From Calidithermus chliarophilus DSM 9957 (lineage in GTDB: Bacteria > Deinococcota > Deinococci > Deinococcales > Thermaceae): a stretch of DNA of 64,000 nt. The translations under genes were made by a program, and so were the position numbers. The DNA is taken from the NCBI RefSeq assembly GCF_000430045.1, contig NZ_KE387023.1:1116601-1180600 (forward strand). Reading direction: 5' to 3'. The notes under the pieces were generated by a model. That model saw only the letters and a list, made by a program, of their open reading frames with translations, did no database searches and was not told where the DNA came from. Positions within the stretch are counted from its first letter, which is position 1; every line of letters starts with the position of its first letter. Positions 1 to 64,000 of the stretch are shown piece after piece.

Positions 1-22
1 GGCGGGGGCCTGAGCCCCCGCC
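1..22. terminator. GC-rich stem-loop at the window edge
   Basis: Perfect 9-bp inverted repeat (GGCGGGGGC / GCCCCCGCC) around a CTGA loop. It may be the terminator of a gene lying left of the window, but the run after it is not T-rich until bases 38-48, so a Rho-independent role is only possible. It lies about 64 bases before the first gene. Confidence 0.35.
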
Positions 23-85
23 GCGGCTTCGTGGAGTCCTTCTTTCCTGCCGCCGCCCTTTTGGCGGTATGCTGGGGCCAGCCGG

Positions 86-1075
86 ATGAAACCAGGGCCG
101 TTCAACGCCATTACCGACGTGCCGGGGGTCAAGGTGGGGCACTACACCGACGCCCTTCACCTCACCGGGGCCACCGTGGTCTTGGTCGAGGGCGGCGCGG
201 TGGCCGGGGTCGACGTGCGCGGCAGCGCGCCGGGGACCCGCGAGACCGACCTGCTCCACCCCGCCAACCTCGTCGAGCAGGTGCAGGCCGTGGTGCTCTC
301 GGGGGGCAGCGCCTACGGCCTCGAGACCGTGGGCGGGGTGCTGCGCTACCTCGAGGAGCGCGGCCTGGGCTACCCCGTCGGCGAGCACGCGGTGGTGCCC
401 ATCGTGCCCGCGGCGGTGCTCTTCGACCTCGGCGTGGGCAGCCACACGGTGCGGCCGGGGCTCGAGCAGGGCTACCAGGCGGCGGCGCAGGCCCACGACG
501 GCCCGGTGGAGCAGGGCAACGTGGGGGCGGGCACCGGGGCCAAGACCGGGGGGCTCAAGGGCGGCTTAGGCACGGCGAGCGTGGTGCTGGAGGACGGGCT
601 GCGGGTGGGGGCCGTCGTGGGGGCCAACGCCCACGGGCGGGCCTGGGACCCCGCCAGCGGCGAGCTCTACGGGCGCTGGCTCGAGCTCGGGGGCGAGTTC
701 GGCCTCAAGCACCCCCCGCGCCCGCTCCTGAGCCCCCCGGACTACTCCGGCATGTTCGGCAGCCCCCTCCAGGTCTCCAACACCGTGATCGGGGTGGTGG
801 CCACCAACGCCCGCCTCACCAAGGCCCAGGCCCAGAAGGTGGCGATGATGGCCCACGACGGCATCGCCCGCGCCGTCACCCCCGCCCACACCATGTTCGA
901 CGGCGACGTGATCTTCGCGCTGGGCACGGGCGAGCTCGAGGTCCGGACCCCCGCCGAGCTGAGCCGCCTGGGCGCCGTCGCCGCCGACGTCTTCGCCCGG
1001 GCGCTGATCCACGGCGTGCTGCACGCGCGCTCGGTGGAGGGGCTGCTTTGCTACCGGGAGGTCTATGACGCCTGA
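86..1075 (+). CDS. P1 family (DmpA/NylC-type) aminopeptidase-amidase
   Basis: 329 aa, a normal length for peptidase family S58 (L-aminopeptidase/D-esterase DmpA, nylon hydrolase NylC). These are Ntn-hydrolases that cut themselves into two chains and expose an N-terminal Ser/Thr nucleophile. The family core is clear: the glycine-rich stretch with GAGTGAKTGG at about residues 147-156, and Asn232-Thr233 in the segment NTVIGVVATNA, which fits the autoprocessing site, so Thr233 is the likely nucleophile. No signal peptide, so probably cytoplasmic. The start codon lies 12 bases after a TATGCT box; no Shine-Dalgarno is seen. The 3' end overlaps the next peptidase gene by 11 bases, and an oligopeptide ABC transporter follows, suggesting use of imported peptides or amides. 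Substrate unknown. Confidence 0.9.
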   Translation: MKPGPFNAITDVPGVKVGHYTDALHLTGATVVLVEGGAVAGVDVRGSAPGTRETDLLHPANLVEQVQAVVLSGGSAYGLETVGGVLRYLEERGLGYPVGEHAVVPIVPAAVLFDLGVGSHTVRPGLEQGYQAAAQAHDGPVEQGNVGAGTGAKTGGLKGGLGTASVVLEDGLRVGAVVGANAHGRAWDPASGELYGRWLELGGEFGLKHPPRPLLSPPDYSGMFGSPLQVSNTVIGVVATNARLTKAQAQKVAMMAHDGIARAVTPAHTMFDGDVIFALGTGELEVRTPAELSRLGAVAADVFARALIHGVLHARSVEGLLCYREVYDA

Positions 1076-2276
1076 GGACCTCGCCGCCCTCGCCCGCCGC
1101 GCCGCCGAAGCGGTGGACGCCGAAGAGGTGGTGCGGCTGGCCCAGAAGCTCGTGCAGATCGAGAGCTACTACCCCGGCCCCGGCGAGCAGCCGGTGGTGG
1201 ACTACCTCGAGCCCTACCTGCGCGAACGCGGCTTCAAGACGCACGTCCAGCCCGTCGCCCCGGGCCGCCCCAACCTCATCGCCGACCTGGGCTCAGGGCC
1301 CGGGGGCCTGATCCTCGAGGGCCACACCGACGTGGTGACCCACGGGCGGCTGGAGGACTGGCAGGTGCCGCCCTACGCCGGGCTCATCCAAGACGGCCGG
1401 CTCTACGGGCGCGGCTCCTGCGACATGAAAGGCGGGCTGGCGGCCGCCGTCGTCGCGGCGGCGACGCTCGAGCGGGTGCTGGGCGAGCCCCCGCGCACCC
1501 TGCGGCTGTGCATCCCCTGTGACGAGGAGGGCCTGATGGGGGGCATCAAGGCCTTCGTGAGGGCGGGCTACGCCGAGGGCTTCGCCGGGGCCGTCATCTG
1601 CGAGCCGGAGGAGCTCGAGGTCTGCCTGGTGCAGAAGGGGGCCATGCGGGTGTGGGCGAGTTTCGAGGGCCGCATGGCCCACGGGGCCATGCCCTACGCC
1701 GGGGTCAACCCGCTGCCCGCCGCCGCGTGGTTCGTGGGCCGCATGGCCGAGGTGCAGTCATGGTTGCAGCGCACTCCCGATCACCCCCACCTGGGCAAGG
1801 GCTGGGTCACCCCCACGGTGCTCGAGGCCAGCGCGGGCGAGGGGCAGTTCAACGTGATGCCGGGCCACGCCCGCGTGGGGCTCGACGTTCGCACCAACCC
1901 CGACCACGACCACGCCGCCATCCGCCGGCGGCTGGAGGCCGAGTGCGAGGAGTGCATGCGGAATTTCCCGGGGGTGCGGGCGGGGCTCGAGGTCTTCGAG
2001 GACCGCCCCGCCACCCACACCGACCCCGCCCAGCCGGTGGTGCGGGCCACCGAGCAGGCCCTCTCTTTACTGGGCCTGCCGGTGTGTTATGGTGGAGTTC
2101 CGGGCGCGACCGATGGGACGTATCTCTGGGCCTGGGCCAAGCTCCCCATCGTCACCATCGGGCCGGGTGGGCGGAGAACGCCCCACCAGGCCAACGAGTT
2201 CGTAGAGATAGACGATCTCGTCGCCGCGGCGCGACTATACACCGCGATTTCCGTTCTGATGCTCTACAGGGACTGA
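1065..2276 (+). CDS. M20 family zinc peptidase/deacylase (ArgE/DapE/carboxypeptidase G2 type)
   Basis: 403 aa, typical for M20 di-zinc hydrolases, which remove an amino acid or acyl group from small peptides or N-acyl amino acids. Visible metal and catalytic residues: His87-x-Asp89 in EGHTDVV, Asp120 in GSCDMKGG, Glu154-Glu155 in CDEEG, Glu180, and His374 near the end. The lid/dimerisation domain lies between about 190 and 310. No signal peptide. The ATG overlaps the preceding peptidase by 11 bases, implying translational coupling. Together with the P1 peptidase and the downstream peptide-binding protein it looks like a peptide scavenging unit. The sequence does not tell ArgE, DapE or carboxypeptidase activity apart. 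Confidence 0.9.
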   Translation: MTPEDLAALARRAAEAVDAEEVVRLAQKLVQIESYYPGPGEQPVVDYLEPYLRERGFKTHVQPVAPGRPNLIADLGSGPGGLILEGHTDVVTHGRLEDWQVPPYAGLIQDGRLYGRGSCDMKGGLAAAVVAAATLERVLGEPPRTLRLCIPCDEEGLMGGIKAFVRAGYAEGFAGAVICEPEELEVCLVQKGAMRVWASFEGRMAHGAMPYAGVNPLPAAAWFVGRMAEVQSWLQRTPDHPHLGKGWVTPTVLEASAGEGQFNVMPGHARVGLDVRTNPDHDHAAIRRRLEAECEECMRNFPGVRAGLEVFEDRPATHTDPAQPVVRATEQALSLLGLPVCYGGVPGATDGTYLWAWAKLPIVTIGPGGRRTPHQANEFVEIDDLVAAARLYTAISVLMLYRD

Positions 2277-2351
2277 ATCGCGGACGGTAGGTCCGCCGCG
2301 GCGACGGTCTTTTGGGGCATCTTGAGAACCTCACATTGAAGGAGGGTAAAG

Positions 2352-3851
2352 ATGACGAAACGTTGGTTTTGGGCACTGTTCCTGCTCCTGGGCCTGGTCT
2401 TCGCGCAGAACCGGGGGGGCACGCTCACGGTGGCGCTGCAGACCGAGCCCACGGTCTTCGACCCCAGCCAGGCCGCCGGGGCCGACATCGCCCGCATGGT
2501 CTACGACAACGTGCTGCAGGGGCTGGTCAAGCGCAACGCCAAGGGCGAGATCGTGCCCGCCCTCGCCGAGCGCTGGAAGGTCTCGGCCAGCAGCCTGACC
2601 TACACCTTCACCCTGCGCAAGGGCGTGAAGTTCCACGACGGCACGCCCTTCGACGCCGCCGACGTGGTGGCGAAGTTCAACCGCGCCAAGGACCCCGACA
2701 CCAAGCGCAGCGGCCACATCCGCCCCGAGATCTACCGCGACATCGCCTCGGTGACGGCCCCCGACGCCTCGACGGTGACCTTCACCCTCAAGCAGCCCAA
2801 CCAGGACTTCCTCTTCGTGCTCTCGCTGCCCGAGAGCACCATCGGGCCGCGCGAGCGCAAGCTCGAGGACCAGAAGGTCAAGCCCGTCGGCACCGGGCCC
2901 TTCCGCTTCGTGGCCTGGGAGCGCGGGGTGGGGGTGCGGCTCGAGCGCAACGAGGCTTATTACATCCCCAACCTGCCCTACCTCGACCGGGTCAACTTCC
3001 GCTTCCTCGGCGACGGCGAGGCCCAGCTCGCGGCCCTGCGCGCGGGCGACATCGACGTCATCGCCTACTCCATGCTGCCCGAGAACGCCCAGATCCTCGC
3101 GCGCGACGCCCGCTTCAAGGTCTTCAGCGGCAGCGGCACCGCCGAGGCCGTGGCCTCGATGAACAACTCCCGCGCCCCCTTCAACGACGTGCGGGTGCGC
3201 CGGGCCATGCAGTACGCGGTCAACAAGGACGAGCTGATCCAGAGCGCCATGCTGGGCTACGGCACCAAGATCGGCTCGATGCGCTCGCCGGGCGAAGCCT
3301 GCTACGAGGACCTCTCGGGCTTCTACGCCTACGACCCCAACCGCGCGCGCCAATTGCTGGCCGAGGCCGGCTTCAACGCCCAGAACCCCCTGCGCTTCAC
3401 CTTCACCCTGGCCGCCGAGTTCCCCTACGAGCGCCGCATCGGCGAGGCCCTGGCCGCGCAGCTCAACCGGCTGGGCGTGGTGCAGGTCAACATCCAGGTC
3501 GTCGACTTCGGCACCTGGATCCAGCGGGCCTTCGTCGCCGCCGACTACCAGATGACCATCATCGGCCACGTCGAGGCCAACGACATCGGGCGCTACGCCA
3601 ACCCGGGCTACTACTGGCGCTACAACAGCCCGCAGGTGCAGCAGCTCTACACCACCTACCTGCGCTCCAACGACCCCAAGAAGTCGTGCGACGCGCTCAA
3701 GGCCATGCAGCGCAAGCTGGCCGAGGACGCGGTGAGCATCTGGACGATGAGCCTGCCCGCGCTGGGCGCCTACCGCGCCAACGTGATGAACTGGCCCGGC
3801 GCCTCGCTGAGCCCCGGCATCCTGCTGGCCGAGGTGTACCTGGCCAGGTAG
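2352..3851 (+). CDS. Family 5 extracellular solute-binding protein (oligopeptide/nickel ABC transporter)
   Basis: 499 aa with a Sec signal peptide (basic start MTKRW, hydrophobic core, AQ cut near residue 18-19) and no lipobox Cys. The SBP_bac_5 pattern is plain: GGTLTVALQTEPTVFDP near the N-terminus, the family-typical TFTLRKGVKFHDGTPFDA at about residues 79-96, and GTGPFRF near 180. It captures peptides or similar solutes outside the membrane and passes them to the two permeases that follow (4052-5843). GGAGGG ends 6 bases before the ATG. A small stem (GCGGAC/GTCCGC, 2279-2295) lies in the 75-base gap after the peptidase. No ATPase gene is present here, so it must be encoded elsewhere. A MITE-like element sits between this gene and the permeases. 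Confidence 0.92.
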   Translation: MTKRWFWALFLLLGLVFAQNRGGTLTVALQTEPTVFDPSQAAGADIARMVYDNVLQGLVKRNAKGEIVPALAERWKVSASSLTYTFTLRKGVKFHDGTPFDAADVVAKFNRAKDPDTKRSGHIRPEIYRDIASVTAPDASTVTFTLKQPNQDFLFVLSLPESTIGPRERKLEDQKVKPVGTGPFRFVAWERGVGVRLERNEAYYIPNLPYLDRVNFRFLGDGEAQLAALRAGDIDVIAYSMLPENAQILARDARFKVFSGSGTAEAVASMNNSRAPFNDVRVRRAMQYAVNKDELIQSAMLGYGTKIGSMRSPGEACYEDLSGFYAYDPNRARQLLAEAGFNAQNPLRFTFTLAAEFPYERRIGEALAAQLNRLGVVQVNIQVVDFGTWIQRAFVAADYQMTIIGHVEANDIGRYANPGYYWRYNSPQVQQLYTTYLRSNDPKKSCDALKAMQRKLAEDAVSIWTMSLPALGAYRANVMNWPGASLSPGILLAEVYLAR

Positions 3852-3905
3852 CCGGTAGCTGATGGTCAATAGCCGGTAGCCAGTAGCTTTTCGCTATCAG
3901 CTATA
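3852..3905. repeat. Short heptanucleotide-repeat remnant
   Basis: About 50 bases of degenerate 7-base units of the GCTATCG/GCTGATG/GGTAGCC type. It is a small version of the larger heptad blocks elsewhere in the window and lies directly against the MITE-like element that follows. Confidence 0.6.
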
Positions 3906-4031
3906 ATACCAGATTCGGTTAGTTCGTCACCGAACGGTGACGAACTAACCCGACCGAAGGGAGTGCTCTAGGATTCAAAAAGATAGCCTCCAGGGTTCTG
4001 GGTTGGATGATTATCTTTTTGAATCCGGTAT
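3906..4031 (+). repeat. MITE-like palindromic element, copy A (126 bp)
   Basis: Ends are ATACCAGATTC and GAATCCGGTAT, i.e. imperfect terminal inverted repeats. It holds two hairpins: a perfect 16-bp stem at 3917-3950 with an AA loop, and a second built from GGATTCAAAAAGATA pairing with TATCTTTTTGAATCC. No coding capacity. It is inserted between the substrate-binding protein and the first permease of the peptide transporter, so the operon transcript must run through it or be re-initiated. Same family as the copies at 7143, 12470, 18422, 25299, 43792 and 49074. Confidence 0.9.
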
Positions 4032-4051
4032 AAGCTATCGGCAGCGCTGTT

Positions 4052-4999
4052 ATGTGGTCCTACCTCGCGCGCCGTTTCGCCGTCGCCCTGGCCACGCTGT
4101 GGCTGGCCTCGAGCCTGGTCTTCCTGGCCCTGCTCGTCATCCCCGGCGACCCGGCCTCCATCATCCTGGGCTTCGGCGCCGACCCCGAGCGCATCGCGGC
4201 GCTGCAGGCCCGGCTGGGGCTGGACAAGCCGCCGCTCGAGCGCTACCTGCTGTGGTACGCCGGGGCCTTGCAGGGCGACTTGGGCGAGTCGATCCGCTAC
4301 AGCTCGCCGGTGCGCACCGAGATCGCCCGCGGCCTGAGCGTGACGCTGCCGGTGGTGGTGTTCTCGCTGCTGCTGGCGACCCTCATCAGCGTGCCGCTGG
4401 GCGTGCTGGCGGCGCGGCGGGCGGGGAGCTGGCTCGACGTGGGCATCTCCACCGCGGCCCTGCTGGGCATCGTGCTCCCCTCCTTCTGGGTAGGCCTGAT
4501 GTTCATCTACCTCTTCATCGTGCGGCTCGACCTGCCCCTGCCCACCAGCTTCCCCATCGACGGCTGGCGCGACCCCCAGCGGGCGCTGCTGGCCCTGGTG
4601 CTGCCCATCCTCACCGTCACCCTCTCCCGCTCGGCGCTGCTGGTGCGCATGGTGCGGGGGAGCGTGCTCGAGGTGCTCTCGCAGGACTACGTCCGCACCG
4701 CCCGCGCCAAGGGGCTCGCCGAGCGCAAGGTGCTCTACAAGCACGCCCTCAAGAACGCGGCCTTGCCGGTGGTGACGGTGCTGGGGCTGGAGTTCTCCCA
4801 GCTCCTCATCGCCGCGGTGATCGTGGAGACGGTGTTCGGGCTGCCGGGGCTGGGCTCGCTCTCGCTCACGGCCATCAACGCCCGCGACTTCCCGCTGGTG
4901 CAGGGCATCGTGGTGGTGCTGGCGGCCTTCATCGTGCTGGTGAACCTGATCGTGGACCTGCTCTACGCCTACCTCGACCCCCGGGTGAGCTATGCCTGA
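4052..4999 (+). CDS. Oligopeptide-type ABC transporter permease (DppB/OppB family)
   Basis: 315 aa, six predicted membrane segments, beginning with the family-typical N-terminus WSYLARRFAVALATLWLASS. The cytoplasmic EAA-type loop that docks on the ATPase is visible at about residues 210-235 (RTARAKGLAERKVLYKHALK). It forms the membrane channel with the downstream permease, which it overlaps by 8 bases. The start lies 20 bases after the MITE-like element, whose end replaces the usual short operon spacing; no good Shine-Dalgarno is seen before the ATG. Confidence 0.92.
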   Translation: MWSYLARRFAVALATLWLASSLVFLALLVIPGDPASIILGFGADPERIAALQARLGLDKPPLERYLLWYAGALQGDLGESIRYSSPVRTEIARGLSVTLPVVVFSLLLATLISVPLGVLAARRAGSWLDVGISTAALLGIVLPSFWVGLMFIYLFIVRLDLPLPTSFPIDGWRDPQRALLALVLPILTVTLSRSALLVRMVRGSVLEVLSQDYVRTARAKGLAERKVLYKHALKNAALPVVTVLGLEFSQLLIAAVIVETVFGLPGLGSLSLTAINARDFPLVQGIVVVLAAFIVLVNLIVDLLYAYLDPRVSYA

Positions 5000-5843
5000 A
5001 GCGAACGCCCCTCTGCCTGCCCGCCGGGGCCTCTGGCACCGCCTGCCCCTGGCGGTCAAGCTCGGCGGGGCCGTCATCGTGCTGGTGCTGCTGGGCATGG
5101 TCGCGGGCTGGCTCAACCCCACTGACCCCGACGCCACCGGCCCCGACCGCCTCGCCCCCCCCTCGGCCCAGCACCCCCTGGGCACCGACCTGCTGGGCCG
5201 CGACCTGCTCGCCCGGGTGCTGGCCGGGGCCGAGAACGCCCTCTACGTGGGCGTGATCGCGGTGGGCATCGGCCTGTCGCTGGGGGTGCTGCTGGGGATG
5301 CTGGCGGGCTACTTCGGTGGCTGGCTCGACTCCCTCCTCACCTTCCTCCTCGACAGCCTCTACGCCTTCCCAGCGCTGCTGCTCGCGCTGCTCTTCGCGG
5401 CGGTGTTCAACCCCGGCGCCACCAGCTCGATGGCCGCCATCGGCATCGCGGCGGTGCCGGCCTTCGCGCGGCTGGCCCGGGCCGGGGTGCTGGCGGTCAA
5501 GGCCCAGCCCTACGTGGAGGCGGCTCGAGCCCTGGGCGTGGGCTCGGCCCGCATCATCGCCCGCCACGTGCTGCCCAACATCCTGGGCCCCCTGGTCGTG
5601 CAGGCCAGCCTGGCCTTCGCCGCCTCCATCCTCGCCGAAGCCGGCCTTTCCTACCTGGGCCTGGGCACCCAGCCCCCCACCGCGAGCTGGGGCCGCATGC
5701 TCCGCGAGGCCCAGAGCTACCAGGAACTCTCCGTCTTCCCGGTCCTGTGGCCCGGCCTGGCCATCGCCTTCACCGTCCTCGGCTTCAACCTCCTCGGCGA
5801 CGGCCTGCGCGACTGGCTCGACCCCAGGCGGCAGAACCGCTAG
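4992..5843 (+). CDS. Oligopeptide-type ABC transporter permease (DppC/OppC family)
   Basis: 283 aa. N-terminal cytoplasmic segment, first membrane helix near residue 25-45, then the family motif HPLGTDLLGRDLLARVLAG at about 57-75 and the BPD_transp_1 domain with the ATPase-coupling loop EAARALGVGSARIIARHVLPN near 176-196. The ATG overlaps the end of the preceding permease by 8 bases. It completes the membrane part of the peptide importer started at 2352. The gene is followed by a large heptad-repeat block rather than by an ATPase gene. Confidence 0.92.
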   Translation: MPEANAPLPARRGLWHRLPLAVKLGGAVIVLVLLGMVAGWLNPTDPDATGPDRLAPPSAQHPLGTDLLGRDLLARVLAGAENALYVGVIAVGIGLSLGVLLGMLAGYFGGWLDSLLTFLLDSLYAFPALLLALLFAAVFNPGATSSMAAIGIAAVPAFARLARAGVLAVKAQPYVEAARALGVGSARIIARHVLPNILGPLVVQASLAFAASILAEAGLSYLGLGTQPPTASWGRMLREAQSYQELSVFPVLWPGLAIAFTVLGFNLLGDGLRDWLDPRRQNR

Positions 5844-5870
5844 AGGGGGCCCGTGGGGGACCTGGGGAGC

Positions 5871-6092
5871 CGTCAGCTATCAGCCGTCAGCCGTCAGCCA
5901 TAAGCAAAAGGCTCGAGGCCCGCGGCCTGTGGCTAGTGGTGAAAGGGACCCCACCCCAACCCTCCCCGCCTGCGGGGAGGGGGTATCCCCCCTGCCCCCC
6001 TTGCTAAGGGGGGTGAAGAAGGGGTGTTTGGCGTTGGGCGTTCGGCTATCGGCTATCGGCTATCGACCATCGACCATCGACCATCACCGCCC
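5871..6092 (+). repeat. Heptanucleotide mosaic repeat with G-rich core
   Basis: A composite of degenerate 7-base units: GTCAGCC-type units at the left, GTGGCTA-type units, then a GC-rich core with two hairpins (CTCCCC...GGGGAG and CCCCCCTTGCTAAGGGGGG), and GTTGGGC/GCTATCG/ACCATCG units at the right. It fills the gap between the transporter and the SDR gene. No gene is seen in it. Confidence 0.8.
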
Positions 6093-6141
6093 CACACACC
6101 CCCTTTAGCGTTAAGCTGGGTCGAACCAAAGGAGGAACTCG

Positions 6142-6933
6142 ATGAATTACGCCGACATGTTTCGCCTCGAGGGGCAGGTCGCACTGGTGGTGGGCGGGGG
6201 TTCGGGCATCGGGCAGGCCTCGGCCGAGGCCCTGGCGGCCCACGGGGCGCGGGTGGTCGTGGCCGACGCGCGGCTCGAGGCCGCCCGGCAGACCGCCGAG
6301 CGCGTCCAGGCGGCGGGCGGGGAAGCCGAAGCCGTCGAGCTCGACATCCTCGACGGCGCGGCGGTGCGGGCGCGGGTGGAGGAGATCGTGGGGCGCTACG
6401 GCCGCCTGGACACCGCCGTGACCACCCCCAGCATCAACGTGCGCAAGCCCTTGCTCGAGTACACCGACGAGGAGTTCGAGCGGGTGGTCATGCTCAACCT
6501 CAAGGGCACCTTCCACGTCCTGGCCGAAGCGGGCCGGGCCATGGCCCGGCAAGGCTCGGGCTCGCTGATCGCCTTTTCCTCCATCCGCTCGCTGGTGGTG
6601 GAGCCGGGGCAGGGGGTCTACGCCGCGACCAAGGCGGGCACGGTGCAGATGGTGCGGGCCCTGGCCGCCGAGCTGGGCCCCCGCGGCGTGCGCGCCAACG
6701 CCATCGGCCCCGGCGTGATCGACACCCCCCTCACCGCCCCCATCAAGAACCAGCCCGAGTGGTACGCCGCCTACGGCGCCAAGAGCGTCTTCGGCCGCTG
6801 GGGCAAACCCGAGGAGGTCGCCGGCGCAGTGGTTTTCCTGGCCTCGAGGGCCTCCTCCTACGTCACCGGCACCATCCTCTTCGTAGACGGCGGCTGGACC
6901 GCGGTGGACGGGCGCTTCAACCCGCCGCTGTGA
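6142..6933 (+). CDS. SDR family NAD(P)-dependent oxidoreductase
   Basis: 263 aa, classical short-chain dehydrogenase length. Rossmann cofactor motif GGGSGIG at residues 18-24, Asn119 in LNLKG, catalytic Ser146/147, Tyr160 and Lys164 (VYAATKAG), and the C-terminal SSYVTGTILFVDGG segment typical of FabG-like reductases. An Asp at the end of the second strand (VVVADAR, Asp42) suggests NAD rather than NADP preference, which is an inference. AAAGGAGG lies 8 bases before the ATG. It stands alone between two heptad-repeat blocks, so context does not name the substrate. Confidence 0.9.
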   Translation: MNYADMFRLEGQVALVVGGGSGIGQASAEALAAHGARVVVADARLEAARQTAERVQAAGGEAEAVELDILDGAAVRARVEEIVGRYGRLDTAVTTPSINVRKPLLEYTDEEFERVVMLNLKGTFHVLAEAGRAMARQGSGSLIAFSSIRSLVVEPGQGVYAATKAGTVQMVRALAAELGPRGVRANAIGPGVIDTPLTAPIKNQPEWYAAYGAKSVFGRWGKPEEVAGAVVFLASRASSYVTGTILFVDGGWTAVDGRFNPPL

Positions 6934-6954
6934 AGACGGGTTTCGGGGAGCCTG

Positions 6955-7136
6955 GGGCTAGTAGTTCGTGGCTCGTGGCTACCTCACCCCGGCCTTCCCC
7001 GCCGGCGTCGAGGGTCGAGGGCCAAGGCGTATTGCGTCTTGCGTCTGGCGTACGACGTAGGACGTACGACGTACGCCCCGCACCCGGCGTTGGGCGTTTA
7101 GCTATCGGCTATCAGCTATCGACTATCGACACGACC
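6955..7136 (+). repeat. Heptanucleotide mosaic repeat
   Basis: Degenerate 7-base units of GTGGCTC, GCGTTGG, GCTATCG and GACTATC type with an interior run of GTACGAC/GTAGGAC units. The G-rich core is shorter than in other blocks. It lies between the convergent SDR and lspA genes, next to the MITE-like copy B; together these two repeats make up the whole 336-base gap. Confidence 0.75.
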
Positions 7137-7142
7137 CTACTC

Positions 7143-7270
7143 ATACCAGATTCGGTCAGTTCGTTCCCGAATGGGGACGAACTGACCCGACCGAAGGGAG
7201 TGCTCTAGGATTCAAAAAGATAGCCTCTGAAGGTCTTTAGTTTGGGTGATTATCTTTTTGAATCCGGTAT
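7143..7270 (+). repeat. MITE-like palindromic element, copy B (128 bp)
   Basis: Starts ATACCAGATTC and ends GAATCCGGTAT. First hairpin 7154-7187 (GGTCAGTTCG... pairing with ...CGAACTGACC) keeps its pairing through compensatory changes relative to copy A. The last base of the element is also the last base of the lspA stop codon on the other strand, so insertion or fixation took place exactly at the gene end. Confidence 0.9.
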
Positions 7271-7719
7271 CACCACCTCCTGCGCCGCTGCGGCAGGAGC
7301 AACAGGATCACCCCGATCACCACGCACATGTCGGCCAGGTTGAAGATGGGGAAGTCGCGGATGACGCCGACGTTGGTGGTCATGTCGATGTAGTCCACCA
7401 CCGAGCCGCGGCCGATGCGGTCGATGGCGTTGCCCCAGGCCCCCGCCACGATCATGGAGAGGGCGACCATCTGCACGGCCGGTAGCCGGGGGTTGCGGTA
7501 GAGGTAGTACAGAATCCCGAAGCCCACGACCACGTTGATGTAGGCGAGCCACGGGGCCCCGCCCGTGAACAGCCCGAAGGCCGCGCCGGTGTTGTAGACC
7601 AGGGTGAAGTCGAGCAGCCCGGGGATGACGGTCCTGGAACCGGCGGTGAGGCTCTGGATCGCGGCCAGCTTGAACACCTGGTCGAGCGCGAGCAGGAGCG
7701 GGACGATGAACAGCGGCAT
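7270..7719 (-). CDS. lspA: Lipoprotein signal peptidase (signal peptidase II)
   Basis: 149 aa, four predicted membrane helices. This aspartyl protease cuts prolipoproteins before the lipidated Cys in the inner membrane. Both catalytic regions are present: Asp109 in GSVVDYID and Asp130 in FNLADMC, along with the YNTGAAFG segment near 42-49 and GNAIDR near 96-101. Several lipoproteins in the window would be substrates. It has its own promoter (7726-7754), located inside the 3' part of the space after the upstream DUF4188 gene, giving a leaderless mRNA. The stop codon borrows the terminal base of a MITE-like element. Confidence 0.95.
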   Translation of the reverse strand: MPLFIVPLLLALDQVFKLAAIQSLTAGSRTVIPGLLDFTLVYNTGAAFGLFTGGAPWLAYINVVVGFGILYYLYRNPRLPAVQMVALSMIVAGAWGNAIDRIGRGSVVDYIDMTTNVGVIRDFPIFNLADMCVVIGVILLLLPQRRRRW

Positions 7720-7725
7720 GGCGGG

Positions 7726-7754
7726 AGTCTATTCGAGCGAACATGAGCTTGCAA
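7726..7754 (-). promoter_or_regulatory. lspA promoter, leaderless type
   Basis: On the minus strand TTGCAA (7749-7754), 17-base spacer, TAGACT (7726-7731), then 6 bases to the lspA ATG. Transcription would start at or next to the start codon, the geometry common in Deinococcus-Thermus. Confidence 0.65.
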
Positions 7755-7755
7755 C

Positions 7756-8274
7756 TCAGGGGCCGGGCCCGGCGCTTTCCCGGGAGGAATCCCCCAAGGC
7801 CCCGCCCAGGCGACCCCGCATGGACTCGAGCCTTCCCCGCACCGGCACGGCCTCGGTGGCCCTGGCCAGGCCGTACGGCGGCATGTTGCCGTAGACGCTC
7901 TCGAAAGCCCCGGCCTCCACCCGGTAGGTCTCGTGCCAGATCCCCACTGCCCCGCCCTTGAAGGACTGCCGGAAGAAGCGCCGCCAGGCCTCGGGGTGGA
8001 GGCGGGGGTCCTGGCGGGCGAAGCGCTCGAGGTCTTCGGTGCTCCGCCAGTACTGCACGGTCACGATCTCGCGGAAGTTGGGGCTGAAGAAGGGGCCGTT
8101 GGCCCCCAGGAAGCCGCTTTCGGGGTACCGGCGTAGGTAGTCCTGCATGGGCCCCATCGCGCTCGCCACCGGCAACCACTCGCGCCAGCGCAGCCAGTTG
8201 TTGACCCGCATCCCGATGAGGAAAACCACCATCGGCCCGTCGTGTCGTGCGGTAAAACGCCCGATCTGCACCAT
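7756..8274 (-). CDS. DUF4188 family protein (monooxygenase-like)
   Basis: 172 aa. The opening, GRFTARHDGPMVVFLIGMRVN at about residues 5-25, and the later WRSTEDLERFAR near 96-107 match the DUF4188 family, which Pfam relates to the Af470-like monooxygenase fold (a ferredoxin-like dimeric alpha-beta barrel). The true substrate is unknown. The Pro/Arg/Gly-rich tail of about 30 residues may be extra or disordered. It follows the DUF2269 gene with a 9-base gap and probably forms one transcript with it under the TetR-type operator at 8827-8841. Confidence 0.75.
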   Translation of the reverse strand: MVQIGRFTARHDGPMVVFLIGMRVNNWLRWREWLPVASAMGPMQDYLRRYPESGFLGANGPFFSPNFREIVTVQYWRSTEDLERFARQDPRLHPEAWRRFFRQSFKGGAVGIWHETYRVEAGAFESVYGNMPPYGLARATEAVPVRGRLESMRGRLGGALGDSSRESAGPGP

Positions 8275-8283
8275 GTTCCCACC

Positions 8284-8742
8284 TCACGCGGGTTTGAACA
8301 CCATGAAGTACAGGTTGAGCAGCGGCAACACCGTGGCGATGACCCCGAACACGCCCCACCAGTTGGCCAGCCGCCAGTAGGCCGTGGGGATGCTCGCCTG
8401 CCGGGCGAAGGCGCGGGCCATGCGGGCCTGGGCGACCTGGATGGGGACGAGCGCCACCAGCCAGATCACGCCCGAGGCCACGAACAGCCCCCGGCCCCAG
8501 CCCACCCACGAAGCCCCCTCCCAGCGCCCGGCCATCAGCTCGCCGGTGACGATGATCAGCCCCACCCCCAGCGCGGTGAAGGCGAAATCCGTGACGGTGA
8601 CCATCCGCTGGGCATAGGCCACGATGGCCGGGTTCTGGGTGCGGTCGGCCAGCACCTTCCACAGCGCGGTCACTAGGATGTTGCCCAGGAAGATCACCGC
8701 GCCCAGCACGTGCAGCGACTTGAGCAGGAGGTAGCTATCCAC
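8284..8742 (-). CDS. DUF2269 family four-helix membrane protein
   Basis: 152 aa with four predicted membrane helices. The family-typical LLLKSLHVLGAVIFLGN with a conserved His in helix 1 (His11) and LANWWGVFGV near residue 124-133 are seen. DUF2269 proteins are of unknown function; intramembrane His residues recall heme or quinone-binding small membrane proteins, but this is only a guess. GTG start with GGAGGGGGT just upstream; the first codons overlap a 21-codon leader ORF (8735-8800). Likely co-transcribed with the DUF4188 gene and controlled by the adjacent TetR regulator. Confidence 0.75.
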   Translation of the reverse strand: MDSYLLLKSLHVLGAVIFLGNILVTALWKVLADRTQNPAIVAYAQRMVTVTDFAFTALGVGLIIVTGELMAGRWEGASWVGWGRGLFVASGVIWLVALVPIQVAQARMARAFARQASIPTAYWRLANWWGVFGVIATVLPLLNLYFMVFKPA

Positions 8743-8800
8743 GGCGCACCCCCTCCGCTTCGACGCCCCCTACCCGACCGTTTTGTTCGTTCCCGTTCAT
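8735..8800 (-). CDS. Small leader ORF (21 aa) ahead of the DUF2269 gene
   Basis: ATG at 8800 is preceded by an excellent Shine-Dalgarno (AAGGAGGT, 4 bases away), the best in this region. The peptide is MNGNEQNGRVGGVEAEGVRRG and its TAG lies 8 bases inside the DUF2269 gene, so the ribosome that finishes it could restart at the GTG of DUF2269. No similarity is recognised. It may be a coupling leader peptide or a small protein; comparative data would be needed to choose. Confidence 0.45.
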   Translation of the reverse strand: MNGNEQNGRVGGVEAEGVRRG

Positions 8801-8826
8801 ACCTACCTCCTTACGCTATTCATATG

Positions 8827-8841
8827 CTTAACGCTGTTAAG
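8827..8841. promoter_or_regulatory. Palindromic operator, probable TetR site 1
   Basis: CTTAAC-GCT-GTTAAG, a perfect 6-bp inverted repeat with a 3-base spacer, lies between the TetR gene end and the DUF2269 leader. It overlaps the likely minus-strand promoter (TTAACA, 16 bases, TAGCGT). A near-identical site lies at the TetR gene's own promoter, which suggests that this regulator controls both. Confidence 0.6.
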
Positions 8842-8858
8842 TGAGCGATCCAAAAAAA

Positions 8859-9521
8859 TCAGGGGCTGAGCCCTCGAGCCAGCATCTCCATGAACTGCCC
8901 GGCCAGGCGGCGCACGTCGGCGGGGTTGTCCCAGCGCGGCACGACGCCCTTCATGCTCAGCGCCAGCGACACGATGCCGTGCATGCCCGACCAGACGAGG
9001 TTGGTGGTCTCGAGGGGGTCGCCCATGCGGATCTTGCCCGCCTTCATGGCCTCGGTCACCGCCTGGAGCAGGATGTGGTAGGAGGTCGAGCCTTCCACCT
9101 CGCCCGCGGGCGCGCTGGCCCGCAGCGCCCACTCCGAGCGCTGCATGAACATCATCTGGTAGTGCAGCGGGCGGGAGAGGCCGAACTCGAGGTAGGCCCG
9201 GCCCAGCGCCTCGACGCGCTCGAGGGGGTCGGGGGTGCTGCGGTAGGCCTGCTGCAGGGCCTCGGTGAACTCGGCGAAGCCCTGCTGGCACACGGCGAAG
9301 AGCAGGTCGTCCTTGTCGGCGAAGTAGAGGTAGATGGCGGTGGGCGAGTACCCGATGGCCTCGGCGACCTGCCGCAGGCTGAAGCCCTCGTAGCCCTGCT
9401 CCTCGAAGAGCCGGGTAGCGGCTTCCAGGATGGTGCGGCGCAGCTCCTGCTTCTGCTGCTCGCGCCGCTCGGCGCTGCGCTGGCGGATGCGGGCCTGCCG
9501 GGTGGCCGTGGGGTCGCTCAC
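8859..9521 (-). CDS. TetR/AcrR family transcriptional regulator
   Basis: 220 aa. Basic N-terminal extension, then the TetR helix-turn-helix at about residues 27-75 (ILEAATRLFEEQGYEGFSLR ... SPTAIYLYFADKDDLL). The C-terminal ligand domain contains LHYQMMFM near 113-120, as in the WHG/TetR_C_33 type. GTG start; the promoter (9528-9556) places the transcript start at the GTG. Sites CTTTAC-GGT-GTTAAG (9534-9548) and CTTAAC-GCT-GTTAAG (8827-8841) imply autorepression plus repression of the DUF2269-DUF4188 unit. Inducer unknown; a fatty-acid or hydrophobic ligand is typical of relatives. Confidence 0.88.
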   Translation of the reverse strand: MSDPTATRQARIRQRSAERREQQKQELRRTILEAATRLFEEQGYEGFSLRQVAEAIGYSPTAIYLYFADKDDLLFAVCQQGFAEFTEALQQAYRSTPDPLERVEALGRAYLEFGLSRPLHYQMMFMQRSEWALRASAPAGEVEGSTSYHILLQAVTEAMKAGKIRMGDPLETTNLVWSGMHGIVSLALSMKGVVPRWDNPADVRRLAGQFMEMLARGLSP

Positions 9522-9527
9522 GGCCTC

Positions 9528-9556
9528 AGCTTACTTTACGGTGTTAAGTTAGTCAA
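9528..9556 (-). promoter_or_regulatory. tetR promoter with overlapping operator (site 2)
   Basis: On the minus strand TTGACT (9551-9556), 17 bases, TAAGCT (9528-9533), then 6 bases to the GTG start. The inverted repeat CTTTAC-GGT-GTTAAG (9534-9548) fills the spacer, an ideal place for a repressor to block RNA polymerase. Confidence 0.65.
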
Positions 9557-9561
9557 TACTG

Positions 9562-10392
9562 CTAAACGAGCTTCCTGGAACGCAGCCACTCGAGGCTCAC
9601 CCGCACGCTCTCCAGCGGCCTGGCGCTCTCGTCCTGCTCGACGAGCAGCCAGCGCACCCCGCTCGCCTGCGCGGCCCGCACGGCGGCCTCGACCGGCACC
9701 TCGCCCCGCCCGAGCTCGACCGTCCGGCGCCCCTCGAGGTCCTTGAGGTGCACCAGGGGCAGGCGGCCCGTGTACTTGCGCACGTAGGCGGCCGGGTCCT
9801 GGCCCCCGGCGTGGGCCCAGGCGACGTCGAGCTCGGCCTCGAGGCTGGGCGCGGCGGCGAAGAGGGCGTCGAAGGCGGGCCGTCCCCCCACCTTCTCCTC
9901 GAACTCGAACTCGTGGTTGTGGTAGACCAGCCGGAGCCCCGCCGCCCGGCAGGCCTTGCCCAGCCGCTCGAGCCGCCCGAACAGCTCGCGCCACTTCGCC
10001 TCGCTGCCGCGCAGCCCCGCGTCGAGCCAGGGGCACACCAGGTAGGGCGTGCCCAGGGCGCGGGCCAGCGCGACCTGGCCGTCGAGGCCCTGCTCGAGCT
10101 GCTCCAGCGGGACGTGCAGCCCGGCCACCTCGAGGCCCAGCCCGTCCAGGAAGCGCCTGAGCTCGCCGGGGTTGAGCCCGCCGTAGACCCCGGCGAACTC
10201 CACCCCCTTGTAGCCCATCGCCGCGACCTGCTCGAGGGTCTCCTTGAAGCGGTCGCCCAGCAGGTCGCGCAGGGTGTAGAGCTGGAGCCCGACCCTGGGG
10301 CGCGGGGTGTTCTGGGCCCGGCCCAGGCCCTTCGCGGCCAGCGCCGTCGCGGCCACGCCCTGCAGGAATCGCCGTCGGTTCATCGGCTTCAT
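9562..10392 (-). CDS. Tat-exported sugar phosphate isomerase/epimerase-like TIM-barrel protein
   Basis: 276 aa. The N-terminus MNRRRFLQGVAATALAAKG is a twin-arginine signal with the cut probably near residue 27 (GRAQ). The rest is an AP-endonuclease-2-type TIM barrel: VGLQLYTLRD at about 34-43, GYKGVEFAGVYG near 60-71, YHNHEFEFEEKVGG near 157-170 and DVAWAHAGG near 189-197, with the His and Glu residues that bind metal in this family. Secreted members of this family in other phyla act on sugars or inositol-like compounds; the substrate here is unknown. Lone gene on the minus strand. Confidence 0.85.
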   Translation of the reverse strand: MKPMNRRRFLQGVAATALAAKGLGRAQNTPRPRVGLQLYTLRDLLGDRFKETLEQVAAMGYKGVEFAGVYGGLNPGELRRFLDGLGLEVAGLHVPLEQLEQGLDGQVALARALGTPYLVCPWLDAGLRGSEAKWRELFGRLERLGKACRAAGLRLVYHNHEFEFEEKVGGRPAFDALFAAAPSLEAELDVAWAHAGGQDPAAYVRKYTGRLPLVHLKDLEGRRTVELGRGEVPVEAAVRAAQASGVRWLLVEQDESARPLESVRVSLEWLRSRKLV

Positions 10393-10426
10393 GCCCCTCA
10401 GTCATACCGGCCCGCCGCATGAGATG

Positions 10427-11359
10427 CTAGATGACCCGGCGGTTCCAGTTGGCGAGCAGCAGGCTCGAGGCCAGCAGCGCCCCGGCCAGCAGGCACAACA
10501 GCGCCGTGACCTCGCTGCGCTGGGGCTTCCACACCGTCTGGCGCTGCAGCTCGCGGTAGACCTCGAGCAGCCGCTCGGCGGAGCCCACGGCGAAGTACCG
10601 CCCCCCGGTGACGTCGGCGATGCCCCGCAACTCGGCCTCGTCGAACCCGGCGAAGGGCACGTTGGGGTCGGAGCTGTTCACCGACCCCACCCCGATGGTG
10701 TGGACCACGACGCCCAGCTTGGCGGCCTCCCGCGCGGCCTCCTCGGGCTCGATCCCGGTGCGGTTCTGCCCGTCGGAGAGCAGGATCACCGTGGCCGAGC
10801 CCAGCACCTTGCCGTCCTCGCCCAGCGGGAAGGCCCGGACGCTCTCCATCAGCCCCTCCCCGATGGCGGTGTTGGGGCGGCGCTCGAGGTAGCCGATCTG
10901 CTCGACCACCTCGGCGTGGTTGCCGGTGAGGGGCGCGTTGAGGACGGCGTACCCCGCGAAGCTCACCAGCCCCACCTTGATCCCGTCGGGCAGCCGCTCC
11001 ACGAAGTCCTTGGCGGCGGCCTTGGCGGCTTCCAGGCGGGTGGGGGCGATGTCCTGCGCCCGCATGGACCCGCTGACGTCGAGGGCGAGCACGATGCCGG
11101 CCCCCTCGTCGGGCATGGGGATGACCGCCTGCGGCCGGGCCAGGGCCAGCAGCCCCAGGAGCAGGGCGAGCCCGTAGAGCCCCAGCGGCAGGTAGCGCCT
11201 GGGGTTACGGCCGTGCGCCGTGGCCTGCCGCCAGCGCTCGAGGCCCGGCAGCAGCCCGTACCCCTCGCGGGCTTCCCGGCGCACCATCCGCCAGTAGACC
11301 CACGCCAGCAGCGGCAGCAACAGCAGGGCCAGCAGGAGGTGCGGAGCCTGGAAGCTCAT
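10427..11359 (-). CDS. VWA domain membrane protein (BatA-like)
   Basis: 310 aa from the chosen ATG. N-terminal membrane helix (PHLLLALLLLPLLAWVYW), a second helix at about 58-75, a von Willebrand A domain with MIDAS motif DVSGSM at 94-99 and TAIGEG/LLSDGQN further on, and a C-terminal helix. This is the layout of Bacteroides aerotolerance BatA-type proteins, which work with MoxR ATPases and DUF58 proteins, but no such partner is next to it here. An ATG 16 codons upstream is possible, but TACCAT lies 6 bases before the ATG at 11359, the leaderless geometry seen for other genes in this window. Confidence 0.85.
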   Translation of the reverse strand: MSFQAPHLLLALLLLPLLAWVYWRMVRREAREGYGLLPGLERWRQATAHGRNPRRYLPLGLYGLALLLGLLALARPQAVIPMPDEGAGIVLALDVSGSMRAQDIAPTRLEAAKAAAKDFVERLPDGIKVGLVSFAGYAVLNAPLTGNHAEVVEQIGYLERRPNTAIGEGLMESVRAFPLGEDGKVLGSATVILLSDGQNRTGIEPEEAAREAAKLGVVVHTIGVGSVNSSDPNVPFAGFDEAELRGIADVTGGRYFAVGSAERLLEVYRELQRQTVWKPQRSEVTALLCLLAGALLASSLLLANWNRRVI

Positions 11360-11595
11360 GAATGCATGGTAGGGCAGCCCCTCGTTTCCAAGTTGGAGCC
11401 CCCTCACGCTTGACCAAGTAAAGCGCCCCCCTCGTCAGGGGCCACCCCGACCGAAGGAGCATGAGCGCCCCCCGGGCCTCGAGCCGCCCCCTAAGGGACA
11501 CCCGGAAGTGCGGCCTCCCGAAATTTACGGGAATAGGAACCTTTCTCCAAGGCCCAGTGAACCGGGCCAGCTTTATCGAGTGGGCATATTAGGGC

Positions 11596-12471
11596 TCACT
11601 GGTGGGTTCTCACCAACGTCCACTGCTCTTCCGAGAAGGTACAGCCGTTGAGCTCGAATATGCGCCGCATAGGATAGTTGCCGTAATCCGTCGCGCCTAC
11701 GTACTGGGGAGCAAACTGACGGGCTTTATGCATTAAGTACCGGTGCAAACGGGCCCCCCAGCCCTGTCCGCGAAGAGGGGGAATTACGCCGAGCAGTTCT
11801 ATCCTCGCCACGCCCTCCCTCTGCCGGCCGACCAGACCCGCAGCCAGTAGCTGTCCTGTTGCATCCACGACCTTGTAGCCTTCGACAGCTTGGTAGGTCG
11901 TGTAGTGTTGTGTCTTCGCCTCCAATATGCTTCGCACCTGGCCTGAATCAGCCATGTTCGTCACCAGGCTGTAGAACCTAACAAATCGTTCGTCGAGCAT
12001 TTCTTCGATCGAAAACGGTTGGGTAAACTCGGGTTCTTTAAAGCCGCTCACCCCGGATAAGTCAGCGGCATAGACGAGGACGTGGCTCTCCTCCACCCAT
12101 CCACTTCGATAGGCCAGCTCGACCAGATTTGGGTCATTGCGCTTAGAGCTCAGGTTGAGGCTCAGCCGGGAGCCTCCTTGCTGCTCAGCCAACCACCCCA
12201 AGAGGAAGAGGGCCGCTTCATCCCCCAGGTTTTCCGCTGTGCGCGGTGCTACTACCTTGAGCGGGGTCGTGCCGGACACATGGGAAAGGCTGAAGGCAGC
12301 TAGAATGTTATTGTTCCCATTAATCAAGACCCATAGATCCTCAATTCGCGTTTTCCGGACTTCGAGCCTGAGTAGCAGATTGTTTAAGGCAGACTTGGAG
12401 TCAGTTTGGCCCCTCAGCGCTACAAATTCTGCCAATTCACTTTGTTCCGGGTTTCTGATCTTCATTGTCAT
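11596..12471 (-). CDS. GNAT family N-acetyltransferase
   Basis: 291 aa. The C-terminal half shows the GNAT fold: VARIELLGVIPPLRGQGWGARLHRYLMHKA near residues 218-247, with R/Q-x-x-G-x-G/A (RGQGWG) for acetyl-CoA binding, and YPMRRIFELNGC near 264-275. The N-terminal half may be a degenerate second GNAT domain. The gene is clearly less G+C-rich than its neighbours and its ATG lies inside the end of MITE-like copy C (the element's GGTAT plus one host base gives ATG); a second in-frame ATG follows two codons later. Substrate unknown; horizontal gain is likely. A GGCCCG...GGGCC hairpin lies about 20 bases after the stop. Confidence 0.8.
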   Translation of the reverse strand: MTMKIRNPEQSELAEFVALRGQTDSKSALNNLLLRLEVRKTRIEDLWVLINGNNNILAAFSLSHVSGTTPLKVVAPRTAENLGDEAALFLLGWLAEQQGGSRLSLNLSSKRNDPNLVELAYRSGWVEESHVLVYAADLSGVSGFKEPEFTQPFSIEEMLDERFVRFYSLVTNMADSGQVRSILEAKTQHYTTYQAVEGYKVVDATGQLLAAGLVGRQREGVARIELLGVIPPLRGQGWGARLHRYLMHKARQFAPQYVGATDYGNYPMRRIFELNGCTFSEEQWTLVRTHQ

Positions 12472-12594
12472 ACCAGATTCGGTTAGTTCGGCGCCGGATG
12501 GCGGCGAACTAACCCGACCGAAGGGAGGGCTCTAGGATTCAAAAAGATAGCCTCCGGGGCTCTTCGGATCGGATGATGATTTTGAATCCGGTAT
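12470..12594 (+). repeat. MITE-like palindromic element, copy C (125 bp)
   Basis: Starts ATACCAGATTC and ends GAATCCGGTAT. First hairpin 12481-12514 conserved; the second hairpin has lost several bases on the right arm (GATGATTTTGAATCC instead of the full TATCTTTTTGAATCC). Its left end supplies most of the start codon of the neighbouring acetyltransferase gene on the other strand. Confidence 0.88.
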
Positions 12595-12612
12595 CAGATC
12601 CTGAGATTAAAC

Positions 12613-12643
12613 ACTCACCATCTCTGCTTTAGAGATGGTGAGT
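12613..12643 (-). terminator. Strong hairpin, likely terminator of lhgO
   Basis: Perfect 13-bp stem ACTCACCATCTCT / AGAGATGGTGAGT with a 5-base loop. Read on the minus strand it is followed by GTTTAAT. It lies about 125 bases beyond the lhgO stop within an AT-rich 170-base gap in which no gene is seen. The weak T-run leaves room for another role, for example a transposon remnant. Confidence 0.5.
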
Positions 12644-12767
12644 ACAGGTTACTACAAGTTCTTAGGGATGCTCTAAACAATGAGAGTGAAGATCGACCAA
12701 ATTGCCGCATCCAGTCTTAGTCTGGACCAGACGTTCATCATCCAATTCCCTCATGATTGTATTTAAA

Positions 12768-13997
12768 TCAACGTATCAATTGTTCCGAGTTTGCTTTCCC
12801 GCCCATCAGCGCCTCGGCCTTGTCCACCACGTACTCGGCGAAGGGCATGGCGGCGGTGAAGGCCGGGGAGATGGCGTTGAGCACGTGCAGCCCCTCGGCG
12901 TTGCCCTCGAGGTTGAAGTCCATCACCAGCTTCTTGGCCCGGTGGTCGTAGAGCTGGGCCCGGATGCCGGGGCGGCCCCAGGTGCGGAAGTTCTCGGGGC
13001 GGGTGCCCTCGAGCATCCGGGCGGCCTGGGCCACCAGGTAGCGCTGGGAGTACTTCCGGATCTCCTCGAAGGCCAGCCGCCGGAAGTCGAAGTCGTTGCG
13101 CAGGAACAGGATGGCCTCGTCGCGCAGCACGCCCAGCGCCTCCATGAGGTCGAAGCCCTCCAGGCCGTTGTAGTTCTCGCGCCAGAAGGCGGGGATGGCG
13201 GTGGGCCCGATCTTGGTCTTGCCGTCCACCGTCACGGTGAAGTGGACGCCCAAAAAGGTGTTGCGCAGGTCGGGGACGGGGTAGATGTGGCGCTTGAGGC
13301 TGCCCTTGGGCTCCGAGCCGTAGAGGTAGAGGCCCTTGAAGGGCAGGATGCGGTAGTTGAGCCCGATGCCGAAGTCGTGGGCCACCTCGTCGGCGTGCAG
13401 CCCGGCGGCGTTGATCACGTAGCCGGCCTCGAGCTCGCCCTGGGGGGTCCGCACGGCCTTGCCCCGGCGGCCCAGGTAGGGGCTGGAGAGCCGGAACTCG
13501 ATGCCCTGGGCGCGGGCCTCGGCCACCAGCGCGTTCATGCACTCGACGGGGTTGACGGTGGCGGTGTTGGGCGACCACAGGGCCAGCTCGGTGGTCTTGA
13601 CCCGGGGCTCGAGCTCCTTGGCCTCCCGCTCGCTGATGAGGTAGGTCTCGACCCCGTTGAGGTCGCCGCGGCGCTTGAGCTCCTTGAGGCCCTCGAGCTC
13701 GCCCTCGTGCTTGGTCACCACCAGCTTGCCGCACTCGTTGATGCTCAGGCCCTGCTCCTTCACGAAGGCCTTCCAGCGCTCGTTGCCCAGCCGGGTGAAG
13801 CGGGCCTTGAGCGAGTCGGCGGTGTAGTAGAAGCCCGCGTGCAGCACGCCCGAGTTGCGCCCCGAGCCGTGGGCGGCGATGTCGTTTTCCTTTTCCAGCA
13901 CGGCGATGCTGGCCTTGGGGTTGCGGCGCTTGAGCTCCAGCGCCACGGTGGTGCCCACCACCCCGCCGCCGATGATGAGGAAGTCTACGGTCTTCAC
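12768..13997 (-). CDS. lhgO: L-2-hydroxyglutarate oxidase-type FAD oxidoreductase
   Basis: 409 aa. N-terminal FAD-binding GGGVVG at residues 10-15, followed by the DAO-fold segments GSGRNSGVLHAGFYY (about 44-58), typical of L-2-hydroxyglutarate oxidase/dehydrogenase, and GLHADEVAHDFG near 199-210. It would oxidise L-2-hydroxyglutarate to 2-oxoglutarate, passing electrons to oxygen or the quinone pool. GTG start with AGGAG 6 bases upstream. The last ten codons (KANSEQLIR region) are AT-rich, unlike the rest, and run into an AT-rich gap, so the natural C-terminus may have been replaced. Lone gene. Confidence 0.88.
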   Translation of the reverse strand: MKTVDFLIIGGGVVGTTVALELKRRNPKASIAVLEKENDIAAHGSGRNSGVLHAGFYYTADSLKARFTRLGNERWKAFVKEQGLSINECGKLVVTKHEGELEGLKELKRRGDLNGVETYLISEREAKELEPRVKTTELALWSPNTATVNPVECMNALVAEARAQGIEFRLSSPYLGRRGKAVRTPQGELEAGYVINAAGLHADEVAHDFGIGLNYRILPFKGLYLYGSEPKGSLKRHIYPVPDLRNTFLGVHFTVTVDGKTKIGPTAIPAFWRENYNGLEGFDLMEALGVLRDEAILFLRNDFDFRRLAFEEIRKYSQRYLVAQAARMLEGTRPENFRTWGRPGIRAQLYDHRAKKLVMDFNLEGNAEGLHVLNAISPAFTAAMPFAEYVVDKAEALMGGKANSEQLIR

Positions 13998-14110
13998 GGC
14001 CTACTCCTATTCCTAGCCTACGCCAAGGCGGCGTTAGGGGGATCGTTAGGGCAGCGTGAACCCGGGGAACGGGCTGCAGCCGGGCCCCGCACGACGACGG
14101 CCCGGCCGGG

Positions 14111-14677
14111 TTACCACCAGCGTAGGGGGGTCTCGGGGAAGGCGGCGGGAGCCACCTCGTCGCCCTCGTCGTAGGTCTGCTTGCTGCGGTAGTCCTCGCC
14201 TTGGGGGTCGCGGTAGACCTCGAGCTGTTTCCCCTTGACGTCCAAGATCCACACCTCGGGCACCTTGTTGCGGGCGTAGACCCGCAGCTTGCGGCCCCGG
14301 TCGTAGGCCAACGTCGTGTCGCTGATCTCGACGACCAGGCGCACCTGCTCGGCGTGGGGCACGCCACCCGGGTAGCTATTCCTGTCGATCACGGCGAAGT
14401 CCGGCTCGGGCAGGCTGGTTTCCTCGGCAGTGCGTAGGGGCACCTGGCAGAGAATTCGGGCTTTTTCCCGGAGCTTGAGGACGAGTTCTTCGTTGAGCAC
14501 AGCGAGTTTATCCACGTGATCGTCGCCCATGGGCGGCATCTCGAAGACCTCCCCCTCGAGCAATTCCAGGCGAAGCTCCTGCGGGAAGGCTCCGGCGCGG
14601 TGCATTTTCTCGAACTCGGCCACCGTGAAGCGGTGGCGCCGTTCGTCCCCCGAGGGTTGGGGCGGCGTCTTTAGCAC
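14111..14677 (-). CDS. Uma2 family (DUF820) putative endonuclease
   Basis: 188 aa from a GTG at 14677. PD-(D/E)xK-like core of the Uma2/DUF820 family: LELLEGEVFEMPPMG (about 37-51), PEPDFAVIDR near 92-101 with the Asp, LVVEISDTTLAYDRG near 112-126 with the Glu-Ile-Ser-Asp motif, KLRVYARNKVPEVWILD near 128-144. Relatives are abundant in thermophiles and cyanobacteria and are of uncertain role. An in-frame start further upstream would run into the divergent promoter; TACAAT ends 7 bases before the GTG, so the mRNA is probably leaderless. Confidence 0.85.
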   Translation of the reverse strand: MLKTPPQPSGDERRHRFTVAEFEKMHRAGAFPQELRLELLEGEVFEMPPMGDDHVDKLAVLNEELVLKLREKARILCQVPLRTAEETSLPEPDFAVIDRNSYPGGVPHAEQVRLVVEISDTTLAYDRGRKLRVYARNKVPEVWILDVKGKQLEVYRDPQGEDYRSKQTYDEGDEVAPAAFPETPLRWW

Positions 14678-14715
14678 GGGCTCAATTGTAGCAAGGGCGG
14701 TTAGGATTAGAGGGC
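14678..14715. promoter_or_regulatory. Compact divergent promoter region (38 bp)
   Basis: Only 38 bases separate the divergent starts of the Uma2 gene and the pyrimidine-nucleoside phosphorylase gene. Minus strand: TACAAT (14685-14690) with 7 bases to GTG. Plus strand: TAGGAT (14702-14707) with 8 bases to ATG. The two promoters must overlap, and both transcripts would be leaderless or nearly so. Confidence 0.5.
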
Positions 14716-15996
14716 ATGAACCCGGTCGCATTCATCGAAGCCAAGCGCGACGGCCACGCCCACAGCCGGGAAGAGCTCGAGGCCTTCCTCTCCGCCTACC
14801 TGCGCGGCGAAATCCCCGACTACCAGGTCTCGGCCTGGCTGATGGCGGTGTTCTGGCGCGGCATGACTCCCGAGGAGACCACCGCGCTCACCCAGGTCAT
14901 GGCCGACTCGGGCCACCGCCTCGACCTCTCGGCTTATCCACACCCTGTGGATAAGCACTCCTCCGGCGGGGTGGGCGACAAGACCACCCTGGTGGTCACG
15001 CCCATCCTGGCCGCTTGCGGCTGCACGGTGGCCAAGATGTCGGGGCGGGGGCTGGCCCACACCGGGGGCACCATCGACAAGCTCGAGAGCGTCCCCGGCT
15101 GGAGCGGCGACCTCAGCGAGGAGCGTTTTCACGAGCTGGCCCGCACGGTGGGGCTGGTGATTGCCGCGCAGTCCAAGGACCTCGCTCCCCTCGACGGCAA
15201 GCTCTACGCCCTGCGCGACGTGACCGCCACCGTGGACTCGCTGCCCCTCATCGCCTCCTCGATCATGAGCAAGAAGCTCGCCGCCGGGGCCCGCACCATC
15301 GTCCTCGACGTGAAGGTGGGGGCGGGGGCCTTCATGAAGACCCTCGACGACGCCCGCCGGCTGGCCCAGACCATGATCGCCATCGGCAAGGGCGCGGGGC
15401 GGCAGGTGCGGGCGGTGCTCTCGAGCATGGAGCGCCCGCTGGGGCACGCGGTGGGCCACGCCGTCGAGGTGCGCGAGGCCATCGCCACGCTGCGCGGGGA
15501 GGGCGCCGAGGACCTGCGCGAGTTGGCCCTCGCCCTGGCCGCCGAGGTGCTCGAGGCCGAGGGCAAGGACCCCGCGCGCGCGCGGGAGGCGCTCGAGTCG
15601 GGCGCCGCCCTCGCCAAGTTCCGCGAGTTCCTCCAGGCCCAGGGCGGCGACGCGCAGGTGGTGGAGGAGCCCGAGCGGCTCGAGCTCGCCCCCGAGGTCT
15701 GGGAGCTCAAGGCCCCGCACGACGGCGCGGTGGCGGCGGTGGACGCGCTCGAGGTGGGCCTGGGCGTGCTGGCCCTGGGCGGCGGGCGCGTGAAGAAGGG
15801 CGAGGCCATCGACCTGGGCGTGGGGGCCTGGCTGGCGAAGAAGCCGGGCGACCGGGTGCGGGAGGGGGAGGTGCTGGCCCGGCTGCACCACCGGGGCAAG
15901 GGGCTGGAGGAGGCCGCCGAGCGCCTGGGCCGGGCCTACCGCCTGGCCGCCGAAGCCCCCAATCCACCCTTAATCCTCGACGTGCTCCGCGGTTAA
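14716..15996 (+). CDS. Pyrimidine-nucleoside (thymidine/uridine) phosphorylase
   Basis: 426 aa. The family signature is complete: [12 protein letters not shown] at residues 80-91 (phosphate and substrate loop), [17 protein letters not shown] at about 111-127, and the C-terminal PYNP domain from about 340. The enzyme splits thymidine or uridine with phosphate to base and (deoxy)ribose-1-phosphate. It may be DeoA or Pdp; the sequence alone favours the Gram-positive/Thermus-type pyrimidine-nucleoside phosphorylase. Divergent from the Uma2 gene, with an M23 peptidase gene downstream after 52 bases. Confidence 0.92.
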
Positions 15997-16048
15997 TCCG
16001 GTCAAATTGCCTTGACCCGCCCGCGGCTTTCATGTCATTCTCACCCCC

Positions 16049-16954
16049 GTGCGCCGCAGACGACCGGCCCGTTACACCCTATGGCTGGCCCGCACCGGCG
16101 CGGCCCCGCGCACCTTCTCGCTGCCCGTTTGGATCCCGGCAGCCCTCGTGATCTTCCTGGCCGCCTGGAGCGCCTTCAACCTCTACCTGTGGAACCGCAC
16201 GGCCGAGATGCGCAGCCTGCAACTGCGCCTGTCGAGCCTCTCCGGCCAGGCCCGCCAGCTCACCCTCCGGCTCGAGGCCGAGAAAACCCGCAACGACGCT
16301 CTCAGCCAGGAGGCCCAGGAGGTCATGAAGAGCCTGGAGAGCCTCGAGGCCGAGATCAACCGCCTGCGCGAGCGCGCCGGGATGCCCCGGATCCGCCTCA
16401 CCCCCGCCCGCAGCAGCCCCAAGGAGCCTAAGGGCGGCGCGGCCCTGGCCCCCGAGCCTGGGAGCCTCTTCCTCCAGGCCCGGCACCAGCTCACCGGCCT
16501 GGCGGGCGACTTGGGCGAGCTCGAGAGCCGCCTCGACGCCACCCTGCGCCGCGAGGAGGCCCTGCCCAGGGGCTACCCCCTGCCCGGCCACACCCGCATC
16601 ACCTCCTACTTCGGCAACCGCCGCAACCCCTTCGGCGGCCGCCGCTACGAGTTCCACGACGGCCTGGACTTCTCCGCCCCCTACGGCACCCCCGTCCACG
16701 CCACCGCCCCCGGCGTGGTGATCCAGGCGGGCTGGAACGGCCCCTTCGGGCAGTCCATCACCCTCGACCACGGCTACGGCTACCGCACCCTCTACGGCCA
16801 CCTCTCGAGGCTGGGCGCGCGGGTGGGGCAGCGGCTCGAGGCGGGCGAGGTGCTGGGCTGGGTGGGCTCGACCGGCCGCTCGACCGGCGCGCACTTGCAT
16901 TACACGGTGATGCGTTACGGGGTGGCGGTGGACCCACGGGCGTATTTGCCCTAG
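16049..16954 (+). CDS. M23 (LytM) family cell-wall metallopeptidase with coiled coil
   Basis: 301 aa. Basic cytoplasmic N-terminus, one membrane helix at about residues 27-48, a coiled-coil stretch 50-110, a linker, then an M23 domain from about 178. Zinc ligands: His203 and Asp207 (FHDGLDF) and the HLH pair at 282-284. It anchors in the inner membrane and would cut or regulate peptidoglycan peptide bridges, possibly as an envelope-division factor. GTG start; a weak TTGACC (16012-16017) and TCATTC (16035-16040) pair would make it leaderless. The last 4 bases overlap the convergent thioesterase gene. Confidence 0.9.
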   Translation: MRRRRPARYTLWLARTGAAPRTFSLPVWIPAALVIFLAAWSAFNLYLWNRTAEMRSLQLRLSSLSGQARQLTLRLEAEKTRNDALSQEAQEVMKSLESLEAEINRLRERAGMPRIRLTPARSSPKEPKGGAALAPEPGSLFLQARHQLTGLAGDLGELESRLDATLRREEALPRGYPLPGHTRITSYFGNRRNPFGGRRYEFHDGLDFSAPYGTPVHATAPGVVIQAGWNGPFGQSITLDHGYGYRTLYGHLSRLGARVGQRLEAGEVLGWVGSTGRSTGAHLHYTVMRYGVAVDPRAYLP

Positions 16955-17388
16955 GGAATCCGTGGCACGGGCTCGGCCCCCTCGAGCGGCGGCACCGGGA
17001 CAGGCCGGCCGTCGGGGCCTACGGCCACCATCACGAACCCAGCCCGGCAGGCCAGCACGCGCTCCTCTTTGTCCATAGGCTCGACCCACATCTCCACCTC
17101 CAGCCGCATCGAGGTGCGCCCGGTGGCCTTCACCCAGGCCGCCAGCTCCACGATTGAGCCCTGGGGGACGGGGTGGCGGAAGTCGAGGGCGTCGGCGTGC
17201 ACCGTGACCACCTTGCTCCTGGCGTGACGGGTCGCGGCCACGAAGGCCGCCTCGTCCATCCAGGCCATGGCGGTGCCGCCGAAGAGGTTGCCGTAGTGGT
17301 TGGAGTCGCCCGGCAGCACCAGGTGCACGGCGCGGGTGACGCCGGCGCGCGGCTGGGGTAGTGCTTGAGCGGGGGATGGCAGGCCCAT
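16951..17388 (-). CDS. Acyl-CoA thioesterase (hotdog fold, YciA/BFIT type)
   Basis: 145 aa, one hotdog domain. HYGNLFGGTAMAWMDEAAFVAA at about residues 31-52 is the acyl-CoA thioesterase motif with the Asn and the catalytic Asp; VVTVHADALDFRHPV near 60-74 forms the next strands. It hydrolyses acyl-CoA to free acid and CoA. GAAGGAGGAGC precedes the ATG. It starts 9 bases after nrdF and is probably the last gene of the RNR operon. The link with nucleotide reduction is not obvious, and read-through may simply be convenient. Confidence 0.88.
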   Translation of the reverse strand: MGLPSPAQALPQPRAGVTRAVHLVLPGDSNHYGNLFGGTAMAWMDEAAFVAATRHARSKVVTVHADALDFRHPVPQGSIVELAAWVKATGRTSMRLEVEMWVEPMDKEERVLACRAGFVMVAVGPDGRPVPVPPLEGAEPVPRIP

Positions 17389-17397
17389 GCTCCTCCT

Positions 17398-18387
17398 TCA
17401 GAACACGAAGTCCTCATCACGCAGGGGCTCGACCCGGATGGCCTTGACGTAGCCGTTGCCCTTGGTGGAGAAGAAGTCGTGGTTCTTGGTCTGGGTGCGC
17501 AAGCCGGCGAGCACCACCGGGTTGACCTGCTCCTCGCCCACGCCGAAGCAGGGCTCCAGGCCCAGGTTCATCAGGGCCTTGTCGGCGTTGTAGCGGGAAA
17601 AGCGCGTCACCTGCTCCTCCAGCCCGATGGGGGCGTAGAGCTCGGCGGTGTAGCGCGCCTCGAGCCGGTCGAGCCGCTCGAGGATGCCCAGCGCTTCCTG
17701 GCGTGCTTCGCTCTGGGCCCGGTGGCTAAAGCGTTCGAAGACCTGCTGGGCCAGCAGCCCCACGTAGACCCCGTGGATGGACTCGTCGCGGATGATCAGG
17801 TTGATGATCTCCCCCGAGTTCACCAGCTTGCCCTGCCCGGCTAAGAACAGCGGGTAGAAGAAGCCCGAGTAGAACAAGTAGGACTCCAGGAACACGCTCG
17901 TGCACAGGGCGAGGTAGAGGCTCTTCTGGCCCCAGACGTTGCAGTAGCGCTCGTGCACGAAAGCCAGCTTGTCCTGCAAGAGGCGGTTGTGCCGCACCCA
18001 GCCGAAGATCTCCTCGATGCGGGCCGAGGTGCACAGCGTCGAGAAGATGCTGCTGTAGCTCTTGGCGTGCATGTGCTCCATGGCCCCCATGAAGCCCATC
18101 ACCGCCCTGACCTGGGCACTGCCCACGTGCTGCGAGAGCAGGGGCATGCCCACGCTGCCCTGCTCGGTGTCCAGCAGGGTCAGCCCCGCCAGCACGTGCT
18201 CGTAGACCCTCTTCTCCTCGAGCGAGAGGGCCATCCAGGGCAGCTTGTCGTCGGCCAGGGGGATCTCTTCGTCCACCCAGAACTGCCGCACGTTCTGGTC
18301 CCAGAACATCTTGGTGTAAGCGTCGTCGGGCTGGTTCCAGTTGACGGCGGAGAAGGTGGGTTGGTCGGTTGGAGGATCGCTATGCAC
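17398..18387 (-). CDS. nrdF: Class Ib ribonucleotide reductase, beta (radical) subunit
   Basis: 329 aa from a GTG at 18387, chosen because AAGGAG lies 4-9 bases before it; in-frame codons further upstream come from the MITE-like copy D. Dimetal-site residues Asp73 (LLDTEQG), Glu104 and His107 (MEHMHAKSY), a Glu in FLESYLFYSG and the E-x-x-H of RDESIHGVYVG are in order. Tyr111 sits at the radical position (E-x2-H-x3-Y). The pairing with NrdI argues for a dimanganese-tyrosyl radical cofactor. It supplies the radical to NrdE for deoxyribonucleotide synthesis. The operon is nrdI-nrdE-(MITE)-nrdF-thioesterase, led by a cobalamin riboswitch. Confidence 0.93.
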   Translation of the reverse strand: MHSDPPTDQPTFSAVNWNQPDDAYTKMFWDQNVRQFWVDEEIPLADDKLPWMALSLEEKRVYEHVLAGLTLLDTEQGSVGMPLLSQHVGSAQVRAVMGFMGAMEHMHAKSYSSIFSTLCTSARIEEIFGWVRHNRLLQDKLAFVHERYCNVWGQKSLYLALCTSVFLESYLFYSGFFYPLFLAGQGKLVNSGEIINLIIRDESIHGVYVGLLAQQVFERFSHRAQSEARQEALGILERLDRLEARYTAELYAPIGLEEQVTRFSRYNADKALMNLGLEPCFGVGEEQVNPVVLAGLRTQTKNHDFFSTKGNGYVKAIRVEPLRDEDFVF

Positions 18388-18421
18388 TCGAGTCTCCTTA
18401 TTAACATTTCGTGGCCTGTGA

Positions 18422-18593
18422 ATACCGGATTCAAAAAGATAGTCATCCAAACCAAAGACCTTCAGAGGCTATCTTTTTGAATCCTAGAGCACACCCCTCC
18501 CTGACGGTCGGCGAAGCAAGCGCATCCCTTCCAAGGGGCGGTATCGCCCTCCGCCACGCGGATAACTTCAGTCGGGCTGACCGAATCGGGTAT
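18422..18593 (-). repeat. MITE-like palindromic element, copy D (long form, 172 bp)
   Basis: Begins ATACCGGATTC and ends GAATCGGGTAT on the plus strand, inverted relative to copies A-C. The GGATTCAAAAAGATA hairpin is kept; the other half is a longer variant with an extra segment (GAAGCAAGCG ... CCACGCGGATAACTTC) shared with the copies at 43792 and 49074. It lies inside the RNR operon between nrdE and nrdF, just before the nrdF Shine-Dalgarno. The bases from 18594 to the nrdE end hold only heptad-repeat remnants. Confidence 0.9.
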
Positions 18594-18673
18594 GAAGAGG
18601 GCAGGCACAAGGCCATCCCTACAGCGTGGCGTCTAGCGTTCGGCATTAGGACTCAAAGCCCCCGGCCACCGGC

Positions 18674-20752
18674 TCACACCGCACAGGCCAGGCACTCCTC
18701 CACGCCGAGGTTCTTGGTGCGCGTGTAGTAAAGGCTTTTCAGGCCCTTCTTCCAGGCGTAGACGTAAAGCCGCGCCAGCTCGCGGGTGCTGGTCTCGCTG
18801 GTGACGTAGAGGACGGTGCTGATGCCCTGGTCCACGTGCTGCTGCATCTCGGCGACGAGGTCGATGAGCTTGTACATGTCCATCGCGTAGGCCGACTTGT
18901 AAAACCAAAGCGTCTGGGGCGAGAGGTAGGGCATGGGGTAGTAGGTGGTGGCGTTGCCGTAGGTGCGCGTCTCGATGGGCTCGACGACGGGCATGACCGA
19001 GGGGGTGGCGTTTTGGAGGTAGCTGATGCTCTGGGTGGGTGCGACGGCCAGGCGGTAGGAGTGGTACAGGCCGTGCCGCATGACCTCGGCCTTCAGGCGG
19101 CTCCAGTCGGCGGGGGTGGGGATGGCGATGCCCTCGAAGAGCTTGCGCACGGTCTGGGTGCGGGGGCGGTAGTCGGTGTGCTCGTAGCGCTCGAAGTAGG
19201 CCCCGCTGGCGTAGTCCGACTTCTCGAACTGTGCGAAGGTGCGCCCCTTTTGGCGGGCGATGAGCATGGAGCGCTCGAGGGAGTAGTAGTTCAGCGCCAT
19301 GAAGAAGGTCCGCACAAAGTCACGGGCTTCCTCCGACTCGTAGGGGATGTGGTTCTTGGCCAGGTAGCCGTGCAGGTTCATGGCCCCCAGCCCCACCGAG
19401 TGGAACTCCTCGTTGGCCCGCCGCACCCCCGGCGCGTTGGGGATGTCGGAGAGGTCGCTCACCGCGGTGAGGGCGTCCATGGCGGTGTGCACGCTCTCCC
19501 GGAGGTTCTTGCGCTCCATCACCCCGGCGATGTTGAGCGAGCCCAGGTTGCAGCAGATGTCGTAGCCGATGAGGTCGGGCTGGCCGTAGTCACCGATCAC
19601 CGAGGTGCTTTGGATCTGGAAGATCTCGGTGCAGAGGTTGGACATCTTGATCTGCCCGATGCCCTTCAGCGGGTTGGCCGCGTTGGCGTTGGAGCGGTAG
19701 ACGATGTAGGGATAGCCCGACTCGAACTGGGTTTGAGCGATGCGCGTGAGCATCTGCCGGGCCTCGAGGGGCCGCTTCTTCACCTCAGGGTGCGCCACGA
19801 GCTGCTCGTACGTGCGGTCTAGGTCCATGTCGTCGAGGTGCTGCCCGAAGGCTCTGTAGACCGAGTAGGGCGCGAAGACGAAGAACTCCCGGCCCGCCTG
19901 GGCGAGCTCGAAAAACTTGTCCGGCACGATCAGGCCCAGCGAGAGGGTCTGGACGCGGCTCTTCTCGTCGGCGTTGATCTTCTTGGTGTCGAGAAACTCC
20001 TCCACGTCCCAGTGGAAGATGTTGAGGTACACCGCCCCCGCGCCCTTGCGCTGGCCCATCTGGTCGGCGTAGTTGAAGGCGTCCTCGAGCAGCTTCATCA
20101 CCGGGACCACGCCCTTGGCCGCGTGCTCCACCCCCTTGATGGGCTCGCCCCGGCCCCGCAGCTTGGAGAGGTTGAGCGCCACCCCGCCGCCGATCTTGGA
20201 GAGTTGCATGGCCGCATTCAGGTTGAAGCCGATGGAATTGAGGCTGTCGTCGAGCTCGAGCAAGAAGCACGAGACCAGCTCGCCGCGCCGGGCCCGGCCC
20301 GCGTTGAGGAAGGTGGGGGTGGCGGGCTGGTAGCGCCCCTCCATCATCGCCCGCACGTAGGCGCGGGCCCTCTCCACGTCGCCCTGGGCCAGGTGCAGCG
20401 CCACCGCCAGCACCCGGTCCTCGTAGCGCTCGAGGTAGTGCCGCTTGTCGTCGGAGCGCAGCGCGTAGTCCTTGTAGAACTTCGACGCCGCCATGAAGGA
20501 TTGGAACTCGAAGCCGTAGCCGTAGGCCAACCCGGAGAGCTCGGCGATGGCCCCCTCGCTGTAGCGCTCGAAGAAGTCCTCGTAATAGCCCTCCTCGATC
20601 AGGGCGCGCATGCGGGCGATGGGGTGGGGGAAGGCACGCAGCTTGCGGGCTGCTTCGGCCTCGAACTCCCGCAGCGCCTCCCGGTCGCGCTCGAGCTGGA
20701 AGAAGCCGTCCTTCTTCTGCAAGACTTCGCTGTTAAGCTCGAGGTAGCGCAA
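18674..20752 (-). CDS. nrdE: Class Ib ribonucleotide reductase, alpha (catalytic) subunit
   Basis: 692 aa, normal for NrdE. The N-terminal domain is followed by the ten-stranded barrel: PATPTFLNAG near 138-147, the substrate-site Cys in VSCFLLELDDS near 155-165, SNLCTEI near 367-373 with the thiyl-radical Cys, NLGSLN near 402-407, and PTQSISYLQNATPSVMPV near 574-591. The C-terminal CLACAV carries the C-x-x-C pair re-reduced by NrdH-type redoxin. No ATP-cone is visible at the N-terminus, as expected for class Ib. It overlaps nrdI by 20 bases. It reduces NDPs to dNDPs with NrdF. Confidence 0.95.
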   Translation of the reverse strand: MRYLELNSEVLQKKDGFFQLERDREALREFEAEAARKLRAFPHPIARMRALIEEGYYEDFFERYSEGAIAELSGLAYGYGFEFQSFMAASKFYKDYALRSDDKRHYLERYEDRVLAVALHLAQGDVERARAYVRAMMEGRYQPATPTFLNAGRARRGELVSCFLLELDDSLNSIGFNLNAAMQLSKIGGGVALNLSKLRGRGEPIKGVEHAAKGVVPVMKLLEDAFNYADQMGQRKGAGAVYLNIFHWDVEEFLDTKKINADEKSRVQTLSLGLIVPDKFFELAQAGREFFVFAPYSVYRAFGQHLDDMDLDRTYEQLVAHPEVKKRPLEARQMLTRIAQTQFESGYPYIVYRSNANAANPLKGIGQIKMSNLCTEIFQIQSTSVIGDYGQPDLIGYDICCNLGSLNIAGVMERKNLRESVHTAMDALTAVSDLSDIPNAPGVRRANEEFHSVGLGAMNLHGYLAKNHIPYESEEARDFVRTFFMALNYYSLERSMLIARQKGRTFAQFEKSDYASGAYFERYEHTDYRPRTQTVRKLFEGIAIPTPADWSRLKAEVMRHGLYHSYRLAVAPTQSISYLQNATPSVMPVVEPIETRTYGNATTYYPMPYLSPQTLWFYKSAYAMDMYKLIDLVAEMQQHVDQGISTVLYVTSETSTRELARLYVYAWKKGLKSLYYTRTKNLGVEECLACAV

Positions 20753-21104
20753 GCGCCCTCACCCCTTCCCAAAAGCGCGCGACGTCCTCCGCGCGTCCTG
20801 AAAGCTCGAACTTGTGGATCACCTCGAAGCCATACGCCGCGGCCAATTGGTCGGCGGCTTTGGCGTAGTTGCTTCCCCAGTTGCGGTTGCCGCTGGCCGC
20901 CACCGCGCGGATGTGGGCCTGGTTGCGCCGAGCGAAGCGCTCCACCTCGTGCGGCACCTGACCCAGCCCGGTGGTGTAGGTCAGGAGCACGCAGGGCTCG
21001 CCGGCTTCCTCCTCACCCGTGCGAATTTGCAGCAGCCTGGGCGCGGGCAGCTTTCGCACGAAGCGCTCGACATTGCCGGTTCTGGAAGCATAGACGATGA
21101 GCAA
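20733..21104 (-). CDS. nrdI: NrdI flavodoxin-like activator of class Ib RNR
   Basis: 123 aa. Flavodoxin-type FMN loop YASRTGNVERF near residues 5-15, LLTYTTGLGQVPHEVERF at about 39-56 and the NrdI-typical SGNRNWGSNYAKAAD near 71-85. NrdI supplies the oxidant that builds the Mn2-tyrosyl radical in NrdF. The TTG start is preceded by GAGGTGA, 4 bases away. The leader of about 360 bases holds a cobalamin riboswitch and a heptad array, so the whole operon is probably shut down by B12. Confidence 0.9.
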   Translation of the reverse strand: MLIVYASRTGNVERFVRKLPAPRLLQIRTGEEEAGEPCVLLTYTTGLGQVPHEVERFARRNQAHIRAVAASGNRNWGSNYAKAADQLAAAYGFEVIHKFELSGRAEDVARFWEGVRALALPRA

Positions 21105-21117
21105 GGGTCACCTCGGA

Positions 21118-21265
21118 ATTGTCGATGGTCGATGGTCGATAGCCATTGGGTCGCGCGTCCTACGCCGAACGCAAAACGCCGATAGCCGCCCGTTGTAGAG
21201 ATGGGCCTTGTGCCTGCCCTCTTTCCCACGGGCTAGCCACGAGCTACGAGCCACAGGCTGGCCGT
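21118..21265 (-). repeat. Heptanucleotide array inside the nrdI leader
   Basis: Degenerate 7-base units: GTCGATG/GTCGATA at one end, then CGCAAAA/CGCCGAT, and GAGCTAC/GAGCCAC units at the other. It lies between the riboswitch and the nrdI start, i.e. in the transcribed leader. No gene is seen in it. Confidence 0.65.
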
Positions 21266-21319
21266 ATGCGCCTTTATGCGGTGCTTAGCTGTAGGGGGAG
21301 ATTCACCTTTACCATCCTT

Positions 21320-21467
21320 TCCGCCCCTGACGCGGGGGCGAGGAATAGGATCTGGGCAGGCGTTCGGGCTTACGGGGTTGGGCCCCGATCACCGTTGCGC
21401 GACAGCGGCGGATTCACACCGCACTTCCCCTGTCTCCAAACCCAGAGGCCACATCTTGTGGTCTCTG
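21320..21467 (-). ncRNA. Cobalamin (B12) riboswitch upstream of nrdIEF
   Basis: Read on the minus strand. The region carries the main conserved blocks of the family: GGGGAAGTGCGGTGTGAATCC followed by GCCGCTGTC (21401-21430), GCGCAACGGTGA just after (to about 21388), and AGCCCGAACGCCTGCC (21355-21370). The CCTCTG/CAGAGG stem near the 5' end and the hairpin CGCCCC/GGGGCG at 21320-21340 fit the outer arms. The promoter at 21474-21502 puts the transcript start at about 21467. Established use of this riboswitch: B12 binding lowers expression. Control of a B12-independent RNR by B12 implies a B12-dependent class II RNR elsewhere in the genome (inference). No clear U-tract terminator follows, so the mode of control is open. 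Confidence 0.88.
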
Positions 21468-21473
21468 CCGAGA

Positions 21474-21502
21474 AATCTACTACAGGTTGAGTACCTTGTC
21501 CA
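21474..21502 (-). promoter_or_regulatory. Promoter of the riboswitch-nrdIEF transcript
   Basis: On the minus strand TGGACA (21497-21502), 17-base spacer, TAGATT (21474-21479). It stands immediately before the cobalamin riboswitch and points towards nrdI. Confidence 0.65.
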
Positions 21503-21585
21503 TAGGTTTGTGGGGTTCCTTTGGCTTTCCTTCATCCGACCTGGGCTGAACCGGGCGGAGGCCGGGGGAGGGGTAAACTGAGCCG

Positions 21586-21975
21586 ATGCTGAGTCGTGGT
21601 AAGTCTTCACCCAACGCTTCGCTGACCTACCTGGCCGAGGGCACCGAGCTCGAGGGCAACCTCAAGGCCAAGGGGCAGGTGCGCATCGACGGGACGGTGC
21701 GGGGCTCGGTGCTGGTGGAGGGCGAGCTCGAGATCGGGCCCACCGGCTTTATCGAGGGCGAGCAGGTCAAGGCCAAGAACGCCCACGTGCAGGGCAAGGT
21801 GCGGGCGGCCGTCGCGGTGGAGGGCAAGCTCACCCTCACCAAGAGCGGGCAGCTCGAGGGCGACGTGCGCGCGCGGGCGCTCGACATCGAGGCGGGGGCG
21901 GTGTTCATCGGGCGCAGCCAGACCGGGGAGGTCAAGGCCGCGCTGCCCCAGCCGTCCAAAACGGCCAGCGAGTAA
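21586..21975 (+). CDS. Bactofilin family cytoskeletal protein
   Basis: 129 aa. Short disordered N-terminus, then a right-handed beta-helix DUF583 core from about residue 14 to 112 with regular I/V-x-G repeats (ELEGNLKAKGQVRIDGTVRGS, GKVRAAVAVEGKLTLTKSG), and a short tail. Bactofilins polymerise without nucleotides and help organise cell shape or envelope enzymes. TAAACT lies 6 bases before the ATG and no Shine-Dalgarno is seen, so the mRNA is probably leaderless. Divergent from the RNR operon; a clear terminator follows. Confidence 0.92.
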   Translation: MLSRGKSSPNASLTYLAEGTELEGNLKAKGQVRIDGTVRGSVLVEGELEIGPTGFIEGEQVKAKNAHVQGKVRAAVAVEGKLTLTKSGQLEGDVRARALDIEAGAVFIGRSQTGEVKAALPQPSKTASE

Positions 21976-21987
21976 GCCGCGCAGGCG

Positions 21988-22027
21988 GCCCGGAGGGCGA
22001 TTTGTACGGCCCTCCGGGCATTTTCTT
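21988..22027 (+). terminator. Intrinsic terminator after the bactofilin gene
   Basis: Perfect 11-bp stem GCCCGGAGGGC / GCCCTCCGGGC with a 10-base loop, followed by ATTTTCTT. A textbook Rho-independent terminator 12 bases after the stop codon. Confidence 0.9.
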
Positions 22028-22077
22028 AGACCGCGTAAAGGCAAAACCCCTGCCAAAAGCGGTAAAGTGGTTGGGCT

Positions 22078-22932
22078 GTGGCCCTCGAACGTTTGTTCCG
22101 CCGTCGGCGCACCCAGGGTGAAGTCCGCGACGTCCCCGAGCTGTGGACGCGCTGCCCGAGCTGCGATGCGCCCATTTACAAGAAAGACCTCGAGCAGAAC
22201 CTCTACGTCTGCCCCAAGTGCAGCCACCACATCCGCTTCCCGGCCATGCGCCGCATCGAGTCCTTGGCCGACGCCGGCTCCTTCGAGCAGACCACCCGCC
22301 TCAAGCCCGCCGACCCGCTGCACTTCACCGACACCGAGCCCTACGCCAAGCGCCTCGAGCGCTACCAGAAGGAGGCCGGCCGCCCCGACGCCATCGTGGG
22401 CGGGCGCTGCCTGATCGGCGGCGTGCCGAGCGTGCTGATGGTCATGGACGCGGCCTTCGCCGGGGGCTCGATGGGCAGCGTGGTGGGGGAGGAGATCACC
22501 CGCGGCGCCGAGCTCGCCGCCCAGGAGGGCCGCGCGCTGGTGATCGTCTCGGCCTCGGGCGGGGCGCGCATGCAGGAGGCCGCCCTCTCGCTGATGCAGA
22601 TGGCCAAGACCACCCTGGCCCTCGACCGGCTGTGGGCCAAGCGCCTGCCCTACGTCTCCATCCTCACCGACCCCACCACCGGGGGCGTCACCGCCAGCTT
22701 CGCCGCCATCGCCGACGTGATCTTCGCCGAGCCGGGCGCCCTCATCGGCTTCGCCGGGCCCCGGGTGATCAAGCAGACCATCCGCCAGGACCTGCCCGAG
22801 GGCTTCCAGCGCTCGGAGTTTTTGCTCAAGCACGGCATGGTGGATAAGGTCGTCGACCGCCGGATGCTGAAGGAGGCGGTGGCGCGCGTGCTCAAGCAGC
22901 TCGCAGGAGGTGCCCGTGCCGCTGGAGTTTGA
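22078..22932 (+). CDS. accD: Acetyl-CoA carboxylase carboxyltransferase, beta subunit
   Basis: 284 aa. N-terminal zinc ribbon with Cys26, Cys29, Cys45 and Cys48, then the crotonase-like carboxyltransferase core with [15 protein letters not shown] near 126-140, [10 protein letters not shown] near 159-168 and GFAGPRVI near 222-229. Together with AccA it moves the carboxyl group from biotin to acetyl-CoA in the first step of fatty acid synthesis. GTG start, with TAAAGT 9 bases upstream and no Shine-Dalgarno. It overlaps accA by 17 bases, matching the 1:1 assembly of the two subunits. Confidence 0.96.
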
Positions 22933-23863
22933 GAAGCCCATCCTCGAGCTCGAGGCCCGCATCGCCGAGCTCGAGAAGTACGCCCAGGAGAGCGGCGTGG
23001 GCCTGGAGGGCGAGCTGTCGGTGCTGCGCGAGCGGCTCAAGAAGCTGCAGAGCGACACCTACGGCAGCCTCTCCCGCTGGCAGCGGGTTCAGCTCGCCCG
23101 CACCCCCGGCCGACCCACCACCCTCGACGTGCTCAACGGGGTCTTCCAGGACTTCCTCGAGCTCTCCGGCGACCGCACCTTCTCCGACGACTCGGCCATC
23201 GTGGGCGGGCTGGCCTACCTCGAGGGCACCCCGGTCGTGGTCTGCGGCCAGCAGAAGGGCCGCGACACCAAGGAGAACATCCAGCGCAACTTCGGCATGC
23301 CCCACCCCGAGGGCTACCGCAAGGCCATGCGCCTGATGGACCTGGCCGACCGCTTCCGCCAGCCCTTCTTCGCCTTCATCGACACCCCCGGCGCCTACCC
23401 CGGCATCTCCGCCGAGGAACGCGGCCAGGCCTGGGTCATCGCCCAGAGCATCCAGCGCATGGCCCGCCTGCGGGTGCCCGCCATCGCGGTGATCCTGGGC
23501 GAGGGCGGCTCGGGCGGGGCGCTCGCCATCGGCGTGGGCAACCGCGTGCTGATCCTGGAGAACGCCTGGTACTCCGTCATCTCGCCGGAGTCGTGCGCCG
23601 CCATCCTCTGGCGCGACTCCAAGGAGGCCGCCAAGGCCGCCGAGGCCCTCAAGCTCTCGGCCCCCGACCTGCTGCAGCTCGGCGTCGTCGACCGCGTGAT
23701 CCCCGAGCCGGGCGGCGGGGCCCACCGCGACCCGGCCGCCACGCTCGCCAACCTCAAGACCGCGCTCCTGGAGGCCCTGGCCGAGCTCAAGGACCTGGGC
23801 CCGGAGGAGCTCTTCGAGGACCGCTACCGGCGCTTCAGGGGCCTGGGCGTCTACGCCGAATAG
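22916..23863 (+). CDS. accA: Acetyl-CoA carboxylase carboxyltransferase, alpha subunit
   Basis: 315 aa. The GTG at 22916 is preferred over the one at 22910 because AGGAGG (22905-22910) is then 5 bases away instead of overlapping the start. Core motifs: [20 protein letters not shown] near 77-96, [17 protein letters not shown] near 124-140, [16 protein letters not shown] near 153-168 and [11 protein letters not shown] near 198-208. Partner of AccD in malonyl-CoA formation. No biotin carboxylase genes are nearby. 48 bases separate it from the next gene. Confidence 0.96.
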
Positions 23864-23911
23864 GTAAAACTGCCCTTTCCCGCTTCCTCGGGGCCGGGCA
23901 AAACTGTCCTG

Positions 23912-24625
23912 ATGCTCACCACTCTGCGGCGCAACCAGGCCTGGGCCGTGGCGCTGGGGCTCAACTGGGTCCTGTGGCTGTGGGCCATCACCGAACAGCC
24001 CCAGTGGCTCAGCGGGGCCATCGCCTACGCCAACTTCGTCGCCGTCGCCGGGTACTTCCGCATGGCGGCCCACCTGCCGGCTTCCATCCAGCGGGCGATG
24101 CACGGCATGGGGGTCGCCACCGGGGTGCTGGGGGCGGCCGAGCTGCTGCTGGCCTTCCAGCGCGCCTTCTCCGTTTCCGCCGGCTGGCTGCAGGAGAGCC
24201 TGTTCATGGCCGGGGCCCTCACGGCGGCCTTCTACGCCTTCGGCCTGCCGGGGGCCCTCGAGCGGCTGCGCCTGTACCGCCCGGGCGTGGCCCGGCGCGC
24301 GGTGGCCGGCTCGCTGCTCGCGGGCGCGGCCTGCACCCTGGTGGCCTGGCTCTTCCGGCCCTACTTCACCCCCGTCACGCTCTACACCTTCGTCACCTTC
24401 GCGCTGTTCTTCCTCTTCGCCCACCAGGTCGCGCTGATGTCGCAGAACCGCCTGCGCGAGAGCTTGCTGCGGGTGGTGTGGGGCCTGGCCCTGGTGAGCT
24501 TAGCCCGCGTCGTCGGGATTATCGGCGGCTTCGACCCCCCGCCCTGGGTGACGGTCGGCTTCACCTCGTTGTGGATCGCCGGGATGCAGGTGGTGGCCTC
24601 GTCGGCCCTCGAGCCCTCCACGTAA
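23912..24625 (+). CDS. Unrecognised seven-helix membrane protein
   Basis: 237 aa with about seven predicted membrane helices: 11-28, 35-52, 68-86, 94-113, 129-147, 155-175 and 185-225 region. No family recognised. The regular 7-TM layout and the LuxR-type regulator that follows 88 bases later make a sensory role thinkable, but nothing in the sequence proves it. The start lies 12 bases after an AAAACT that resembles the -10 boxes used for leaderless genes here. Probably limited to Deinococcus-Thermus relatives. Confidence 0.7.
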   Translation: MLTTLRRNQAWAVALGLNWVLWLWAITEQPQWLSGAIAYANFVAVAGYFRMAAHLPASIQRAMHGMGVATGVLGAAELLLAFQRAFSVSAGWLQESLFMAGALTAAFYAFGLPGALERLRLYRPGVARRAVAGSLLAGAACTLVAWLFRPYFTPVTLYTFVTFALFFLFAHQVALMSQNRLRESLLRVVWGLALVSLARVVGIIGGFDPPPWVTVGFTSLWIAGMQVVASSALEPST

Positions 24626-24649
24626 CATTCCGCGTAACGATTCCACCGC

Positions 24650-24678
24650 TTGAAAATTGGCTTGGCTACAGATAGGCT
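24650..24678 (+). promoter_or_regulatory. Promoter of the LuxR-type regulator gene
   Basis: TTGAAA (24650-24655), 17-base spacer, TAGGCT (24673-24678). The transcript would start about 28 bases before the ATG and include a GGAGG Shine-Dalgarno. Confidence 0.6.
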
Positions 24679-24713
24679 CGTTGTACTCGGTGGTTTTTGG
24701 AGGCCAAGTCTCC

Positions 24714-25232
24714 ATGTCCAAGAGCGTCACCATCCACGGTTCCTCCCCCTGGCTCTGCTCGGCGGCCGAAGCCCTGTACGGCACGGTGCGCCTGAGCAAG
24801 CCGGTCACTCTGGTGCTCGACCAGCCCGTAGGCTTCGCGCTCCAGGTGCTCCCCCTGCTGCAGCCGCCCTGTGTCGTCGCCACGCAGTCGGCCTCCCCCC
24901 ACTACCTCCACGACCTCGCCGGCCACCACCCCGCGGCGGTGCTGCTCGAGCCCGTCTCCCCCCAGCGCATGCTGGAGGTGCTCGAGCTCGTCGCCTCGGG
25001 CGCGGTGCTCCCCACCCCGGGGCTCGAGGCCGCCGAACCCCTCACCCAGCGCGAGCGCCAGGTGGCCCGCCTGCTGGTCAAAGGCCTCAGCGACAAGGAG
25101 ATCGCCCGCGAGCTGCGGGTCGAGCCCAAGACGGTGTCCAACTGGGTCTACAGCCTCAAGCAGAAGATCGGCGCCGACAACCGCTCGCAGGTGGGCCTGC
25201 TCTACCTGGGCCTGCGCGTCGAGCTGCCGTAA
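24714..25232 (+). CDS. LuxR/NarL family response-regulator-like transcription factor
   Basis: 172 aa. Residues 1-98 look like a receiver-like domain that lacks a clear phosphoacceptor Asp pocket. Residues 108-165 form a LuxR helix-turn-helix: PLTQRERQVARLLVKGLSDK ... ARELRVEPKTVSNWVYSLKQKI. GGAGG (24699-24703) lies 10 bases before the ATG. No histidine kinase is adjacent; the membrane protein before it may be a partner. A strong terminator follows at 25257. Targets unknown. Confidence 0.85.
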   Translation: MSKSVTIHGSSPWLCSAAEALYGTVRLSKPVTLVLDQPVGFALQVLPLLQPPCVVATQSASPHYLHDLAGHHPAAVLLEPVSPQRMLEVLELVASGAVLPTPGLEAAEPLTQRERQVARLLVKGLSDKEIARELRVEPKTVSNWVYSLKQKIGADNRSQVGLLYLGLRVELP

Positions 25233-25256
25233 GGTGAAAGCCCTACAACTCGTCGA

Positions 25257-25282
25257 AACGGCCCTCGAGGGCCGTTCTTTTG
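25257..25282 (+). terminator. Intrinsic terminator after the LuxR-type gene
   Basis: A 20-base perfect palindrome, AACGGCCCTCGAGGGCCGTT, followed by CTTTTG. The centre is CTCGAG, i.e. a TCGA loop. Confidence 0.88.
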
Positions 25283-25298
25283 TCTAGGTCCTGTTGTA

Positions 25299-25434
25299 AC
25301 ACCGGATTCAAAAAGATAGTCATCCGATCCAAAGACCCCCGGAGGCTATCTTTTTGAACCCCAGGGCACACCCCTCCCTGACGGCCGGCGAAGCAAACGT
25401 CACCCTTCGGCACCGGACTGACCGAATCTGGCAT
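25299..25434 (-). repeat. MITE-like palindromic element, copy E (136 bp, decayed ends)
   Basis: Begins ACACCGGATTC and ends GAATCTGGCAT, one mutation per end compared with ATACC/GGTAT. The GGATTCAAAAAGATA hairpin is intact with one change on its right arm. The long-form segment is truncated (only GGCGAAGCAAACG remains). It lies between the LuxR-type terminator and the leader of the export cluster. Confidence 0.85.
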
Positions 25435-25540
25435 AACTGGGTAATTTCTCCTAGCCGCCGCCGGGAATAATTACGCTTTCTGAGTTGGATCCTAAACACT
25501 ACTTTGATCCTGCCCTGGGCCCGGGGCAGGAGGTGCGCAC

Positions 25541-25594
25541 GTGAACGTATCTAAGGTATTCGTATGCGATGAGCGGGGGACTGGCCATGCTTAG
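25541..25594 (+). CDS. Putative 17-aa leader ORF before the export cluster
   Basis: GTG at 25541 follows GCAGGAGGT with a 6-base gap, the strongest ribosome site in this stretch, and reads MNVSKVFVCDERGTGHA to a TAG at 25594. It overlaps the start of the first lipoprotein gene in another frame, so translation could be coupled. A G/C palindrome (25511-25528) lies just upstream. It may also be chance; only conservation would tell. Confidence 0.35.
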   Translation: MNVSKVFVCDERGTGHA

Positions 25595-26534
25595 GCACGT
25601 CGTGGGCGGTGCTCTGCTCCTGCTGCTGGCCGGCTGCGGCTCGAAGGATAGCCCGATCGTTCGGGTGGGGCCTGGCGCCGATAAAGAGATTCGGACTTTT
25701 CAGGTGGAGATAAACGCGGCGACGGCAGCCCCGTTCATGGGGTTGCGAACCCAGTCTCCGCAGGGGCTGCGGGCGGCCTATCTGTTTGAAAACGGGAACC
25801 TCAAAACCCGCTTGGACATACCGGCCGAGATGCTGCCCGACCAGCGCGCTCGAGTGATCCTTACGGACTACGCTCAAAAGGCGGCTCGAGTGTACTTCGC
25901 AGATAACCGGCAGTTGGACCCTCAATTCGACGCGTCGGGCTTCGGGCAGTTGCTCATGGACGACGCCTTAGGCCTACAGGTAGGCTTTGGCGACCTGCGC
26001 CACCCCTTCCGCCGCATGTCCCCCGACCAGTTCCAGGCTGTCGCACAAAGGGCGGGCTTCGACCTCGTAGGCAAGAAAGCCCAGCTTCTCACCGTGCGGC
26101 GCGTCTATTCACGCGACAACGTGACCCGCAAGCTCACGCTGGCCTTTGACGCAGAAGTTGGCGCGGTGACGCAGGTCGATGACGTCATCGTCAGCCCGTC
26201 CGCCACGCTCGAGGCGGTCAGCCAGGTCCAGTACACCGAGTTGCCCAACACCACCGACATCGCGGTGCCCTATCAGATCGACACCACCTCCACCGTGACC
26301 CTTCAAGGGGACCTGCGCCAGCCGACGATGGAGCTGCCGGTAGCCGACGCTGAGCTCAAGCCCGGTGAGCAACTTCAGTTGCAACCGGGCGAGGAGGTAG
26401 TGGCCGAGTTTTCGGCCCCCGTCGGCCAAGGCTCGGTTGATCCGAACACCCAGACCTCCCAGCAGACCATCCGCTACGAGGACATACGGGTCAACACCCT
26501 CGAGGCCGACTACTTCACCTTCGGAGGTAAGTGA
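25569..26534 (+). CDS. Lipoprotein of unknown function (first gene of the export cluster)
   Basis: 321 aa. Signal peptide with lipobox LLAGC (Cys23 from this ATG); a second ATG at 25587 (MLRHVV) sits after GCGGGGGA and is an equally good start. The mature part is predicted to be rich in beta strands, with a repetitive acidic/Gln stretch near 270-290. No family recognised. It would be anchored in the outer face of a membrane. The stop codon shares a base with the start of the secreted hydrolase gene, so the two are translationally linked. Confidence 0.75.
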   Translation: MSGGLAMLRHVVGGALLLLLAGCGSKDSPIVRVGPGADKEIRTFQVEINAATAAPFMGLRTQSPQGLRAAYLFENGNLKTRLDIPAEMLPDQRARVILTDYAQKAARVYFADNRQLDPQFDASGFGQLLMDDALGLQVGFGDLRHPFRRMSPDQFQAVAQRAGFDLVGKKAQLLTVRRVYSRDNVTRKLTLAFDAEVGAVTQVDDVIVSPSATLEAVSQVQYTELPNTTDIAVPYQIDTTSTVTLQGDLRQPTMELPVADAELKPGEQLQLQPGEEVVAEFSAPVGQGSVDPNTQTSQQTIRYEDIRVNTLEADYFTFGGK

Positions 26535-27904
26535 TGCGCTTGCGGTGGATCCCACTCTCAGCCCTGGCTTTGCTGCCCGGCGCCTTCGCCCAGAGGATGG
26601 GCTTCGAGCTCGCCCACGGCATCAACTCGGGCTACGGGATGTTCCAGGAAGCCATGACCACCCCCAACGGCAGGCAGACGCTCGAGCAGTACCTGCAAAA
26701 GCTGGAGGGTGTCGCGAGGGTTCAGGGCGTCACCTGCAACACCAAAGCCTTCGACGTCAACAGGCAGGTCTACGAGAACGCCTGCGAATCGCACACGACC
26801 AGCTACGCGAAATCCGTCAACCAACTCGCCCGGGATGTGGACAAGATGATCCTGGTGGGGCACAGCCAAGGTGGCCTACGCTCGCGCGAGTTCCTGCAGT
26901 CGGTGGGCGACCGCAACGGGGACTTTAGCCTCGCCCGGAGCAAGGTGACGGGTCTGGTCACCATGGGTTCGCCGCTCAACGGGGCCGCGATCGCCCAGAA
27001 CGCCCCCGGATTTGCTGCCTGGAACATAGGGCTTCTGTTCACCAGTTCCATGGCGAGCAGCTTCTGGGCTTCGGGGCAAGCGAGCGCGTGGCAGGGTCCT
27101 GCGGCAGCCATCGCTGCTGCAGTGGTGCCTATCCTGATCACCAATCACGTTGTTAATGACGTGGTGGGCGCGGGGCGGGGCGATATGAGCCCGAACAGTG
27201 CGATGGTGGGTCGGCACAACAACTACCAGTGCCGGTGGGTGCTCACGAAGCAGGCTTCGCAGATGGGGATGGGGAGCTTTTCGGTGGGGCAGTGGACCCA
27301 GGTATGCGACATGAAGAACCCCGCTTATCGCCCGCTTCCGGCTCGAGTGGCTGTGATGAACATCGTTGGGCAGGGCAACCACCTCGATCATTTCGTCGGG
27401 TTGAACGCTCACCTCATTCAGATCGCGGCCGACGGGATAGGTGTGCTCAACGGCTTTCCGATCGCCAACCTAATTTCTACCCCCCTGAGCAAACTGCTGA
27501 CGCTTATCGCCTCCGCGACCAACGGCGAGGCAGTGTGGCTAGCTGCCCGCACGGGAACGGCCACCTACTTCGGTGTTCTGGCCGCAGCTACGTGGGCGAT
27601 CGCCTGGATGCCTTGGAATTGGTGGCAGATTCCGGCAGCCATAGCTCAAACGGCACTGGCGACTGAATTTGCCGCCTTGCCGTGGGTTTGGAATACGGTG
27701 GTAGTAGGCAGCGGTCAGGGAGACAGCATCGTGCCCGAGGACTCGCAGAACTACATGTTCAGAAATGCCGCACGCCTGGGCATTGGTCTTGCTATGGTCA
27801 AGAACCTGCCGGATGCCCACCATGTGGGCAAGAAGGGCGAAGCAGTGCATCCTGATACGCCTCGAGCCATCCACGACTTGTACAAGGTAGCGAGGAATCA
27901 GTGA
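26534..27904 (+). CDS. Secreted alpha/beta hydrolase (lipase-like)
   Basis: 456 aa from the ATG at 26534 (GGAGGT 6 bases upstream). Sec signal with cut after GAFA near residue 19. HGINSGYG near 28-35 fits an oxyanion-hole loop; the nucleophile elbow is GHSQGG with Ser111; an Asp in QGDSIVPEDSQ and a His in DAHHVG near the C-terminus complete a likely triad. Two Ala-rich hydrophobic stretches (about 190-215 and 340-385) are unusual and may form a lid or membrane contact. It could act on lipids or other esters outside the cell. The start overlaps the lipoprotein gene before it, and the end overlaps the next gene by 4 bases. Confidence 0.8.
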   Translation: MRLRWIPLSALALLPGAFAQRMGFELAHGINSGYGMFQEAMTTPNGRQTLEQYLQKLEGVARVQGVTCNTKAFDVNRQVYENACESHTTSYAKSVNQLARDVDKMILVGHSQGGLRSREFLQSVGDRNGDFSLARSKVTGLVTMGSPLNGAAIAQNAPGFAAWNIGLLFTSSMASSFWASGQASAWQGPAAAIAAAVVPILITNHVVNDVVGAGRGDMSPNSAMVGRHNNYQCRWVLTKQASQMGMGSFSVGQWTQVCDMKNPAYRPLPARVAVMNIVGQGNHLDHFVGLNAHLIQIAADGIGVLNGFPIANLISTPLSKLLTLIASATNGEAVWLAARTGTATYFGVLAAATWAIAWMPWNWWQIPAAIAQTALATEFAALPWVWNTVVVGSGQGDSIVPEDSQNYMFRNAARLGIGLAMVKNLPDAHHVGKKGEAVHPDTPRAIHDLYKVARNQ

Positions 27905-29106
27905 AGGGGTTACGCCTTTTGATGGCAACTGGCTTGATAGTTATGGGCATTACCGGTTGCGGTCTTCTAGATCCTAATGCTCATATGGCTGACATTAAGC
28001 CTGTCTGGAAACTTGAGGATCCCAAAGGTTGGGGGGGCTATGGCCCCCTTAACCTGGTCGGGGATACGGCTGTTAGTTCCTATCCATGGTCTACATGGGC
28101 AGTGGGTATTAATCTGAAAGAACGCCAGTTCATATGGTGGAGCCCGAATTACTCTCACGATATCCGTTACATTCCTACAAAAGATGGCCTTTTCTACACC
28201 TACGGTGGGGATAAAGCCCAGAACGTCCCCTATCGGTTGTGGGTGGCGAGGATTGACACGGGAGAACTGGTCAGATCTATTGAACTTCCATACTTACAAG
28301 GTTTAGACGCGCTTAACTTACATCCAGTAATACACAAAGACCGATTATTCCTTGTGAGTGAGGATATTTTGGTAGCTTACGCCATTAAAGATGCGTCAAG
28401 ACCACACGAAGTTTGGCGAGTACGCATACCTGTTCTTCCATGGTCGATGGAGATAGACGAGAAGGGTGATATCTACATAGGACACACATATCAAAGTGGC
28501 GAGGAGCGCCCAAGCCTGTACAAGTACTCAGGCGAAGACGGTCGCCTCATCTGGAAGGCCTTTACCAAGTACTCTGACCTCAACCGCCCCGGAGACGTAA
28601 AAAGCTGGTATGAAGGAGCCGAATCCATCGGCTTTGATGGCGACCGGGTGATTGTTTCGGCAGGCGTGACGCTGCAAGCCTTCGACCGCCGAACCGGGCA
28701 ACGCCTTTGGGTATCTCCGGAGGTGCAGTGCGGTGGGGCGGTGGGAAGTGGCTTCGGGGGCCCCATCGAGTTCGGGGGCGGGAAGGCCTACCTGCTGCGC
28801 AACTCGGACGTGTGCTTCCACGCCTTCAACCTCAGCGACGGCTCGATCGCCTGGACCGTAGACGCAGGGCAGGTGGCGCCGTGGGCCAAAGTCACCTTCG
28901 GTGCGGCGAACCAGAAAGCCCTGTACCACAACGGCGTGGTCTACGCGAGCAACGAGCACTTGTGGGCCGTCGAGGCCGCGACGGGGAAGGTGCTGGCGGT
29001 GTCGCGCACCAGGGCCTACCAGGCGACTTCAACGGCCCCAATCCTGTACAACGGCGAGATCATCGTCAACGGCAATCCGATCTACGCGTACAAACCCTTG
29101 CGTTAG
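27901..29106 (+). CDS. Lipoprotein with PQQ-like beta-propeller repeats
   Basis: 401 aa. Lipobox ITGC (Cys20). The rest shows repeated W/F-x-x-D/N-G blades with A-x-D-x-x-T-G-x-x-x-W type motifs (VARIDTGELVRSIEL, LQAFDRRTGQRLWVSPE, LWAVEAATGKVL), as in PQQ-like/BamB propellers; no enzyme residues are visible, so binding or scaffold work is likelier than catalysis. GTG start overlapping the preceding stop. Base use changes sharply inside the gene: about 27930-28600 is clearly AT-richer, while the rest is GC-rich like its neighbours. Confidence 0.8.
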   Translation: MKGLRLLMATGLIVMGITGCGLLDPNAHMADIKPVWKLEDPKGWGGYGPLNLVGDTAVSSYPWSTWAVGINLKERQFIWWSPNYSHDIRYIPTKDGLFYTYGGDKAQNVPYRLWVARIDTGELVRSIELPYLQGLDALNLHPVIHKDRLFLVSEDILVAYAIKDASRPHEVWRVRIPVLPWSMEIDEKGDIYIGHTYQSGEERPSLYKYSGEDGRLIWKAFTKYSDLNRPGDVKSWYEGAESIGFDGDRVIVSAGVTLQAFDRRTGQRLWVSPEVQCGGAVGSGFGGPIEFGGGKAYLLRNSDVCFHAFNLSDGSIAWTVDAGQVAPWAKVTFGAANQKALYHNGVVYASNEHLWAVEAATGKVLAVSRTRAYQATSTAPILYNGEIIVNGNPIYAYKPLR

Positions 29107-29115
29107 GAGGCTTTC

Positions 29116-29799
29116 ATGAGGCTATACGTCGTGCAGCCGTGGGCTGCATTCAGGAGGCTTGTCGTCCGAATGGGTTGGCTGAGTCAAAGTTGGGCGCGCG
29201 GTCTGGCGGGAGTCCTGCTGGTCGTGGGATTGGCTTTCGCCCAGGAACCTGCCGAGCAGCAGGAGCCGTGGGAGGCTTCGCCAGCTACGCTGACTGCGGG
29301 AAAGGTGCGGTTGGGGTTTCACTACTCGAGCCCCTCCGACGGCGGTCCAGCCCTCGGCCCTGGAGGATGGCTGGCGTTCGAGGTGGGGGAGCCCGGCGCG
29401 CTTCAGTCGCGCTTGCTGTTCGAGGTGAACGGGATTTCCCAACCCAAGGCCAGTGTTTATGCCGCCTACGCCAGAATGTGGCCGCTGGATCTCGTGAGCG
29501 TTGGGCGCCTTTGGGGAACGCTGGGGTTCGGCGTCGATAGCGATGACCTGAGCAAATACCAGGAGAAGGACGCGACCGACGGCACCACCTGGGTTTTGGC
29601 CATACTGATATTCCCGGCGCTGCTGGACATTACCCGCTTCGAGATGAGCCTGGGTTGGGACGTCGAGCTCACGGAAAACCTCAGCCTCATGCTCGAGACC
29701 TACACCAACGCTTCGGGGGTAGGCGGCGGTCGGTACGGTCTGCGTAGCGGCCTCGTCTTCCGCGTGAATCCGAACCTCGAGGGCGTCCCACGGGAGTAA
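29116..29799 (+). CDS. Exported protein of unknown function, possibly beta-barrel
   Basis: 227 aa. Long N-terminus with a Sec signal (core LAGVLLVVGLAFA, cut after residue 42); a second ATG at 29170 would give a more usual signal length. Both starts are preceded by AGGAGGCTT-like sequences (29106 and 29151), i.e. a small local duplication. The mature part has alternating hydrophobic strands with aromatic residues and ends GLRSGLVFRVNP, which would fit a small outer-membrane barrel, but this is weak. No family recognised. Confidence 0.65.
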   Translation: MRLYVVQPWAAFRRLVVRMGWLSQSWARGLAGVLLVVGLAFAQEPAEQQEPWEASPATLTAGKVRLGFHYSSPSDGGPALGPGGWLAFEVGEPGALQSRLLFEVNGISQPKASVYAAYARMWPLDLVSVGRLWGTLGFGVDSDDLSKYQEKDATDGTTWVLAILIFPALLDITRFEMSLGWDVELTENLSLMLETYTNASGVGGGRYGLRSGLVFRVNPNLEGVPRE

Positions 29800-29807
29800 G
29801 CAGAGCA

Positions 29808-30488
29808 ATGGTCTCGTATAAAACCCTTACCCTGGTGGCGTTGTGTGCCCTGGCCCTTCCGGCCTGCACGAAAAGGGAGGCCCGCATCCGGGTCACGGCC
29901 GAGGTGAGCGGCCCGACCCTGAACCTCAGCGCGGTGCTCGAGGGCGCTGACGGGCAAGGCCTTTCGGGCGCCTTGGTCAAGCTCACCGACCCCAGTGGGG
30001 CGGTCAGCATCGTGAATTTCGACGCCCGCAAGAATGCTTATGCCCTCACCGCCCCGGCCCTGAACGGGGAGTACCGCCTCGAGGCCGACAGCCTCGGCTC
30101 GGGCAGGCAGCGGTTGTCCTTCCCGGTGCAGGTGTTCTCCACCGAACCCGGCGTGGTCTCGGTGCAGGACGGCGAGGGCAGCAAGGCCGAGGAGTTCAAG
30201 AAGCTCAAAGCCGGCACGCCCATCCGGGTGGAGTGGAGGCCCGTGGAAGGCGCCGAGCGTTATCTGCTGGAACTGCGGCAGGGCGGAAAGACCGTCGGCA
30301 GCGTGAGGGTCAGCGGGGGCTACAGCTACGTGATCCCGCCGAATACCTTTCAGGGAAGCGCGGTGGGGGCTGCGGTCACGGTGCAGGTCACGGCCAGTGC
30401 CCAGTCCGGAGACCTGGACTACTCGAGGGGCTACCTGAGCTACACCAGCGCCCAGGGGCCGAGCTATAGCTTTCAGGTCGTCCCGTGA
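29808..30488 (+). CDS. Lipoprotein with Ig-like/fibronectin-type segments
   Basis: 226 aa. Signal peptide and lipobox LPAC (Cys20). Two beta-rich segments follow: about 27-105 (carboxypeptidase-regulatory or Ig-like, with LSGALVKLTDPSGAVS) and about 125-225 (fibronectin-III-like, with VEWRPVEGAERYLLELRQGG). No enzyme motif. It is the fifth gene of the export cluster and overlaps the metallopeptidase gene by 4 bases. Function unknown; binding or adhesion domains of this kind often present substrate to a partner enzyme. Confidence 0.72.
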   Translation: MVSYKTLTLVALCALALPACTKREARIRVTAEVSGPTLNLSAVLEGADGQGLSGALVKLTDPSGAVSIVNFDARKNAYALTAPALNGEYRLEADSLGSGRQRLSFPVQVFSTEPGVVSVQDGEGSKAEEFKKLKAGTPIRVEWRPVEGAERYLLELRQGGKTVGSVRVSGGYSYVIPPNTFQGSAVGAAVTVQVTASAQSGDLDYSRGYLSYTSAQGPSYSFQVVP

Positions 30489-32134
30489 GAGGTGCCGTTG
30501 CCCTGGCCGTGTGCGGGCTGTGGCTGGCCGGCTGTGCCCGGGGCCCGGCTCCCGAGATCCGTTTCCCCTCACCAGGGGCCAAGCTCGCGAACCCGGTCCA
30601 TTTGGAGGCCAGTACCGAGGTGCGGTGGTTCGACGGGCAGGCATACCTGGGCCAGGGGCGTGTTTGGAGAGGAAGCCTGAGCCCTGGAACCCACCGCATT
30701 CGTGCGGAGGGTGCGGGGGAGGCGAGCCTCGAGCTCGATGTCGAAGAGGATTACCCCCTCGACGTGATCCGGGCCGTCCCCTCAGGGAAGGCTGAGCTGG
30801 ACCTTCCTCCGGGCAAGTACCGCGTGATCTGGGGAAACGCTTCCGGGAAGCCGATCCAGGCCGGCGAACCCTCGGCACGAACCCAACCGCCGAGCCATAC
30901 TCCCTGGCACGAGCCGGTTCGAGCCCTCGAGCACGAGCTCCTGCAAAAACCCCAGCGCAAGGTCGAGCTGAAGCCAGGCAAACAGCTCCGGGGTCTGCCG
31001 GAACTGGGCAGTAAACGCAGCTTTCGCCTGCTGGACCTGGACTCGCCTGGCAGCGAGTTGATCGAGGCCCGGCTGGTGTGGGCCGGTGCCAACGTCCTGG
31101 CCTACGTGCATGAAGCCGCCGGGTACGACGTGGGCGAGTTGGCGGCTGCGGTGGGCCCCATCGTCCGGGCTTTCGACGGGGAGGTTCTCGAGCGAGTTCG
31201 AACGGCCTTCGGGGCTCATGCCGACGTAGACGGCAACGCCCGGATCCTCCTGCTGTTCACGCCCCGGCTCAACCAGTCGGGCCTGGCCGTGGGCTTCTTC
31301 TACGCCGGCGACCTGCTGGCGCATGGCCCGGATAACCCCGATAGCAACGAGGCCGACATGCTTTACCTGGGTGTCCCCCAGCCAGGGGATTTCAATTTCT
31401 CCTCGGCCTCCCTCACCGCGACGGCCTGCCACGAATTGCAGCACCTGGTGAACTTTTCCAATTACACCCTGCCCTACGTCGAAAATCCTGACCCGCCCCT
31501 GAGCCCGCTGTGGCTCAACGAGGGGATGTCGCACCTGGCCGAGGACCTGTGCGGGTACAACCTGCTGGGCGGCAACCTGGCCTTCGTGAGCCGGTACCTC
31601 GAGCGAGTCCCCGGCACCAGCCTTACGGCCGCCGACCTGAACGGCCAGGGGGATACCCTCGAGCGGCGGGGGGCGGCCTACCTCTACCTGCGCTACCTGA
31701 TGGAACGCGCAGGAGGTCTGGCCTTGCAGAACGGCAGGTTGGTGGATAAGGGCGGATTGCGCTTTACCCGCAGGGTCATCGCTGAACGGGCGGCGGGTTA
31801 TGCGGCGGTGGCCGGGCTCGCGGGCGTCGCACCCGGTGAGGCGCTCTGGCGCTACTGGTGGACCCTGGCGCTCTCGGGCGAGGGTCGCCTGGCCTGGGCC
31901 GAGTTCGAGCCAAGGGTGCTCGACCCTTTCACCGGCGACTACCTGGGGGTGGACCTGCGCTTGGGCAAGGTCCAGCTCACGCCCCAGCATGCCTTCGAGC
32001 TGAACGGGGTTAAACCCACCCTCCAGTGGCCGAGCACGCTTCCGCCCGCTGCCTTCGCGCTGCGGGAGGTTCAGGGGCCCTGCCGGCTCGAGCTGCCTCG
32101 AGCGGGAGCCGTTCAGGTGTTGAGGGTTGAGTAA
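30485..32134 (+). CDS. Lipoprotein zinc metallopeptidase, M30 (hyicolysin)-like
   Basis: 549 aa. Lipobox LAGC (Cys17). An N-terminal beta domain (about 22-130) precedes the peptidase domain. Zinc site HELQH at residues 316-320, followed by LNEGMSHLAEDL with Glu346, as in the M30/gluzincin-like group. GTG start overlapping the previous gene (GTGA). It would cut proteins at the cell surface. The C-terminal ~120 residues have no recognised domain. It closes the six-gene cluster and converges on a carboxylesterase gene 37 bases away. Confidence 0.82.
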   Translation: MRGAVALAVCGLWLAGCARGPAPEIRFPSPGAKLANPVHLEASTEVRWFDGQAYLGQGRVWRGSLSPGTHRIRAEGAGEASLELDVEEDYPLDVIRAVPSGKAELDLPPGKYRVIWGNASGKPIQAGEPSARTQPPSHTPWHEPVRALEHELLQKPQRKVELKPGKQLRGLPELGSKRSFRLLDLDSPGSELIEARLVWAGANVLAYVHEAAGYDVGELAAAVGPIVRAFDGEVLERVRTAFGAHADVDGNARILLLFTPRLNQSGLAVGFFYAGDLLAHGPDNPDSNEADMLYLGVPQPGDFNFSSASLTATACHELQHLVNFSNYTLPYVENPDPPLSPLWLNEGMSHLAEDLCGYNLLGGNLAFVSRYLERVPGTSLTAADLNGQGDTLERRGAAYLYLRYLMERAGGLALQNGRLVDKGGLRFTRRVIAERAAGYAAVAGLAGVAPGEALWRYWWTLALSGEGRLAWAEFEPRVLDPFTGDYLGVDLRLGKVQLTPQHAFELNGVKPTLQWPSTLPPAAFALREVQGPCRLELPRAGAVQVLRVE

Positions 32135-32171
32135 GGCCGGGGTCGCTCGCGTTCACCCGCTGGGCCCTGCC

Positions 32172-33689
32172 CTAGCGGAACAGCCCACAGCGCGGGGGGT
32201 ACTCGTTGGCGACCATCCCGCTCGAGTCGGCGAAGCGGTACAGCCCCTGCTCGTAGCTCCGCCACTCGGGGCCCGGGGTGCCCGTGCGGGCGAAGCTGAC
32301 CCAGGCGCGCTGCAACTCCTCGGTGTAGCGCTGGCCCTTCTGGAGCGCCTCGAGCGTGAAGAACAGCACCAGCGAGGGCCAGGCGGTGTGGGTGCCGAAG
32401 AGCAGGGGCATGTCGATGCCGTGGAAGCTGCCCAGGTTGCCGAGGTAGGGGCTCTGGAAGGTCTGGAGGTAGGCGTAGGTGGGGGCGTGGGGGGCCTGGG
32501 CGCGGGCGGCCTCGAGGCTCGGGCACAGCAGGTAGCGGTCGGTCTGGAAGTAGCCCCAGGCCTCGTTGGGCCGGGGGTAGAGCGGCCGGTAGGCCTCGGC
32601 GAAGGGCTGCCCCTTGCCGGTGAACACCTCCTCGACCCGCTTGGCGAACTCCTCCCAACTGCCCGGCCCCCCGCCCACCTCCGCCCAGCTCTCCTGGAGG
32701 GTGGCGCCCGCGATCAGGGGGATCCCGCCGGCGTCGCCGTCCTGGAGGGCCTGGAGGGGGGTCTTGGTCAGGTAAACCCCGTCCACGTGGGGTTTCCAGG
32801 GGCTTTTCATGAAGCCGCCCTCCTCGAGCTTGCGCAGCGCGTCGAGCACCGGCCCCGAGGTGGGGAAGAGGCGCTCGAGGGGCACCGCCCGCAGGCAGGC
32901 GGGGTCGGCGCCGGGGCAGCCCATCAGCTCGGCCCACTTGGCCACGAACTCGCGGTCTTGCTCGTGGGTGCGCACGTACTCGCACCCGCCCGACATGATG
33001 ACGGCCTTGTGGAAGAGCCCCCTGGCCTTGGGGCTCGCCATCAGCGTGCACACCGACATGCCCCCCGCCGACTGCCCGAAGACCGTGACGTTGTCCGCGT
33101 CGCCGCCGAAGGCCCGGATGTTGCGCTGCACCCAGCGCAGGGCCTCGACCTGGTCCATCAGCCCGTAGTTGCCCACGGCGCCCTCCGGCGACTCGGCCTT
33201 GAGGCTCTCGAGCGCCAGCCAGCCCAGCGGCCCCAGGCGGTAGTTGATGCTCACCACCACCACGCCCCTCGAGGCCAGCGCCGTCCCGTCGTACACCGGT
33301 TCGGCCCAGCTCCCGCCGGTGAAGCTGCCGCCGTGGATCCACACCATCACCGGCCAGCCCCCGGGCGGCGGGGAGCCCAGCGGCATCCACACCCCCAGGT
33401 TCAGGCAGTCCTCGCTCTTGGGCGGGAGGTAGCCGCCCAAGTCGGTGGTGAGCGAGCGCCGCTGCGGGCAGGCGGTGGTGGGGGCGGTGGCCTGGAAGGC
33501 CCCCTCGAGGCGCTCCACGGGCACCGGGGCCTTCCAGCGCTCGGCGCGGGCATAGGGGATGCCCAGGAAGTAGGCCACCTGCGCCTGGGCGTTGACGCCC
33601 CCGCGCAGCGTGCCCTGGGGGGTGAAGACGTAGGCGCTTTCCGCGAGGGCGAAGCCGAGCAGAGCCAGGAGGGTGAGCAAGCGCGGCAT
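32172..33689 (-). CDS. Type B carboxylesterase, exported
   Basis: 505 aa. Signal peptide ([13 protein letters not shown], cut near residue 16). Carboxylesterase B signatures: [11 protein letters not shown] at 93-103, WIHGGSF oxyanion loop at 117-123, and FGQSAGG with Ser207 as nucleophile; Glu and His partners lie later (HGID near 430). Hydrolyses carboxylic esters. The start follows CAAACT by 7 bases (CAAACTGAGCCTC-ATG), very similar to the bactofilin leader, so it is probably leaderless. Convergent with the export cluster; it may share substrates with it. Confidence 0.9.
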
Positions 33690-33794
33690 GAGGCTCAGTT
33701 TGGCTTAGGCAGCGTGAGAAATCCGTAATTAGGTGGGGGTCGGGCTCGAGGCACCAACGCAGACGGAGTTAATTTGAGTCAACCCAAACACTAG

Positions 33795-34220
33795 CTAAGG
33801 GTGCTTGGTGATGAGCTCCAAAGTTCGCTTTGCGGTCTTCAATGCTATTTGAGCAATTCGTGAAGGGTCTTGAGGCTTGTTGCCAGCTTGGAAATCATTG
33901 TCGTAGTCTGCCGATCTTCGATATAGACGAAGGCGGTCCAAGTCTTCACCTGCTCGGCGAAAATCTTCTATTTTTTGCCTGCTTGCTGAGCGATCGTTAT
34001 AGCTTTTTAAGCGATCTACTACCCACCTATGCACCTCGTGTTTAGGTTCCGACCAACCTGAATTGATAAAACGATTATAAGCTACTTTAAAAACTGCATA
34101 ATAGACCCTACTAATCGCTGCGCGGTAGACTGCTTCCTGATCTGCGCCAGTTAAGAGCGCCTCAGGATCTTGTAGAAGAGCCTCGGAGAGGCGATAGTAG
34201 GCGCACCAGTCAAAACTCAT
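33795..34220 (-). CDS. HEPN-domain protein (UPF0332-like)
   Basis: 141 aa from the ATG at 34220, which overlaps the previous stop (ATGA). The helical HEPN pattern is visible: AAISRVYYAVFKVAYNRF at about 36-53 and RLRLYRRSADYDN near 99-111, as in the UPF0332 branch (SRxYYAxF ... R-x-x-ADY). The R-x4-6-H RNase motif of HepT-type toxins is absent, so nuclease action is doubtful. It ends an AT-richer three-gene cassette, with ATGA and TTGA overlaps, that looks horizontally acquired. A nucleic-acid-linked stress or defence role is plausible but unproven. Confidence 0.7.
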   Translation of the reverse strand: MSFDWCAYYRLSEALLQDPEALLTGADQEAVYRAAISRVYYAVFKVAYNRFINSGWSEPKHEVHRWVVDRLKSYNDRSASRQKIEDFRRAGEDLDRLRLYRRSADYDNDFQAGNKPQDPSRIAQIALKTAKRTLELITKHP

Positions 34221-34714
34221 TCCAGGAGAGCAATAAAGCGCCGCTTCTCTTTGTCGGATCGGTGGATGCTCCATATCTGATCAAAGCGTTCTAATGCTTC
34301 TAGATCAGAGTCTATGTCCTCGCTCCCGAATACCCAGATTCGCAAAAAGGGTTCTTCTTGGGCTACCTCAACCCGAAGTGGGTGATTGGGGAAAAATTTC
34401 CTTAGGGTCTGAAGCATATCTATTAGCTGATTGGCGTCTAAAGGAAACTCCAAAAGCCAAGCTGCAAGCTCCGCCGATAGCGGAGCGTGAAGCTGACCTG
34501 AAACCCTCATCAGAAGAAGCGACTGTTCATCAGGCCAGGTATTTGCTAGGCGATATTCGATGCTACAAATCCGGGAAAATACATCTTGGAAGGAAGTCGA
34601 AGCTCCCGAAGAAAGATCCCTCTTAGGAGCAGAAGAAAGATCCCTCTCAGGAGCAGTGGTTGGGGTCCGGAATAAAGTAATCGAAGGATTTAGATGGGTA
34701 GGGATAGGTGTCAA
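34217..34714 (-). CDS. Unrecognised protein, middle gene of the HEPN cassette
   Basis: 165 aa from a TTG that overlaps the preceding stop (TTGA) and follows AAGGGGGT. Residues 20-42 carry an in-frame 24-base tandem duplication (units with RDLSS). The C-terminal part (about 55-165) is a mixed alpha/beta domain with LLLMRVSGQLHAPLSAELAAWLLEF and FLRIWVFGSEDIDSDLEAL. No family recognised. Base composition is AT-rich relative to the window. Tight overlap with both neighbours suggests that the three products act together. Confidence 0.65.
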   Translation of the reverse strand: MTPIPTHLNPSITLFRTPTTAPERDLSSAPKRDLSSGASTSFQDVFSRICSIEYRLANTWPDEQSLLLMRVSGQLHAPLSAELAAWLLEFPLDANQLIDMLQTLRKFFPNHPLRVEVAQEEPFLRIWVFGSEDIDSDLEALERFDQIWSIHRSDKEKRRFIALLE

Positions 34715-35463
34715 GGTGTTACCCCCTTTATGGCTAACTCTTGAGCAAGATCAACCAGTTCGGAAAAAATGGCTTTTTGTGCCTGGGGCTCGAGTGGTTT
34801 GGTGTGGTTGGCATCGGTGTTGAGATCAAACGAAGCCTGAGCCCAAAGTTGCTCATTCTGCGCCAGTGCTGAGGAGGGGTTAACACCCCGCACTATGTAC
34901 CCAATAGTAGTAACTACGGACCACTCTGAAAGGCGATTAAGCCGCAAACCTGGGTATGACTGGGCTTCACGTGGTCGATTGACTCGATAAAGGAAATCAG
35001 TAACATTTTCCGAACCGAGGCACCCCCCAGGCAAAAAACTTTGTAATAGCTGATACCCTTCAGAAAGGGTAGATACCGGATTGCGCAAGATCACACCCAA
35101 AGCAATGCGCTGGACTGAATCCGAGAAAGTTGTGAACCATGTTTCGGCAAGATTTCGAAAGTTATGCAGCTTCTTCGGCCAGTCTAAGGTAATTTCGGAA
35201 GGATCCGAGAAAGGTGGAGGACCTTCCCAAAGGAGATCAACTCGCCCCCGCCCGAAAACAAGCCTAAGAGGACTATTGTTAAGTATTCCTTCCGCAATGT
35301 AAACAGGTATATCACCCTGTCGTTGAGTGATCTCTGTTTGGGGCGACAATCCTGTAAGTAACCGCCATCGCTCTCCCACTGAACCCGACGGAGGCTGAAG
35401 TGGGAATAGGGTTAGTCTCAACTGTTCGGTTTGCCAAGGGATCGTAGTAGTTGGACTACTCAT
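34711..35463 (-). CDS. Unrecognised protein, first gene of the HEPN cassette
   Basis: 250 aa from an ATG at 35463 (an in-frame GTG eight codons upstream is possible). The plan is a beta-rich N-terminal half (RLVFGRGRVDLLWEG), a middle segment SDSVQRIALGVILRNPVST and a helical C-terminus (QKAIFSELVDLAQELA). The order is loosely reminiscent of the sporadically distributed TIGR04255 family, but I am not sure. TATACT (minus strand, near 35491-35496) lies about 30 bases upstream. AT-rich like its two partners. Function unknown. Confidence 0.65.
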   Translation of the reverse strand: MSSPTTTIPWQTEQLRLTLFPLQPPSGSVGERWRLLTGLSPQTEITQRQGDIPVYIAEGILNNSPLRLVFGRGRVDLLWEGPPPFSDPSEITLDWPKKLHNFRNLAETWFTTFSDSVQRIALGVILRNPVSTLSEGYQLLQSFLPGGCLGSENVTDFLYRVNRPREAQSYPGLRLNRLSEWSVVTTIGYIVRGVNPSSALAQNEQLWAQASFDLNTDANHTKPLEPQAQKAIFSELVDLAQELAIKGVTP

Positions 35464-35556
35464 GGTACGTGAGTTCCAGGATATCACGAAAAGTATAGAG
35501 AGGTGATGACTAGGGCATAGGGTTATACGTCACAGCCCGCTAAGGATATTCTATTT

Positions 35557-36633
35557 CTACGTTTGGGCTACATACACTTTGTGATGTGGGAAGGGAATCT
35601 CGATGTTCTCATGGTCGAAGCGGATTTTGATGCGCCGGCGGAACTCGCGTCCGACGGCCCACTGCTCCTTGGGCTTGGTGCTCAGCAGCACCCGGATGAC
35701 GACGCCCGACTCGGCCAGGCGCTCCACCCCCAGCACCTCCGGGGCCTGGGTGAACTTCTCCTGCCACTGGGGGTCGTTGAACAAGCGCTCGGCCTCGTCG
35801 CGGATGACCTCCAAAGCCCGGTCCACGTCCTCGTCGTAGGCGACGGAGATGTCCTCCACGCTGCGGGCCCAGTCCCGGCTCATCACCGTCACCTGGGTCA
35901 CCTGGGAGTTGGGGATGAAGTGGACCCGGCCCTGCAAATCGCGCAGCACCGTCAGGCGCAGGTTGAAGCGCTCCACCCCGCCGCTCACCTGGCCGATGCT
36001 CACCACGTCCCCCACGCCGTACTGGTCCTCGAGGAGGATAAAGAAGCCATTCAGGACGTCGCGGATGAGGTTCTGGGCGGCGAAGGAGACCGCCAGCCCC
36101 ACCACGCCCGCCCCGGCCAGCAGCGCGGTGACGTTGAAGCCCAGGTTGGAGAGGAAGAGCAGCCCGCCCAGGAGGATCACCACCGATTTCAAGACCGCCT
36201 CGAGCACGCCCTTGAGGGTCTGGGAGCGCACCTGCTGGCGGGTGAACTCCTCGGAAACGGGCACGGGGAGCCGCCCGAGCGTGCGCGAGACGATGCGGTA
36301 GGCCAGGAAGGACAGCGCCAGGATGAAAAGCCCCGAGGCCCCCTTGCTGCCCAGCCAGGCTGCGAGCTGCTCCCCCCAGGTGCGTAAGGGCTCGAGCGCC
36401 AGGCCATGAACCAGCACGATCAGCGAGAGGGCGGCCACCCCCGCCAGCGCCCACCAGGCCCTGCCCAGCCAGCGCCAGTAGCGGTCGTCCTGCTCGCTGG
36501 GGGTGAGGCTTCCCACCCAGCGCAGCAGGCTACCCCCTAAGCGCCCGGCCCACCAGGCCAGAATCAGCACCAGCAGGCTCAGGAGCCAGCGCCACCAGGA
36601 TGCGCCCGAGAACTCAGAGAGCAATCCATCCAT
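35557..36633 (-). CDS. MscS family mechanosensitive channel
   Basis: 358 aa. Four predicted membrane segments (about 12-30, 60-80, 95-115, 130-155), then the MscS pore helix region GAGVVGLAVSFAAQNLIRDVLNGFFILLEDQYGVGDVV near 173-210 and the cytoplasmic beta domain. It opens under membrane tension to release solutes. It starts 3 bases after plsX, so the two share a transcript. This small-conductance family has many paralogs with ion-specific roles, so the exact gating is not known. Confidence 0.9.
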   Translation of the reverse strand: MDGLLSEFSGASWWRWLLSLLVLILAWWAGRLGGSLLRWVGSLTPSEQDDRYWRWLGRAWWALAGVAALSLIVLVHGLALEPLRTWGEQLAAWLGSKGASGLFILALSFLAYRIVSRTLGRLPVPVSEEFTRQQVRSQTLKGVLEAVLKSVVILLGGLLFLSNLGFNVTALLAGAGVVGLAVSFAAQNLIRDVLNGFFILLEDQYGVGDVVSIGQVSGGVERFNLRLTVLRDLQGRVHFIPNSQVTQVTVMSRDWARSVEDISVAYDEDVDRALEVIRDEAERLFNDPQWQEKFTQAPEVLGVERLAESGVVIRVLLSTKPKEQWAVGREFRRRIKIRFDHENIEIPFPHHKVYVAQT

Positions 36634-36636
36634 AAC

Positions 36637-37623
36637 TCACCCGACCACCAATCCGGCGATGCCCGCACGCACCCGCTCCACCAGGCCCGCCTCCGCCGCG
36701 CTCTTGGCCTTGCGCAGGGCGCTGCGCACCGCGCGGGCGTCGGCCGAGCCGTGCCCGATGAACACCGCGCCCTCCACGCCCAGCAGCGGCATGGCCCCGT
36801 ACTCGGCGGGGTCCATCCTGGCCCGCAGGCCCTGCAAGGAGCCCCGCACCAGAAGCGCGCCCAGCTTGGCGAGGAAGGAGCTCGTCAGCGCCTCGCGCAC
36901 CCACTTGAGGATGGTGCGGGCCTCGCCCTCGGAGAGCTTGAGCACCACGTTGCCGGTGAAGCCGTCGGTTACGACGACGTCGCTGGTGCCCTTGAAGATG
37001 TCGCGGCCCTCCACGTTGCCCACGAAGCGGATGCCGGGGGTGGCCTTGAGCAAAGGGAAGGTCTCGAGGCGGAGCTGGTCGCCCTTCTCGTCCTCCTCCC
37101 CGATGTTGAGCAGGCCCACCGTGGGCTCGGCGACCCCGTTGGCCCGGGCGTAGGCGGTGGCCATCACCGCGAACTGCACCAAAAAGCTGGGGCGGCAGTC
37201 GGCGTTGGCCCCGCCGTCGGCCAGGAAGACCCGGCCCTTCTCGCTGGGCATCTCCACCAGCAGCGTAGGCCGTTCCACCCCCTTGATGCGCCCCAGCGTG
37301 AACAGCGCCGAGGCCAGGGTGGCCCCGGTGTGGCCCATCGCCACCACCGCGCTGGCCTCCCCGGCCTTGAGCAGGTTCATGCAGACGTTGATGGACGCCT
37401 CCTTGCGCTTGCGCACGTCGGTGGCGTGGTCCTCCATGCGGATGAAGTCCGGGGTATCCACGATGGGCAGCGTCGCCGAGTGCTTGGCGAGCTCGGCCTC
37501 GAGCGCGGCCTTCTGCCCCACCAGCACCACCGGAACGCCTTCCTTCGCGGCCATCACCGCCCCGGCCACGGTCTCCCTGGGCGCGTAGTCGCCGCCCATG
37601 GCGTCGAGCGCGATCGGCTTCAT
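36637..37623 (-). CDS. plsX: Phosphate acyltransferase
   Basis: 328 aa. N-terminus IALDAMGGDYAPRETVAGA is the PlsX signature; TGATLASALFTLGRIKG near 120-136 and VVVTDGFTGNVVLKL near 216-230 follow. It makes acyl-phosphate from acyl-ACP for the PlsY route to phosphatidic acid. It usually neighbours rpmF or fabH; here it is followed by an MscS channel gene instead. A heptad-repeat block lies just upstream, so its promoter must be inside or beyond that block. Confidence 0.95.
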   Translation of the reverse strand: MKPIALDAMGGDYAPRETVAGAVMAAKEGVPVVLVGQKAALEAELAKHSATLPIVDTPDFIRMEDHATDVRKRKEASINVCMNLLKAGEASAVVAMGHTGATLASALFTLGRIKGVERPTLLVEMPSEKGRVFLADGGANADCRPSFLVQFAVMATAYARANGVAEPTVGLLNIGEEDEKGDQLRLETFPLLKATPGIRFVGNVEGRDIFKGTSDVVVTDGFTGNVVLKLSEGEARTILKWVREALTSSFLAKLGALLVRGSLQGLRARMDPAEYGAMPLLGVEGAVFIGHGSADARAVRSALRKAKSAAEAGLVERVRAGIAGLVVG

Positions 37624-37639
37624 GAGGGGATTGTATCGG

Positions 37640-37832
37640 GTTTCAGGTGGCCCGTGGCTCGTGGCTCATGGCCTGTGGTGGGCCCCACCCCAACCCTCCC
37701 CGCGCGCGGGGAGGGGGTATCCCCCCCAGCCCCCCTTGTTAAGGGGGGGTAGAGAAAGGACGTCTTGCGTTTAGCGTTCGGCTATCGGCTATCGACCATC
37801 GGCTATCGGCTATCGGCCATCGACCCTCGACC
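37640..37832 (-). repeat. Heptanucleotide mosaic repeat with G-rich core
   Basis: GTGGCTC/ATGGCCT units, the GC-rich core with CTCCCCGCGCGCGGGGAG and CCCCCCTTGTTAAGGGGGG hairpins, then GCTATCG/ACCATCG units. It fills the gap between plsX and the esterase gene. No gene is seen in it. Confidence 0.8.
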
Positions 37833-37835
37833 CCC

Positions 37836-38576
37836 TCACCCATGCCTGAGCATGTGCCCCAAAAAGTAAGGCAACTGGATGCGCCACCAGGGCCAGTCGT
37901 GGTCCACGTCGTGCCCCCAGAAGTCGATCCAGGCGGGGATGCCCTTGCTCTCCAGGATCGCTTTTATCTGGTGGGTGTGCTCGATCATGCGCTCCTCCCA
38001 GCGGCCCTGGCCCACGCAGAAGACGATGGAGCTCTGGCGGTAGCGCTCGAGCGTGGCCTCGTCGGTGAGGCCGGGAAGGTACCAGAGGGGGGAGTTGTAG
38101 TAGGCGTCCATGCCGCCGTCGCCGCCGGTGAACTCCTCGGTGTTGTAGAGGCCGCTCATGGCGATCACGCCGTCGAAGAGGTCGGGGTGGCGGAAGAAGA
38201 AGTTGGCGGCGTGGAAGGCGCCCATGCTGCAGCCGGTGGCCCAGGGCGGGGTGCCGCCGGTGCGCTCCAGGAGCAGGGGCATGAACTCGGCGGTGACGTA
38301 GCGGTCGTAGTCCTGGTGGCGGCGGGCGCGGTCTTGGGGCGGGACGTGACGGTTGGTCCAGCTCTCCCAGTCCACCCCATCGACGGTGAAGAGCATGACC
38401 TTGCCGGCCTCGAGGAAGTGCCGGATGGCCTCGACCATCCCGAAGCCTTCCCAGTCGTAGAAGCGGCCGTCCTGGGCGGGGAAAGCCAGCAGCGGCTTGC
38501 CGTGGTCGCCGTAGACCTTGAACTCCATGTCGTGGCCCAGGGCTTCGCTGTAGTGGCGGTGGTATTCGACGTTCAT
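37836..38576 (-). CDS. Putative esterase (alpha/beta hydrolase, EstA/FrsA-like D-type)
   Basis: 246 aa. Alpha/beta hydrolase with nucleophile elbow GCSMGA (Ser117), an early FPAQDGRFYDWEGFGM stretch near 32-47 and a late WGHDVDHDWPWWR near 222-234 that holds the catalytic His. This compact esterase group (putative esterase, Pfam PF00756-like) is often paired with ATP-grasp genes in bacterial genomes. It starts 10 bases after the ATP-grasp gene. Substrate unknown; a coupled make-and-break of an ester, thioester or peptide is possible. Confidence 0.85.
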   Translation of the reverse strand: MNVEYHRHYSEALGHDMEFKVYGDHGKPLLAFPAQDGRFYDWEGFGMVEAIRHFLEAGKVMLFTVDGVDWESWTNRHVPPQDRARRHQDYDRYVTAEFMPLLLERTGGTPPWATGCSMGAFHAANFFFRHPDLFDGVIAMSGLYNTEEFTGGDGGMDAYYNSPLWYLPGLTDEATLERYRQSSIVFCVGQGRWEERMIEHTHQIKAILESKGIPAWIDFWGHDVDHDWPWWRIQLPYFLGHMLRHG

Positions 38577-38586
38577 GGCTCAGGGC

Positions 38587-39747
38587 TCACGCGGGCAGGT
38601 GGATGGCGGCGGCGGCCTCCTCGATGGGGGCCATGTCGGGGCAGCGCAGGATGTAGCCGTAGTTGCCGATGGCGGCGGCGAAGACGTCGTTGATGCGGGC
38701 GTGGTGCACGATCAGGTGGCCGTAGCGGCGCAGGATCTCCTCGTGGGGGATGGCGTAGCGCTTGTGGTCCTTGCGGCTGATGAACGCGCAGTTGTAGGGC
38801 CGGGTGATGGCGGCCTCGAAGCGGCCGTGGACGAGGATGTTGGCCCACTCCTTGTAGAAGTCCATGTCGTTGGCGTAGTTGAACATGTCGATGGTGAAGC
38901 CGCCCGGCGGGCGCATGTTGACCTCGAGCGCCACCAACCCCCCGTCGGCCTGGCGGAAGAACTCGAAGTGGAAGGGGCGTTCGCGCACGCCGAAGGCCTT
39001 CACCACCGCCTTGCCGGCCTCGTCGAGGTCGGAGGGCATCTCGCGGGGGATGTAGTACCAGATGTCGAGCCCCTGGTTCACCGACTCCATCACCCCGGTG
39101 CTGTAGATCATGGTCGAGGCGAAGACCACGTTGCCCTCGCGGTCGGTGAGGCCGTCGTAGGTGACGATGGTGCCGGAGACGAACTCCTCCATGATGTAGT
39201 CCACGGGGGGCTTGGAGACGAGGTACTCGGCCAATTCCTCGTCGTTGGTGATCTTGTAGGTCTTGGCGGCCCCCACCCCGACGTCGGGCTTGGCGACGAC
39301 GGGGTAGCCCACCTCGGCCACGAAGGCGGCGGCCTCGGCGGCGGTCTGGGCCACCTTGCCGCGCGCGACCTTGAGCCCGGCCTCCATGAACAGCCGCTTC
39401 ATCTCCGACTTGCGCTTGACGTGGGCGATGCCCTCGAGGTCGATGCCGGGGATGTTGAAGTCGGTGCGCAGCATGGCCTCGGTCTCGAGCCAGTACTCGT
39501 TGAGCGAGTCGAGGCGGTGGATCTTGCCGTACTTGAAGGTGAAGTAGCCCAGCGCCCGCACCATCTCGTCGTAGTGGTGCATGTCGGTCACGCGGAAGTA
39601 CTCGGTGAGGGCCGCCTTCAGCTCGGGCCGCAACGCCTCGTAGGGCTCGTCGGCGATGCCCAATACGTTGGCGCCGGTCTCTTTCAGGCGCACGCAAAAC
39701 AGGTAGTACCAGGGGGGAAAGTGCGGGGAGAGAAAAACCACGTTCAT
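38587..39747 (-). CDS. ATP-grasp ligase of unknown substrate
   Basis: 386 aa. Rossmann-like N-domain (VVFLSPHFPPWYYLF), then an ATP-grasp fold similar to the carbamoyl-phosphate synthase/biotin carboxylase group: YPVVAKPDVGVGAAKTYKI near 147-165, a metal-binding late segment FHFEFFRQADGGLVALEVNMRPPGG near 253-277 with Glu and Asn ligands. It would join a carboxylate to an amine or thiol through an acyl-phosphate. GGAGGAG precedes the ATG. First gene of a two-gene operon with the esterase. Confidence 0.85.
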   Translation of the reverse strand: MNVVFLSPHFPPWYYLFCVRLKETGANVLGIADEPYEALRPELKAALTEYFRVTDMHHYDEMVRALGYFTFKYGKIHRLDSLNEYWLETEAMLRTDFNIPGIDLEGIAHVKRKSEMKRLFMEAGLKVARGKVAQTAAEAAAFVAEVGYPVVAKPDVGVGAAKTYKITNDEELAEYLVSKPPVDYIMEEFVSGTIVTYDGLTDREGNVVFASTMIYSTGVMESVNQGLDIWYYIPREMPSDLDEAGKAVVKAFGVRERPFHFEFFRQADGGLVALEVNMRPPGGFTIDMFNYANDMDFYKEWANILVHGRFEAAITRPYNCAFISRKDHKRYAIPHEEILRRYGHLIVHHARINDVFAAAIGNYGYILRCPDMAPIEEAAAAIHLPA

Positions 39748-39839
39748 CGCGCCACTCCTCCTCTCATAGGGACGTCAAAGCGCTTCCATGCCGAGCCTGC
39801 CGACGGGATGAATCCTGATTATGCCGCCATTCTACGCTG

Positions 39840-40118
39840 AAGGGGAAAGGGGCTGATAGTTGATAGCCGGACGCTGAACGCCGATAGCCGATAGCCGGAT
39901 GCTGGGCGCGGGTCGTACGTCGTACGCAAGACGCCAAACGCCAAACGCTAGACGCAAAACGCAAGACGCAAAACGCAAGACGCCTTGTTCCCCCCTTAGC
40001 AAGGGGGGCCAGGGGGGATACCCCCTCCCCGCGGGCGGGGAGGGAAGGGGAGGGGTCAACCACAGGCCACACGCTGACGGCTGATCGCTGACCGCTGAAG
40101 GCTGATAGCTAACCGCTC
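39840..40118 (+). repeat. Heptanucleotide mosaic repeat with G-rich core
   Basis: Order on the plus strand: GATAGCC units, a GTACGTC palindromic stretch, CGCAAGA/CGCAAAA/CGCCAAA units, core with CCCCCCTTAGCAAGGGGGG and CTCCCCGCGGGCGGGGAG hairpins, GGCCACA units, GCTGACG/GCTGATC/GCTGACC units. It is the inverted order of the blocks at 5871 and 37640. It occupies nearly the whole 385-base gap. Confidence 0.85.
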
Positions 40119-40132
40119 CCCCCATGCGGGGA

Positions 40133-40807
40133 TTACTGCCCCGCAGTCAAGGGGTTATCCAGCACCAGCACCGCCTCGAGCGAGCTGGCGGCCATACTGC
40201 CGACGATGAAGACCGAGTAGACGCGGCCGGGCTCGAGCCGCACATCGGGGAGGTTGAGGGTGGCGGTGGCGGTGCCGGTGGGGCGCACCTCGAGCTGGTA
40301 GCTGCGGGCGGGGATGGCGACGTAGGGGGTGGCCTCCCCGAACTTCAGGTTGTTGCGCAGGAGCAGGGGCTGTTCGCCCGGCACCACCGCGTCCACGGGG
40401 GGTGCGTCGGGGGAGGCGTGGACCAGCCGCACGTTGGCGCTGCCCTCGGGCGGGGTGGCGATCTCGTCGAGGAAGAGCCGGGCCTGCACGTCCTTGGCGA
40501 GGCCCACAGCGGCCACGGTGTAGCTGCGCCCGGCCTCGAGCGTCACCCGCGTGTCGATGAGCCGCGGCGTGACCTGCCCGGCGGGCATCACCCAGACCTG
40601 GTTGACCCCGCCGCGCACCGTGAGGTAGGCGCCGACGTTCTTGTAACTCACCCGGCTCAGCACCCGCACCCCGTTGACCCACACGTCCACCGCCGGGGCG
40701 TCGGGGGAAAGGTGGGCGACGCGCAGCCGGGCCTGGTTGCCCTGCACCAGCCCCAGGCCCGACCCCAACACCAACAAACCCACGAATAGCAGCAGAATTC
40801 GCTTCAT
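40133..40807 (-). CDS. Secreted DUF4397 domain protein
   Basis: 224 aa from the ATG at 40807 (GAGGAGGA 7 bases upstream). Sec signal (ILLLFVGLLVLGSG, cut near residue 22). Two DUF4397 repeats: RLRVAHLSPDAPAVDVWVNG (about 27-46) and NVRLVHASPDAPPVDAVVPG (about 127-146), each an Ig-like beta unit. Such proteins are surface or secreted and of unknown function. Flanked on both sides by heptad-repeat blocks. Confidence 0.9.
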   Translation of the reverse strand: MKRILLLFVGLLVLGSGLGLVQGNQARLRVAHLSPDAPAVDVWVNGVRVLSRVSYKNVGAYLTVRGGVNQVWVMPAGQVTPRLIDTRVTLEAGRSYTVAAVGLAKDVQARLFLDEIATPPEGSANVRLVHASPDAPPVDAVVPGEQPLLLRNNLKFGEATPYVAIPARSYQLEVRPTGTATATLNLPDVRLEPGRVYSVFIVGSMAASSLEAVLVLDNPLTAGQ

Positions 40808-40897
40808 GGAGAATCCTCCTCGAGGCCGGCGCCACTCCAGCTTCACCGAGCTTAGCCGCCCTCCCGCGCCCGGCGGCTAGGGTTGGGTTACAAAAGG

Positions 40898-41135
40898 GGG
40901 GTCGATGGTCGATGGCTAAACGCCTAACGCCGAACGCCCAACGCCCAACGCCCAACGCCGAACGCCCAACGCCCAACGCCGAACGCCCAACGCCCAACGC
41001 CCAACGCTCTTCCTCTCCGTCCTGGCCGGCGGGGAGGGGGTATCCCCCCGGCCCCCCTTGTTAAGGGGGGAACAAGGCGTTTTGCATTTAGCGTTTGGCG
41101 TTGGGCTATCGGCTATCGGCTATCGACCATCGCCA
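40898..41135. repeat. Heptanucleotide mosaic repeat, inverted pair
   Basis: Two arrays face each other around one G-rich core: on the left at least ten CGCCCAA/CGCCGAA units after GTCGATG units; on the right GCGTTTG/GTTGGGC then GCTATCG/ACCATCG units. The arms are therefore complementary over many units and could form one long stem. No gene is seen in it. Confidence 0.85.
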
Positions 41136-42746
41136 TCAAACCCTATACCTCCACCGCATCACCCACTTCATCCCGTGCAGCACCCACGTCACGATGCGCC
41201 CGTACCAGCCGCGGGGCAGCCAGGCCGGGCCGGTGATGGGGATGAGGCGCTCGAGCGCCACCGTCTGTAGCTCGGTGAAGCGGTAGAGGCCCTCCTTGCC
41301 GTGGCGCCGGCCCAGGCCCGAGGCCTTGAAGCCGCCCATGGTGGCGTCCATCGAGATCCAGGCCGCGGCGTAGGCCTCGTTGACGTTGACGGTGCCGGCC
41401 TGGATGCGCGAGGCCACCGCGCGGCCTTTAGCGAGGTCGCGGGTCCACACGCTGGCGTTGAGGCCGTACTCGCTGGCGTTGATGCGCTCGAGGACCTCCT
41501 CGAGGTCGCCGTAGGGGTAGAGCGCGACCACCGGCCCGAAGGTCTCCTCGTTGTACACGCGCATCTCGGGGGTGACGCCCTCGAGCACCGTGGGCTCGAA
41601 GAACAGCGGCCCCAGGTCCGGGCGGGCCTTGCCCCCCGTGAGCACCTTCGCGCCCTTCGCCACCGCCTCCTGCACGTGGGCTTGCACCAGCTCGAACTGG
41701 CGGGCCACGGTGAGCGAGCCGATCTGGGTACGGTGGTCGAGGGTCGAGCCCAGCCGCAGGCGGCTCACCTTCTCCACGAAGCGCCGCTTGAAGGCCTCGT
41801 AGACCGACTCGTGCACGTAGATGCTCTCGATGGAGACGCACAGTTGCCCGGCGTTGGTGAAGCAGCCGTCCACCGCGCCCTTGACGGCGGCCTCGAGCGG
41901 GGCGTCCTCCAGCACCAGCATGGGGTTCTTGCCGCCGAGCTCGAGGTTGGCCCCGATCAGGCGCTCCCCGGCCTGCCGCGCCACGACGCGCCCGGTGCGG
42001 GTGCTGCCGGTGAGGGCGATGAAGTCCACCGCGCCCACCAGCGCCGAGCCCACCTCCGCCGCGCCCGTCACCACCTGCATCAGGCCCGGGGGCAGCCCGG
42101 CCTCTTCCATCAGGCTCAGCACCCACAGCGCGGTGAAGGAGGTCTGGGGGTCGGGCTTGAGCACCACCGCGTTACCGGCCATCAGCGCGGCCACGGGCTC
42201 GCTCACCGCCATGGTCAGGGGGTAGTTCCAGGGGCAGATCACCCCCACCACGCCCACCGGGTGGCGGTACTCCCAGGTCACGGTGAGGCCCGCGAAGGTC
42301 CCCCCGGCCCGGCGCGGGCGCAGCCACCCCGGGGCCCGCGTGGCGTAGTACTGGGCGTTGATGGCCGAGTCGAGCAGCTCCTCCTGGGCGTGGCGGCGGG
42401 CTTTGCCGGCCTCGAGCTGGGTCAGGTCGAGGCCCTGCTCTTGCCTGGCGAGCAGCAGGTCGTGGAAGCGCAGCAGCACGCGGGCGCGTTCCCTGGGGTC
42501 CACCTTGGCCCAGGCCGCCTGTGCTTCCCTGGCCCGCTGCACCGCTGCCGCCACGTCGGCGGGCGTGCAGATGGGCAACTCGGCCAGCACCTGCTGATCG
42601 AAGGGCGAGCGCACCGCCTCGAAGACCCCGCTCTGCGTGGGCACGCGCCGGGCCAGCCGCGCGAAGAACTCGGGGTTCAGACTGGCGCTGGGCCCCGAGC
42701 GGGGCGGATTAACGATGGGCAGGCGTCCGGTCTCGATCACGGGCAT
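41136..42746 (-). CDS. NAD(P)-dependent aldehyde dehydrogenase (succinate-semialdehyde type)
   Basis: 536 aa, longer than the usual 460-500 aa owing to about 40 extra residues at each end; the C-terminal extension (LPRGWYGRIVTWVLHGMKWVMRWRYRV region) is basic and amphipathic and may attach to the membrane. ALDH core: CPWNYPL near 171-177, TGSTRTG near 246-252, Glu269 in ELGGKNPM and catalytic Cys303 in NAGQLC. It oxidises an aldehyde to an acid; succinate-semialdehyde is typical of this branch. Lone gene between two heptad blocks. Confidence 0.88.
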   Translation of the reverse strand: MPVIETGRLPIVNPPRSGPSASLNPEFFARLARRVPTQSGVFEAVRSPFDQQVLAELPICTPADVAAAVQRAREAQAAWAKVDPRERARVLLRFHDLLLARQEQGLDLTQLEAGKARRHAQEELLDSAINAQYYATRAPGWLRPRRAGGTFAGLTVTWEYRHPVGVVGVICPWNYPLTMAVSEPVAALMAGNAVVLKPDPQTSFTALWVLSLMEEAGLPPGLMQVVTGAAEVGSALVGAVDFIALTGSTRTGRVVARQAGERLIGANLELGGKNPMLVLEDAPLEAAVKGAVDGCFTNAGQLCVSIESIYVHESVYEAFKRRFVEKVSRLRLGSTLDHRTQIGSLTVARQFELVQAHVQEAVAKGAKVLTGGKARPDLGPLFFEPTVLEGVTPEMRVYNEETFGPVVALYPYGDLEEVLERINASEYGLNASVWTRDLAKGRAVASRIQAGTVNVNEAYAAAWISMDATMGGFKASGLGRRHGKEGLYRFTELQTVALERLIPITGPAWLPRGWYGRIVTWVLHGMKWVMRWRYRV

Positions 42747-42837
42747 CTCCTGAAAAGGGTTCTGCCCTCATGGTGGGGTGAAATTTGGTCCGAGTCAAGC
42801 GAGTTGGGGGAAATGGCGTGGGGGACGGTGGGGGATG

Positions 42838-43108
42838 TCGGTGGCCGATAGGCGATAGCGGGTCGTACGTCCTACGTCGTACGCCGAACGCCGAACGCCG
42901 AACGCCAAACGCAAGACGCAAGACGCAAAACGCAAGACGCAAAACGCAAGACGCCAAACGCCAAACGCAAGACGCGGGGCGCCTTGTCACCCCCCTTAGC
43001 AAGGGGGGCTGGGGGGGATAAACCCTCCCCGTGCGCAGGGAGGGACAGGGAGGGGCCTACCACGAGCCACAAGCCTCCCGCTGACGGCTGACTGCTGACG
43101 GCTTCCCA
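42838..43108 (+). repeat. Heptanucleotide mosaic repeat with G-rich core
   Basis: GATAGGC units, GTACGTC stretch, a long run of CGCCGAA/CGCAAGA/CGCAAAA/CGCCAAA units, core with CCCCCCTTAGCAAGGGGGG, GAGCCAC units and GCTGACG/ACTGCTG units. Same order as the block at 39840. Confidence 0.85.
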
Positions 43109-43110
43109 CT

Positions 43111-43752
43111 CTACGGCAGGCTCACCGTCTTGCTCTGCACCGGCGTGCACAGGATGGGGCCGCAGACGCGGGCGCTCACCTCCACCGCGTAGGGCTCCTC
43201 CTTGGCGTTGATCAGGTCGTTGATGGCGGTGTCGATGGCCTTGTAGAGGCCGCTGGTGGTCTTGTCGATGCCGATGGCGGGGAGGGGGACGCCCAGGTAG
43301 TTGCCCAGGGCGGCGGGGGCCAGCGAGAGCACGACCTTGAAGGCGTTCTCGAGGATGCGCCCGGCCTGGCGGAAGAAGTTGCGGTCGGGGACGTAGACCG
43401 GGAAGGTGGCGGTGGCGGGGTTGCCTGAGGAGAGCGGGCTGTCGCCGGTGATGACCCGGGTGCGGTTCTCGTAGCGCGGCTGGAGGATGGTGCCCACCGG
43501 GGTGCGGTAGAAGAGGGTGACGGTGTACTCGGCGCGGGTGCCGTCGCGGGCGGCGGTGGGGTAAACCACCAGGGTGCAGACGTTGGCGCCGTACTCGAGC
43601 ACCGGCCCGGGGCGGTTGGACTCGCCCACGCAGGCCAAGTTGGTGCGGGGGGCGGCGGCGTAGGCGGTGAGGTACTCGGGGTCGGCGCTCGTGCGCGGGG
43701 CGCAGCCCAGCAGCAGCCCGCCCAGCAGGCCCAGGGTCAGCAGTCGCTTCAC
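43111..43752 (-). CDS. Lipoprotein of unknown function
   Basis: 213 aa. Signal peptide with lipobox LLLGC (Cys17). The mature part has Cys41 and Cys60 and, near the end, a C-x5-C pair (VCGPILCTPV), perhaps disulfides. A beta-rich core with EYTVTLFYRTPVG and an amphipathic helix GRILENAFKVVLSL near 131-144. No family recognised. Its stop lies against a heptad block, and MITE-like copy F lies 39 bases before its start. Confidence 0.75.
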   Translation of the reverse strand: MKRLLTLGLLGGLLLGCAPRTSADPEYLTAYAAAPRTNLACVGESNRPGPVLEYGANVCTLVVYPTAARDGTRAEYTVTLFYRTPVGTILQPRYENRTRVITGDSPLSSGNPATATFPVYVPDRNFFRQAGRILENAFKVVLSLAPAALGNYLGVPLPAIGIDKTTSGLYKAIDTAINDLINAKEEPYAVEVSARVCGPILCTPVQSKTVSLP

Positions 43753-43791
43753 GGAGTCATTATGCCTGTTCGCCCCTGAGCTTTGGGTTTG

Positions 43792-44004
43792 ATACCGGGT
43801 TCAAAAAGATAATCATCCGATCCGAAGAGCCTCGGAGGCTATCTTTTCGGACCCCAGAGCACACCCCTCCCTGGCGGTCGGCGAAGCAAGCGTATCCCTT
43901 CCAAGGGGCGCTACCGCCCTCCGCCACGCGGATAACTTCGGCCGGCCGCCCCGCCTTGGCGGGGCGGCGCCGCCGAACGGTGACGAACCGACCGAATCGG
44001 GTAT
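43792..44004 (-). repeat. MITE-like palindromic element, copy F (longest form, 213 bp)
   Basis: Begins ATACCGGGTTC and ends GAATCGGGTAT. The long-form segment is present and is followed by an extra hairpin (GCCGCCCCGCC TTGG GGCGGGGCGGC type) plus part of the first-hairpin arm (CGGTGACGAACCGACC). It seems to combine the short and long forms. It lies just upstream of the promoter of the SAM riboswitch. Confidence 0.88.
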
Positions 44005-44040
44005 GAGCCGTGGAGCGGGTGCAAATCCTGAGCTTTGTAC

Positions 44041-44069
44041 TTGACATTTTGAAGCGTTCTCCCTACACT
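44041..44069 (+). promoter_or_regulatory. Strong promoter of the SAM-riboswitch operon
   Basis: TTGACA (44041-44046), exact 17-base spacer, TACACT (44064-44069). The best sigma-70 promoter in the window. Transcription would begin near 44076, at a short hairpin, and run into the riboswitch. Confidence 0.85.
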
Positions 44070-44113
44070 CTGCCCAGCTACGCGTTAGCGTGGCTCAACC
44101 GACAACGCACTCG

Positions 44114-44253
44114 TTCTCTTATCCAGAGCAGCGGAGGGAATCGGCCCGATGAAGCTGCGGCAACCCGTAGGGGCGTTCAGCCGGCAAACTGAACCGTCTC
44201 TACGTAGGTGCCAATTCCGACCCGGTGTTGGGTGGCCGGGGGAGATGAGAGAA
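44114..44253 (+). ncRNA. SAM-I (S-box) riboswitch
   Basis: The conserved S-box order is present: TTCTCTTATCCAGAG, GGAGGGAATCGGCCCGATGAA, GCGGCAACCC, then GGTGCCAATTCC, and the closing GAGATGAGAGAA that pairs with the first strand to form P1. The S-box senses S-adenosylmethionine and turns the downstream genes off when it is plentiful. The purine run GAGAAGGGG at the end of P1 can pair with the left arm of the terminator at 44279, giving the usual antiterminator. Confidence 0.93.
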
Positions 44254-44278
44254 GGGGAGATCCACCGGCCTGCCAAGC

Positions 44279-44320
44279 CCCCCTTCCATGCTCCGAGAAC
44301 GAACGAGGGAAGGGGGTTTT
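44279..44320 (+). terminator. Terminator arm of the SAM riboswitch
   Basis: Stem CCCCCTTCC (44279-44287) with GGAAGGGGG (44308-44316) followed by TTTT and CCCTTTCCC. It stands between the S-box and the first gene, so in the SAM-bound state transcription should end here. Confidence 0.85.
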
Positions 44321-44362
44321 CCCTTTCCCGCGCGGCCTTCGGTTCGGTAAAGGAGGCGGAAA

Positions 44363-45406
44363 GTGGAAGAGCTGAACCTCGAGCACGACTATTGCTGCCC
44401 CGGCTGCGACACCCAGCCGCAGGGCGCGGACTTGGGACGCCGCACCGTGATCGGCGGGATCGCGGCCCTGGCGGCCAGCAGCCTGGGGATCGCCCAGGCC
44501 AAGAAGGTAAAGATCGGCACCTGCGGCCAGTTCCTCTGCCTGGTGCCCTACGAGGTCGCCAAGCGCCGGGGCTACTTCCAGGAGCAGGGCCTCGACGTGG
44601 AGATCATCTGGGCCAAGGGCGGCACCCAGGCCTTGCAGTTCATGATCGGCGGGGCGGTGGACTACTCGGCCACCAGCCTCGACGCGGTGCTGCAGGCCCG
44701 CCAGCGCGGGGCCAAGGTGGTGCAGGTGGCCTCCTCGGGCCGGCTGCCGCTGTTCGCGCTGGCGACCGCGCCCAAGACCGCCGGGGCCATCCAGGCCGTC
44801 AAGGACCTGGCCGGGCGCACGGTGGCGGTCTCGGGGCTGGGCAACGCCGACCACCTGATGCTGCAGTACCTGCTCAAGCGGGCGGGCGTGGACCCCAAGG
44901 GCGTGCAGTACGCCACCATCGGCACCAACCTCTTCGAGGCCCTCAAGCAGGGGCAGGTCGAGGCGGGCATGGTGCAGGAGCCCGCGCTCAGCCTGCTCAA
45001 GGAGGCCGGGGGGCGCGAGCTCGTCAACCTGATGGACTTCAACCAGGCTAAGGCCTTCATGGGCGGCCCCTACGCCTTCATGGGCCTCAACATCCGCTCC
45101 GAGGAGCGCGACGCCCGTGCGGGGGAGATCCGGCGCATCGCCAAGGCCATCGAGAAGGGTATCCAGTTCGTGCAGACCGCCAGGGCCAACGTGATCGTGG
45201 ACTCGCTGCCCAAGGAGCTCATCGTCGGCGGGGACCGCAAGCAGCTCGAGGCCATCATCGACCGCTACCGCCGCTCGCTCTACCAGTCCAGCCTCAAGCT
45301 CGACCGCGACGCCGCCGAGCGCACCGTGGACATCCAGCAGGCCGCCGGGGTGCTGCCCGCGGGGTTCAAGGTGGACGAGGCGCTGGACTTCGGGATTCTG
45401 GGATAG
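44363..45406 (+). CDS. ABC transporter substrate-binding protein (SsuA/NrtA/TauA-like) with Cys-rich leader
   Basis: 347 aa. GTG start after AAGGAGG. An N-terminal region of 25 residues with a CCPGC cluster (Cys11, Cys12, Cys15) precedes a twin-arginine signal (GRRTVIGGIAALAASSLG, cut near residue 46). The mature domain is NMT1/SsuA-like: GYFQEQGLDVEIIWAKGGTQALQFMIGG near 72-99. It would bind a sulfonate or similar sulfur compound. S-box control supports sulfur or methionine supply. It is the first gene of a three-gene importer. The metal-binding-like leader before a Tat signal is unusual; a folding check before export is possible. Confidence 0.88.
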   Translation: MEELNLEHDYCCPGCDTQPQGADLGRRTVIGGIAALAASSLGIAQAKKVKIGTCGQFLCLVPYEVAKRRGYFQEQGLDVEIIWAKGGTQALQFMIGGAVDYSATSLDAVLQARQRGAKVVQVASSGRLPLFALATAPKTAGAIQAVKDLAGRTVAVSGLGNADHLMLQYLLKRAGVDPKGVQYATIGTNLFEALKQGQVEAGMVQEPALSLLKEAGGRELVNLMDFNQAKAFMGGPYAFMGLNIRSEERDARAGEIRRIAKAIEKGIQFVQTARANVIVDSLPKELIVGGDRKQLEAIIDRYRRSLYQSSLKLDRDAAERTVDIQQAAGVLPAGFKVDEALDFGILG

Positions 45407-45408
45407 AC

Positions 45409-46146
45409 ATGTTGCACATCGAACACCTGAGCTTAGGCTACGGCCCCACGCCGGTGCTGCACGACCTGAGCCTGAGCCTGCGCCCCGGCGAGTTCGCCAG
45501 CCTGGTGGGGCCCTCGGGCTCGGGCAAGAGCAGCCTGCTGCGGGCCATCACCGGGCTGCTGCAGCCCCAGACCGGCAGGCTCGAGCTGGGCTGGAAGCCC
45601 GAGGAGGTGGGCTTCTTGTTCCAGGACGACGCCCTGCTCCCCTGGCGCACCGCGCGGCAGAACGTGGCGCTGGGCCTGAAGATCCGCGGGGTCGAGGCCA
45701 AGGAGGCCGAGCGCCAGGCCGAGGGCTGGCTCGAGCGGCTGGGCCTGAGCGGGCTGGGCGCGCGCTACCCCCACCAGCTCTCGGGCGGGCAGCGCAAGCG
45801 GGTGGCCTTGGCCCAGGTGCTCGCCCTGCACCCCCGCCTGCTGCTGATGGACGAGCCCTTCGCCTCGCTCGACGCCATCCTGCGGGCCCAGATCACCGAG
45901 GACCTGCTGGAGTGGGTGGAGCGCGAGGGCATCAGCGTGCTGCTGGTGACGCACGACCTCGAGGAGGCCCTGGCCCTCTCCGACCGGGTCTACATCCTCT
46001 CGGGCGGCCCCAAGGCCCGCATCCTGCGCGAGTTCGCCGTGCCCTTTGAACGGCCCCGCGACCCGCTGGTGGTGCGGGCCGACCCCCGATTCGGGCCGCT
46101 GCTGCGCGAGCTGTGGCAGACCCTGGAGGTGGCGGTATGGTCGTGA
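45409..46146 (+). CDS. ABC transporter ATP-binding protein (SsuB/TauB-like)
   Basis: 245 aa. Walker A GPSGSGKSS at 34-42, signature LSGGQRKR near 124-131, Walker B LLLMDEPFASLD near 143-154 and the switch His in LVTHDLEEA near 182-190. Energises uptake through the permease that follows. 2 bases after the substrate-binding gene, and overlapping the permease gene by 10 bases. Under the S-box riboswitch. Confidence 0.94.
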   Translation: MLHIEHLSLGYGPTPVLHDLSLSLRPGEFASLVGPSGSGKSSLLRAITGLLQPQTGRLELGWKPEEVGFLFQDDALLPWRTARQNVALGLKIRGVEAKEAERQAEGWLERLGLSGLGARYPHQLSGGQRKRVALAQVLALHPRLLLMDEPFASLDAILRAQITEDLLEWVEREGISVLLVTHDLEEALALSDRVYILSGGPKARILREFAVPFERPRDPLVVRADPRFGPLLRELWQTLEVAVWS

Positions 46147-46931
46147 GGAAGGAGGCCACGCCCCCCAACCCCACCCCCTCGCGCAAGCGCTCCTGGCTGC
46201 GCCCGCTGGCCCTGCTGGTGGTGCTGCTGGGCTGGGAGGCCCTGGCCGCGCTGGGCCTGCTCAACCCGCTCTACGCCTCCTCGCCCAGCCAGATCGGGCG
46301 GGCGCTGGTCGAGCTCTTCGCCACCGGCCAGATCTGGCCGCACCTCGAGGCCACCTTCGGCGCGGCGCTGTGGGGCCTGGGCCTGGGCGTGCTGATCGGC
46401 GGCAGCCTGGGCCTTCTGGCCGCGCTCGTCCCCTGGGTGGGGGAGATCCTCGAGCCCTTCATGCTGCTTCTCAACGCCATCCCCCGCATCATCCTGGCCC
46501 CCTTGCTGGTGATCTGGTTCGGCATCGGCCTGGCCTCCAAGGTGGCGCTGAGCCTGCTGTTGGTGGCGGTGCTGATCTTCTTCGCCGTCTACACCGGCAT
46601 CCGCGAGGTGGACCCCCGGCTCGTCGAGCGCATCCGCACCCTGGGCGGGGGGCGGCGGGTGCTCTTGCGCGAGGTGTACCTGCCCTCGGTCACGAGCTGG
46701 GTGCTCTCGCAGCTCAAGGTGGCGGTGGGCTTCGCCTTCACCGGCGCGGTGGTGGGCGAGTTCGTGGCGAGCTCGAGGGGCCTGGGCTACTTGCTCAACT
46801 TCGCCCAGCAGAACTTCAACGCCTCGCTCTCGCTGGCCCTGATCAGCCTGATCGTGGCCTTCGTGCTGCTGTTGTTCGCCGCCTTCGGAGCGCTCGAGCG
46901 GCGCCTGCTGGCGTGGCGCTCGAATCGCTGA
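46137..46931 (+). CDS. ABC transporter permease (SsuC/TauC-like)
   Basis: 264 aa from the ATG at 46137 (GGAGGT 6 bases upstream); a GTG eight codons earlier is less likely. About six membrane helices in a BPD_transp_1 domain, with the ATPase-coupling loop VERIRTLGGGRRVLLREVYLPS near 166-187. It forms the import channel for the sulfur compound. Last gene of the S-box operon; a bidirectional terminator follows. Confidence 0.93.
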   Translation: MVVRKEATPPNPTPSRKRSWLRPLALLVVLLGWEALAALGLLNPLYASSPSQIGRALVELFATGQIWPHLEATFGAALWGLGLGVLIGGSLGLLAALVPWVGEILEPFMLLLNAIPRIILAPLLVIWFGIGLASKVALSLLLVAVLIFFAVYTGIREVDPRLVERIRTLGGGRRVLLREVYLPSVTSWVLSQLKVAVGFAFTGAVVGEFVASSRGLGYLLNFAQQNFNASLSLALISLIVAFVLLLFAAFGALERRLLAWRSNR

Positions 46932-47010
46932 TCCGACTTCTTGCAGAAGTCGCCGATAGCGACGCCAGGCACGTTAGCTCGAGGCGGCTCGCGGGTACTC
47001 GTGCAACCGG

Positions 47011-47047
47011 GAAGAAGGGAGCCTCGAGGCTCCCTTCTTCGCTTTTG
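47011..47047. terminator. Bidirectional terminator
   Basis: Perfect 30-base palindrome (GAAGAAGGGAGCC, TCGA centre, GGCTCCCTTCTTC), then GCTTTT on the right. It lies between the convergent importer operon and the large lipoprotein gene and could serve both, because the A-rich flank gives U's on the other strand. Confidence 0.85.
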
Positions 47048-47069
47048 GCGCGATTGCGCTCCGATGCGG

Positions 47070-48374
47070 CTAGGGCACGGTGAAATTGCCTTGCAGAAGG
47101 GCCCACTTGACGTCTGTGCCGTCCAGGCGGGGAGGGTACAGCGGGTGGAGGAGCCCGGTACGGTAACCCAGGCTCGCGGTGCTCGAGTTCAGGAGGGTGC
47201 CTACGCTCTGGTTACTCAGGAAAGCCCCCAGAAGGTAACTGGCCTGCTCTCCGGAGAGGGGTTTGGCGCCGCCGAAGCCGGGGAGGGAGGTCAGGTCGGG
47301 CAGGGTATACGAGGTGGTAGAGCCGATCCAGCCCTTGCTCACGAAGGTCTGCCAGATAGCTCCAGTTCCTCCGGGGAAGCCCGGCAGCCCCTCCCAGAGG
47401 TACAGCACCGCGTAACCGCGGAAGTCGGGATCGCTGACTAGGTGACTGATGGGGAAGGTAGGCAGCTTGGCCAGGGTCACCGTGGTACCCGTGGGTATGG
47501 GCGCGGGCAGCGTAATGCTCTCGGTTGCGGGATTGGCACGTACCTTGATGTGGGCTATCTCCCTGCCGCCGGATCCTCTGGCGATGGCGTAGATCCAGTG
47601 CAGGTCGCCGGGGATGGTGCTTGGCACCTTGTTGTAGCTGCCGGAGGTTCCCGAAGTGCTGTTGAGAAGGGCTGTATAGACTCCTGAGCTGCTCAGGAAG
47701 TAGCTGCCGAAGTTGACGCTGAAGCCGGCGGGCAAGCTGGCGGAGAAGTCGGAAACGACGCCGGTAGCGGGCACGTCTGCTGCGGTAAAGTTGATGTCCG
47801 CGACGATGGGAGCTGTGACGTTCAGGCCGCGGAGAACCTTGACCCCCACGTAGTTGCCGCCGATGTCTTGCGCGACGGCCACCAGTTCCCGGTTGCTACC
47901 CACGGCGCTGCTGATTTCGTAAGGCCCGGTAGCGCCGGAGAAGAATTTCAGGTCCGTGTCGGAGTACACAGTCAGGGAAGTGCCGCCCACCGCGCTGAGG
48001 TTGTAGTTGCCGGAAACCTTGGCCGCCGAGCCACTGAAGGCCAGGGGGCAGAACACCTTGAGGGCGGTGGCCTCGGTGGTGGTGGCCTGGTAGGTCGTGG
48101 CCTTCATGCTCGAGGCCTGCACGCCCGTGGGGCAGTTCACGGTAAACCCGTAGCGGGTCTCCCCGGAGGGCACCGTGAACGTGTACTGCCCGATGCCGCT
48201 GGGTGCTAGCGCCTGCCAGGCCCCGGAGCCCGTCTGGTAGACGGCGGCCTGGCCGGTGACCGGATTGCCCTGGGAATCGACTACGTTCACCGTCACCTTT
48301 GTCCCGCTAGGGGCGGGTGTGCAGGCAGCCAGAGCCATCAAACCCGTCAACAAAAGCACACGCCAAACTTGCAT
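47070..48374 (-). CDS. Large lipoprotein of unknown function
   Basis: 434 aa from the ATG at 48374, chosen because AAAGGAG lies about 13 bases upstream and a signal peptide begins there. Lipobox LAAC (Cys18). The mature part opens with a Big/carboxypeptidase-regulatory-like segment (TKVTVNVVDSQGNPVTG) and continues Ser/Thr/Gly-rich with beta strands, as in surface proteins. Three or four Cys. No catalytic motif. The 248 bases upstream (48375-48622) hold no gene that I can support; there are small hairpins but no sure regulator. Confidence 0.75.
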   Translation of the reverse strand: MQVWRVLLLTGLMALAACTPAPSGTKVTVNVVDSQGNPVTGQAAVYQTGSGAWQALAPSGIGQYTFTVPSGETRYGFTVNCPTGVQASSMKATTYQATTTEATALKVFCPLAFSGSAAKVSGNYNLSAVGGTSLTVYSDTDLKFFSGATGPYEISSAVGSNRELVAVAQDIGGNYVGVKVLRGLNVTAPIVADINFTAADVPATGVVSDFSASLPAGFSVNFGSYFLSSSGVYTALLNSTSGTSGSYNKVPSTIPGDLHWIYAIARGSGGREIAHIKVRANPATESITLPAPIPTGTTVTLAKLPTFPISHLVSDPDFRGYAVLYLWEGLPGFPGGTGAIWQTFVSKGWIGSTTSYTLPDLTSLPGFGGAKPLSGEQASYLLGAFLSNQSVGTLLNSSTASLGYRTGLLHPLYPPRLDGTDVKWALLQGNFTVP

Positions 48375-48622
48375 TTCTTCATACTCTCCTTTCTGTCCTT
48401 CACGTACTTTTGGGGCGATAGTGGGCAGGGAAGCCTGTGTCCTGCTGTGGTGACCCAGGCGCTTTGCCCATGCGTTCATTGTGGGGTATCACCGTTACGC
48501 CGGTGTTACCCCGTCCTTCACCCTCCCTGATCCGCCAGGAGACGATTTGTGCCGAGTGGAACGCTATTCCGTACCCACCCTGCTGCTTCAGAAATGTAAA
48601 CGAAGCTCCATTTGGAGCTGCG

Positions 48623-49057
48623 CTATCCTGCCCGTATTACCAGCACCGGCACCGGGCTGCGGTGCAGCACGCCCGAGGTCACCGAGCCCAGCAGCAGCCG
48701 GTCAAGGCCGCCGCGCCCGTGCGAGCCCATCACGATGAGGTCGTGGCCCTTGGCCGCCTCGAGGATCTGCTGCACCGGGCGGCCCTCCTCGAGCCGGGTC
48801 TGGGCCTCGACCCCTTCCTCGCGGGCGATCTGCGCGGCGCGCTCGAGGGCCTTCTCCCCAGCGGCCTTAGCCTCGCGCGACCAGTCCTCGTAGTAGGGGA
48901 CGGTCTGGGTGCCCACGAAGGGCATGAAGGCGATGGGCTCGTTGACATAGAGGATGCTCACCGTGGCCCCCAGGCGCTTGGCGAGCTGGCAGCCCTCCCG
49001 GACGGCCTTCTCGCTGGGTTCGCTGCTGTCGGTGGGAATCAGGATGCGCTGATACAT
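48623..49057 (-). CDS. Universal stress protein (UspA family)
   Basis: 144 aa, one Usp domain. N-terminal MYQRILIPTDSSEPSEKA and the ATP-binding loop MGSHGRGGLDRLLLGSVTSGVLHRSPVPVL at about 110-139 (G-x2-G-x9-G-S/T type). Binds ATP and protects cells under stress by unknown ways. Lone gene with MITE-like copy G directly upstream of its start (17 bases), so its promoter must lie within or beyond that element. Confidence 0.93.
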   Translation of the reverse strand: MYQRILIPTDSSEPSEKAVREGCQLAKRLGATVSILYVNEPIAFMPFVGTQTVPYYEDWSREAKAAGEKALERAAQIAREEGVEAQTRLEEGRPVQQILEAAKGHDLIVMGSHGRGGLDRLLLGSVTSGVLHRSPVPVLVIRAG

Positions 49058-49073
49058 GGTTTTAGTATGCCTT

Positions 49074-49235
49074 ATACCCGATTCGAAAAGATCATCTCAA
49101 AAGTCAGAGGCTATCTTTTCGGACCCTAGAGCACACCCCTCCCTGACGGTCGGCGAAGCAAGCGTATCCCTCCCGAGGGGCAGCACCGCCCTCCGCCACG
49201 CGGATAACTTCGGCCGGGCTGACCGAATCGGGTAT
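49074..49235 (-). repeat. MITE-like palindromic element, copy G (long form, 162 bp)
   Basis: Begins ATACCCGATTC and ends GAATCGGGTAT. The AAAAAGATAG hairpin is degenerate, but the long-form segment (GAAGCAAGCG ... CCACGCGGATAACTTC) closely matches copies D and F. It lies between two divergent genes. The 111 bases after it hold only the promoter at 49347. Confidence 0.9.
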
Positions 49236-49346
49236 TAGCCGGGGCGATTCGCTCGAGGGGGCCCACTCCCGGCCAAGGGTTGCCGCATTTGGCCTCGAGC
49301 ACGGGACTCTGGCGACGAGAAGCGTGCAGGACGGCACAAAGTTCGC

Positions 49347-49375
49347 TTGAGAATAGTAGCATTTGACTGTACAAT
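49347..49375 (+). promoter_or_regulatory. Promoter of the 49386 gene
   Basis: TTGAGA (49347-49352), 17 bases, TACAAT (49370-49375). The -10 box overlaps the first in-frame ATG (49374), so that codon cannot be the start; the next ATG (49386) lies 10 bases downstream, giving a leader of only a few bases. Confidence 0.7.
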
Positions 49376-49385
49376 GGCGCTCGAG

Positions 49386-49874
49386 ATGCTGGCGATGAAG
49401 CGCAAAATCTTCTGGCTCGAGCCCGCCCACCCCGCCCTGGTGGAAGACCTCCAGCGCTGGGTGGCGGCCAGGATCGGGACCAGACCTGAGCATTCGGCGG
49501 TTATCCGAGCGGTCTTAGACTGTATCGCCGAGTGGGCCAACCCCAAACATCCCGACTACGGTTGGTTCGTCGAAACAGCCAGTGCACAACACACCTTGCG
49601 GGGCCAGGAACGGCAGCCCCGCAATTATTACGTCTGGCCGCGCAACTTCATCCAACTGCGCCAGGTGACCGCCCAGCTCGCCGAGCTGGGTGTTCTCGTC
49701 GACGAATCCATGCTGGTGAGGCTGGCCCTCGAGCGCATCGCCACCCGGTTCACGAGTGGCGATCGCCTGTTTATCTCGGGGTTCAGCAAAAAAGTCGAGC
49801 AGAACATCGCCCCCAAGGGACGCGCCAGCACCGCCGCCCTTGGGGGTGCCCAATTGCCCATGGCCAGCGACTAA
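49386..49874 (+). CDS. Unrecognised 162-aa protein
   Basis: Starts MLAMKRKIFW on promoter geometry; an ATG three codons later is also possible. The N-terminal half has EDLQRWVAARIGTRPEHSAVIRAVLDCIAEWA, a helical part that resembles a ribbon-helix-helix-type or plasmid-partition-like segment; the rest is helical with QLRQVTAQLAELGVLVDESMLVRLALERIA. The C-terminus is basic and low in structure. It could bind DNA, but I do not recognise the family. Followed by a small PepSY-like gene. Confidence 0.6.
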   Translation: MLAMKRKIFWLEPAHPALVEDLQRWVAARIGTRPEHSAVIRAVLDCIAEWANPKHPDYGWFVETASAQHTLRGQERQPRNYYVWPRNFIQLRQVTAQLAELGVLVDESMLVRLALERIATRFTSGDRLFISGFSKKVEQNIAPKGRASTAALGGAQLPMASD

Positions 49875-49954
49875 ACCCGGTTCGGGTTGGAGGGGGGAGG
49901 CTCGAGCGGCCTCCCCTCCTTTCATGCCCCGCCCCTCCTGCGCCACAATGGGGC

Positions 49955-50218
49955 ATGATCGACGTGAAGCAGGCCGTGCAGGTGGCCAACGAGTACATCC
50001 AGAGCCTCTTCAGCGAGCGGCAAATTCCCGAGCTGCGGCTCGAGGAGGTCGAGATGAGCCAGGACGGGGCCTACTGGGAGGTGACCCTGAGCTTCGTCGT
50101 GCGCGAGCCCACCGCCTACTTGAGCCTGGGCGACGCGGCCCGGACCCGCGAATACAAGGTCTTCCGCATCAACGCCGAGACCGGGCAGGTGCAGAGCATG
50201 AAGATCCGGAAAGTGTAA
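49955..50218 (+). CDS. Small protein with PepSY-like fold
   Basis: 87 aa, no signal. One helix (VKQAVQVANEYIQSLF) followed by strands ELRLEEVEMSQDGAYWEVTLSFVV and REYKVFRINAETGQVQSMKI, the layout of PepSY or YpeB-type domains, which often inhibit peptidases or act in sensing. CACAAT ends 5 bases before the ATG, the leaderless arrangement. Function unknown. Confidence 0.65.
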   Translation: MIDVKQAVQVANEYIQSLFSERQIPELRLEEVEMSQDGAYWEVTLSFVVREPTAYLSLGDAARTREYKVFRINAETGQVQSMKIRKV

Positions 50219-50269
50219 GCCGGTTATAGCCCTAATTAGCCTTAGCCACGTGGTAGCGTGGCTATTGAT

Positions 50270-50485
50270 ATGAGTGAGATGGTTCTCTTCTATCAATTGG
50301 TTATCTTTGCGATCGTATTTGCGAGCAGCTTTGGGGGAAGAAAGTTACTGCTAAGTACCACGATCGGCTTCGCTGTCTTTACAGCGACACACATATTTAT
50401 GCCATGGCTGATGGTTCTACAGTTTACTACTATTTTTCTTGCCTATTCCCTAGGATCAGTCGTTGCTAAATCCAGGGCTTCCTAA
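50270..50485 (+). CDS. Small two-helix membrane protein, AT-rich
   Basis: 71 aa from the ATG at 50270. Two or three hydrophobic helices (YQLVIFAIVFASSFGG, LLLSTTIGFAVFTATHIFMPWLMVLQFTTIFLAYSLG). Base composition is much lower in G+C than the neighbours, so it may be foreign. A hairpin AGCCACG/CGTGGCT lies just before it. It ends 1 base from the convergent permease gene. Not recognised. Confidence 0.5.
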   Translation: MSEMVLFYQLVIFAIVFASSFGGRKLLLSTTIGFAVFTATHIFMPWLMVLQFTTIFLAYSLGSVVAKSRAS

Positions 50486-50486
50486 C

Positions 50487-51275
50487 TCAAGACCCCGTCC
50501 CCGAGTAATGCCGCAGCCCGAACAGCCAGAAGCGATAGGCCACCAGGAGCAGCACCAGCGCCACCGCAGGCCCCGCCCACACCAGCCAGCCCACGTCCCG
50601 CCCCAGCAGGTAGCTCGCGGGGTAGAAGGAGGCGAAGCCGTAGGGGATCAGCCAGGTGAGGGCGGCCTGGATGCCCTTGTGGTACATGGAGAGGGGGTAC
50701 TTGGCGAACTCGTGCATCTCGTGGACGGCGCGGGTCACGGGGACGCTCTCCACGATCCAGAAGGCAGTGGTGGCGGTGAGCAGGTTGAGCGCGATGAAGA
50801 TGGCCCCGCCCGAGAGCACGGCCAGCACGGCGTAGAGCACGTACAGGGGGAGCAGCGGGATGCCCAGGCTGGCCCAGGCGCTCACCACCAGCAGCGTGCC
50901 GATCACGAAGTTGCCGATGCCGTCGTGGTTGAAGCGGTCGGCGAGGAGGTGGAAGAGGGGGTCGATGGGGCGCACCAGGAAGCGGTCGAAGCCGCCGCTG
51001 CGGATGTACTGGCGGCCGATGGTCCAGAGGTTGTCGGCGAACATGTGCTCGATGGAGCGGCTCGCGGTGAGCAGGCCGTACACCAGCAGCAGCTCGTCGA
51101 AGCTCCAGCCGTTGAGGCTGGGCACCTGGCGCATCACCACCCAGAGGGTGGCGATCCCGGCGGCCTGCACGAAGACCGTGCTGCTGGCACCGATGAGGAA
51201 ATTCAGGCGGTACTCCAGCAGCACCTTGAAGCGCTGGAGCAGAAACAGCCCGTAGAGCGAGGCGTAGCGGGCCAC
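50487..51275 (-). CDS. ABC-2 type exporter permease (DUF990-like), second subunit
   Basis: 262 aa from a GTG at 51275. Six predicted membrane helices; FDRFLVRPIDPLFHLLADRF near 105-124 is typical of the ABC-2 permeases found in pairs with an ATPase of the 52078 type. Probably exports a lipid, polyketide or drug-like molecule; no substrate clue. It starts 2 bases after the first permease. Convergent with the small membrane protein. Confidence 0.85.
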   Translation of the reverse strand: MARYASLYGLFLLQRFKVLLEYRLNFLIGASSTVFVQAAGIATLWVVMRQVPSLNGWSFDELLLVYGLLTASRSIEHMFADNLWTIGRQYIRSGGFDRFLVRPIDPLFHLLADRFNHDGIGNFVIGTLLVVSAWASLGIPLLPLYVLYAVLAVLSGGAIFIALNLLTATTAFWIVESVPVTRAVHEMHEFAKYPLSMYHKGIQAALTWLIPYGFASFYPASYLLGRDVGWLVWAGPAVALVLLLVAYRFWLFGLRHYSGTGS

Positions 51276-51277
51276 GC

Positions 51278-52081
51278 CTAACCCCCCTGCACGGTGACGG
51301 CCCGCACCGCGCGGCTGAAGACCCACCTCGAGGCCACCGCCAGCCCCACGATCCAGGCGACCTGGCCCAGGAAGACCTGCGGGGCCTGCGAGACCGGGGT
51401 GATGCCGGCCAGGAAGGAGACCGGGGTGTAGACGATCTGGTGGAAGGGCAGGATCTGGGCGAACAGGCGCAACCCCTCGGGCATCATGTCGAGGGGGATG
51501 AGGGTGCCGCTGAAGAAGAGCTGGATGGCGAAAAGGGTCACGCCCAGGCCCCAGACCTCGGTGGTGTAGAAGGCAAAGCAGCCCAGCATCCACTCGAAGA
51601 AGAACATCACGCTCGCGCCCAGGAAGAACGACACCGCGAAGCACGCGTAGGCCAGGGGGTCGGCGGGGGGCTGCAGGCCGTAGAGCAGGGCCAGCAGCAG
51701 CAGGGGGGTGCGGGAGAGGAGCCCGGTGAGCCAGTTGCCCACGCTGAAGGCGTAGAGCATGCCCTGGAAGTCGAGGGGGCGCAGCAGCTCGAGCGCGATG
51801 CGGCCCTCGCGCAACTGGTAGCCGAAGGTCCAGAGGATGCCGCTCTCGCCCACCCCGGCGATCACCTGGGCCAGCAGGACGTAGTTGAGGGTCTGCTGAA
51901 AGCCCAGCCCCGCGATCTGGTCGGCCTGGGCGTAGATGGCCTTCCAGAAGAACACGAAGATGGTCATGGCGACGGCCGAGGTGAAGAGGTTCATCCAGAA
52001 CCAGATGTTGTAGGCCAAAAACTCCTTGGCGGCCATGCCGCTGAAGCCGGTGTAGCGGGAGAGCAGGCGGCGCAGGGTCAT
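51278..52081 (-). CDS. ABC-2 type exporter permease, first subunit
   Basis: 267 aa. The ATG overlaps the ATPase stop (ATGA). Six predicted helices, LREGRIALELLRPLDFQGMLYAFSVG near 86-111 and the pairing with a second permease place it in the DUF990/viologen-export-type group. It forms the membrane pore with the other permease. Function as part of a three-gene exporter. Confidence 0.87.
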   Translation of the reverse strand: MTLRRLLSRYTGFSGMAAKEFLAYNIWFWMNLFTSAVAMTIFVFFWKAIYAQADQIAGLGFQQTLNYVLLAQVIAGVGESGILWTFGYQLREGRIALELLRPLDFQGMLYAFSVGNWLTGLLSRTPLLLLALLYGLQPPADPLAYACFAVSFFLGASVMFFFEWMLGCFAFYTTEVWGLGVTLFAIQLFFSGTLIPLDMMPEGLRLFAQILPFHQIVYTPVSFLAGITPVSQAPQVFLGQVAWIVGLAVASRWVFSRAVRAVTVQGG

Positions 52082-53094
52082 ACCGGCCTCGCTTCGCTCA
52101 GGGCCCCGCCGTAGATCTGCTTGACGATGCTGGTGAGGTCGGGCTCGGAGAGGGAGAAGTCGAGGACCTCGAGCTGGCCCATCACCGCCGCCGCGACCTG
52201 CGAGGCGCTGGCGCGGGTGCGGTCGAAGCGCAGCTCGAGCCGCCGCTCCTCCTGCCCCACCACCTCCGCGCCGGGGGGTAGGGTGAGGGGGTGCTCGAGG
52301 GGGCGGGCCGTCTCGAAGGTGATGCCCCGGTACTTCCCGAAGCGCTCGCGGATGGTGGCCAGCGGCCCGTCGTAGATCACCCGCCCGGCGTCGATGATGA
52401 TGACCCGGCTGCACAGCTCCTCGATGTCGCCGAGGTCGTGGGTGGTGAGCACCACGGTGGTGCCCTTGGCGCGGTTCTGCTCCTTGATGAAGGCCCGGAT
52501 CTTCTCCTTCACCACCACGTCGAGGCCGATGGTGGGCTCGTCGAGGTAGACCACGCGGGGCTCGTGGATGAGGGTGGCGGCCAGCTCGGCGCGCATCTTC
52601 TGGCCCAGCGACATCTGGCGCACCGGCTTGGCGAGGAGCTCGCCCAACTCGAGGGTGTAGGAGAACTGCTCGAGCAGCTCCTTGTAGCGCTTGGGCTCCA
52701 CCTCGTAGATGCGGGCGATGAGGTTGAGCGACTCCACGAGGGCTAAGTCCCACCAAAGCTGGGTGCGCTGCCCGAAGACCACCCCGATCTGGCGGGCGTT
52801 GGCGACGCGCTCCTTGTGGGGGTCGCGGCCCAGCACCCGCACCAAGCCGGCGGTGGGCGCCAGGATGCCGGTGAGCATCTTGATGGTGGTGCTCTTGCCC
52901 GCGCCGTTGACCCCGATGTAGCCCACGATCTCGCCGGGGGGCACGCTGAAGCTGATGTCGTCCACCGCCACCTTCTCGGCGTAGCGGGGGCGGAAGAGCG
53001 CCTTGACGGCCCCGCCCAGGCCGGGGTCGCGCTGGGGGATGTGGAAGACCTTACGGAGGTGGGAAACTTCGATGGCGGGCTGGTTCTGGCTCAC
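52078..53094 (-). CDS. ABC-2 exporter ATP-binding protein
   Basis: 338 aa. Walker A GVNGAGKST at 61-69, Q-loop with VVFGQRTQLWWDLAL near 104-118, signature MSLGQKMR near 160-167, Walker B VVYLDEPTIGLD near 179-190 and switch His in LTTHDLGDIEEL. The QLWWDL motif marks the daunorubicin/viologen-type ATPases that serve paired ABC-2 permeases. GTG start. A strong hairpin with a U-run ends about 14 bases before the start codon, so the operon promoter is unclear. Confidence 0.9.
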   Translation of the reverse strand: MSQNQPAIEVSHLRKVFHIPQRDPGLGGAVKALFRPRYAEKVAVDDISFSVPPGEIVGYIGVNGAGKSTTIKMLTGILAPTAGLVRVLGRDPHKERVANARQIGVVFGQRTQLWWDLALVESLNLIARIYEVEPKRYKELLEQFSYTLELGELLAKPVRQMSLGQKMRAELAATLIHEPRVVYLDEPTIGLDVVVKEKIRAFIKEQNRAKGTTVVLTTHDLGDIEELCSRVIIIDAGRVIYDGPLATIRERFGKYRGITFETARPLEHPLTLPPGAEVVGQEERRLELRFDRTRASASQVAAAVMGQLEVLDFSLSEPDLTSIVKQIYGGALSEARPV

Positions 53095-53108
53095 GGATCG
53101 TGCCTCGC

Positions 53109-53135
53109 GAAGAAAACGGCGGCCCGAAGGCCGCC
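53109..53135 (-). terminator. Terminator hairpin between lipid kinase and ABC exporter
   Basis: On the minus strand GGCGGCC-TTCG-GGCCGCC followed by GTTTTCTTC. A UUCG-type tetraloop and U-tract make a strong Rho-independent terminator. It ends only 14 bases before the exporter ATPase start, close enough to act as an attenuator. Confidence 0.8.
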
Positions 53136-53234
53136 CGGTAGCTGCGGGGTTCGGGATAAGGGGGAGATTACAAGGACTCGATCATGGGACCAGCCAAAGC
53201 CAAGTGTAGCCCCCGCCCGCCCCGGCCGCAAGCT

Positions 53235-54128
53235 TCAGGGCACCGCGACCTGCAGCGCCTTGGGGTGGACGCGCACCTCGTAGGTGCTCTGGGTCTGCAC
53301 CAGCTCGCCGTCGGCGTGGGCGGGGGTGGCGCGGTCGAAGCGCACGGTGAAGGCCCTGCCGCTGAACTCGCGCACCCGGGGGTGGCCCAGGTGCTTGCCG
53401 GCCAGCAGGCGGGGCAGGATGCCCAGCACGCCCAGCTTCGAGAACTCCCCCGCCACCACCACGCTCAAGAGCCCGTCGTCGGGGGCGGCGCCGGGCGAGA
53501 TGGGGATGCCCCCGCCGTAGGTGCGGGCGTTCATCAGCGCCGAGAGCAGGGCGCGGCCCTGGAAGAGCACCTTGCCCTCGGCCTCGAGCACCAGTTCCGG
53601 CAGGTTCAGCTCGCGCAGCACGCCGAAGATCGAGTAGAGGTAGCGCGGCATCCCGCGCAGGAAGGTGGGGGCGCTGAGGGCCTTGTGGGCCACCTGCGCG
53701 TCGAAGCCGATGCCCACGCTGGCCCCGAAGGCCTCGCCGTTGACCTCGCCGAGGTCGAAGGGGCGGGTCTTGTCGCCCAGGGCCACCCGCAGGCTCTCGG
53801 CCAGGCCCAGCCCGCGCAGCCCGGCCATGCGGGCGAAGTCGTTGCCGCTGCCGATGGGCACCACCCCCAGGCTCTTGCCGCCGTGGGCGATGCCCCGGAT
53901 CACCTCGTGCACGGTGCCGTCGCCGCCCACCGCCACCACCCGGCCCCCCGCTGGGGCCTGGCGGGCCAGCTCGACGGCGTTGCCGGGGGCGCGGGTGTGG
54001 AGGAAGACGAGGGGGCGCTCGCCCGCGGCCTGGCGGAGGGCAGCCTCGAGCTGCGCCGCCATGCGGCCCACCCGCCCCCGGCCGGCGGCCGGGTTGAGGA
54101 TGACGGTGATTGGGGGGGCGTGGCTCAT
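53235..54128 (-). CDS. Diacylglycerol/lipid kinase (DagK/YegS family)
   Basis: 297 aa from the ATG at 54128. DAGK catalytic domain: ILNPAAGRG near 10-18, GGDGTVHEVIRGIAHGGKSLGVVPIGSGNDFAR near 68-100, and the C-terminal beta domain with DGLLSVVV near 214-221 and HADGE near 278-282. It phosphorylates diacylglycerol or a related lipid with ATP. The promoter at 54143-54170 gives a short leader. Confidence 0.9.
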   Translation of the reverse strand: MSHAPPITVILNPAAGRGRVGRMAAQLEAALRQAAGERPLVFLHTRAPGNAVELARQAPAGGRVVAVGGDGTVHEVIRGIAHGGKSLGVVPIGSGNDFARMAGLRGLGLAESLRVALGDKTRPFDLGEVNGEAFGASVGIGFDAQVAHKALSAPTFLRGMPRYLYSIFGVLRELNLPELVLEAEGKVLFQGRALLSALMNARTYGGGIPISPGAAPDDGLLSVVVAGEFSKLGVLGILPRLLAGKHLGHPRVREFSGRAFTVRFDRATPAHADGELVQTQSTYEVRVHPKALQVAVP

Positions 54129-54142
54129 GAAACTGTGGCCGC

Positions 54143-54170
54143 ATTGTATCGCCCGGCGGGCGGTGCGCAA
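54143..54170 (-). promoter_or_regulatory. Promoter of the lipid kinase gene
   Basis: On the minus strand TTGCGC (54165-54170), 16-base spacer, TACAAT (54143-54148). The transcript would start about 8-9 bases before the ATG. Confidence 0.6.
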
Positions 54171-54238
54171 GGGCTTTTGGACCGCCCGGGACAGAGGGCT
54201 CTAACGAGGGCCGGGAGGGCCGGTGCTACACTGTTTTC

Positions 54239-55102
54239 ATGATCCGCCCGGTTGCCCGAGAAGACATGCCCCAGCTCCTCGAGCTGCTGCGCTGGATGGA
54301 CGAGGACCCCTCCCGGCGCGTGCTGGCTCCCGAGGCCCGGCAGGTCGAAGGGCTCTCCTGGGAGATCCTGGGGATGCCCGGCGACGGGGACACCGCCTGG
54401 GTGCTCGACGGGGGCGGCAAGGTGCGGGGCTACCTGGCCCTGCACCCCCTCGACGACGAGCTGGCCCTGGAAGGTCCCCTGCTCCTGGAGCCCGACGACC
54501 GCCTGCTCAAGGCCGCCATCGCCGAGGCCCGCGAGCGCGGCTACCGCACGCTGCTGGCCTTCCCCGACGAGGCCAACAAGCCCCTGCGGGCCATGCTCGA
54601 GGCCGCCGGCTTCGCCCCGCAGCACACCACCTACTTCTACACCATCGGCCGCACCGACCTCGCCTACCCGCCCCCCAAGGGCGTGAAGATCGTGCTGGCC
54701 GAGCCCGTCGACCCCGACCACTACCGCGAGGTCTACAAGAACTGCGAGGACGGCTGGAACCAGCGCTTAGCCTGGGAGGACGACGAGCTCGAGGCCTACT
54801 TCGCCGACCCCGACGTGAGCCTGTTCATGGCCTACGAGGGCGACAAGCCCGTGGGCATGGCCGAGCTCGAGATGGACGAGGAGGAGGCCGAGATCGCCTA
54901 CATCGGCACCGTCCCCGATGCCCGCGGCAAGGGCATCGGCCGCGCCCTGCTCGGCCACGCCGCCCGCGAAGCCTTCAAACACGGCGCCAAGCTGCTGCGC
55001 GTGCGGGCCCACGACCACGAAAAAGCCGCCCAGGAGCTCTACCGCAGCCTGGGGTTCGCGCTCGAGGAAGTGGTGGTGACGTACGCGCTGGATTTGGAGT
55101 GA
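54239..55102 (+). CDS. Double-domain GNAT acetyltransferase
   Basis: 287 aa. A degenerate GNAT domain (about 1-130) is followed by an intact one (about 140-287) with AYIGTVPDARGKGIGRALLGHAAREAFKHG near 220-249: R-G-K-G-I-G is the acetyl-CoA loop. TACACT with a TG extension (TGC-TACACT) lies 6 bases before the ATG, so the mRNA is probably leaderless. Mycothiol synthase-like double GNATs have this plan, but the substrate here is unknown. A heptad block follows. Confidence 0.87.
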   Translation: MIRPVAREDMPQLLELLRWMDEDPSRRVLAPEARQVEGLSWEILGMPGDGDTAWVLDGGGKVRGYLALHPLDDELALEGPLLLEPDDRLLKAAIAEARERGYRTLLAFPDEANKPLRAMLEAAGFAPQHTTYFYTIGRTDLAYPPPKGVKIVLAEPVDPDHYREVYKNCEDGWNQRLAWEDDELEAYFADPDVSLFMAYEGDKPVGMAELEMDEEEAEIAYIGTVPDARGKGIGRALLGHAAREAFKHGAKLLRVRAHDHEKAAQELYRSLGFALEEVVVTYALDLE

Positions 55103-55107
55103 AGGGG

Positions 55108-55350
55108 TCGAGGGTCGTCGGACGCTGAACGCGGGTCGTGCGTCGTACGTCGTACGCGAAACGCCAAACGCCAAACGCAAGACGCCAAACGCAAGACGCA
55201 AGACGCAAAACGCAAGACGCTTTTTCTTTACCCCCCTTAGCAAGGGGGGCTGGGGGGATAAACCCTCCCCGCCGGCGGGGAAGGCCGGGGTGGGGTGAAC
55301 CACGGGCCACTAGCTTCCTGTTGACGGCTGACTGCTGATAGCTGATGGTT
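55108..55350 (+). repeat. Heptanucleotide mosaic repeat with G-rich core
   Basis: GTCGAGG units, GTACGTC stretch, CGCCAAA/CGCAAGA/CGCAAAA units, core with CCCCCCTTAGCAAGGGGGG, GGCCACT units and GCTGACT/GCTGATA units. It lies between convergent genes and has the same order as the block at 39840. Confidence 0.85.
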
Positions 55351-55351
55351 C

Positions 55352-56233
<882 letters not shown>

Positions 56234-56241
56234 GGCCCCAA

Positions 56242-57135
56242 TCATAGCGACCCCGCCAGGCGCTCGAGCGCCAGCCGGTAAGTCTGGGCATGGGCCGCCA
56301 CCGTGGTGCCGGGGTCGCGGTTGTAGCCCCCGCCCATCACGATCACCAGCGGAACCCCCGCCCGCCGCACCCGCTCGAACACGCGACGGTCGCGCTCGGC
56401 CAGGCCTTCCAGGCTCAGCCCCAGCCGCCCGAAGCGGTCGCCGGCCAGCACGTCCACCCCGGCGTTGAAGAACACCAGCTCGGGGAGGGAGGCGAAGGCC
56501 TGCTCGAGGGCAGGCTCGAGCGCCGCCAAGTACTCCGCGTCGCCGGTGGCGTCGGGCAAGCCCACGTCGAGGTCGCTCTGCTCCTTTTTGAGCGGGTAGT
56601 TGCGCTCGGCGTGGACCGAGAGGGTGAACACCGAGGGGTCGTCCTGGAAGATCACGGCGGTGCCGTTGCCCTGGTGGGCGTCGAGGTCGGCCACCAGCAC
56701 CCGCCCTCCCCAGCCCTCCGCGCGCAGGGCGGCGATGGCTACCGCCACGTCGTTGAACAGGCAGTAACCCTCGGCCCGGTCGCGGTAGGCGTGGTGGGTG
56801 CCCCCGGCCAGGTTCATGCCCAGGCCCCACCGCAAGGCGTCACGGGTAGCGGCCAGCGTCCCCCCGGCGGCGTGCAGCGCCCGGGTCAGCAGGCTCCGGG
56901 TCCAGGGCAGCCCCACCCGGTGCGACTCCTGCCTCGAGAGCCCCTCCTGCCCTAGCTTCTCCAAATACGCCTGCTCGTGCACCAGCGCCAGCGTCTCCCA
57001 GGCGATGGCCGGGGCCTCGAGCACCTCCATCGCGCCCTGAAGGGTCTGTGCGACCCCCGCGTACTTGTACTTGGGGAAGGGGTGATAGTCGGGCAGCTCG
57101 AGCGAGCAGTGGGCGGTGGAGTAGCCGCGGAACAC
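56242..57135 (-). CDS. Histone deacetylase family protein (class II HDAC/AcuC-like)
   Basis: 297 aa. Zinc-dependent deacetylase fold: [23 protein letters not shown] near 107-129 with the His pair, [14 protein letters not shown] near 143-156 with the Asp and His metal ligands, and a late VMGGGYNRD near 266-274. Substrate could be an acetyl-lysine protein, acetylpolyamine or a small amide. GTG start; TAAGGT lies 6 bases upstream, the leaderless plan. Downstream is pdxY. Confidence 0.92.
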
Positions 57136-57194
57136 GGGTAAACCTTATCCGGTCGGGGCGGGGAGGTCTGTGGGGTTGGATGCAGATTGGGGGA

Positions 57195-57455
57195 GGATGG
57201 CGGTAGCGGATAGCTGGGCGCTGGGCGCGGGTCGTACGTCTGACGCGGGTCGTACGTCGTACGCAAGACGCCAAACGCCGAACGCCAAACGCCAAACGCC
57301 AAACGCCGAACGCCAAACGCAAAACGCAAAACGTAAAACGTAAAACGCAAAACGCAAAACGCAAAACGCAAAACGCAAAACGCCCTAGACCTTCGACGCC
57401 GGCGGGGAGGGGTAACCGCGAGCCACGAGCTGGCGGCTGATCGCTGACGGCTCCC
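57195..57455 (+). repeat. Heptanucleotide mosaic repeat, long A-rich array
   Basis: The longest run of CGCAAAA/CGTAAAA/CGCCAAA/CGCCGAA units in the window (about 57255-57383), preceded by GTACGTC stretches and followed by a reduced core and GAGCCAC/GCTGATC units. Because 7 is not a multiple of 3, every frame of the array encodes the same kind of hydrophobic heptapeptide; none is a real gene. Confidence 0.88.
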
Positions 57456-57456
57456 T

Positions 57457-58602
57457 CTACCCTCGAGGCCTATAGCTCGACAGCGAAAACGCCAGCCAGC
57501 TCACCACCCCGGCGAGGACGGCGGCCAGGAGGAAGCTGCTGCGTACGCCGCCGACCTCGGCTACGGTGCCCAGGAGGATGGGGCCGACCAGGCCGCCCAG
57601 GGTGCTCATGGTGGAGACGCTGGCGATGGCGCTGGCGGGGGTGAGGCCGGGGGTGTTGGCGGCGGCGGCGAACATCATGGGGAAGAGGGTGGCCATGCCC
57701 CAGCCCATGCAGGCGATGCCCAGCAGGGCGCCCTCGACGCTCTGGCTCAGCACCCCGAGGCCCAGGCCCAGGCCTCCGAACAGCGCGCCGAAGCGCACCA
57801 CCCGCACCGCGCCGTAGCGGGCGGCGAGCCAGTCGCCGCTCAGGCGGCCCAGCAGCATGACGCTCTGGTGCACGGCGAAGCCCATGGCCGCGACCGACTC
57901 GGGCGCGCCCAAGCTGCGCAGGTACACCCCGCTCCAGCCCGGGATCGAGCCGTCGCTGATGGCGGTGCACAAGCCCATCAGCCCCAGGAAGAGCAGCGGC
58001 CCCGTGGGCAGCGCGAAGACGCGGCGGATGGGGGGGACCGGGGTCTCGAGCAGCCACCGACCGCCCACGCCCACCGTCGCCGCGCCCACCAGCCCCACCA
58101 GCGCGAAGTGCAGCCAGGGCTCGAGCCCCAGCCCCGCCAGCCCGGCCCCCGAAAGCGCTCCCACCAGCGCCCCCAGGCTCCACAGGGCGTGGAAGGTGGA
58201 GAAGATGGGCCGCCCGTAGCGGGCCTCGAGCGCCGTAGCCTGCGCGTTGATGGCGATGTTGAGGTAGCTCATCACCAGGCCGTAGACCACCAGGCCCACC
58301 AGCAGCAGCGCCGCGCTCGGCAGCAGGGCCAGCGACAGCAGCGCCCCCAGGCCCGCCAGCGCCGCGAGCTGCGCGACGCGGCGGCTGCCGAAGCGGTCCA
58401 CCAGCCCGCCGCTGGTGAAGCCGCCCAGCAGCGAACCGGCCATGTTGCCCATCAGGACGGTGCCCAGCACCACTGCCCCCAGGCCCAGCCCCTCCGAGAC
58501 CGCCGGGATGCGGGCCACCCAGGAGGCCGCCACGAAGCCGTGCAACAAAAACAGGCTCGAGAGCGCCCCTCGAGCCCGCACCAACCCCGAATCCAGCGTC
58601 AC
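57457..58602 (-). CDS. MFS transporter (YbjJ/FucP-like)
   Basis: 381 aa from a GTG at 58602. About twelve membrane helices; motif A-like GGLVDRFGSRRVAQ near 64-77 and SGDWLAARYGAVRVVR in the second half. TATACT ends 7 bases before the GTG, which fixes the start and implies a leaderless mRNA and so its own promoter after the NAD operon. Substrate unknown; sugars or drugs are typical of this branch. Confidence 0.88.
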   Translation of the reverse strand: MTLDSGLVRARGALSSLFLLHGFVAASWVARIPAVSEGLGLGAVVLGTVLMGNMAGSLLGGFTSGGLVDRFGSRRVAQLAALAGLGALLSLALLPSAALLLVGLVVYGLVMSYLNIAINAQATALEARYGRPIFSTFHALWSLGALVGALSGAGLAGLGLEPWLHFALVGLVGAATVGVGGRWLLETPVPPIRRVFALPTGPLLFLGLMGLCTAISDGSIPGWSGVYLRSLGAPESVAAMGFAVHQSVMLLGRLSGDWLAARYGAVRVVRFGALFGGLGLGLGVLSQSVEGALLGIACMGWGMATLFPMMFAAAANTPGLTPASAIASVSTMSTLGGLVGPILLGTVAEVGGVRSSFLLAAVLAGVVSWLAFSLSSYRPRG

Positions 58603-58619
58603 AAAAGCGAGTATAAGTC

Positions 58620-59777
58620 TCAGGCGGGCCGCGGCCCCAGGTGGCGTGTGGGCGGGGGTTCGGCGGGCAGGGGCCGGCCCTCGAGCACCGCCCGCACCTG
58701 CGCCACGCGCTGCTCGAGGCTCCCCCGCACCACGGTGTAGGGGACGCCGCGCACGTCGAGGTCGTGCAGCACCAGCCCCTGCATCCGCCCGCGCCAGGTC
58801 TCGTTGTCGCGCCAGCCGTCCTGCTCGAAGGGGATGTCGTCGGCGCAGACGAAGGTGTGGTGGTAGCGCCCGGCGCACTCCCGGGCCAGGGCGTGCAGCT
58901 CGAGCAGGGCGCTTTGGTTGTAGTAGTAGCTGAAGAAGAGCGTGGTGAGGGCGTTGGTGTCCACGAAGAGGTAATTTCTGGCCTCCACGGCGGCCTCGTC
59001 CTCGAGCTCGCGGTGCCGGTGGGCGACCTCGAGGTAGTCCGAGAGCTCCATCACCCCGCCCCTGCGCTCGTAGTGCTCGCGCCCGTACTCCGCGACCCAG
59101 CCGGTGCCGTACTCCTGCGCCATGCGCCGCGCCAGCGTGGTCTTGCCGGTGGACTCGGCCCCCAGGAACACCACCCGCTGCACCGGGGCGTACCAGTGCT
59201 GGAGCGAGCGCCACACCCGCTCGTCGAGCCATTCCCCGGCCCGGCAGAACACCTCCCAGCTCTGGCCGTAGTCGGTCCACAGGCTCTGGCCTATTAGCTC
59301 CAGCCGCGTCCGGGCTTTGAATTCGGCCAGCCACTCGCGCAGCCGGCTCCCCGAGATGGGGAAGCGCCGCCGCTGGGGGTCGGCGGCGACGTGCCGAGCC
59401 CCCAGGTGCCGGGCGAAGCCTTCGCCGTAGCCCTCGCTGGTGTAGACGTGAACGTTCTCCAGGTGGGGCGCGTAGTGGGCCTCGAGCCACCGCCGCACGA
59501 ACTCCCGGTGGGTGAGGTCGTCGGCGTCGTTGGGCGGGGGGTTTTCGGGGACGTGGACGCGGGCTTGGGGGTAGAGCTGCCGCACCCACTCGGCCCGCAC
59601 CCTCGAGGGCATCTCGGGGAAGTCGGGGTTGGAGTAGACGAGCACCACCAGGAAGTCGTGGCCGGTGGTGTCCTGCAGGGCCCGCTCGAGCAGGAGCTGG
59701 TGCCCCTTGTGCAGCGGGGCGAACTTGCCCACCACCAGGTTGAGGCGGGAAGGGGGGAGGTCTTCGGGCAGGCCCAT
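58620..59777 (-). CDS. nadR: NadR-type NMN adenylyltransferase/ribosylnicotinamide kinase
   Basis: 385 aa, two domains. The nucleotidyltransferase domain has GKFAPLHKGHQLLLERA at about 17-33 and ISGSRLREW near 141-149; the kinase domain has the P-loop GAESTGKTT near 205-213. It lacks the helix-turn-helix of enterobacterial NadR. It turns imported nicotinamide riboside into NMN and then NAD. It lies 4 bases after pnuC, which imports the substrate. Last gene of the NrtR-led operon. Confidence 0.92.
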   Translation of the reverse strand: MGLPEDLPPSRLNLVVGKFAPLHKGHQLLLERALQDTTGHDFLVVLVYSNPDFPEMPSRVRAEWVRQLYPQARVHVPENPPPNDADDLTHREFVRRWLEAHYAPHLENVHVYTSEGYGEGFARHLGARHVAADPQRRRFPISGSRLREWLAEFKARTRLELIGQSLWTDYGQSWEVFCRAGEWLDERVWRSLQHWYAPVQRVVFLGAESTGKTTLARRMAQEYGTGWVAEYGREHYERRGGVMELSDYLEVAHRHRELEDEAAVEARNYLFVDTNALTTLFFSYYYNQSALLELHALARECAGRYHHTFVCADDIPFEQDGWRDNETWRGRMQGLVLHDLDVRGVPYTVVRGSLEQRVAQVRAVLEGRPLPAEPPPTRHLGPRPA

Positions 59778-59781
59778 GCCC

Positions 59782-60393
59782 TCACGCCCCCGCGGGCTGC
59801 TGGCGCCGGGCCCGCCCGTGGCGTTCCTGGCGGCGCCACTCGAGCCAGCCGTACACGCTCATCCCCGCCAGCACGAATTGCAGGCCGAAGAGGCCCCAAA
59901 GCCCCAGGTGCTGGAAGTACACCGCCTGCACCGCGTTCACGCCGATCCACACCGGCCAGCTCCACGCCCACTTGCGCGTGGTGGCGAAGTTGGCGACCAA
60001 CGCCAGCGAGACCGCGCCGAACTGCACCCAGTTCCACGCCTGCGAGAAGTCGGTGACGGCGACGGTGTAGGCGAAGATGGCGAGGCTCGCCACCCAGGTC
60101 ACGCTGTACCACAAGGGCTCGTTGAAGCGGATCTCGCCCGCGTCGCGCCGCCGCTCGAGGTGCCACAGGTACAGCCCGTGAACCCCGAAGATCAGGTAGG
60201 TCACCTGCAAGCCCGCCAGCATCCACTGGCCGCCCGCCGTGAACAGCAGGAAGTAGGGCAGCAGCGATGCGTTGGACCAGTGCCAGTAGGCCAGGCGCTT
60301 GCCGAAGAGGAACACCAGCGAGACCACCACGCACAGCGAGCCGGTCCAGTCGAAGGCCCAGGCGGGAACGTCAAAGCCGAAGAGATTCATCAT
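59782..60393 (-). CDS. pnuC: Nicotinamide riboside transporter
   Basis: 203 aa, seven predicted helices. PnuC features: WHWSNASLLPYFLLF near 37-51 and VWIGVNAVQAVYF near 147-159, the W-x-x-W and N-x-x-x-Q/Y parts of the substrate path. It moves nicotinamide riboside into the cell, trapped by NadR. The ATG overlaps the stop of the small gene before it (ATGATG). Regulated with the others by NrtR. Confidence 0.92.
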   Translation of the reverse strand: MMNLFGFDVPAWAFDWTGSLCVVVSLVFLFGKRLAYWHWSNASLLPYFLLFTAGGQWMLAGLQVTYLIFGVHGLYLWHLERRRDAGEIRFNEPLWYSVTWVASLAIFAYTVAVTDFSQAWNWVQFGAVSLALVANFATTRKWAWSWPVWIGVNAVQAVYFQHLGLWGLFGLQFVLAGMSVYGWLEWRRQERHGRARRQQPAGA

Positions 60394-60794
60394 TTGCCTC
60401 CTGAGAACTCAGCCGGAAGGTTGGTGTTCGGGTCAATCTCGCCCTTGAAGCCCGGGCCATAGTAGGCCGCGTCCACCGTGATCTGCCCGACGATGTGCCG
60501 GTTGAACTCCTCGAGATCCTCGGCCGGCACCCACAGTTCCTGATGCATGCGGGCTCCTGCCGTTTGTACCGGGAAGCGTCTTACGTACGCGTCGTCCACC
60601 TCGAAGCGCGTCACGAAGCCGCAGGGCGGGTCGTTGTATTTGGTGTTCCAGTCTCGAGCGATCTGCTCGGCATACTCGAAGTTGAGTACGGGGTAGAAGA
60701 TGGGCTGGTCGGGTAGGCGCGGAGGAAATGCTCTATAACCCGAAGCGGCGATGAGGCGGAGTTCTTGTAGCCCTACAGGGCGAAACAGGATCAT
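60390..60794 (-). CDS. Small conserved protein (annotated elsewhere as ADP-ribosylation/crystallin J1)
   Basis: 134 aa, no signal. The conserved body is FRPVGLQELRLIAASGYRAF (about 4-23), PRLPDQPIFYPVLNFEYAEQIARDWN (25-50) and MHQELWVPAEDLEEFNRHIVGQI (83-105). I recall this family under the label ADP-ribosylation/crystallin J1, which has no firm biochemistry. Its place between kptA and pnuC in an NAD operon supports a role linked to NAD or ADP-ribose. Overlaps pnuC by 4 bases. Confidence 0.7.
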   Translation of the reverse strand: MILFRPVGLQELRLIAASGYRAFPPRLPDQPIFYPVLNFEYAEQIARDWNTKYNDPPCGFVTRFEVDDAYVRRFPVQTAGARMHQELWVPAEDLEEFNRHIVGQITVDAAYYGPGFKGEIDPNTNLPAEFSGGK

Positions 60795-60803
60795 GGTGTC
60801 CTC

Positions 60804-61358
60804 CTAAAGCACCTCGAGCCACTGCGGCGGCACCTCGTCCACCAGCCACACGCCGTTGGCCGAGCGGTAGAAAAGGTGGCCCGCTTCGTGCATCTCCCGC
60901 GCCCGGACCCTGAGCAGCACGGGCTTGCCGTGGCGGGTGCCCACCTTGAGCGCGGTTTCCTCGTCCTGCGAGAGGTGGACGTGATGGCGCGACATGCGCT
61001 TGAGGCCGCTGGCGAGCACCTGCTCGAGGTTGTGCCGGGCGGTGCCGTGGTAGAGCACCTCCGGGGGGGTCTGGGGCTCTAGCTGGAGGTCCACGGGGAC
61101 GCTGTGCCCCTGGTTGGCGCGGATGCGGTCGCCGCTTTCGTCGAAGGCGAAGCGCTGCTTGTCGTTCTCGCGCACGACCTGCTCGAGCGCCTCCCGCGAG
61201 AGGGGGAAGTACTTGCGGGAGAAGGCCTCGAGCAGCGCCTCCACCTCCACCCAGCCGCCGGGCTCGAGGGAGAGCCCCAGGCCGCCGGGGTCGTGGCGCA
61301 GGTGCAGGGTCAGGCGCTTGCTGATGCGTTTGAGCCGTTCGGGGGGGAGGGGGGTCAT
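60804..61358 (-). CDS. kptA: RNA 2'-phosphotransferase (Tpt1/KptA family)
   Basis: 184 aa. N-terminal winged helix with ISKRLTLHLRHDPGGLGL near 11-28, then the ADP-ribosyltransferase-like domain with YHGTARHNLEQVLASGLKRMSRHHVHLSQD near 104-133 and VLLRVRAREMHEAGHLFYRSANGVWL near 147-172. The Arg-His-x-x-His/Arg residues are kept. The enzyme removes a 2'-phosphate from RNA using NAD, giving ADP-ribose 1'',2''-cyclic phosphate. The ATG overlaps the nrtR stop (ATGA). Bacterial targets remain uncertain. Confidence 0.93.
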   Translation of the reverse strand: MTPLPPERLKRISKRLTLHLRHDPGGLGLSLEPGGWVEVEALLEAFSRKYFPLSREALEQVVRENDKQRFAFDESGDRIRANQGHSVPVDLQLEPQTPPEVLYHGTARHNLEQVLASGLKRMSRHHVHLSQDEETALKVGTRHGKPVLLRVRAREMHEAGHLFYRSANGVWLVDEVPPQWLEVL

Positions 61359-62098
61359 GGCCGGTCCTTTTTGAAGGTGTAGAGTTCGGCGGGCCGGTAG
61401 CCGGTGCCGCTCTCGAGCTCGCCGGTGGGCTCGAGGCGGCCCGAGGCCAGCATCCGGCGGCGGAAGGAGTCCTTGTTGAGCTTGCGGCCCAGGATCGTCT
61501 CGTGAACCTGCTGGAGCTGGCGCAGGGTGAAGCGCTCGGGCAGCAGCTCGAAGCCGATGGGGGCGTACTCGAGCTTGCCCCGGATGCGCCGGACGGCCAT
61601 CCCCAGGATCTCGGCGTGGTCGAAGGCCAGAGGGTGCCGCCTGCTCCTCCCGCCCTCGACCTCGACCGGCCCGCCCGCCTCGCCCTCCCAGGGCACCACC
61701 ACCCGGAACAGCGCGTTGCCCTCGCGTTCTTGGATGCGGCCCGGCTCCACCAGGGCGTAGTAGGCCACGCTGATGACGCGGGTGCGGGGGTCGCGCTGGG
61801 GGGCGCCGAAGGTGTAGAGCTGTTCGAGGTAGACCCCCTCGAGGCCCCCCTTGCTCCGCAAGACCCGCGCCGCCGCCTCGTCGAGCGACTCCTGCATCCC
61901 CACGAAGCCGCCCGGCAGGCTCCAGAAGCCTTTGAAGGGGTGTTCCTTGCGCTGGGTGAGCAGCACCTCCAGGCGCCCGGCGCGCAGGGTGAGGATCACC
62001 ACGTCCACCGTGACCGAGGGGCGGTCGAACTGGCTGGGGTCGTAGCTGGCGAGGAATTGCTGCTCCTCGAGGCGGTTGCGGTCGTTGCGGCGGCTCAC
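61355..62098 (-). CDS. nrtR: NrtR family Nudix-related transcriptional regulator
   Basis: 247 aa from a GTG at 62098 (AAGGTG 6 bases upstream). A Nudix domain (about 28-165) in which the catalytic box is degenerate: G-x5-E is kept in GFVGMQE, but the R-E-x-x-E-E part reads RVLRSK, so it should bind ADP-ribose and not cut it, as in NrtR. A C-terminal winged helix follows (FTLRQLQQVHETILGRKLNK and SFRRRMLASG). It represses NAD genes and is released by ADP-ribose. First gene of the operon it controls, with its operator right upstream. Confidence 0.9.
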   Translation of the reverse strand: MSRRNDRNRLEEQQFLASYDPSQFDRPSVTVDVVILTLRAGRLEVLLTQRKEHPFKGFWSLPGGFVGMQESLDEAAARVLRSKGGLEGVYLEQLYTFGAPQRDPRTRVISVAYYALVEPGRIQEREGNALFRVVVPWEGEAGGPVEVEGGRSRRHPLAFDHAEILGMAVRRIRGKLEYAPIGFELLPERFTLRQLQQVHETILGRKLNKDSFRRRMLASGRLEPTGELESGTGYRPAELYTFKKDRP

Positions 62099-62107
62099 GG
62101 TGGGCAC

Positions 62108-62149
62108 CTTATATGCAAAAAGCATATATGCAAAACGCATATAAGTCAA
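62108..62149 (-). promoter_or_regulatory. nrtR promoter with double palindromic operator
   Basis: CTTATATGC-N5-GCATATATGC-N5-GCATATAAG (62108-62145): two overlapping TATATGC-N5-GCATATA palindromes, each like a 19-bp operator. They cover a minus-strand promoter TTGACT (62144-62149), 17 bases, TATGCT (62121-62126). The arrangement is ideal for cooperative autorepression of the NAD operon. cdaA lies on the other side, but its own promoter is 40 bases away. Confidence 0.8.
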
Positions 62150-62198
62150 CTCAGATAACGCTTAGACTTTGGAGCGCACGGGACTGTAACCTGTAGAG

Positions 62199-62981
62199 GT
62201 GCTCACGTGGCGCGATGCTCTGGATATTCTCGCGGTCGCTACGGTCTTCTATTACCTCTACGTTCTCATCGCGGAATCGCGGGCGCTCAACCTGGTGCGG
62301 GGGCTGTTGGTATACCTCTTGGTGTGGTTCGTCGCCAGCCGCATGGGGCTCAACAGCCTGGCCTGGCTGCTGGGCAACGCGGCCACGCTGGGGGTTTTCG
62401 CGCTGATCGTGGTGTTCCAGCCGGAGCTGCGGGGGGCGCTGGAGCGCATCGGGCGGGGCCGCCTGCAGCGCCAGCCCCTGGCCGACGCCCAGCTCAACGA
62501 GCTGGTGCGGGCGGTCGAGCGCCTGAGCGCCCTGCGCTACGGGGCCCTCATCGCCATCGAGCGCCACACCCCGCTGGGGGAGTTCGCCGCCACCGGCGAG
62601 AACATCGACGCCCGCCTCTCGGCGCGGCTGCTCGAGAGCCTGTTCTTCAACAAGACCCCCCTGCACGACGGCGGGGCCATCCTGCGCGGTGACCGCGTCC
62701 TGGCGGCGGGGTGCGTGTTCCCGCTGTCGGAGAAGCAGGAGAAGTACCTGGGCACGCGCCACAAGGCCGCCATCGGCCTCTCCGAGGTGTCGGACGCGCT
62801 CGTGATCGTGGTGAGCGAGGAGCGCGGCACCCTGCGCCTGGCCGACGGGGGCCGGCTGTCGCCGCCGCTGCAGCCGGTGGAGCTGCGCGAGCGCATCCGC
62901 GAAGGGCTGCAGATCGCCACGCCCACCCTGGCCGACGCGCGCTTCCGGCTGTGGCGGCCGAAGGAGGAGCGCGAGGGATGA
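62199..62981 (+). CDS. cdaA: Diadenylate cyclase
   Basis: 260 aa. Three N-terminal membrane helices (about 7-80), then the DAC domain with PLHDGGAILRGDRVLAAGCVFPLS near 152-175 and the RHKAAIGLSEVSDALVIVVSEE segment near 187-208. The canonical DGA reads DGG here, while RHxxAIG is kept. It makes c-di-AMP from two ATP. GTG start; TTAGAC (62162-62167), 17 bases, TGTAAC (62185-62190) then 8 bases to the GTG. Overlaps its partner by 4 bases. Confidence 0.94.
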   Translation: MLTWRDALDILAVATVFYYLYVLIAESRALNLVRGLLVYLLVWFVASRMGLNSLAWLLGNAATLGVFALIVVFQPELRGALERIGRGRLQRQPLADAQLNELVRAVERLSALRYGALIAIERHTPLGEFAATGENIDARLSARLLESLFFNKTPLHDGGAILRGDRVLAAGCVFPLSEKQEKYLGTRHKAAIGLSEVSDALVIVVSEERGTLRLADGGRLSPPLQPVELRERIREGLQIATPTLADARFRLWRPKEEREG

Positions 62982-63823
62982 GCCGCCTGCTGCACAACCT
63001 CCCGGCCAAGCTGCTGGCCCTGCTGGCTTCGGCCTTGCTGTGGTTCCAGTTGCGCGAGAGCCAGCCGGTGACCGAGCGGGCCCTGACCCGGCCCCTGCAG
63101 GTGCTGGGCCTGGCCGAGGACCGGGTGGCGGTGGGCCTGCCCGCGCAGGTGCAGCTCCGGTTGCGGGGGCCCTCGAGGCTCTTGGAGGGCAGCAACCTCA
63201 ACCCGGTCAACGCCTACGTCGACCTCTCGGGCGTCGACAGCGGCGAGTTCACCCGCGACGTGCGGGTGGGGCTGCCCACCGGCGTCGAGCTGGTGGGCCT
63301 CGAGCCCGCCCGCGTCGAGGCCCGGGTCGAGCGCTACGAGGCCAAGACCCTGCCGGTCGTGGCCCAGCACCCCGGCGAGGTGCTGACGGTGGAGCCAGCT
63401 ATGGTCCAGGCCAAGGGGCCCCTGAGCCTGGTGTCGCAGGCCTACCGCGCGGTGGGCTACGTCGAGGGGGAGGACGAGGTGGTGGTGCTCGTCGCCGTCG
63501 ACGCCGAGGGCCGCCCGCTCAACGACCTCATCCTCACCCCCGACCGCGTGCGCGTCACCGAGCGGGGGCCGCTGCTCACCCGCCGGACGCTGCCCCTGCG
63601 CCTGCAGAAGGCCCCGCAGGGGTGGCGGGTGCTCGAGGCCAGCATCCCCCCCAGCGTCGAGGTGCAGGGCGACCCCCAGGTGTTGCGGCGGCTCGAGCGC
63701 GTCGAGGCGAGGGTCCCGCTCAAGGCCGGGCGCTTCGAGGCACCGCTGGAGCTGGTGCTGCCGCCCGGGGTCCAGGCGGTGAACGGGGTTACGGGAACTT
63801 TCAGGGTCGAGCGCGTACAATAG
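62978..63823 (+). CDS. YbbR-domain protein (CdaR-like partner of CdaA)
   Basis: 281 aa. ATGA overlap with cdaA. One N-terminal membrane helix (LPAKLLALLASALLWFQL, about 8-25), then three or four YbbR beta domains outside the membrane (QVQLRLRGPSRLLEG, AMVQAKGPLSLVSQAYRAVGYV). In firmicutes CdaR adjusts CdaA activity in the same operon arrangement. GAGG lies 4 bases upstream. Confidence 0.92.
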   Translation: MSRLLHNLPAKLLALLASALLWFQLRESQPVTERALTRPLQVLGLAEDRVAVGLPAQVQLRLRGPSRLLEGSNLNPVNAYVDLSGVDSGEFTRDVRVGLPTGVELVGLEPARVEARVERYEAKTLPVVAQHPGEVLTVEPAMVQAKGPLSLVSQAYRAVGYVEGEDEVVVLVAVDAEGRPLNDLILTPDRVRVTERGPLLTRRTLPLRLQKAPQGWRVLEASIPPSVEVQGDPQVLRRLERVEARVPLKAGRFEAPLELVLPPGVQAVNGVTGTFRVERVQ

Positions 63824-63892
63824 GCCGGGGTAAAACCCCGGTCGCTGATAGCCAACCGCAAGGGCTAAGGAGCATTCAAGCTATCGGCACTC

Positions 63893-64000
63893 ATGAAAAC
63901 TATGGCTGAAATCTACACCGTGCGCCTGTTCGGCGACCCGGTGCTGCGCAAGCGGGCACTTAAGGTCACCGACTTTTCCGAGATCCCCCGCCTGGCCGAG
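63893..64000 (+). CDS. def: Peptide deformylase, 5' part (runs off the window)
   Basis: 36 codons are visible, beginning MKTMAEIYTVRLFGDPVLRK; the second ATG at 63902 is also possible. The first strand YTVRLFGDPVLRKRALKVTDF is typical of Def, which removes the formyl group from new proteins. The metal site lies outside the window. The 69 bases before it hold heptad-repeat remnants (GATAGCC/GCTATCG) and an AAGGAG that is too far from the start to be sure. Confidence 0.8.
   Translation, partial: MKTMAEIYTVRLFGDPVLRKRALKVTDFSEIPRLAE

Follow-up and report, generated by a model that had tools for sequence, protein, structure and literature searches.

A cobalamin riboswitch, a masked mini-ORF and paired NrdR-like boxes ahead of a class Ib ribonucleotide reductase operon in the Thermaceae

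The nrdI-nrdE-nrdF operon for a class Ib ribonucleotide reductase (RNR) in this Calidithermus genome is preceded by a cobalamin riboswitch, by a hairpin that covers the ribosome site of a short upstream mini-ORF, and by two NrdR-like boxes at the promoter. We propose that cobalamin (B12) turns the operon off by way of the mini-ORF and that NrdR acts as an additional brake, and we put the probability of this explanation as a whole at roughly two in three. The window, that is the whole 64-kb stretch of DNA that we analysed, corresponds to G000:C3:1116601-1180600 within a 4.69-Mb genome, and the window coordinates given below refer to features on its minus strand (-). The initial annotation had read this locus as a B12 riboswitch ahead of a B12-independent class Ib enzyme, in a genome expected to encode a class II RNR as well; at the level of sequence, this reading is supported.

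The riboswitch and the class Ib operon

Over 21502-16951(-), the order of elements is promoter, cobalamin riboswitch, mini-ORF, nrdI, nrdE, nrdF and a thioesterase gene. The promoter that had been placed at 21474-21502, pointing toward nrdI, was recovered as TGGACA-N17-TAGATT (21502-21474(-); -35 element at 21497..21502, -10 element at 21474..21479), the sole sigma-70-like site in 17000-22000, where shuffled sequences predict 0.2 such sites. The genes for the class Ib flavoprotein NrdI (20733..21104(-), TTG start, Shine-Dalgarno sequence GAGGTGA at 21108..21114), the large subunit NrdE (18674..20752(-)) and the small subunit NrdF (17398..18387(-)) lie in one operon, and their products score 87.4 (TIGR00333), 1038.6 (TIGR04170) and 445 bits (TIGR04171), above the NCBIfam cut-offs of 74.65, 750 and 355 bits, respectively, as the class Ib assignment had implied. 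nrdF probably starts at the GTG at 18387, which has AAGGAG just 5' of it, and not at the longest-ORF start at 18450. The gene for a YciA-like acyl-CoA thioesterase (16951..17388(-)) is the probable last gene of the operon. NrdE of the window is 93% identical to NrdE of Calidithermus roseus.

A cmscan search returned a full-length RF00174 match at 21460-21338(-), with 43.8 bits (gathering score 31.5) and an E-value of 1e-7 for the 64-kb window, in which there are just two Rfam matches. The covariance model therefore bears out the cobalamin riboswitch that had been marked at 21320-21467(-) from conserved blocks, with the aptamer proper at 21338..21460; the stretch 21443-21467 has to be taken out of the original assignment, as a separate hairpin coinciding with an NrdR-like box. 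The aptamer is class II-like, with a short P6 extension and no P8-P12. The P6 extension contains a 15-nt hairpin in the window's copy and none in most relatives. RF01689 (AdoCbl-II) is the best-scoring model for most relatives (42-54 bits). The core, the B12 box and the P3-P6 junction are those of RF01689 and RF00174, whereas the higher score with RF00174, the short hairpin in the P6 extension and the ACG at J6/3 set the window's copy apart from RF01689. The GGAA at J3/4 that is characteristic of class IIb is present (GGGGAAG after P3, invariant in alignment A1), but J6/3, with ACG here and UCG, UUA, AUG or AUA in relatives, deviates from the UCU of class IIb, and we therefore do not file the riboswitch in that class. 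P1 is backed by compensatory changes in an RNAalifold analysis of the 18-sequence alignment, and the fold of the whole leader is not unusually stable (z -1.2).

A TIGR04170 search of the family gave 19 class Ib nrdE loci, spread over 18 genomes. A riboswitch of the cobalamin clan (CL00101), scoring over the clan threshold and with a conserved aptamer core, lies upstream of all 19, an arrangement that can thus not be ascribed to chance. In three class Ib operons of more distant bacteria, beyond the family (L066, L067 and L068; 63-75% identity), we found no cobalamin riboswitch, so that the switch was not seen with the gene in relatives at this distance; extending the search to the whole class yielded no further genomes outside the order.

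The genome contains a single class Ib NrdE and, by profile search, a single class II NrdJ on a different contig (G000:C7; TIGR02504, 568.5 bits against a cut-off of 399.95), as the initial annotation had predicted. A second cobalamin riboswitch is located 5' of a gene for a BtuF-like binding protein (uptake). CbiC is required for cobalamin synthesis and served as its marker; it was found neither in this genome nor in any Calidithermus or Meiothermus genome examined, and in the family survey was restricted to 13 genomes, all on the Thermus side. Among the 50 family genomes, NrdJ is present in 48, the NrdR gene in 49, and a gene of the AdoCbl-dependent acyl-CoA mutase family (PF01642) in all. 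From the absence of CbiC it follows that Calidithermus and Meiothermus probably depend on imported B12, which would make a B12-independent backup RNR sensible; since NrdJ is also common, the class Ib enzyme would be the B12-independent alternative in these probable importers. The class II RNR, the riboswitch-preceded BtuF-like gene and the lack of CbiC together uphold the logic of the original reading.

B12 riboswitches on B12-independent enzymes are already known, and the riboswitch is very probably an OFF switch for nrdIEF. The B12-dependent class II RNR would be the enzyme normally used, and the class Ib enzyme would be kept off while cobalamin is available. In the literature that we searched, we found no paper on cobalamin riboswitches in Meiothermus.

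Expression platform and mini-ORF

The expression platform is an extended P13 hairpin (21314..21351(-); core stem 21323-21339, loop CGCGUCA) that masks the ribosome site of the mini-ORF. In all 18 sequences of alignment A1, P13 is paired (GUCCU/AGGAC or variants, with a CGCGnnA loop); three of its five core pairs show changes on both sides, and a nearly invariant GGAAAGG follows directly. In the window the hairpin reaches over GGAAAGG (AUCCU/AGGAU plus UUCC/GGAA; -18.8 kcal/mol), and the Shine-Dalgarno sequence of the mini-ORF, GGAAAGGA (21315..21322(-)), itself nearly invariant in relatives, has a predicted unpaired probability of at most 0.11 in folds computed at 37 °C for a host that is probably a moderate thermophile. 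The fold of the platform alone has unremarkable stability (z -0.73).

The mini-ORF (21274..21306(-)) consists of 10 codons and a stop, GTG AAT CTC CCC CTA CAG CTA AGC ACC GCA TAA, and its start lies at a distance from the Shine-Dalgarno sequence that is common to all relatives. ATG, GTG or TTG follows GGAAAGG after 7-9 nt in 19/19 leaders, the mini-ORFs of the nrdI leaders having 7-11 codons and TAA or TAG as stop. At offsets 10-29, the 18 aligned leaders contain no further start codon. Composition would predict about nine if each leader were an independent sample; the leaders are not independent, however, and fall into 12 clusters at 60% identity. Selection in the nrdI group thus appears to act clearly on just the Shine-Dalgarno sequence and the start codon: conservation of the peptide was not found among these mini-ORFs, and the frame relative to the conserved bases differs between clades. 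The poor peptide conservation, and the conservation of part of the RNA 3' of the start codon (CCC.TACAACCTA) in frames that differ between clades, would also suit a plain riboswitch without a functional mini-ORF, in which cobalamin alters RNA stability or directly bares a Rho site, with the SD-start-like island conserved only as an element of the fold. Such a leader is hard to reconcile with the presence of a start codon at Shine-Dalgarno spacing in every leader, with exchanges between A, G and T at its first base only, and with the missing start codons in the next 20 nt; we consider plain control unlikely.

The ribosome site of nrdI is situated about 190 nt 3' of the mini-ORF Shine-Dalgarno sequence, outside the switch, so the signal would have to be relayed. 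The masking hairpin and the conserved start signals suggest that the switch acts through the mini-ORF ribosome site, which we regard as likely. Cobalamin bound by the aptamer would stabilise P13, presumably via an L5-L13 kissing loop, for which 3-4 base pairs may be available, and the stabilised hairpin would bury the Shine-Dalgarno sequence of the mini-ORF. With the mini-ORF free of ribosomes, Rho-dependent termination and/or mRNA decay would be able to act on the leader, and the operon, from nrdI-nrdE-nrdF to the thioesterase gene, would be off. When B12 is scarce, the mini-ORF would be translated and the operon would be on.

To our knowledge, a B12 riboswitch that works via a uORF has previously been shown in Mycobacterium tuberculosis only. 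Expression of ppe2 in that organism depends on its uORF (uPPE2), the translation of which is essential and acts by termination-reinitiation via an AUGA overlap (PMC11260477). The ppe2 riboswitch is the closest precedent for the leader described here, with a compact class II-like aptamer, GGAA at J3/4 and a uORF Shine-Dalgarno sequence masked by an L13-bearing hairpin (PMC11260477). In the leader studied here, by contrast, the mini-ORF is remote from the gene, an RNR is targeted, and conservation of the layout extends over an order and to several operons. As both systems have a riboswitch-masked mini-ORF 5' of the gene, the operon here might likewise be coupled translationally to its mini-ORF by termination-reinitiation, but the M. 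tuberculosis case requires the tight overlap (PMC11260477), and the gap from the mini-ORF stop to nrdI is about 170 nt here and 75-400 nt in relatives. In the absence of a stop/start overlap we do not file the leader as ppe2-type. With reinitiation unlikely at this distance, and with an own Shine-Dalgarno sequence of nrdI in most leaders, coupling is quite improbable.

For a relay through the mini-ORF, Rho polarity and mRNA decay are the best candidate routes by which an untranslated mini-ORF might silence the operon. An ORF of 7-10 codons covers little RNA, and therefore about 100-200 nt would be untranslated even when it is read, which makes Rho shielding in its simple form less convincing. 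An intrinsic terminator that attenuates transcription would offer another output, and the leader of the genome's own btuF-like riboswitch carries CCCCTGCTCCCGCAGGGG followed by CGTTTTC; a comparable element, GGCGGATACCGCC-TTTTT, occurs in nrdI leader L039, where the hairpin is weak and is not called by a stricter stem rule. By one and the same rule, however, terminators were found in 0/18 nrdI leaders and 0/26 thioesterase leaders against 15/31 other cobalamin riboswitches of the order, and we rejected an intrinsic terminator as the output, attenuation being very improbable.

NrdR-like boxes at the promoter and in the leader

Two NrdR-like boxes flank the presumed start of transcription. Box 1 (ACTCAACCTGTAGTAG, 21477..21492(-)) overlaps the -10 element and is aligned in 19/19 leaders. 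Box 2 (CCACAAGATGTGGCCT, 21446..21461(-)) lies inside the transcribed leader, where it forms the RNA hairpin 21443-21467 (-12 kcal/mol, z -3.9). The palindromic pair has a start-to-start offset of 31 bp, corresponding to a 15-bp spacer, in 19/19 leaders. At the nrdJ promoter of the same genome, which has no riboswitch, CCACTATAGGTAGTAG and CCCCAAGATATAGGG are likewise offset by 31 bp; box 2 of this pair scores low with the matrix derived from the leaders. Other nrdJ promoters in Meiothermus have a clear box 1, a box 2 that this matrix scores as weaker, and usually the 31-bp offset. The box core ACAAnnTnTAGT resembles the NrdR box consensus.

Spacers of 15-16 bp are the norm for NrdR sites (PMC12051234), and a member of the NrdR regulon would be expected to carry a pair of 16-bp boxes at its promoter, separated by 14-17 bp. 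All 19 leaders and the nrdJ promoter of this genome have this spacing, and we infer that NrdR binds at the box pairs. Because a similar, equally spaced pair precedes the riboswitch-free nrdJ, the hairpin 21443-21467 is less likely to be a helix of the riboswitch. In the Thermus thioesterase leaders we found no clear NrdR box 2.

NrdR, reporting dATP/ATP, would add a further brake, at the level of transcription, through two boxes on either side of the transcription start, box 2 lying within the riboswitch leader; a corresponding pair is present at nrdJ, the class II gene. As the riboswitch, the boxes and the transcription start overlap within about 60 nt, cofactor and dNTP signals would meet at one spot. 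In Streptomyces, the class Ia operon nrdABS is reportedly under the control of a B12 riboswitch and of NrdR; the riboswitch is said to repress the B12-independent class I RNR in the presence of a class II RNR, and NrdR boxes are said to occur on both RNR operons. Compared with that system, the operon here is a class Ib nrdI-nrdE-nrdF operon in the Thermaceae, and its leader has a class II-like aptamer, a mini-ORF platform and NrdR box 2.

Thioesterase genes and mini-ORFs elsewhere in the order

The product of 16951-17388(-) is a hotdog thioesterase (PF03061, 4HBT, 74.9 bits), with YciA as the nearest NCBIfam family. At most class Ib loci an orthologue follows nrdF, and in 25/28 Thermus-side genomes a close homologue is found directly downstream of a cobalamin riboswitch. 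Across the order, the gene travels with RNR or metE operons that have a B12 riboswitch: it precedes nrdB-nrdA in L139 and metE in L155, and lies 5' of nrdA in G108, G009 and G001. Since its B12-independent partner isozymes vary from operon to operon, the gene probably has a role connected with B12 shortage as such. The enzyme perhaps frees CoA that is trapped when an AdoCbl-dependent acyl-CoA mutase stalls. The homologue in Thermus thermophilus is TTHB207 (PDB 2EIS); our literature search found no paper naming this protein and, in the titles and abstracts screened, none with an evident link of this kind between a cobalamin riboswitch and a thioesterase.

The layout with a masked Shine-Dalgarno sequence recurs with unrelated mini-ORFs in Thermus, G009, G108 and G001. 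In the same place as the mini-ORF of the window, G009 has GTG AGG CCT GTG CAG GAC ACG AGC TAA, G108 has ATG GCA GGA CCC TAG and G001 has ATG TTC ACC CCC TGA. Mini-ORFs without sequence similarity thus occur in four families, ahead of several different operons, which speaks against plain riboswitch control and, for the relay, would imply a design that recurs. We tentatively suggest, with somewhat less than even confidence, that throughout this order of Thermus, Meiothermus and Marinithermus-like bacteria the cobalamin riboswitches on B12-independent enzymes act only via a mini-ORF relay and define a B12-starvation regulon of which the YciA-like thioesterase is the constant member. Such a regulon would point to TTHB207, with its solved structure, as a B12-starvation protein, and the relay is a prediction that can be tested in T. 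thermophilus.

In M. tuberculosis, an ORF inside the aptamer of the metE riboswitch lowers metE expression (PMC11260477). This case also combines a B12 OFF switch on a B12-independent isozyme with a small leader ORF, whereas the Thermus metE operon has its mini-ORF after the aptamer. In most Thermus leaders the mini-ORF reads V-(M/R)-P-V-G-P-stop. It varies chiefly by synonymous CCT/CCC exchanges and by TAA/TAG/TGA swaps at one codon, and these synonymous and stop-preserving changes likewise argue against plain control. In one pair of Thermus leaders the frame is shifted and the Pro-stop ending is kept. We speculate that the conserved peptide ending in Gly-Pro-stop may park the terminating ribosome.

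Repeats within the nrdIEF operon

The intergenic region between nrdE and nrdF contains a near-perfect inverted repeat of 58 nt (window 18427-18484; GGATTCAAAAAGATAG...CTATCTTTTTGAATCC), which folds with a free energy of -24.3 kcal/mol (z -4.9). Across the genome there are 223 copies of its arm and 0 of the reversed control, and the inverted repeat is therefore a dispersed palindromic element. The same gap also harbours the sequence GAGGGCAGGCACAAGGCC at 18597-18614 (+), and a second copy is located in the spacer between the mini-ORF and nrdI, at 21204-21221 (-). The two copies are inverted relative to each other, and GAGGGCAGGCACAAGGCC is possibly another dispersed repeat.

Related loci in other genomes

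In the Thermus-side loci L122-L155, L054, L121 and L148, a cobalamin riboswitch and mini-ORF are directly followed by a gene for a YciA-like thioesterase, and further downstream lie either metE or genes for a class I RNR. Two such riboswitch-mini-ORF-thioesterase operons are present in some of the genomes. In the Thermus thioesterase leaders, the last codon of the mini-ORF before the stop encodes proline, within GP, DP or NP. The mini-ORFs of G108 and G001, two genomes outside the family with the same layout, likewise finish with Pro-stop. A proline preceding the stop codon is known to slow termination.

The nrdIEF locus is present in two copies, L050 and L056, on contig C2 of the related genome G023. 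These have identical scores and identical leaders, and are oppositely oriented, 200 kb apart.

A SAM-I riboswitch in the window

A SAM-I riboswitch is found at 44116-44251 (+), with a score of 84.9 bits. The ORF downstream of it (44363-45406) putatively encodes a nitrate/sulfonate-like substrate-binding protein of the ABC type.
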